Below are positions 1 to 24,118 of a stretch of DNA of 24,118 nucleotides, piece after piece. Both the position numbers and the translations under genes were made by a program. The notes under the pieces were generated by a model, which saw only the letters and a program-made list of their open reading frames with translations, was not told the DNA's origin and searched no databases. The DNA is taken from positions 1 to 24,118 of the IMG/VR virus record IMGVR_UViG_3300025151_000299; one strand, written 5' to 3'. Source of the stretch: a virus. How positions within the stretch are numbered: position 1 is the first letter of the stretch; each line of letters begins with the position of its first letter.

Positions 1-3000
1 ATTCAGTCGATGGATATGTTGGTATATCTATCACATCTATATCCCACTCTATTCTTGGCACTGGACATTGCCAAATATCGCTGTTGCATGGGCAATTTCC
101 TTCGCCTAATCCTCCGGGATTTAATTCAAAATCATCTCCTGGATAATCTGGTTTTCCTGATCTGCTTGAGGCTAGGTTTGGCACGGATGTTGGAACAGTC
201 AATGTAATGTTAGAAGAAATTGTTGCTCCTAAATTATTAAGCGATTCAGGATCACTGTCTATTGAATGTTTAAGACCCAGTACAGGAACACCGATATAAT
301 TAAATGACCAGTCTGTCTTATTAGTGTCCCAATCTTCGCCGCGTTTATAAAAGAATCCGTAACGATTGACATATTCTGTTCCACTAGTTCTTAAGAAATC
401 CAGTATTTCCCACCAATCATCTCCAACCCCTGGTCCAATTAAATTTTTATTTCCTGGTATTTGGGCAAAACAGTAACCTAAACAGCCGTTTGTATATTCT
501 GGGCTATTTGTATCAAAACCGTTTACATTATCATAACGCCAACTGTATTGAGTTCCACCCTCGTCTGTTGCCAACTGTTCACATTCCAATTCGCTGTTGG
601 TGGTTGTTATTGTTGGTGAGATACTAGTTCTCGATTGCTCATATGTGCAGTATATACAGTTACCCGTAACCGGTGGTTGTGCGCACGCATCCTCTACACA
701 CCCAAGTCCACCAGTCCATTCCCCAGAACAATCTGTCTCAATAGTTTCTGTGCAAACGCCATCAGTGCAACATCTTCCATATTGCTGAGATGGGTCACAT
801 GTTCCTTCGCAAGTAATATTCTCGCAATAAGTTCCATCCCCATAATACATTCCGTTTAAAAGGTCGCATACAAATTCTGGGAGATTGTTGCATTCGAATT
901 GACCATTCACACACCTACAACATGCTCCACATTCAAATGTTGGTGCATTCAATGAACAACTAGTATCTCCAGAGTCAACTCTTTCCTGACATGTAGAATC
1001 GTCAAATACACCACCAACAATATCGCACCAAGAAGAAGATACATCGTTCACACAGTATGGACCTTCTGGGGTGCAATAATTATCGTCTAAATCATAGCAA
1101 CAAGAACCTAGTTGTCCTGGAACATCACAGTCTGGTCTATCTTCACATGGATCAGTTGATACGGAACCTCCTGTGTTCTGACATTGGACTGGATCAAAGT
1201 TATCATAACAATCACCGTTTGCATAGCAACATGAATATGGCGTTTCATAACCAGTTTGACAATCACCTTCCGATATTCGTTCTTGACACTCTTCTAATAC
1301 ACTCCAAGAACCATTCAGAGCATCACATTCAACTTCAGCCATATCATCCAAACAATAATAGATAATTCCCCAGTCTGGATCTTCGGCTGAGTAGCAACAT
1401 GAACCTTCTGGAGCCTGTGGGTTTTGGTCACAAGTATAGTTGCAAGTCCCGTCTTCGGTGCAATTTGTATCAGTTCCCTGATGTACACCACCTAAAGTAT
1501 TACATATATCAGATGGAACATTGTTAAAGCATGTTGAGATCCATACCCCATCATACTCTTGGCATAAACAACATGCGCCCTCGTTACCTTCTGGTGGACA
1601 GTCCTGACAGTTTATCTGTTGACAATCTTGAGTATCATCCCAACTTCCACCTACTATGTTGCATAAATCTTCTGTCCAGTCTACACATACTATACAGTCA
1701 TCATCATCTTCGAAGCAACAAGAGCCTATGGGTGGGTTTATAATATTGCAGTCATAATTTTCACAGTTGTTCACATCTTCACAAGATTTACCTTCATGGA
1801 ACACACCGCCCAAAGTTTCGCATTCCTCTACGGTTCTTTCCTCACAGTAAATTTCAGAGTTTTGATCACAAAGACAACAAGCCCACACATCATCCGTTGG
1901 TGGTTCAAAATCGCACGGAGATGAGATGCATGTCTCATACGGATAGAATGTTTGACCGTCACCTTGACAGTTATAATAAAAAGTATCATTACATGTTGGA
2001 ATGCTTTCGTCACAACATGCTCCTTCGGTGTCTTGTGGTATGTCATCTACAGGACAACTCAACGACCCATCATTTGGATCTTGGTAACAACTCAGTCCTA
2101 TGTACCACTTTGATGGTTCCACTCTATTGATACATTCGTATTCTGTTTCATTGGAACATTGAAGTTCTTCTTCACCCTCTACCGAGTAACAACACCTAGC
2201 AATATCAAGTGGTTCTATACAATAGTAGTAAGGATCACCATCAATAGTTTCACCATCTTGATTTGGCCAGTATATATCCCTACCCCAACCAACACTACAG
2301 TCTGGTTGGTATACTCCAAGATAGGTTCCTTCGGTGCTTCCGTCTGGGAAAGGATTTGCTTCATTCGCCACTGCGCCAATAGGAACATTTTCTTCCCACT
2401 CTGAAAGACCGTCTTTTGAAAATATTCTTCTATACAGTATATTTCTTATATTTGTATATGGTGGATTAAGAGGATCATAATTTTCTTCAGATATGCTTAT
2501 TACTTCTCCCCAATTATCACCGGCAAGAGTTTGCGCAAACCAATAATGAAAGTCTCCTATTGGTTGATTTGGGTTTCTCCAGAAACTAGACGACACAGCA
2601 ACAACTTGCCTTTCATCTGCTTCGTCCAATCCCAATAAATCAAGGAATCCTCTTCCCCATAATTTTCTCTGTCCGGTAAGGAATGCTAATTCATCTTTAG
2701 ATGGAACATACCAAGGTTGACCCGTTGAGTTCCAACGTGAATGTGCTAACCACAGAGGTGTCTCCACAGTTGCAAAAGAGTCACAGTAAAAACGGCTTGG
2801 AACCCATTCATAATTAGGATCAGAGTAGTAGCACTCAGTACACATGGTTTCAATCGGACATGGCCAATTTCCACCCACAAGATCTCCGGGGCAATACTCA
2901 AACAGAAGAGAACAACTCGTAACCCCATATGTGCTTTGGAAACCGTTATTTCTGGTTAGGTAACCATTACCATCCCAATGTGATTTTCTTGTTGGTAATA

Positions 3001-4945
3001 ATGGTCCACCAGATGCAGGAGTCGCATCAATCGCAACGATTCCCCATCGTGGTATGTTCTCTCCCTCTGGACATGGGCATTGTGGTACTCCCGGTTCATC
3101 TGGATTACCACCATGACCATCATCGCATCCTCGTTCTTCACATGTTTTGTCTGGGCTGAATGAGCAGTTTCCACCAGTGTATTCCGAACAATCAGAAATC
3201 AGCACATTGTCTGCACATGTAGTATCACAACAACAAGAACCTACGGGTTCATTTGGAATTTCTTCACAGCATTTAACATCATTATCAAGTGGTCCAGCAC
3301 TACACTCAGTTCCCACGCCATAGAATATACCACCCATTATTTGACAATTTGGGGCGGTGAGTTCATAACAAGATGAACCAACACAACAAGCACCGTTTGA
3401 CGTAAACTCACAACAGTCTATATTCTCACAAAAGGTTGAATCACCCGCATAGTAACCACCTATCGAATCACAGAAGTCTTCATAAACACCATCTATACAT
3501 GTTCCAATATTTGTACAACACGCACCGATTGGATCTATGGAACCACACAAGGGAACACACGGAACATCTTCACACTTCATTTCAGGATAGAAGGTTCCTC
3601 CAAATCTCTCGCAGTTACCATCATTCACTGTATCAACACATAAATCATTACTGCAACATGCACCAACATCTTCAGTTCCACATGATCTTTCATCACATGT
3701 TGTCTCTGCTACAAAGACACCACCCAACGCATCACAACTCGCCTTTGTACCATAATCTCTACAATAAGAAACAAGAACAGAGGTTGTTTCTGTTTCTGTT
3801 CCTATACCCTCTAAGTCTCCACTACCGGGCACAATAGAAGTCTTTGATTCTAAAACCTGATAACAACATGATCCCTGAATAGAATCATCAAAGTAATTTG
3901 TTTCAAATGTATTGTTTGGTTCAAAGCAGAACCAACTCTCTCCAGAATCAACAGTCATACAGTTCACGGTGTGCATTGTTCCCCGAATGAATTCTGTTCC
4001 ACTTGTCCAACCGCCAGTAAAACCAGAAGGAACATCAAATGTTATACCGAGTTCTTCGCCAAAAGAATCTACATCAAGAGGACCAGGCTCTGGCTCATTC
4101 GTAGTATCAATCACAAAAGTTGCATAAAAAGCATTTCCATAATCCCCATCACCAGAGGGTTGAGAAGAGAGTTCTGTATTTGCTGATAAACCAGCACTTA
4201 ATGATGTTATTTTATTTAATGTCAGTCTTCTTGTGGTGTCGATATAAATTATATTGGAATCATCTACACTAAAATCTGTTGGGAATGAAATTGCATCTAT
4301 ATCACGAACCCTGTTACCTCTCACAGTGTTGGCAATATTCTTTAAGGTTGCAGAGATAGTCTGGCTGTCGTATGAGTAACCAGTCGCACCAATTTCATCG
4401 TAGTAAGTAAAGGTAGCACCTCTCGCAAAAGTGGTTCCACCTGTTCCATCTCTAGTTCCTGTGATGAACAATAATTCGTTAGGTGAACCGGCGACAACAG
4501 ATGATGTGCCACCAGCGAGATCTGCACTGATTCCTATGTCTTTATCGAATACCGTTACGTTATAATCATTTGAAAAGGTTATAGATTTAAATTCAATACT
4601 GTCAAATGTGACACTCTTCACTATTGAAAATCCATCTCCTAAATCTTTGTATTGAATTGTACCAGATGTACCGGCTTCTGGTGAGTTGCCAACGCCAAAG
4701 GAAAATCCTACATTAGCGAGTCCGGTATGAGTTTGTGCTGAAATTGTTACGGATAAAGTTCGTCCACCATCACTTAATGCATCACCAGTCCCTTCAATAG
4801 AAAGAACTCCCAAACCAGTAACACCAAATTCATGTGTCGCACCGGTTGGTCCAGTTGCACCAGTTGGACCAGTTAATCCCTGTGGACCAGATGGTCCAGG
4901 ATTCCCCGTTGGTCCGTATGCTGAATAAACTGAATAGTATGCCAT
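1..4945 (-). CDS. Giant cysteine-rich repeat tail fibre/adhesin, 3' end outside window
   Basis: This frame is open for 1648 codons, from ATG at 4945 to the left edge; I checked the Cys-rich part and C-terminal side codon by codon and found no stop. The start follows GAGG five bases upstream and lies 15 bases after the previous stop. Residues 11-36 are collagen-like Gly-X-Y triplets (GPTG, GPSG), a common phage fibre stalk. A beta-rich, cysteine-free stretch runs to about residue 325. From residue 358 come about 15 repeats of the form G-[AS]-C-C, C, C-x3-G-G-x-[FWY], C, C, in two blocks around a non-repeat domain (about residues 622-917). That domain has WYVPSKDEL, SSSFW and YWFAQ, recalling DUF1566 or C-type-lectin-like receptor-binding domains. 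About 125 cysteines are visible. Fibre role is inferred from the stalk and from position last in the fibre block. Receptor and total length are unknown. No close family is recognised. Confidence 0.85.
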   Translation of the reverse strand, partial: MAYYSVYSAYGPTGNPGPSGPQGLTGPTGATGPTGATHEFGVTGLGVLSIEGTGDALSDGGRTLSVTISAQTHTGLANVGFSFGVGNSPEAGTSGTIQYKDLGDGFSIVKSVTFDSIEFKSITFSNDYNVTVFDKDIGISADLAGGTSSVVAGSPNELLFITGTRDGTGGTTFARGATFTYYDEIGATGYSYDSQTISATLKNIANTVRGNRVRDIDAISFPTDFSVDDSNIIYIDTTRRLTLNKITSLSAGLSANTELSSQPSGDGDYGNAFYATFVIDTTNEPEPGPLDVDSFGEELGITFDVPSGFTGGWTSGTEFIRGTMHTVNCMTVDSGESWFCFEPNNTFETNYFDDSIQGSCCYQVLESKTSIVPGSGDLEGIGTETETTSVLVSYCRDYGTKASCDALGGVFVAETTCDERSCGTEDVGACCSNDLCVDTVNDGNCERFGGTFYPEMKCEDVPCVPLCGSIDPIGACCTNIGTCIDGVYEDFCDSIGGYYAGDSTFCENIDCCEFTSNGACCVGSSCYELTAPNCQIMGGIFYGVGTECSAGPLDNDVKCCEEIPNEPVGSCCCDTTCADNVLISDCSEYTGGNCSFSPDKTCEERGCDDGHGGNPDEPGVPQCPCPEGENIPRWGIVAIDATPASGGPLLPTRKSHWDGNGYLTRNNGFQSTYGVTSCSLLFEYCPGDLVGGNWPCPIETMCTECYYSDPNYEWVPSRFYCDSFATVETPLWLAHSRWNSTGQPWYVPSKDELAFLTGQRKLWGRGFLDLLGLDEADERQVVAVSSSFWRNPNQPIGDFHYWFAQTLAGDNWGEVISISEENYDPLNPPYTNIRNILYRRIFSKDGLSEWEENVPIGAVANEANPFPDGSTEGTYLGVYQPDCSVGWGRDIYWPNQDGETIDGDPYYYCIEPLDIARCCYSVEGEEELQCSNETEYECINRVEPSKWYIGLSCYQDPNDGSLSCPVDDIPQDTEGACCDESIPTCNDTFYYNCQGDGQTFYPYETCISSPCDFEPPTDDVWACCLCDQNSEIYCEERTVEECETLGGVFHEGKSCEDVNNCENYDCNIINPPIGSCCFEDDDDCIVCVDWTEDLCNIVGGSWDDTQDCQQINCQDCPPEGNEGACCLCQEYDGVWISTCFNNVPSDICNTLGGVHQGTDTNCTEDGTCNYTCDQNPQAPEGSCCYSAEDPDWGIIYYCLDDMAEVECDALNGSWSVLEECQERISEGDCQTGYETPYSCCYANGDCYDNFDPVQCQNTGGSVSTDPCEDRPDCDVPGQLGSCCYDLDDNYCTPEGPYCVNDVSSSWCDIVGGVFDDSTCQERVDSGDTSCSLNAPTFECGACCRCVNGQFECNNLPEFVCDLLNGMYYGDGTYCENITCEGTCDPSQQYGRCCTDGVCTETIETDCSGEWTGGLGCVEDACAQPPVTGNCIYCTYEQSRTSISPTITTTNSELECEQLATDEGGTQYSWRYDNVNGFDTNSPEYTNGCLGYCFAQIPGNKNLIGPGVGDDWWEILDFLRTSGTEYVNRYGFFYKRGEDWDTNKTDWSFNYIGVPVLGLKHSIDSDPESLNNLGATISSNITLTVPTSVPNLASSRSGKPDYPGDDFELNPGGLGEGNCPCNSDIWQCPVPRIEWDIDVIDIPTYPSTE
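683..2200 (-). repeat. Cys-rich protein repeats, second block (10 copies)
   Basis: Ten further copies with double-Cys starts at 2189, 2012, 1874, 1715, 1568, 1394, 1226, 1097, 917 and 767 (low plus-strand coordinate). Spacing is 129-180 bases, always a multiple of three. First residues vary (GACC, GSCC, GRCC, ARCC, WACC, YSCC), but the later Cys-x3-GG or NG-x-aromatic core is kept in most copies. The repeat resembles units I recall from secreted proteins of planctomycetes and other aquatic bacteria; a profile search would be needed to confirm any relation. Confidence 0.85.
3125..3874 (-). repeat. Cys-rich protein repeats, first block (5 copies)
   Basis: Five copies of a 43-70 residue unit inside the giant fibre gene. 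The GxCC starts read G-[AS]-C-C and lie at 3863-3874, 3653-3664, 3515-3526, 3383-3394 and 3227-3241 (the last has three Cys). Each unit continues with a Cys after a short loop, another Cys followed by GG and an aromatic or Asn residue, then two more Cys. The repeats are diverged, not recent duplications. The regular Cys spacing suggests small disulfide-bonded or metal-binding domains; that is inference. Confidence 0.85.
4838..4915 (-). repeat. Collagen-like Gly-X-Y tract, giant fibre
   Basis: Residues 11-36 of the giant protein are almost uninterrupted Gly-X-Y triplets rich in Pro and Thr (GPTG, GPSG, GPQG, GATG). In phage fibres such tracts form trimeric stalks. The tract sits right behind the short N-terminal segment, as in the neighbouring 381-residue protein. 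Confidence 0.85.
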
Positions 4946-4960
4946 CTAAACCTCATCTAA

Positions 4961-6106
4961 CTAGAATGGAGAAGTACCTGAATTTGTGGGCGTTTCAACA
5001 GTTATACCATACCAAAGTAATTCACCATCGTCGTTTTGTTTTCCGTTGCACACAAAATGATAATAATCTTCATTACTAGTTATATGAGGTTTGATACCGA
5101 ATGGGAAAATCCAATTGTTTGGCCAGATTTCGTTTGAACTAGAAAACCCGGTTAAACTTCTATCTTCCTTTGACTCTGCACCAATAATTTTCATTGTGAA
5201 TCCCAGAGAACTGTTTCTTCCAAATTTCTCATCAAAACTAGGACCAACAGATCCAGTAGCAGAATTATCCACAAATCTCACAAAAGGTTTTTCTTCGTCA
5301 AGTAATTCAGATCCCTTTATTGTTTCTTTAATTTTGTTTGCATCTACTACCCAAACATTTCCCCAACTTCTTTCTGCGACGGCTGTTTTCCCTAAAGCAG
5401 AATATGCCAAACGAGTTCCTGGACTGGTGTCAAAACAATATATCATAGTGTCTTCGTCCACACCACCAGTCATGTCTGCTGTTCCAAGTGAGTATGCAAC
5501 TTCGTGATATGATCTTATCTTTGCACCAACAGTTTGCGTATCTGGATCATACACTGTAGATGTTGCACCAGACAATTCGTTGAGATCAGAATATACACAT
5601 AACTGTCCTGTTGAACCACCTGTTGCCAAAAATCCATCGAAGGTGTTAAACGAAATTTCTAATTCGTTACCATCGTCTGACTCGGCTATGGAAACATCAC
5701 CAAATGCCTTGAATGTTCTTATCTTAAATGCATCACTCGCTGAATCAACACCAGTTGGTGTTCCTGTAGTAGAACCAACTGCTAAACTGAAACCTGTTAC
5801 ACCAATGGTATATGCGTTTGTTACCTCTATGTAAGAAACGCCTGTTGGACCATGAAAAGTACCACCATCAAAAGTAACACCAGAAGTAAAACGAGTAAAT
5901 ATGTGAGTGACACCACTTACCTGAATAAGTGTTACACCAAATGGACCAGTGGTTGCTCCAGTGATTGAAGAACCAGTTGGTCCCGTGGGTCCAGTCGGTC
6001 CAGTTGGTCCGGTTGCAGCAGGATACCCAGTTTCACCGGTTGGTCCAGTTGGTCCAACTGGTCCTTGGTCCCCTAATGCAAATTGATGGGAACTATATAC
6101 TGCCAT
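4961..6106 (-). CDS. Collagen-like tail fibre protein, 381 residues
   Basis: A fibre protein encoded just upstream of the giant Cys-repeat fibre. Residues 15-48 are collagen-like triplets (GPTG repeated), broken once by GYPAATG. The N-terminus, MAVYSS, resembles the MAYYSV of the giant protein, which may mean both attach to the same partner; this is inference. The rest (about 50-381) is beta-rich, with Thr, Ser and Gly and few cysteines; I recognise no family. The ATG at 6106 follows the previous stop by six bases, with AGGA about nine bases upstream. No promoter is seen in front, so it is probably co-transcribed with the upstream fibre genes. It could be a short fibre or an adaptor for the giant fibre. 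Structural role is likely, exact role unknown. Confidence 0.85.
5972..6064 (-). repeat. Collagen-like Gly-X-Y tract, 381-residue fibre
   Basis: Residues 15-45 of the 381-residue protein consist of two runs of GPTG/GPVG triplets separated by a short break. At DNA level this is a set of near-identical nine-base units (variants of GGTCCAGTT on the plus strand), prone to slippage and length change. Confidence 0.85.
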
Positions 6107-6112
6107 TACCTA

Positions 6113-9100
6113 TTATCCTGATGAAACTTTTAATGTGCCGCCGTCATTCCAAACCGCTCCAGCAACCGATGGATCACTCGTTGGCAGATTCGTTAGGTTG
6201 AGAGGCGATCCAGAACTTAGTGTGGTTCCATCATCGTTAATACCATCTACATTTATCTTTCTGAATGTTGTATCATCGACCAATGCTACTGCTGTATCGT
6301 CTTCGATGCGAATGAGCCAATTTACTGAGAAATACTTTGGTTGATTCGTGATGTATGCATATGTCTCATAATCGTCCCCGAAGTATGTTCCTGCTCCTTG
6401 ATCTGGCGTGTTCTGTGGAACAGCAAATCCATCAGCAGCGGCACCAGACAGCAGGTCATTATACTGCGAAGTCATTTGTGGATCTATTCCCATTATTGGG
6501 TGATAACCAAAACCTGCCCAACCATAAAGAGAACCCTGTGACCCACCATCTCTAGATATCACATTATAATCTTTATGATTACTAAAGTCATCTCTTAGGT
6601 ACAGACCACCTTCATCAAGCGATGTTGGAACCCCATTCTCATCTCTAAGTTTTCTAGGAGTGTAGACGGTATCGGTAACAATACCGGGAGTATCAACTCG
6701 ATGATATCTATCTCTGTTCCACGGTAGTATTACATTATTTTTTTGTTCTTCAGTATTACCTCTGTCATCTAAATAAATACCGGAAGTGTTATATAGACCA
6801 TCATCACCTACCACTCTACCATATCCTAATGATTTATGAGTTACCGTTGGTCCTCTCATGCCACCGATTCCCAATAAAGTACCTTCCATATTATCATATT
6901 CGGTGTATGTGTGGACATGATAAAACTCATTATGCCTGTACAGACCAGGCCATACTTTAACGTCACCATCGTTATCAGCAGGATCTCCCCAGCAAGAAAG
7001 GTTTACATCCATCCATATATCTATCATGTTGCCGCTTGGTGCGCATTGCAGGTTACCACCCAAACTATCGTTATAATCCGAACTATCGTAACCATCCACA
7101 CCATACAGTTCTAAGTGTCTTCTATGTTCTTCTAAAGAAGTATTAGATGGGGATGATAAGTGGGATACTGACAACAATTTCTGAGAATGCGTTCTATTTG
7201 TACCACCTCGTATACCAACTCCACCGTCATATTCAGACATGACTGAATATGCATCTTTCTCTATGAAGTTTTCTGCACCATGAGCAGACTTTTGATAATC
7301 CCCTATGATATCATCGGGTTCAACTGGTCCCTTAAGGTAACGATCTCTTAAGTCTGGTACGCCAATTCCTTCTAAACTGATGGTATCAATTTCATTACCT
7401 ACACCGCTACCCTCTGTTCCATTGCTTGTATTAAGAAGGAAAGTTCTATATTCTTTAACATATCCAACATTTCTTTGTGTTGGTTCAAAAATAGCAAATC
7501 CTTTGTCTGCAATATACTCGGTGACAGTCCCCTTATTTATATCACCAACTCGTTTGTTCAAATCTTTATAATCTATAAAACCATCATCTGAACTCTTTAG
7601 TATGATATATGTTCTGACACCGGTATCATAATCTTCTTGAGCAGTGCCATTGTCCCCCGATTTATTAAAGGGCAAAGGTGCGCCTATAGTCTCGGAAATA
7701 TAGGAAACAATTTCTCTTTCGTTATGCGGTCTTGGTGAATCATAGTTCGGAGCATTGAGAAGTCCCCCGTTCTCGCCAACCAGGCCATTGTGCAAAGGCG
7801 CAAGACCAGTTATGCTAGCAATATTGTCCTCATTGCCGGTGAGAGCGGTGTTGATTTTTCTGGGACTGCTAGTGCTGCTTGCATCACCGTAAAGTTTATC
7901 ATTAGAAGTTACATTCTGTTCCTGTGTATAACTGTTAAAGTGACTCTCGTCTACTTGATGGTTAGCCTCCAACAGTCCGTTTACATAGCCATGATCGCCA
8001 GTGTTATCTTGTCTAAATATCTTTGTTCTTTTTCCCCGACCAAATCCAAATGAATCATCATTAGATTCTGAAATATCGACAGCCTCTTCTAAAGCATAAT
8101 TTGCCATAAAGGAAGATCTTATTATTGGTTTAAGACCTTCGTCGTTGGTTGGTCTGCCATATCGCGCATGATCTACAAAATTAGTACTCCTTTCACCGGC
8201 GACACCTGCATAAGCATCATTACCATATTTCTCTGCCCATAAAAGTCTGGGAAGATCTAATTGATTATCTGGAGTGACTTCAACATCAATCCAATATGGT
8301 CCATGTGAAGTGATTGTATCACCGTCAAATGGTTGCGATATTCCTACGACATCACCCTGAATGACAAAGATATCGCTTTCCTGTGTCGGCTGGTCTGGTG
8401 ACAGACCCTGCCTGTTTTCCCATTTTGGTCTACGACCAGGAAATTCCTGTCTGAATCTTGGTTTTCTATCATTAGCAATACCAAGAGTCGCACCCGCTTG
8501 TGTCCCAAGTAATTCGTTATATAATTCTTCTACAAAAAGATCTGTTGGTGTTTTATTATCAGACGATCTTTGAGTTTGATCTCCAGTAATTCCAATTCGC
8601 ATTTTATAACCAAACTTACCACCGATATGGGTATTGTATTTGGTGTATATACTGGGACTTATAAAACCACCTTTACAGGAGGTAAAACCAGAGGGAACAT
8701 TTGTGCTATAACCAACATAAGGAACAATGGAACCTACTGGTGATATACCATGAACGCCAGCACTTGCATTACCACCTATTTGGTTACCAACAAAGTTCTT
8801 TACAATACCATATTGCTCAGTACCAATAGTACCCATGTTTATCATGGTTGGTTTTATGATAGAACCGTTTTCTTTTGGGGGAATAGAATCAAGAAGACCG
8901 GCAGTGGTGCCACTTAGGAAGTAGGTACTTGCAGTATAACCAGTCCATGACCCCAGAGTAGCGTTTGGATCTCTAGCAAAAGTAAATCCACCAATAGGAA
9001 TGATACCCTCGATCACCATGAATACTTTACTATCACCTTGCAATTCTCTAATGATACCAGTAACTTCAGCATTTTCTGCTGTGTCTGCTTGTGCAAGGGT

Positions 9101-9250
9101 AAATCCACCATAAGCGTCATCGTATCTTACAACATCACCAACTCTAAAGCCATGATTTGCTTGTTCAAAGTCTAAGGTTAATTGAGAGCCACTTATTGAC
9201 CCAATGACATTAATTTTAGACTGAATAGTACTGTTATTTTCGCAAGACAT
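6113..9250 (-). CDS. Large tail fibre with split tail-collar motifs, 1045 residues
   Basis: Residues 25-120 carry one 'QANHGF-GDVV' fibre module also found in the gene before. Residues 173-215 (GSIVPYVG, PSGFTSCKGG, IGGKFGY) match the first half of the phage tail-collar domain, and VPDLRDRYLKG at 631-641 matches its usual PDLRGR end. The roughly 415 residues between them would be an unusually large insertion. A later FYHVHTY stretch (776-782) recalls His-x-His metal sites of short tail fibres such as T4 gp12. The C-terminus (LPTSDPSVAG, then WNDGGTLKVS) is a tail I recall on many marine phage virion proteins. The start is supported by GGAG, which overlaps the stop of the upstream gene. A gp12-like or distal-fibre role is inferred; other collar proteins are possible. 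Confidence 0.88.
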   Translation of the reverse strand: MSCENNSTIQSKINVIGSISGSQLTLDFEQANHGFRVGDVVRYDDAYGGFTLAQADTAENAEVTGIIRELQGDSKVFMVIEGIIPIGGFTFARDPNATLGSWTGYTASTYFLSGTTAGLLDSIPPKENGSIIKPTMINMGTIGTEQYGIVKNFVGNQIGGNASAGVHGISPVGSIVPYVGYSTNVPSGFTSCKGGFISPSIYTKYNTHIGGKFGYKMRIGITGDQTQRSSDNKTPTDLFVEELYNELLGTQAGATLGIANDRKPRFRQEFPGRRPKWENRQGLSPDQPTQESDIFVIQGDVVGISQPFDGDTITSHGPYWIDVEVTPDNQLDLPRLLWAEKYGNDAYAGVAGERSTNFVDHARYGRPTNDEGLKPIIRSSFMANYALEEAVDISESNDDSFGFGRGKRTKIFRQDNTGDHGYVNGLLEANHQVDESHFNSYTQEQNVTSNDKLYGDASSTSSPRKINTALTGNEDNIASITGLAPLHNGLVGENGGLLNAPNYDSPRPHNEREIVSYISETIGAPLPFNKSGDNGTAQEDYDTGVRTYIILKSSDDGFIDYKDLNKRVGDINKGTVTEYIADKGFAIFEPTQRNVGYVKEYRTFLLNTSNGTEGSGVGNEIDTISLEGIGVPDLRDRYLKGPVEPDDIIGDYQKSAHGAENFIEKDAYSVMSEYDGGVGIRGGTNRTHSQKLLSVSHLSSPSNTSLEEHRRHLELYGVDGYDSSDYNDSLGGNLQCAPSGNMIDIWMDVNLSCWGDPADNDGDVKVWPGLYRHNEFYHVHTYTEYDNMEGTLLGIGGMRGPTVTHKSLGYGRVVGDDGLYNTSGIYLDDRGNTEEQKNNVILPWNRDRYHRVDTPGIVTDTVYTPRKLRDENGVPTSLDEGGLYLRDDFSNHKDYNVISRDGGSQGSLYGWAGFGYHPIMGIDPQMTSQYNDLLSGAAADGFAVPQNTPDQGAGTYFGDDYETYAYITNQPKYFSVNWLIRIEDDTAVALVDDTTFRKINVDGINDDGTTLSSGSPLNLTNLPTSDPSVAGAVWNDGGTLKVSSG
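8891..9178 (-). repeat. HGF-GDVV fibre module, third copy
   Basis: Residues 25-120 of the 1045-residue protein: FEQANHGFRVGDVVRYD, then an Ala-rich turn, an 'EVTGII' strand and a 'YFLSGTTAGLL' segment. The order matches the two copies in the upstream 928-residue protein, so the same domain was reused across adjacent fibre genes. Confidence 0.75.
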
Positions 9251-9259
9251 TTCTCACTC

Positions 9260-12046
9260 CTATAGTTCACTATCTGCTTCGTAGTGGAACGCTATTATAT
9301 CTAGGGGAGCAAACCCACCAACGATATGTATTTCTGCACCGATTGTTGAATCTGAACTTATTCTTGCTGCATTGTCCTTCACAGACGCCCTTTTGCCACC
9401 CAACAATCCTTGTGTTCCTGCTGTTCTTGTTAAATCTTTTTGTTCTGTGACATTAAATGCGTCAGCAGTTCTTCCGGTGGGTGACCATATCGCAAGAGAT
9501 GTCGGTGTCATTCTCATTGGAACAGGGAATCTATGGACATATCTACCATTTTGTGGAGTCATGAATTGTATGGAATTTGTATCTGCTGCTCTTGTAGTTA
9601 TCATCGTAGAATTACTTGGATATTTGTTATTCGGATAACTGTTGTGATAGTATCTCTCACATCTTCTCAACTCTTCTTGCTTATCAATTTCTGGGTAATT
9701 TCTAGTCCCATTACCCTCTTCTAGTTTCACCTGAGCAATCGATAGTTTTCCGGGATGTCCGGTGTGTCCTGCGCCGTATCTAGGCATGTCTGTTGTATAG
9801 AAAGCGATTGCATTGTAAGAATTATCATTAGAAGCAGTTCTACCCACGGGTGTTACAAATGTCGTACTATATCTTTGCCACGAAGTTGTTGGTAAGAATT
9901 CACCAATATCCGTTTTAGTTTCGGACGAACCATCTACGCTCTTCAAGAAAGATACACCAACAGTTGCTCCCGCTCCGTATGATTGGTCACTCTTATGGTA
10001 GAGGGATACAGTCATTAGTCTGTTTGAAAGCGAGTTTGAATCCTCAAGTCTTTGCTCAATTCTATGGAAGTAACCATGAGTAGACCCAACAGCACCAGTC
10101 GCATAGGTTCCCTTTATTTCTGCGTAATACTTTGGTGAACCGGGAACATCGTCTTGGACATCGTTGAATGTTTGTCTCTGAATTGAGAAGTCGTAAGTCG
10201 CACCCACGGCGGTTGCAGATGCGCCGGATGTTCTTCTCCATCTATCAGCGAAGTAAGTATCAGCGGTTCCTGTGTAGGCGGTGTCGATACCGATACCTCT
10301 TCTCCAATAGTAGAAACTACCATTGATTAGACTCGCATGAATATCCCCTCCACCCCCAGCGTAATTTCTATTCTGACCGGCAGGCGCTCCTTGGGCATAT
10401 TCATTTGGTCGAGTTGGCTGAGCGCCTCCGATATGGACTACTGCGTTCTTGGCATCCAAAATAGTACAAATTGGCTTGTACCAACCACCCACAATATCAA
10501 ACAAGTCATTATCTGCACTTAATCCACCATAAGTAGTTCCTAGAACATGGTGACCGGTATTCATACCAGCAAAACTGATATTATCATTTCCGGTAATTAG
10601 TCCAGAACTAATGACCGTAACGGTGTTTGCAGAAGTATTTTCTATACCCACAATACCTACAACCGTTTTAGCCGTGTCGTCTTGTCTATTAGGGTCTGTA
10701 ACATCATTCAGCCTATTTGCTAATGTGTAACCAGTAGAATCTATTGAACTGTGAGCAACCACATCACCGGAGGTAAATCCATGTGTATTTGTAATTGATA
10801 TTCTTGATGTATGATAGATATCGGCTGTTCCCAACGCACCGCCTGTTGCTCCATAGTAAGCAATTGTCGCGCTATCTGGAGTAATCTCTTGTCCTCTGTA
10901 TGAAAGGATTAAACCAGCGGTTTCACCTAATGCATATAGAACTGGTTTAGAAACTACTTTATCGTAAGTTAAACCCTTTCCAGAAGGCTGAGCGTTTGTA
11001 ATCATACCCTCACCGGTTGTTGACAGGTAATATATGCAACCAGGTGATAATTGTTGACCCGAACCTATTACACTTGAGAAATCGCCTCTGACTTCACCAC
11101 TAAATGTGATATCAAAGGTGTTACCATATGCTCCACCACCGTTCGTTACTCCCATAACATTTGATACAATACCAACCACTTCAGAGAGATAAGATTCGAA
11201 TGTTGTCCCATCACCACCAGTAGCACCAGCATGCGCCTTTAGATAATTGGTGCCATCAAACCGAACAACATTACCGAAGGTAAATCCATGATTCGCCTGT
11301 TCAATTCGTTTCTTATTTACACCACTTGTGAAATGAACTGTGCCATCATCTAAAATTTCTGCTACCTGATTTCTATTAGCACCCTTGTGTATGTCTGAGG
11401 AATCTCTTTCAGCCATATTATAGATTCTTATAGTGTTTGCATTCAACCCATAGGGGTATGTGGCAGTCATGCCGGGATCCGTTGTAAAACCTTGTCCCGG
11501 TCCACAGAAAACTAAGTGGTTGTTGGATCCACTGGACCCGAATTGGAACCTAGTTCCTTCCCAGCGATCAAACCTTAAATCCTGTTCTGTAAACCAATAC
11601 CCATTATTGTTCAGCCAATAAGGACCGGTGAACCCGTTAAGGGAAAATGTTTGACCTGCTTCTGCCCAACCACCATCTCCTGTATAACCACCAGTAGAAT
11701 TTCCTATGACAATACCAGAGGTGGATCCTACTAAAAAAGAACCTTCATCATCACGGTTAAGGTTCAAGATATCTGAACTTATAAACACTCCACCACAGAA
11801 CCCAACGTCTTCGGTGAATGTAACACCCTTTTGTATGATGTCGTTGAGTGCGATATTAAGTTTGCCGAGAGAGGTAGCAACATTTGCAGTGATACCACCA
11901 CCAGTTGCTGAACTGATACCAAGATCATATATTCGTAGATAATTTAACTTCTGAATGATATCGTCATTTGTTTTTGTGCGCCAAAATTCAAATGTATCAG
12001 AAAGTTCAACATCCTGTATTTCGAAATTGTTATTATTTACTGGCAT
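9260..12046 (-). CDS. Tail fibre protein with repeated modules and jelly-roll-like segment, 928 residues
   Basis: First gene behind the second late promoter, with AGGA seven bases before the ATG. The N-terminal 80 residues may be the attachment part (inference). Residues 247-384 and 416-540 are two copies of a module with HGF, G[ND]VV, 'V.GIV' and, in the first, 'YYLSTTGEG'. Residues about 574-785 look like a carbohydrate-binding jelly-roll domain of phage fibres: NGSFYYWRRG, FADRW, MTVSLYHKS, SWQRYSTTF, AQVKLEEGN. It ends in ELRRCERYY (792-800), a variant of the CqRYY motif that I recall following such domains. The remaining 130 residues are a beta-rich tip. Role is inferred: a receptor-contacting fibre or fibre connector. 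No single named homologue is recognised. Confidence 0.88.
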   Translation of the reverse strand: MPVNNNNFEIQDVELSDTFEFWRTKTNDDIIQKLNYLRIYDLGISSATGGGITANVATSLGKLNIALNDIIQKGVTFTEDVGFCGGVFISSDILNLNRDDEGSFLVGSTSGIVIGNSTGGYTGDGGWAEAGQTFSLNGFTGPYWLNNNGYWFTEQDLRFDRWEGTRFQFGSSGSNNHLVFCGPGQGFTTDPGMTATYPYGLNANTIRIYNMAERDSSDIHKGANRNQVAEILDDGTVHFTSGVNKKRIEQANHGFTFGNVVRFDGTNYLKAHAGATGGDGTTFESYLSEVVGIVSNVMGVTNGGGAYGNTFDITFSGEVRGDFSSVIGSGQQLSPGCIYYLSTTGEGMITNAQPSGKGLTYDKVVSKPVLYALGETAGLILSYRGQEITPDSATIAYYGATGGALGTADIYHTSRISITNTHGFTSGDVVAHSSIDSTGYTLANRLNDVTDPNRQDDTAKTVVGIVGIENTSANTVTVISSGLITGNDNISFAGMNTGHHVLGTTYGGLSADNDLFDIVGGWYKPICTILDAKNAVVHIGGAQPTRPNEYAQGAPAGQNRNYAGGGGDIHASLINGSFYYWRRGIGIDTAYTGTADTYFADRWRRTSGASATAVGATYDFSIQRQTFNDVQDDVPGSPKYYAEIKGTYATGAVGSTHGYFHRIEQRLEDSNSLSNRLMTVSLYHKSDQSYGAGATVGVSFLKSVDGSSETKTDIGEFLPTTSWQRYSTTFVTPVGRTASNDNSYNAIAFYTTDMPRYGAGHTGHPGKLSIAQVKLEEGNGTRNYPEIDKQEELRRCERYYHNSYPNNKYPSNSTMITTRAADTNSIQFMTPQNGRYVHRFPVPMRMTPTSLAIWSPTGRTADAFNVTEQKDLTRTAGTQGLLGGKRASVKDNAARISSDSTIGAEIHIVGGFAPLDIIAFHYEADSEL
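10427..11308 (-). repeat. HGF-GDVV fibre modules, two tandem copies
   Basis: Residues 247-384 and 416-540 of the 928-residue protein share the order HGF, G[ND]VV, a 'GIV' strand and a later Gly-rich turn followed by KP (SKPVLYALG; WYKPICTIL). The copies are well diverged. A further copy opens the next gene. Confidence 0.75.
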
Positions 12047-12077
12047 CTAGGTATCCTTTGATATCTCTCTGTATCTT

Positions 12078-12085
12078 TATTTATA
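12078..12085 (-). promoter_or_regulatory. T4-type late promoter box before the fibre genes
   Basis: The minus strand reads TATAAATA, a perfect match to the T4 late promoter box used by the gp55 sigma factor and gp33 co-activator. It lies 31 bases upstream of the 928-residue fibre gene, in the largest gap of the window (12047-12092). Position in a true gap makes chance less likely, though an AT-rich genome yields such 8-mers now and then. Confidence 0.75.
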
Positions 12086-12092
12086 ACGAATT

Positions 12093-14204
12093 TTATTGCC
12101 AACTGTAAGTTCCATCACGATTGAAGTAAGCATTTAATTGCCCTTCGCTGTTCCCGAAAGGTAGCGTCACTCCGTGGTAAGAATAGAATGCTCTCGAAGT
12201 GGCAACCGAGCCTTGATCTGCGTCCGTAACATTCCAATCCCATGTTGGGGAAGGTGGCATAATAAATCTGTATTCCCTTGGGTCAAACACATTACCATCA
12301 TTTTGACCACCTACATAACCATCACCACCTATTTCACCAAATATATTATTGGTGACATGCAAGATAGGAATAAAATTTGTGTTGCTCGAAGTTGTTAAAG
12401 CATCTTGTGATAATGATTTTATTTGCGCAGCAGTCTGAGGAAGTCTGTCGATTTTAAAATATGGTTCTTCAACAAAATTAGTTTCTGGTCCTACCCACCC
12501 AACATATAAAGCAGGTACATACGGTACAAATAAAGGATCTGACTTAGAGTTTTGATAAAAATCAAAATCATAACCTCCAATATCCGTCCCATCTGCATCT
12601 GGTGTATTAAGGGCATAATTAATACCAAGAGCAAACTGTAATTCTGGATGGTTAAATGCATATGAACCATATGTGTCTATAAGACCATTACCTATCATAC
12701 CTCCAGTTGGTATATAACCTTTGAGATATTCTGGGTCCACAAATCTATAGTCCCAAACAACAGAATTGTGATTTAATTTTAATCGGTTCTTTTCTCGGTC
12801 ATCCAATATGTTTTCTGTATCTACAAAAGTTCTTCTTATACCATACTTGTTGAAGATATGAAAATATTCCTCAACGGTTGGATATCTATACAGGACTATT
12901 CTCTTATCCTCATCAGCCGCATTCTCGTCGCTTGCCTTAATCTCATATCCTAGTCCATCTGTTAATGCCGTAATTACTTTCTCTAGTCCCACAGACCTAT
13001 AAATTCTATTTGCATAAAGGGGATGGTCATCGGGAAAGGTGGCAGAGCCACGTAGCATCAAATTCACAACCAATTGAAATTCATCCCATGTACCGAATGT
13101 ATCTTGTCCAGAAACATCAGGTATTCCGATTGGACATGGTTCTTCGTTCCAAGGAAAATTCTCTAAAGAAAGCCAAAAAGGAATTGCATAAGGTGTCAGT
13201 TCACCAGTGAATACTGGAATATAGTCTATAGAATCTACTACAAATTTAATTCTATAAGCACCAGGTGCCTCATGATTATTATACCCCGCTGCATTGTCTA
13301 AAAGATATCGATCATTACTTGCAGTACCACCAGGTTTCACAACAGACTCATGGAATGATAATCCCATGATATAAGTCACATCAGGTTGAACCCCGAGTAT
13401 TTCTCTACGATGTTCTGTGTCCGCGTCATATGGAGTGTGTGCAGTTGCTCCAGAACCATTTGCGTTCCACTCGTTTGGTGACCAAAACACATCATTGGCT
13501 GGATCAGGATTTGGTGCGCCCTCTTGTCCATCTTCGTCGTAAATATTTGATCCCCAAGCATATCCCCAATCTGAGGCGTGCCAACCGTATAGGTCTATAT
13601 GTCTTACCTCTTCATTTTTTAGAAAGTATGATTGAATACCGTTTTGTGGATGTACATAAAAATCACCCACGCCTAAAGTAATTCTTTTAAAATCTCTAAA
13701 GTTTACAAAATCTTCTTTTTGGAACCCATTCGTAATTTCAAGTGAATTACCATTCTTCAGCCAATCACCAACATGTGTGCCCGGAGGGAGTGACTGGTTA
13801 TTATTAAACTGAATAGTTCCATAGACATCGTTATACTTATCGACAACCTCCTGTGGAATAGCCTCTGGATTTGCTGTGGTTTCATATGTTAGAGGAAGTT
13901 TATCTTTATTAAACCACCCACTTCGTAGACCACCGCCATCTGCGATGTCCTCTGGCGTTGACAGAACGACTTCATCGCCTTCTACGATAAGCCTCAACTG
14001 ATTCTTTAATAATGTTTGAAGTTCTGTTAACTCTCTAGCCTGCAAAACCCAAGACGGTCTAATACCAACCGCAAGAGTATTCGTTCCTTGGTCGAATGTA
14101 TCATTTTGGGGGTGATATTTACTAAAGAAACTTTTCGAAGCATCTTCTAGAGTTGGCACATGCGCCGTCTTAGTTCCTAGTAAATCTATTCTTGGGTTGC
14201 TCAT
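12093..14204 (-). CDS. DUF4815-type virion protein, 703 residues, paralogue of the preceding gene
   Basis: Residues 49-63 read RPSWVLQARELTELQ and residues 303-318 contain DNAAG and APGAYR. Both motifs occur in the same order in the 295-residue protein encoded just upstream. This pattern fits the DUF4815 family of phage structural proteins as I recall it. Its start overlaps the stop of the 295-residue gene by four bases (ATGA), so the two are translationally coupled. The longer central and C-terminal parts (about 340-703) have no recognised domain and are rich in Tyr, Asp and Asn. It lies directly after gp8 and the 295-residue gene and before the fibre promoter, so a role in the baseplate periphery or as a fibre socket is likely. 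This is inference from position. Confidence 0.87.
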   Translation of the reverse strand: MSNPRIDLLGTKTAHVPTLEDASKSFFSKYHPQNDTFDQGTNTLAVGIRPSWVLQARELTELQTLLKNQLRLIVEGDEVVLSTPEDIADGGGLRSGWFNKDKLPLTYETTANPEAIPQEVVDKYNDVYGTIQFNNNQSLPPGTHVGDWLKNGNSLEITNGFQKEDFVNFRDFKRITLGVGDFYVHPQNGIQSYFLKNEEVRHIDLYGWHASDWGYAWGSNIYDEDGQEGAPNPDPANDVFWSPNEWNANGSGATAHTPYDADTEHRREILGVQPDVTYIMGLSFHESVVKPGGTASNDRYLLDNAAGYNNHEAPGAYRIKFVVDSIDYIPVFTGELTPYAIPFWLSLENFPWNEEPCPIGIPDVSGQDTFGTWDEFQLVVNLMLRGSATFPDDHPLYANRIYRSVGLEKVITALTDGLGYEIKASDENAADEDKRIVLYRYPTVEEYFHIFNKYGIRRTFVDTENILDDREKNRLKLNHNSVVWDYRFVDPEYLKGYIPTGGMIGNGLIDTYGSYAFNHPELQFALGINYALNTPDADGTDIGGYDFDFYQNSKSDPLFVPYVPALYVGWVGPETNFVEEPYFKIDRLPQTAAQIKSLSQDALTTSSNTNFIPILHVTNNIFGEIGGDGYVGGQNDGNVFDPREYRFIMPPSPTWDWNVTDADQGSVATSRAFYSYHGVTLPFGNSEGQLNAYFNRDGTYSWQ

Positions 14205-15088
14205 GTGCAGTACTCATAATTTCCAGTACCTGATTCTAACAAAGATATGTTGGACGGGTTGGCGACTTTGAAGTAGACCTCGTTGCCGTCTAACAATCTT
14301 GGCGTTTCACCATCCTCTTCATACTGCTGTTCATATTCTGCTTTGTTGGTGTGTAAAATCTTTATATCATTTCCTTCTGGATAAGACCAGTAGAAAAGGG
14401 GTATGAAGTTTGATCCTGCGAAATCTCCATTGAAATCATTTACAACAGCATTATTAATTTTCTGACTATAGTCGATGTCACCGGGAGTGGTCTGCACAAA
14501 CACATTTTTAACAACTAGATCTGGATCTATGCTTACACGATATCTAACAGCACCGGGGGCGTTGAAGTTTGGAAAACCTGCCGCATTGTCATAAAGATCT
14601 GGATCATCTTCTGGTGCGACGGTTTGCTCTTGATACTGTAGACCTATGAAGACAACTTCAGTCTGATTGTCTTGATCGTCATCTGGTGCCACTGACCAAG
14701 TTAACGATTGTGGATACGCCTCCCCGGATGAAAGGGAATGGTTGTAACGAACGAAGTAACCCATCCTATCACTGTCTTTCATAAAGATGTGACCGGGGTT
14801 TATAGTGAGTATTGCAGACCGTGAGTTTTCATCATCAATTGTAAATGTTTGGTATCTAGGATTGATCTCGCATATTTTTGCTATGGAACCATGAAGGTAT
14901 CCAATTTCTTGGGCAAAAGTGCTAATCTGGTGTTGAATTATAGATTGTAATTCAATAAGTTCTCTTGCCTGAAGACTATAACCCGGACGAAACCCTATCT
15001 GAAGAAAGTTCGTACTGGGTAACCATGTATCTAAACTTGGTTCATTTCTCTCTTTTATTGAAAAATACGATCTAGGTTCTTTAGCCAT
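14201..15088 (-). CDS. DUF4815-type virion protein, 295 residues
   Basis: Residues 33-48 carry FRPGYSLQARELIELQ, followed by a 'GYLHGS' segment; residues 167-182 carry DNAAG and APGAVR. These are the signatures shared with the 703-residue neighbour, so the pair probably arose by tandem duplication. The C-terminal part (200-295) is acidic and ends in NYEYCT. The ATG at 15088 lies eight bases after the gp8 stop, with a weak GAGA as ribosome binding site. Expected place: the virion, probably near the baseplate. It is shorter than typical members of the family as I recall them and may represent mainly the conserved N-terminal domain. Confidence 0.85.
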   Translation of the reverse strand: MAKEPRSYFSIKERNEPSLDTWLPSTNFLQIGFRPGYSLQARELIELQSIIQHQISTFAQEIGYLHGSIAKICEINPRYQTFTIDDENSRSAILTINPGHIFMKDSDRMGYFVRYNHSLSSGEAYPQSLTWSVAPDDDQDNQTEVVFIGLQYQEQTVAPEDDPDLYDNAAGFPNFNAPGAVRYRVSIDPDLVVKNVFVQTTPGDIDYSQKINNAVVNDFNGDFAGSNFIPLFYWSYPEGNDIKILHTNKAEYEQQYEEDGETPRLLDGNEVYFKVANPSNISLLESGTGNYEYCT

Positions 15089-15096
15089 TTATTATC

Positions 15097-16566
15097 TCAT
15101 ACTTCCTGCAAGAAAACAAAGTTACTTACTAATTCGTTCTTCATTGTTATATTAGAGTCCAGATAATTTATGTATAACACATCTCCTGATCCTGGTTTTA
15201 TATCAGCAGTGGCAAAACTACTTTGAATATTGTAATATTTTGTACCGCTTGCAGCACCAAATCCCTTACGAATAGCATATGTATTCAGGAATTGACCACC
15301 AGTACCATTACCACCTGTTCCCGTTTCTCTGACTATTTCTAGAACGGCTTCGTTTACTCCGGTATAACCTCTTGGTCTTCCAAAAAAAGTAACCAAAGCC
15401 TGATGCTTGACATCATCTATGTCCGTAATACCATCACCCAAATTAAATGTTGGGCTAGAAGTACTATAATCAAATGCTACACTGCTAACACTAGAACCAG
15501 TCTGTCCCGTTATCCGCATTCTCTGAGAGAGTCTATAATTCTTTTTTACATCGGTCAGTAGTTCACTTCCAGCAGGCAGACTTACATTACTCTTGTTTAA
15601 GATATAATCCTTGGAAAGTCCATAGAAGTTAAATTCTCTTTGCCTGACAACGGAAAATAAGTCAGCAGTATCAACCCTTATGTTATACATTATTTTCTCA
15701 ATATGGAAATAACTTTCTGCTGGAACATAAGATCTTCTCGTATTCTCAGGTGATATGTTTAAACTTATCTTTGCCTCTACTTCACTCACGGTGTGTGTTG
15801 TTGGAGTATCATCTAAACTGACAGTGGCATAATTATATCCACTACCGGAATTGGTTACAGATATACCATTCACAACATTATTGTTCACAGATAAAGTTAC
15901 TGTTGCTTCCTTATTACCATCACCAATGACAGTCAGTGTTGGGCTGTTAGTGGAGAAACCTATTGTCTCACTCAGGTCTATGGTTGCACTTTCTATTTTT
16001 CCACCAAGTTGTCTTTCCACATTGTACTGGGATCTGTCTGTTGTTCCAACATTCGCCCTACGGACAGCCGCTTGATCGAGAATCTTGACCGGCATATAAT
16101 CGACACTATTTACAGTCTTTAGAAAATCCTTTAGGTGTTTATCGATTGTATAGACATATTTCCATAAATATCCATCATTTGTTCGGAAAGGAACCGAAGA
16201 CCTTCCCGTGGGTTCGACATTAGACTGATTTGCACCACTCGCACCTAAATTAGAATTTTCAAGACAGATATAAACATTATCTTGTGAGTTTTTTACATAG
16301 TATTTCTTATCTCTAAGATCTATATCTGTTTTATATCTATCATATAAAGTGTCAGAGGTCCAGTCATACCTTTTGATTACCTTGGCGACTTCTGTGGGCA
16401 TTACCTTTCTAGCGTATGAAGAACAAACCTTTGCATTTCTCTCTGCTTCAATAGAGTTTGACTGATATGTATCTGGAGAATAGCCCATGAAGAAAAATTG
16501 GTCGCCCAAATTTTCAATGTAGTTAGTAGCAAAATTTCTTCTTAGTGATTTATATGATCTGGCCAT
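15097..16566 (-). CDS. gp8: Baseplate wedge protein gp8
   Basis: In T4, gp8 is a dimeric baseplate wedge component bound to gp7 and gp10. The N-terminal 160 residues match the family pattern: RYDW (66-69), NVYICLEN (97-104), VEPTG (117-121) and DGYLWKYVY (131-139). T4 gp8 has about 334 residues, so this one is about 150 longer. Part of the extra length may be a small beta module with GISVTNSGSGYNYATV (233-248), a motif I recall from marine phage structural proteins. The start has GAGG eight bases upstream and lies 11 bases after the previous stop. Position after gp25, gp6 and the gp7-like gene supports the call. Assignment rests on motifs and gene order, not on an alignment. Confidence 0.82.
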   Translation of the reverse strand: MARSYKSLRRNFATNYIENLGDQFFFMGYSPDTYQSNSIEAERNAKVCSSYARKVMPTEVAKVIKRYDWTSDTLYDRYKTDIDLRDKKYYVKNSQDNVYICLENSNLGASGANQSNVEPTGRSSVPFRTNDGYLWKYVYTIDKHLKDFLKTVNSVDYMPVKILDQAAVRRANVGTTDRSQYNVERQLGGKIESATIDLSETIGFSTNSPTLTVIGDGNKEATVTLSVNNNVVNGISVTNSGSGYNYATVSLDDTPTTHTVSEVEAKISLNISPENTRRSYVPAESYFHIEKIMYNIRVDTADLFSVVRQREFNFYGLSKDYILNKSNVSLPAGSELLTDVKKNYRLSQRMRITGQTGSSVSSVAFDYSTSSPTFNLGDGITDIDDVKHQALVTFFGRPRGYTGVNEAVLEIVRETGTGGNGTGGQFLNTYAIRKGFGAASGTKYYNIQSSFATADIKPGSGDVLYINYLDSNITMKNELVSNFVFLQEV

Positions 16567-16577
16567 TTAAATTTCCT

Positions 16578-19500
16578 CTAGTATTGAATGCCCCCACTTG
16601 GACCGTCTGGTAATCCGCGTAACAATGTGTTTCCTGTTCTTCCTGCAACAAAAATGTTTGGCGATTGCAACAATGCGCCTGGAGCATTTGCTGTAATCTT
16701 ATTAATATCTATGTTTATTGTTACGATGTCTTGAATCGTGATATTACCGAATGACACTGCACCTGCTGTTGCATATGAACTTTGTTCTGGGGAACCACTT
16801 GGTCCAGTTATTCCTGTTGCCCATAGGTTTGGATGGTTAAATATCATCCAATATGGATAACCAAGAACATCAGCAGAAGTATATCCATCACCCTGTGCAA
16901 ATGACGCTCCAGACTTGCCGTATGGGAATCCTCTATTACTATGAGTTGTTCCACCGGGAGAATTTTCAGGGGGTAGTGCATGAACATTCCCATTGCTACC
17001 CTCTCCAGTTGCCTGCGGGTTATATCCTTCTGGGTATAAGTCTGCTAGGTTCTCGTTATATCGTAAGTTTTGAATAGTATTAAATGTGTAGGGCATGTAG
17101 TGACCTATGACAGCAGTCTCTAACGACTGCACATCATCTTCTGGTATCACACCACCAACTACATCGTCCAATCTCACATTACCAAAGAATTGCAGACCCA
17201 AAGGATGCATGAAGTCTAATAATGGTTTTTCATATTCATCAACTAATATGACAGTTGGACCATCAGCAGTTGTTCCCGTTGAGCCGGGGGCTGCCACATC
17301 AAGAAGATATGAATAATCTTGCCATATCTTGCTATCTTGAATTACTGCACGACCACTTAAAACTCTATCGTCGGGTGAGCCACCATATCCCGAATACTCT
17401 CCGTCTTGGTCAGCCTCATTACCGGGTGTTTCGTTAACATCTGTTTCATCTGTCGTCTTAAGAATGTAAACAGTTTCGTGATCGAATTCTGTAAACCTTT
17501 TGGTTTTTGCTAATGTAATAACTCTCTTAGAAGTTTGTGCGGTGTCATTTACATTTACCTTTTCATAGAGAGATATGAAATCACCCATACCTTCACCGCC
17601 GAATGCTATTCCGTCGAACAAGTCTTTGGGCACAAAATCATTTCCGTCTATGGAAAATAACATTGCAATACCAGCCCCATCATTAAGCCTCACATGTTCA
17701 GAATCCATACCGGGGGCAGAAACCAATAATGAGTTGTTAGATAAATCTACCTTATGTCCGAATTCGAATAATTTAAGAGCATCCAGTAAGTTAATGTTCT
17801 GAAACACTACTGGATCTATATCTGAAAAATCTACCTTTTGATTGAATGTCCATGACTCAGAGGAATCTAGAGAGTAAATAAACACTGAACCAAAAGTAAA
17901 GGGGTTTACCCCATCTATCAATTCTTTATCTCTCGGACATCCAATCGCAACATAATTATCATTTATGGAAACAGAGAAACCGAATAAACTATCACTGTCT
18001 AATGTCTCGTTGTTTATTTGATTACTGGAATCTATAGTCGTGTTTAAATCCCATTGACCAGTTTCAAAGTTTTTCTTGTATATGTAAACTTTTCCATGAA
18101 CAGCGGCAACATTTCCAAGTGCTTCTCTTCCCGGCGCACCAATCACTAACCAATTGTCATTAGCGTCTATCGAATAACCAAATCCATCATTTGTGGTGTG
18201 ACTGCTTTGAGTTATTGTTTGTCTAAGAAGCACTGTTGTCAGAATGCCATCATCATTTTCTATGGGTTCATAAACATATACCTTTGGTGATATGTTTGTA
18301 ATATATTCAGATTTATGAGAAGATCTCGATACGAATAATTCTTTACTGTTTGATGCTAATTCAGAGCCAAAAAATTCGTTATTAACTTCATCCCCGGTTA
18401 TGCCCTTTGGAATTTCTAGTAGCGGTAGATTCCGTGGTTCTGATAAATCTTCAGCATTCAGTATTACAACTTTACCCGAATCCGTAACCAAAACAGGACC
18501 GTGGTCAACATGCTGCAACACATTTGCCGCTGCTGATCCCACGAAAGCATAGTTTCCTATTTTTTGTGGTGTTGCTGGTTTTATTGCATTTTGACGAATT
18601 TCTGAATCTAGGTGGTCAAGGACATCAGTAAGGTGTGGTCGAGTGAATACATTTGTGGTCACATTTGGCTGAGATGGATCTTCATGCGTAATTTTATGAA
18701 TCACTGAGTCCCCGGTATTGTCGGGTTTAGGTGCTGTGTATATGAGTGTTGTGTTTTCATCAATATTGTTAACAGATACAAAACGGTATATACCAAGATC
18801 AACATACTCATCAACGTCTATAAATGAGTCTGCATATTCTTCGTTTACATTCAGATCATAAAAGCATGGTGGATACTGACTGAAATCACAATCAGGAACT
18901 TCAAGATAACTTCTACTTAATGTTCGACTCTCTATTCCATCATCACCATAAACATCATTATAGTAAGATTTCTCACTGCCATCAGCGAGCATAGTTCTAC
19001 TGTAACTACTCAGTAATCCATATGTTTCGTGTATTTGGTTTGCGAAATATTGTCCACCGGAGACAGCACCAAGATAGATTGGTCGATTATGAAGATTGGG
19101 GTCTGGGAGTTGAAGGAAATATGGACTACTGGAATCTCCAGAATATTGATTAGTCCAGAAATCAAAAGTGGCACCCGTATTGTCCGTTAGTATCTGGTTT
19201 GCTTCGGAAGTAAGCACTAATTCATCATCCCCATAACTACTACCAAACGGGTTTTCGACAAATATACTTTGATAGGTTAGGTCACTGCCAGTGAAATCGG
19301 GTATACCGATGGTCCCGATGGCAACTCGCTGGTCTTGATCCATCACAAAAGCAGGTAGGGACTTAATAACATCCTTAAGAGGATCTGCTCCAAAACTCAT
19401 TCTTGGTAAGAAGTGAGGAAGTTTAAATTCATCTACTATTGAATAGTTTACAGTAGTCTCATTACCGTCAGAGGTCTTCCATACTCTATCGATATTTAAA

Positions 19501-20582
19501 TTATGAAGTTGAAATTCGCACGGTCTGCCATTACAAAGTAAGCGGTTGGTGTTTCCGTATGATGTAAAGAAGTCACCGTATTCATTGTTATCACAACTAG
19601 TTTGTGTTTCTCCCCCCAAAACATTTGCAGTCCAAGAGTGACCCGTGCCAGGATAATTAACTGAGTTGCATTCTGATTCTGGAATGTCCGTAACATCAAT
19701 TCCATCGCAAGGAGCAGAAGTACCAGCACAGTAATTACATGTTCCTATCGTGAGCGTGCATGTTCCACCTTCTCCAATTGGATCATCTCTTAAAATTTCA
19801 CTTAACCAGTTATCCATTTCAGGTGGATGTGATGACCAACACAAACCGTTCAAACCATTTGGATCTAAACAATCACCTTCGGTTCCAAGATCTTCCCAGT
19901 TGAGGGGTCCATATACATCTGACCATTCTACAAATGATAAAGTTGCTTCACCGGCAAATCCCAAGGAGGGCCATCCTTTTTGTTCGGCTCTTGTCCCCAT
20001 TCCATAATATTCTCGAATGAGTCCCCGTTGCATAAACACTGCACCAGTTACAGGGTCTTCCACACGATATTCTATTGTTTTACAAACCCCACCTGTTCTA
20101 CCATTACAATATTCGACAGAATTTACACCATAGTGTTCAATTGAAAGTGCAATATTTGGACTTAATAAAACATGTCTGGGTGGTCCAGCCTCAGAGTTCT
20201 CACTACTACCGTTTGGAAGAGTGTGTCTTCTTCTGACTGTTGTATTGACAGAAGACAAATTCGGAATAAACTCATCTGGATAGAGTTCTAATTCTGGTCC
20301 CCATTCATCAGGCTGATAGTAAATATGCGGGTGTAATCCCTGTCCCGTTTCTTCAGCAGAAGGCTGAGAAAACATATTCATTGGCTTCATGAAGTTTGGG
20401 TTTCGTCTTATTGGTTTGCAATAACTTTCACATGCAACACCAGATACTCTTGGTGGAGAATTGTATAGGTAATAATCATGTCTACCGGGCCAGTACCAAC
20501 CTAATGAATCCTGTGCAGCGAGATCAAACATAGTTTGATTATCATAAGGTGTGCCACTAAAACTATCACTCGAATATAACAT
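16578..20582 (-). CDS. Large virion protein with Cys clusters and FG-GAP beta-propeller, 1334 residues
   Basis: The start overlaps the stop of the gp7-like gene by one base (TAATG), with GGAG eight bases upstream. Residues 51-355 hold many scattered cysteines (CESYC, CTLTIGTCNYC, NGRPC); another pair follows at 564-573. Residues about 674-1041 form a beta-propeller of FG-GAP type. Clear blades start at 800 (FGYSIDANDNWLVIGAPG), 867 (FGFSVSINDNYVAIGCP) and 940 (FGHKVDLSNNSLLVSAPG); weaker ones lie near 674, 737 and 998. Each ends in a 'VYIY'-like strand. The C-terminal part contains a short GITGPSGSP run. FG-GAP repeats are best known from integrins and bacterial exoproteins. The gene lies between gp6/gp7-like and gp8, so a baseplate-arm role is plausible. 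Function unknown; no whole-length homologue recognised. Confidence 0.87.
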   Translation of the reverse strand: MLYSSDSFSGTPYDNQTMFDLAAQDSLGWYWPGRHDYYLYNSPPRVSGVACESYCKPIRRNPNFMKPMNMFSQPSAEETGQGLHPHIYYQPDEWGPELELYPDEFIPNLSSVNTTVRRRHTLPNGSSENSEAGPPRHVLLSPNIALSIEHYGVNSVEYCNGRTGGVCKTIEYRVEDPVTGAVFMQRGLIREYYGMGTRAEQKGWPSLGFAGEATLSFVEWSDVYGPLNWEDLGTEGDCLDPNGLNGLCWSSHPPEMDNWLSEILRDDPIGEGGTCTLTIGTCNYCAGTSAPCDGIDVTDIPESECNSVNYPGTGHSWTANVLGGETQTSCDNNEYGDFFTSYGNTNRLLCNGRPCEFQLHNLNIDRVWKTSDGNETTVNYSIVDEFKLPHFLPRMSFGADPLKDVIKSLPAFVMDQDQRVAIGTIGIPDFTGSDLTYQSIFVENPFGSSYGDDELVLTSEANQILTDNTGATFDFWTNQYSGDSSSPYFLQLPDPNLHNRPIYLGAVSGGQYFANQIHETYGLLSSYSRTMLADGSEKSYYNDVYGDDGIESRTLSRSYLEVPDCDFSQYPPCFYDLNVNEEYADSFIDVDEYVDLGIYRFVSVNNIDENTTLIYTAPKPDNTGDSVIHKITHEDPSQPNVTTNVFTRPHLTDVLDHLDSEIRQNAIKPATPQKIGNYAFVGSAAANVLQHVDHGPVLVTDSGKVVILNAEDLSEPRNLPLLEIPKGITGDEVNNEFFGSELASNSKELFVSRSSHKSEYITNISPKVYVYEPIENDDGILTTVLLRQTITQSSHTTNDGFGYSIDANDNWLVIGAPGREALGNVAAVHGKVYIYKKNFETGQWDLNTTIDSSNQINNETLDSDSLFGFSVSINDNYVAIGCPRDKELIDGVNPFTFGSVFIYSLDSSESWTFNQKVDFSDIDPVVFQNINLLDALKLFEFGHKVDLSNNSLLVSAPGMDSEHVRLNDGAGIAMLFSIDGNDFVPKDLFDGIAFGGEGMGDFISLYEKVNVNDTAQTSKRVITLAKTKRFTEFDHETVYILKTTDETDVNETPGNEADQDGEYSGYGGSPDDRVLSGRAVIQDSKIWQDYSYLLDVAAPGSTGTTADGPTVILVDEYEKPLLDFMHPLGLQFFGNVRLDDVVGGVIPEDDVQSLETAVIGHYMPYTFNTIQNLRYNENLADLYPEGYNPQATGEGSNGNVHALPPENSPGGTTHSNRGFPYGKSGASFAQGDGYTSADVLGYPYWMIFNHPNLWATGITGPSGSPEQSSYATAGAVSFGNITIQDIVTINIDINKITANAPGALLQSPNIFVAGRTGNTLLRGLPDGPSGGIQY
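17460..18563 (-). repeat. FG-GAP (integrin-type) beta-propeller repeats
   Basis: Segment coding for residues 674-1041 of the 1334-residue protein. Three strong blades repeat F-G-x-[SK]-[IV], an N-D-N or S-N-N turn, then [IV]-G/S-[AC]-P, about 70 residues apart. Three weaker blades flank them. Six or seven blades would close a propeller. Confidence 0.8.
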
Positions 20583-21250
20583 TATTCTTTCTCCGGCTTA
20601 GACAATGATGTCCCACCAACTGGTGTACCAGGTGTTCCACTAGATGCTCCAGGTTGCCATATCCCATCTGATAACCTAAGTAATCTTGTTTTGGGATACT
20701 CCATTTTAACTTGGTACAAGTCTGTTCCAATTGGTGCAAACAAACTACGAAAGAAAAAATTGATTGCTTCTTCAGTGGATTTAGAAAGATATAGATCACG
20801 GACATTTCTCAAAAGAGTTCTAACATTAATTGCAGAGTTAGATGGATCAGACCAATTGAGTCTAGCACTCTCTGGATAATTTTTTGCAATCATATTTTTG
20901 TAATACTTCAAAAACTTATCTTCAGCGAGATCCAAATCTCTCAACTCGTTGAGTTTGCCGATATTGTTTTCTTCATGAAGCCAATCATAGAATGTCTGAA
21001 TGAAGAAAGTAAAGTTGGTGTATTTATCACGAACATATTCAGGTAAGGCTTCATCGACAAAAAAGTTAAATTTCTTTTTGCCGTAAGTGACTCCATGCTG
21101 TTCAATCTCGGTAAGAGATCTGGTAGAAAATTCTTGTCCCAATGGCAAATCCTGCAAACGCGAATCTTCATACGCTGCTTTCAGGGGATGTCGGTCTACC
21201 AGTTCACCTGTGTTCCCGTCATCTATGCCTTGTATTACAAAGTCTACCAT
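20582..21250 (-). CDS. gp7-like baseplate wedge core protein, 222 residues
   Basis: Residues 69-91 (LPEYVRDKY, then FIQTFYDWL) and 147-171 (LRNVRDLY, SKSTEEAINFFFRSLF) follow the same order as a C-terminal region of T4 gp7 as I remember it (there YSTKGIEASYKFLF). That region takes part in the wedge core bundle with gp6 and gp25. SDGIW at 194-198 and a Gly/Pro/Ser-rich tail end the protein. T4 gp7 is about 1032 residues, so this would be the core part alone. The start overlaps the gp6 stop by one base (TAATG), and its own stop overlaps the next start in the same way, so gp6, this gene and the 1334-residue gene are coupled. The motif also occurs in other marine phage virion proteins, so the gp7 name is probable, not certain. 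Confidence 0.8.
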   Translation of the reverse strand: MVDFVIQGIDDGNTGELVDRHPLKAAYEDSRLQDLPLGQEFSTRSLTEIEQHGVTYGKKKFNFFVDEALPEYVRDKYTNFTFFIQTFYDWLHEENNIGKLNELRDLDLAEDKFLKYYKNMIAKNYPESARLNWSDPSNSAINVRTLLRNVRDLYLSKSTEEAINFFFRSLFAPIGTDLYQVKMEYPKTRLLRLSDGIWQPGASSGTPGTPVGGTSLSKPEKE

Positions 21251-23007
21251 TAGATCTCTTCTATCGTTATTGGGTGGTCAACGCTTGGCCAATTAGTCTC
21301 TCTTTGGAATACTATATTCCTCTTTGAAACTACATTCTTGCTTCTTGGTTCGTAATAAACAGTAAAGTTTTCGGATGCTTGCACATCCCTCAAGTATATA
21401 AATCCTGTTTCGGAATCGTATGTGCCAACATTCGAAATAACCAATGATGTTGTGCCGTCTGCATTATTGCGATATAAATCTATAACACCTTCTTCACCGT
21501 TCTGAATATAGAAGACAGAACCCTCGGACTCATAGTCTGCATGTGAAAATTGTGTTGAGTAAATAACCTGCCCAAAATCATTTTCGACTGCATTCTGTGA
21601 TTTTAGGGATTGACCGAAGTCAAACAGATAGGAACCGGATGGCGATATATTTTCCGTATCTTGTGATATGATTAAGAAATAGTCAAGACCAACAATGCCA
21701 TTTTCTACCTTCAATATATTTGAATTAATTGCCTCGAACGATAAACCTTCTTTCAGAACACCAAACTGGTAGTTCGAAGACATATGAGTCCTCACTAAGT
21801 CTCTAATTTCCTCTACACTTTTCGCTGTGCTAAATTTATCATATTCTATTATAAAATTACGGAAATGTAAAGTTGTGTAGACCGGGGAAACATATTCTGG
21901 AATGATACTTATAACAGATTTGTTTTTAAGAACATCTATAATTTTCTGTGTGTCAATTGCTGAATTGGATGTGGTACTAACAAATACCCTACCATATAAA
22001 GGTGGATTACTTTCCTCTCCACCCCAAACACTCACTGATGTAACACTTCTCAGATCCTTTTTTATAAGCACATCATAATCTAGTTTTGTAACTGCTCTAT
22101 TTTGAGACTGGAAGAATGCTGGAGCGTAGTATTTAATATCATCGGCAGTGTCTTGTCCAGAACCACCTCTTGATGGAATTACTGTTTTATTAATACCTAT
22201 GCTAGATGTTGATTGATTGAATAACACCACGCCGTTATCGGCTTCTCCATTTCCACCCAACAAATAATCTTTGGTGACAATTGCATCATTGCTAATAGCC
22301 CTTCCAAATACACCGTCCCCAAATTTAACTGTATAGAAATTGTCGTATGTGCTATCCACAAAATAAATCTTATCATCGCCACTCAAACCAGAGACAATAT
22401 TAGAATCTAGCAACGACCAATCCTCTGCTGTAACACCATCGTTGACTGTAACCACCAACGTGTCGGTGTCCACATTCGTATTCGAAATTATGGTGCCACC
22501 TTCACCCCGAACCAAGCCCCTACTACCGTAGACCACTGCATTTGCAGTTACTCCAGCACCAAGAGTGAAACCGGTTGCTCCCCAGAAAAACCACTTGACT
22601 CCGTTAGCGTTAGCAAGTTGAGTTCCTCGCACAATGGACTCTTCACTTGCACTTTCGTTCTTGATCTCTAAAGTTGCTCTAGCACATGTTATTGATTTAG
22701 GAACATAACCAAGCATCTTTGACAGGGAAACTATATTGTCTCTCTGTGTTGCACTATCCAAGAACATTTCATTTGCGATCATATTCGCATAGAATGAGTA
22801 GTACATCGTATTATACGATAGTACATCTAAAAGAATAGAAAGAGCAGAGCCGTCAAAGTTATAGTCAGTGAAAAGATCTTGCTTCTGTAAAAATGACTTC
22901 AAACTAGATTTTATATCGTTAAAATCTAGTTTAGTAAAATCGACACTTCCAAGAGTCGTGTTTCTTGTGTTGCTTGTGGTTGAAGAACCAGTATAGTCTA
23001 CTGCCAT
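21250..23007 (-). CDS. gp6: Baseplate wedge protein gp6 (baseplate J-like)
   Basis: gp6 forms the inner ring that ties the wedges of the baseplate together; the homologue in simpler contractile phages is protein J. Residues 27-105 show the conserved N-terminal block: LDFNDIKSSLKSFL, FDGSALSILLDVLSYN, NEMFLDSATQRDNIVSL and LGYVP. Residues about 280-350 show the second block: GGSGQDTADDIKYYAP, FFQSQNRAVTKLDY and VWGGEESNPPLYGRVFV. Length is 585 residues against about 660 in T4. The ATG lies two bases after the gp25 stop, with AGG inside the last gp25 codons as ribosome binding site. It directly follows gp25, which it contacts in the wedge core bundle. Confidence 0.93.
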   Translation of the reverse strand: MAVDYTGSSTTSNTRNTTLGSVDFTKLDFNDIKSSLKSFLQKQDLFTDYNFDGSALSILLDVLSYNTMYYSFYANMIANEMFLDSATQRDNIVSLSKMLGYVPKSITCARATLEIKNESASEESIVRGTQLANANGVKWFFWGATGFTLGAGVTANAVVYGSRGLVRGEGGTIISNTNVDTDTLVVTVNDGVTAEDWSLLDSNIVSGLSGDDKIYFVDSTYDNFYTVKFGDGVFGRAISNDAIVTKDYLLGGNGEADNGVVLFNQSTSSIGINKTVIPSRGGSGQDTADDIKYYAPAFFQSQNRAVTKLDYDVLIKKDLRSVTSVSVWGGEESNPPLYGRVFVSTTSNSAIDTQKIIDVLKNKSVISIIPEYVSPVYTTLHFRNFIIEYDKFSTAKSVEEIRDLVRTHMSSNYQFGVLKEGLSFEAINSNILKVENGIVGLDYFLIISQDTENISPSGSYLFDFGQSLKSQNAVENDFGQVIYSTQFSHADYESEGSVFYIQNGEEGVIDLYRNNADGTTSLVISNVGTYDSETGFIYLRDVQASENFTVYYEPRSKNVVSKRNIVFQRETNWPSVDHPITIEEI

Positions 23008-23009
23008 TT

Positions 23010-23495
23010 TTACCTATCTCTCTTTATGTTTACATTTACTTCCTCTACGGTGTCTAGAGTTTTGAATTGAACTTGAACTAAGGGTTCACCTCGTCTAGTT
23101 TTTTTGATCTCTATATTCGACCCTGCTGCTCTGGGTTCAAATCTATTTATTGCATTTTTTGCTTCGTGTATAAATGATACCGTATTTACACCACCAAACG
23201 TGGTTTCCATTTTCTTTGGCTTTTTGAGGGTGGAGTTTTTCCAGAAAACATCTGCACCATCTTGCTCAAACATAAGTTTTCTTGTTCTACCATCAATGTT
23301 ATGCTGAAATGGTCGCTCATATCTATGAGTCTGCAAAATATTGGATACAGATTGTTTTATCGCATCTGCATCAGTCTTTAGCAATATATCACCGCTTGCT
23401 CCAAGTTCTGAATTTGTGAACACAGGAGAAGGCTTGAAATTCAAATCAAAATCAATATATTTTGGTTTTAGTGTTTCGTTTCGTATTTCTGACAT
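23010..23495 (-). CDS. gp25: Baseplate wedge protein gp25 (sheath initiator)
   Basis: gp25 belongs to the GPW/gp25 family, which also includes TssE of type VI secretion. It joins the wedge core bundle and nucleates sheath assembly. Seen here: IDFDLNFKPSP (14-24), GDILLKTDADAIKQSVSNIL (35-54), RYERPF (58-63) and the EPR motif at 120-122, with the preceding helix IHEAKNAINRF. It has 161 residues against 132 in T4; the extra length includes a basic loop near 85-100 (KKPKK). The ATG at 23495 has AGGG seven bases upstream and a late promoter box 18 bases upstream. It is therefore the first gene of the baseplate transcription unit. Confidence 0.95.
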   Translation of the reverse strand: MSEIRNETLKPKYIDFDLNFKPSPVFTNSELGASGDILLKTDADAIKQSVSNILQTHRYERPFQHNIDGRTRKLMFEQDGADVFWKNSTLKKPKKMETTFGGVNTVSFIHEAKNAINRFEPRAAGSNIEIKKTRRGEPLVQVQFKTLDTVEEVNVNIKRDR

Positions 23496-23512
23496 ATTTG
23501 GACCCTTTTAGT

Positions 23513-23520
23513 TATTTATA
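23513..23520 (-). promoter_or_regulatory. T4-type late promoter box before gp25
   Basis: The minus strand reads TATAAATA one base after the TAG stop of the upstream gene and 18 bases before the gp25 ATG. It is a perfect match to the T4 late box. With the ribosome binding site between it and the ATG, it gives a very short leader. It would start the run from gp25 to the 703-residue gene. Confidence 0.78.
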
Positions 23521-23521
23521 A

Positions 23522-24118
23522 CTAACTTCCTTCTCCTTCGGTTGGACTTCCTTCTCCTTCGGCTCCCCCTTCGGCTTCTCCTTCGGTTGGACTTCCTTCT
23601 TCTTCTGGGCTGAAGTTACCCGACAAATAACCTCTTTCGTTAGCATAACCGGTCCAATCATAAGAAGTGAAATCTTTCCACGCACCACTATTGATAAAAG
23701 GTGCTGCGAATTGAAGACCTATACTTGGATCATCTATGAACTGAGCCGCTATACTTTTCTGTTCGTCATTGACGAATTTGATGGTATTTGTAATGGGTTC
23801 ACCCTTTTTCTCTCCACTCTCATGAAATTTTCCAGTGGGATATGTGTAAGTATTATCAGAAAAGTTAACCGAACCTGAATCGAACATCTCTGTTTTCTCA
23901 AAGAACCGATATTTGTCTGCTCTTAAGAATCCGGGTGTGTCTATGTCTCTGGTATATGTTAGATCCTCGCTTTTAATAGGGAAGGACAAGGGACCATCAA
24001 AGTACTTACCAGATCTAAGATCGTCATACTCGTTGAGCATATCCTTACCGACAGATGCGTATGGTTCTGGGAAAGAGTCTCTAGATAATTCCATTTCCAT
24101 AGTATGTGTATTGTTTGC
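23522..24118 (-). CDS. Unrecognised virion protein with Glu/Gly-rich tail, 5' end outside window
   Basis: Open from the right edge to TAG at 23522. An internal ATG at 24100 gives 192 residues, but no ribosome binding site precedes it and the six codons up to the edge are open, so the gene probably begins outside the window. The visible part is hydrophilic with many aromatic residues (DKYRFFEKTEMF, WKDFTSYDWTGY). The last 30 residues are a low-complexity tail of repeated GSPTEGE/EGE units, encoded by a DNA repeat. It precedes gp25, where related phages have other baseplate or hub genes; a structural role is inferred from position only. Confidence 0.7.
   Translation of the reverse strand, partial: ANNTHTMEMELSRDSFPEPYASVGKDMLNEYDDLRSGKYFDGPLSFPIKSEDLTYTRDIDTPGFLRADKYRFFEKTEMFDSGSVNFSDNTYTYPTGKFHESGEKKGEPITNTIKFVNDEQKSIAAQFIDDPSIGLQFAAPFINSGAWKDFTSYDWTGYANERGYLSGNFSPEEEGSPTEGEAEGGAEGEGSPTEGEGS
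23530..23600 (-). repeat. Direct 26-base repeat coding the acidic tail
   Basis: An identical 26-base stretch occurs at 23530-23555 and 23575-23600, with related GAAGGAGAAGG units between them. It codes for the repeated SPTEGE tail and could change length by slippage or recombination. Confidence 0.85.

Follow-up and report, generated by a model that had tools for sequence, protein, structure and literature searches.

Tandem six-cysteine units in a putative tail-fiber protein of uncultivated T4-like phages

Phage tail fibers are normally stiffened by intertwined trimeric β-structure, and phage proteins are generally regarded as poor in disulfides, being made in the cytosol. In the Agrobacterium phages Milano, 7-7-1 and OLIVR4, disulfides stabilize the released particles, as seen by cryo-EM (PMC10491603, PMC10811340, PMC12796354). 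The virion disulfides of Milano are established, and its stability drops once DTT reduces them (PMC10491603, PMC10811340); a similar disulfide network is found in 7-7-1 (PMC12796354). In virions of the Milano type, Cys accounts for 2.1% of the structural proteins, is distributed over capsid, neck, sheath and baseplate, and mainly forms inter-subunit links. The phage described here resembles Milano in having proteins with excess Cys, which are proven in the virion for Milano and predicted for ours. In contrast, the Cys residues encoded by our metagenomic fragment and its relatives are concentrated in tandem units of tail-region proteins, the other proteins being ordinary, and no Cys excess was found throughout capsid, neck, sheath and baseplate. 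The known disulfide-rich virions rely on subunit cross-links, not on tandem units in a fiber. What appears to be new here is that a tail fiber, itself of a known kind, would consist of a bead employed extracellularly by bacteria. We found no published account of such arrays in phage fibers among open-access journal articles.

The closest described fibers are those of T4-like marine phages (Kyanoviridae: Pelagibacter phage HTVC008M and Synechococcus phages S-CAM1 and S-CAM3), whose gp6 is 29-31% identical to that of the window, i.e., the whole stretch of 24,118 bases analyzed, which is a complete IMG/VR record of a virus fragment. Both share gp25, gp6 and wedge genes followed by large structural and fiber genes. 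Unlike the window, HTVC008M and AG-345-P14 have neither Cys-rich fibers nor six-Cys units within about 20 kb on either side of gp6. All genes of the window are encoded by the minus strand. They make up a tail cassette of the T4 type in the order gp25-like, gp6, baseplate wedge-like, FG-GAP, gp8-like wedge, two phrog_358-like genes and a phrog_4492 tail fiber gene, which ends with a protein with a weak Tail Collar match, a small collagen-like fiber and the Cys-array protein (Table 1). The adjacent gp6 and gp25 wedge genes, together with further baseplate genes, are those of a T4-type contractile tail; PHROGs baseplate wedge models matched the gp25, gp6-adjacent and gp8-like proteins. In tblastn, the window gp6 matched 2334 phage records, the closest being that of HTVC008M (31% identical). 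The position of the Cys-array gene in the fiber part of the cassette and its collagen-like leader are those of a tail fiber or adhesin. A first-pass annotation of this DNA had noted that the gp25 neighbor lacks Cys and that the other virion proteins contain few. This holds, as the other window proteins have 0-5 Cys (0-0.7% in the baseplate proteins), with the exception of the FG-GAP protein. In the latter, the N-terminal third carries a cluster of many of the Cys residues (CTLTIGTCNYCAG...CDG...ECN), which may be a stray Cys-rich insertion.

Table 1. Features of the window and the parts of its Cys-array protein
Feature	Position	Strand	Basis or remark
Baseplate wedge gp25-like protein, 0 Cys	23010..23495	-	PHROGs baseplate wedge
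Baseplate wedge gp6, phylogenetic marker	21250..23007	-	Pfam Gp6-like_1st, E 2.9e-16
FG-GAP-repeat protein, 1334 aa, 17 Cys	16578-20582	-	between baseplate genes
Baseplate wedge subunit, gp8-like	15097..16566	-	phrog_438
Tail fiber protein	9260..12046	-	phrog_4492
Tail protein, 1045 aa	6113..9250	-	weak sub-threshold match, phage Tail Collar domain
Small collagen-like fiber protein, 381 aa, 3 Cys	4961..6106	-	adjoins Cys-array gene
Cys-array tail-fiber-type protein ORF, C-terminus missing (contig end)	2..4945	-	
Collagen-like leader (aa 11-37) of nine Gly-X-Y triplets, probably for trimerization	4835..4915	-	PHROGs tail-fiber matches
N-terminal spacer/domain, aa 45-330, nearly devoid of Cys (first at aa 329)	3956..4813	-	Cys positions
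Block 1, five six-Cys units, aa 358-608	3122..3874	-	profile and AlphaFold
Cys-poor middle domain (aa 610-915) with the motif WYVPSKDEL...HYWF...YRRI	2201..3118	-	present only in window and L081
Block 2 (aa 916-1430), ten units, most with 6 or 8 Cys	656..2200	-	profile
C-terminal region, aa 1431-1648, to contig end	2..655	-	L081 homology

The Cys-array gene had been described as one frame of 1648 codons running off the edge, with about 125 Cys. Indeed, it starts with ATG, has zero internal stops and is open at the contig end, its 3′ end lying beyond the record, and the exact count is 125 Cys in 1648 aa (7.6%). The product is acidic, with a calculated pI of 4.05. The 15 GxCC-type anchors are located at aa 358, 428, 474, 518, 569, 916, 975, 1021, 1074, 1123, 1181, 1237, 1280, 1340 and 1390. 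Their number and their spacing of 43-70 residues are as first reported, except for an unmentioned gap of 347 residues between units 5 and 6. Rather than forming a single stalk, as had been assumed, the 15 homologous six-Cys units are arranged in two blocks split by a domain of roughly 300 aa. The N-terminus is collagen-like, but the term stalk was an overstatement for a segment of nine triplets that matches Pfam Collagen at E 0.003, below the cut-off. The PHROGs tail-fiber matches of the protein are carried by this segment only.

The sole full-length homologue of the protein is L081 (1841 aa), encoded on contig G001 and also truncated by the end of its own contig; its C-terminal region is longer than that of the window protein. 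The N-terminal spacer has a full-length homologue in L081 and a weak match in L006. Within block 1, aa ~393-550 correspond to a module conserved in about 40 contigs, while the units at either end of block 2 (aa 916 and aa 1390) are weak profile matches. The middle domain yielded no match in the Pfam profile search even at E 10, and its model from two sequences was unusable (pLDDT 33). By eye its motif is reminiscent of a DUF1566/Lcl_C lectin-like domain or an Lcl-type collagen adhesin, an assignment that we rejected as no profile matched.

The units follow the pattern G[A/S]CC-x(3-30)-C-x(7-8)-C-x3-[G/N]G-x-[F/W/Y]-x(4-6)-C-x(4+)-C. In 200 composition-preserving shuffles of aa 321-1500, zero units exceeded 5 bits compared with 14 in the real sequence, a score with some circularity, since the window units themselves had served to build the profile. 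This result and, independently, the recurrence of the unit in other contigs and genomes argue that the array did not arise by chance. The Cys part had no family match in Pfam, NCBIfam or PDB sequences, the PDB profile search with it returned nothing significant, and the units matched no PHROGs model. Three tblastn queries with units retrieved zero matches from the INPHARED isolate phages. As a control, the low-complexity filter left such queries unmasked and the window was findable at E 5e-8 in a database of INPHARED size, so that this absence is meaningful at that sensitivity. The full-length protein used as a query matched no viral contig because its peptide patterns lie mostly outside the conserved parts.

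To what extent the array is maintained can be read from its comparison with L081. The two proteins are 45% identical over 1504 aligned residues, yet 110 of the 118 aligned Cys are kept (93%), whereas the next best residue, Gly, is kept at 64%. Moreover, 11 of the 15 window units resemble the L081 unit at the same position far more closely than they resemble any other unit of the window protein, which indicates that the array predates the split between the two phages and has been kept unit by unit. No tandem repeat was found at the DNA level within the array; the unit copies are therefore old. The proposal that the diverged copies reflect long-standing selection is borne out by these comparisons.

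A degenerate DNA pattern of the unit matched 96 stretches in IMG/VR, and the profile from the window units detected multi-unit ORFs in most of them. The module profile matched 49 of 50 contigs, all of which had been preselected by the unit pattern. Mapped contigs carry 1-9 Cys-rich genes each within the tail region, in several cases 5-9 different ones side by side, while their remaining proteins contain 0.6-1.4% Cys and their capsid, tube and sheath genes are not Cys-rich. The Cys content reaches 17.5% in a related contig compared with the 7.6% of the window protein, and the Cys-rich proteins include a G017 protein with 359 Cys in 3078 aa and a G018 protein with 296 Cys in 2745 aa. T4-type gp6 is present in 14 of 24 array contigs. 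In a gp6 tree obtained by a quick search, 12 of these 14 sequences, including that of the window, form one group (SH-aLRT 95); one of the two outliers has a long branch. When longer gp6 contigs were picked regardless of arrays, the module was found in only 1 of 22, some of which may end before the fiber genes, and the array thus marks a subset. The array had been regarded as unusual; for its lineage it is rather a hallmark, and it appears to be the mark of a little-known T4-like clade, not unique to the window contig.

Giant proteins encoded upstream of gp25 in L141/G017 (27627-33671; 2015 aa, 233 Cys) and L157/G018 (45164-53398; 2745 aa, 296 Cys) begin with CCC.CGD.PC, hardly match the unit profile and represent a second class. 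The complete array proteins of L003, L024, L054 and L063 share the end motif L-x-G-x-C-x-W-[IM]-x-C...CPYPLC, likely a C-terminal cap. Two apparent TGA codons in the array of G025 are situated beyond the open frame, where the contig ends, and seem to reflect a frame error.

A pair of phage units was also used as query against 84,980 genomes. The 30 loci retrieved belong nearly all to Planctomycetota, mostly Phycisphaerae or Phycisphaerales, with two in Candidatus Eisenbacteria. The profile from the window units alone detected 113 bacterial units above 5 bits. Compared column by column, phage and bacterial units agree in the six Cys and in the GG-x-aromatic and G-D-x-T/S-C motifs; both are arranged in tandem. 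The Planctomycetota GACC units, which are unnamed and for which we found no Pfam entry, have the same six-Cys spacing as the phage units. However, the bacterial proteins have signal-peptide-like N-termini, as judged by eye, and nearly always six Cys per unit (85 of 87 segments), whereas those of the phages lack a signal peptide, bear collagen-like leaders and often contain 7-8 Cys per unit. Weak matches to dockerin or to trypsin-like domains are seen in some of the bacterial proteins. A different kind of Cys-rich cell-wall protein, the YTV proteins, is well known in planctomycetes (PMC8567305). The search of phage and bacterial sequences suggested in the first-pass annotation thus gave matches in both IMG/VR contigs and Planctomycetota genomes. 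The unit constitutes a true domain family that is widespread among related phages and among exported Planctomycetota proteins.

The AlphaFold model of block 1, based on 43 aligned sequences, has a mean pLDDT of 83 and about 90 over most units. Each unit is modeled as a β-hairpin, a short helix and a strand (ββαβ), the units being connected by flexible joints; with a pTM of 0.39, their relative placement is not fixed by the model. A common fold, for whose absence the repeats had been proposed to be checked, was thus predicted for each unit. The fold search of the unit model against PDB and BFVD gave nothing at E ≤ 0.001 (best in PDB, ADAM17, E 0.22). The phage unit segments contain 6 (186), 7 (108) or 8 (25) Cys; because units were selected by profile, the Cys positions look more invariant within them than they are. 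In the window, the Cys per unit are 6-7-7-7 in block 1 and 6-8-8-8-6-6-8 in block 2, and the 7-7-7 run is part of the module conserved in many contigs, with one extra Cys per unit. Even counts make up 65% of the phage units overall, equal to the Poisson expectation. Among neighboring units there are 41 odd-odd, 57 mixed and 88 even pairs; odd units beside odd ones would fit bonds between neighbors, though this is confounded by shared descent. In 319 rows, Cys positions were lost together only three times, C3 with C5, a number too small for pair assignment.

On these grounds, the Cys-array protein is probably a host-attachment protein (tail fiber or adhesin) of disulfide-locked beads, belonging to a contractile-tailed phage of the T4 type from an uncultivated clade. 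The collagen-like leader would trimerize the protein, the six Cys would form three disulfides inside each unit, and the extra Cys may bridge parts of one unit or neighboring units. Since phage proteins are made in the cytosol, oxidation would be placed at lysis, when the particles meet oxidizing surroundings. The product would be a string of hard, protease-resistant beads displaying variable loops, chiefly C2-C3 (about 3 to 30 residues), that could bind the host surface. The place in the tail cassette, the wide unit family, the selection on Cys, the confident unit fold, the non-enriched CxxC and rare His, the six Cys of almost all bacterial segments and the even counts in block 2 support this reading, and the virions of Milano (PMC10491603, PMC10811340) and 7-7-1 (PMC12796354) provide a precedent for disulfides. 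Against it count the 7 Cys in about a third of the phage unit segments, owing in part to the conserved three-unit module, which make an even count no rule, the inflated near-invariance of the Cys, the low pTM and the lack of a fold match in PDB or BFVD at E ≤ 0.001. This reading depends above all on the state of the Cys residues in the virion.

The alternative between disulfides and metal binding had been left undecided in the first-pass annotation, and our data favor the former. Zinc or iron-sulfur modules would fold in the reducing cytosol, where phage structural proteins are made, with no need for oxidation, and could accommodate the odd Cys counts of many phage units; some other phage fibers do use metal sites. 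However, CxxC pairs, a common feature of zinc ribbons and rubredoxin, do not exceed expectation (8 seen, 12.4 expected), and His is rare (7 in 1180 residues), so that metal binding is unlikely. The sequence does not fit a zinc-ribbon or rubredoxin-like site, there were zero metal-binding Pfam matches and nothing significant in the PDB profile search, and the same six-Cys unit is used in exported bacterial proteins. We give a similarly small chance to the strings being a surface decoration or matrix that cross-links tail-tip proteins into a protective net, instead of a receptor-binding fiber. Such a net would fit the several contigs that encode 5-9 different Cys-rich proteins side by side; an unpaired seventh Cys could cross-link chains, and the collar and baseplate of Milano are cross-linked (PMC10491603, PMC10811340). 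Yet long arrays have even counts, which speaks for bonds within units, and the genes for capsid, tube and sheath of the mapped contigs are ordinary in Cys. That the gene lies at a contig end and that the unit also occurs in bacteria could indicate a chimeric contig, a Planctomycetota gene joined to a phage contig or a decaying passenger. This is highly improbable and in practice refuted by G001, which has the same gene order with proteins 45-55% identical to those of the window; the Cys conservation, the positional match of units and the intact frame also speak against it.

That the unit recurs in many related environmental phages and in secreted Planctomycetota proteins suggests that the viruses of this clade attach by way of disulfide-hardened fibers. 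It is conceivable, though doubtful, that this would be a deep clade infecting Planctomycetota (Phycisphaerae) with fibers made of the hosts' own exported bead, and that oxidation at lysis of hundreds of thiols per fiber set acts as a maturation switch from floppy chains to stiff adhesive rods. The tail periphery of an entire clade of environmental T4-like phages seems to be made of a thiol-rich bead that bacteria employ extracellularly. This opens the question of how a cytosol-made chain with over 100 Cys avoids mispairing and when it is oxidized, and makes redox control of adsorption testable. The unit, absent here from Pfam and PHROGs, can serve as an annotation marker for many unassigned giant phage proteins and as a lead to the hosts of these phages.

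In the 122,976-base contig G021, whose tail proteins contain over 700 Cys, the sole tRNA gene in 123 kb is a tRNA-Cys (anticodon GCA; L153:13549-13622, minus strand). We considered tRNA-Cys as a general companion of the arrays and rejected this, as it is found in one contig only and six other array contigs carry other tRNAs. The same contig G021 encodes a phage protein in which a glutamine synthetase domain follows an N-terminus with weak similarity to thioredoxin/glutaredoxin (CGWC; L149:12761-14251, minus strand).
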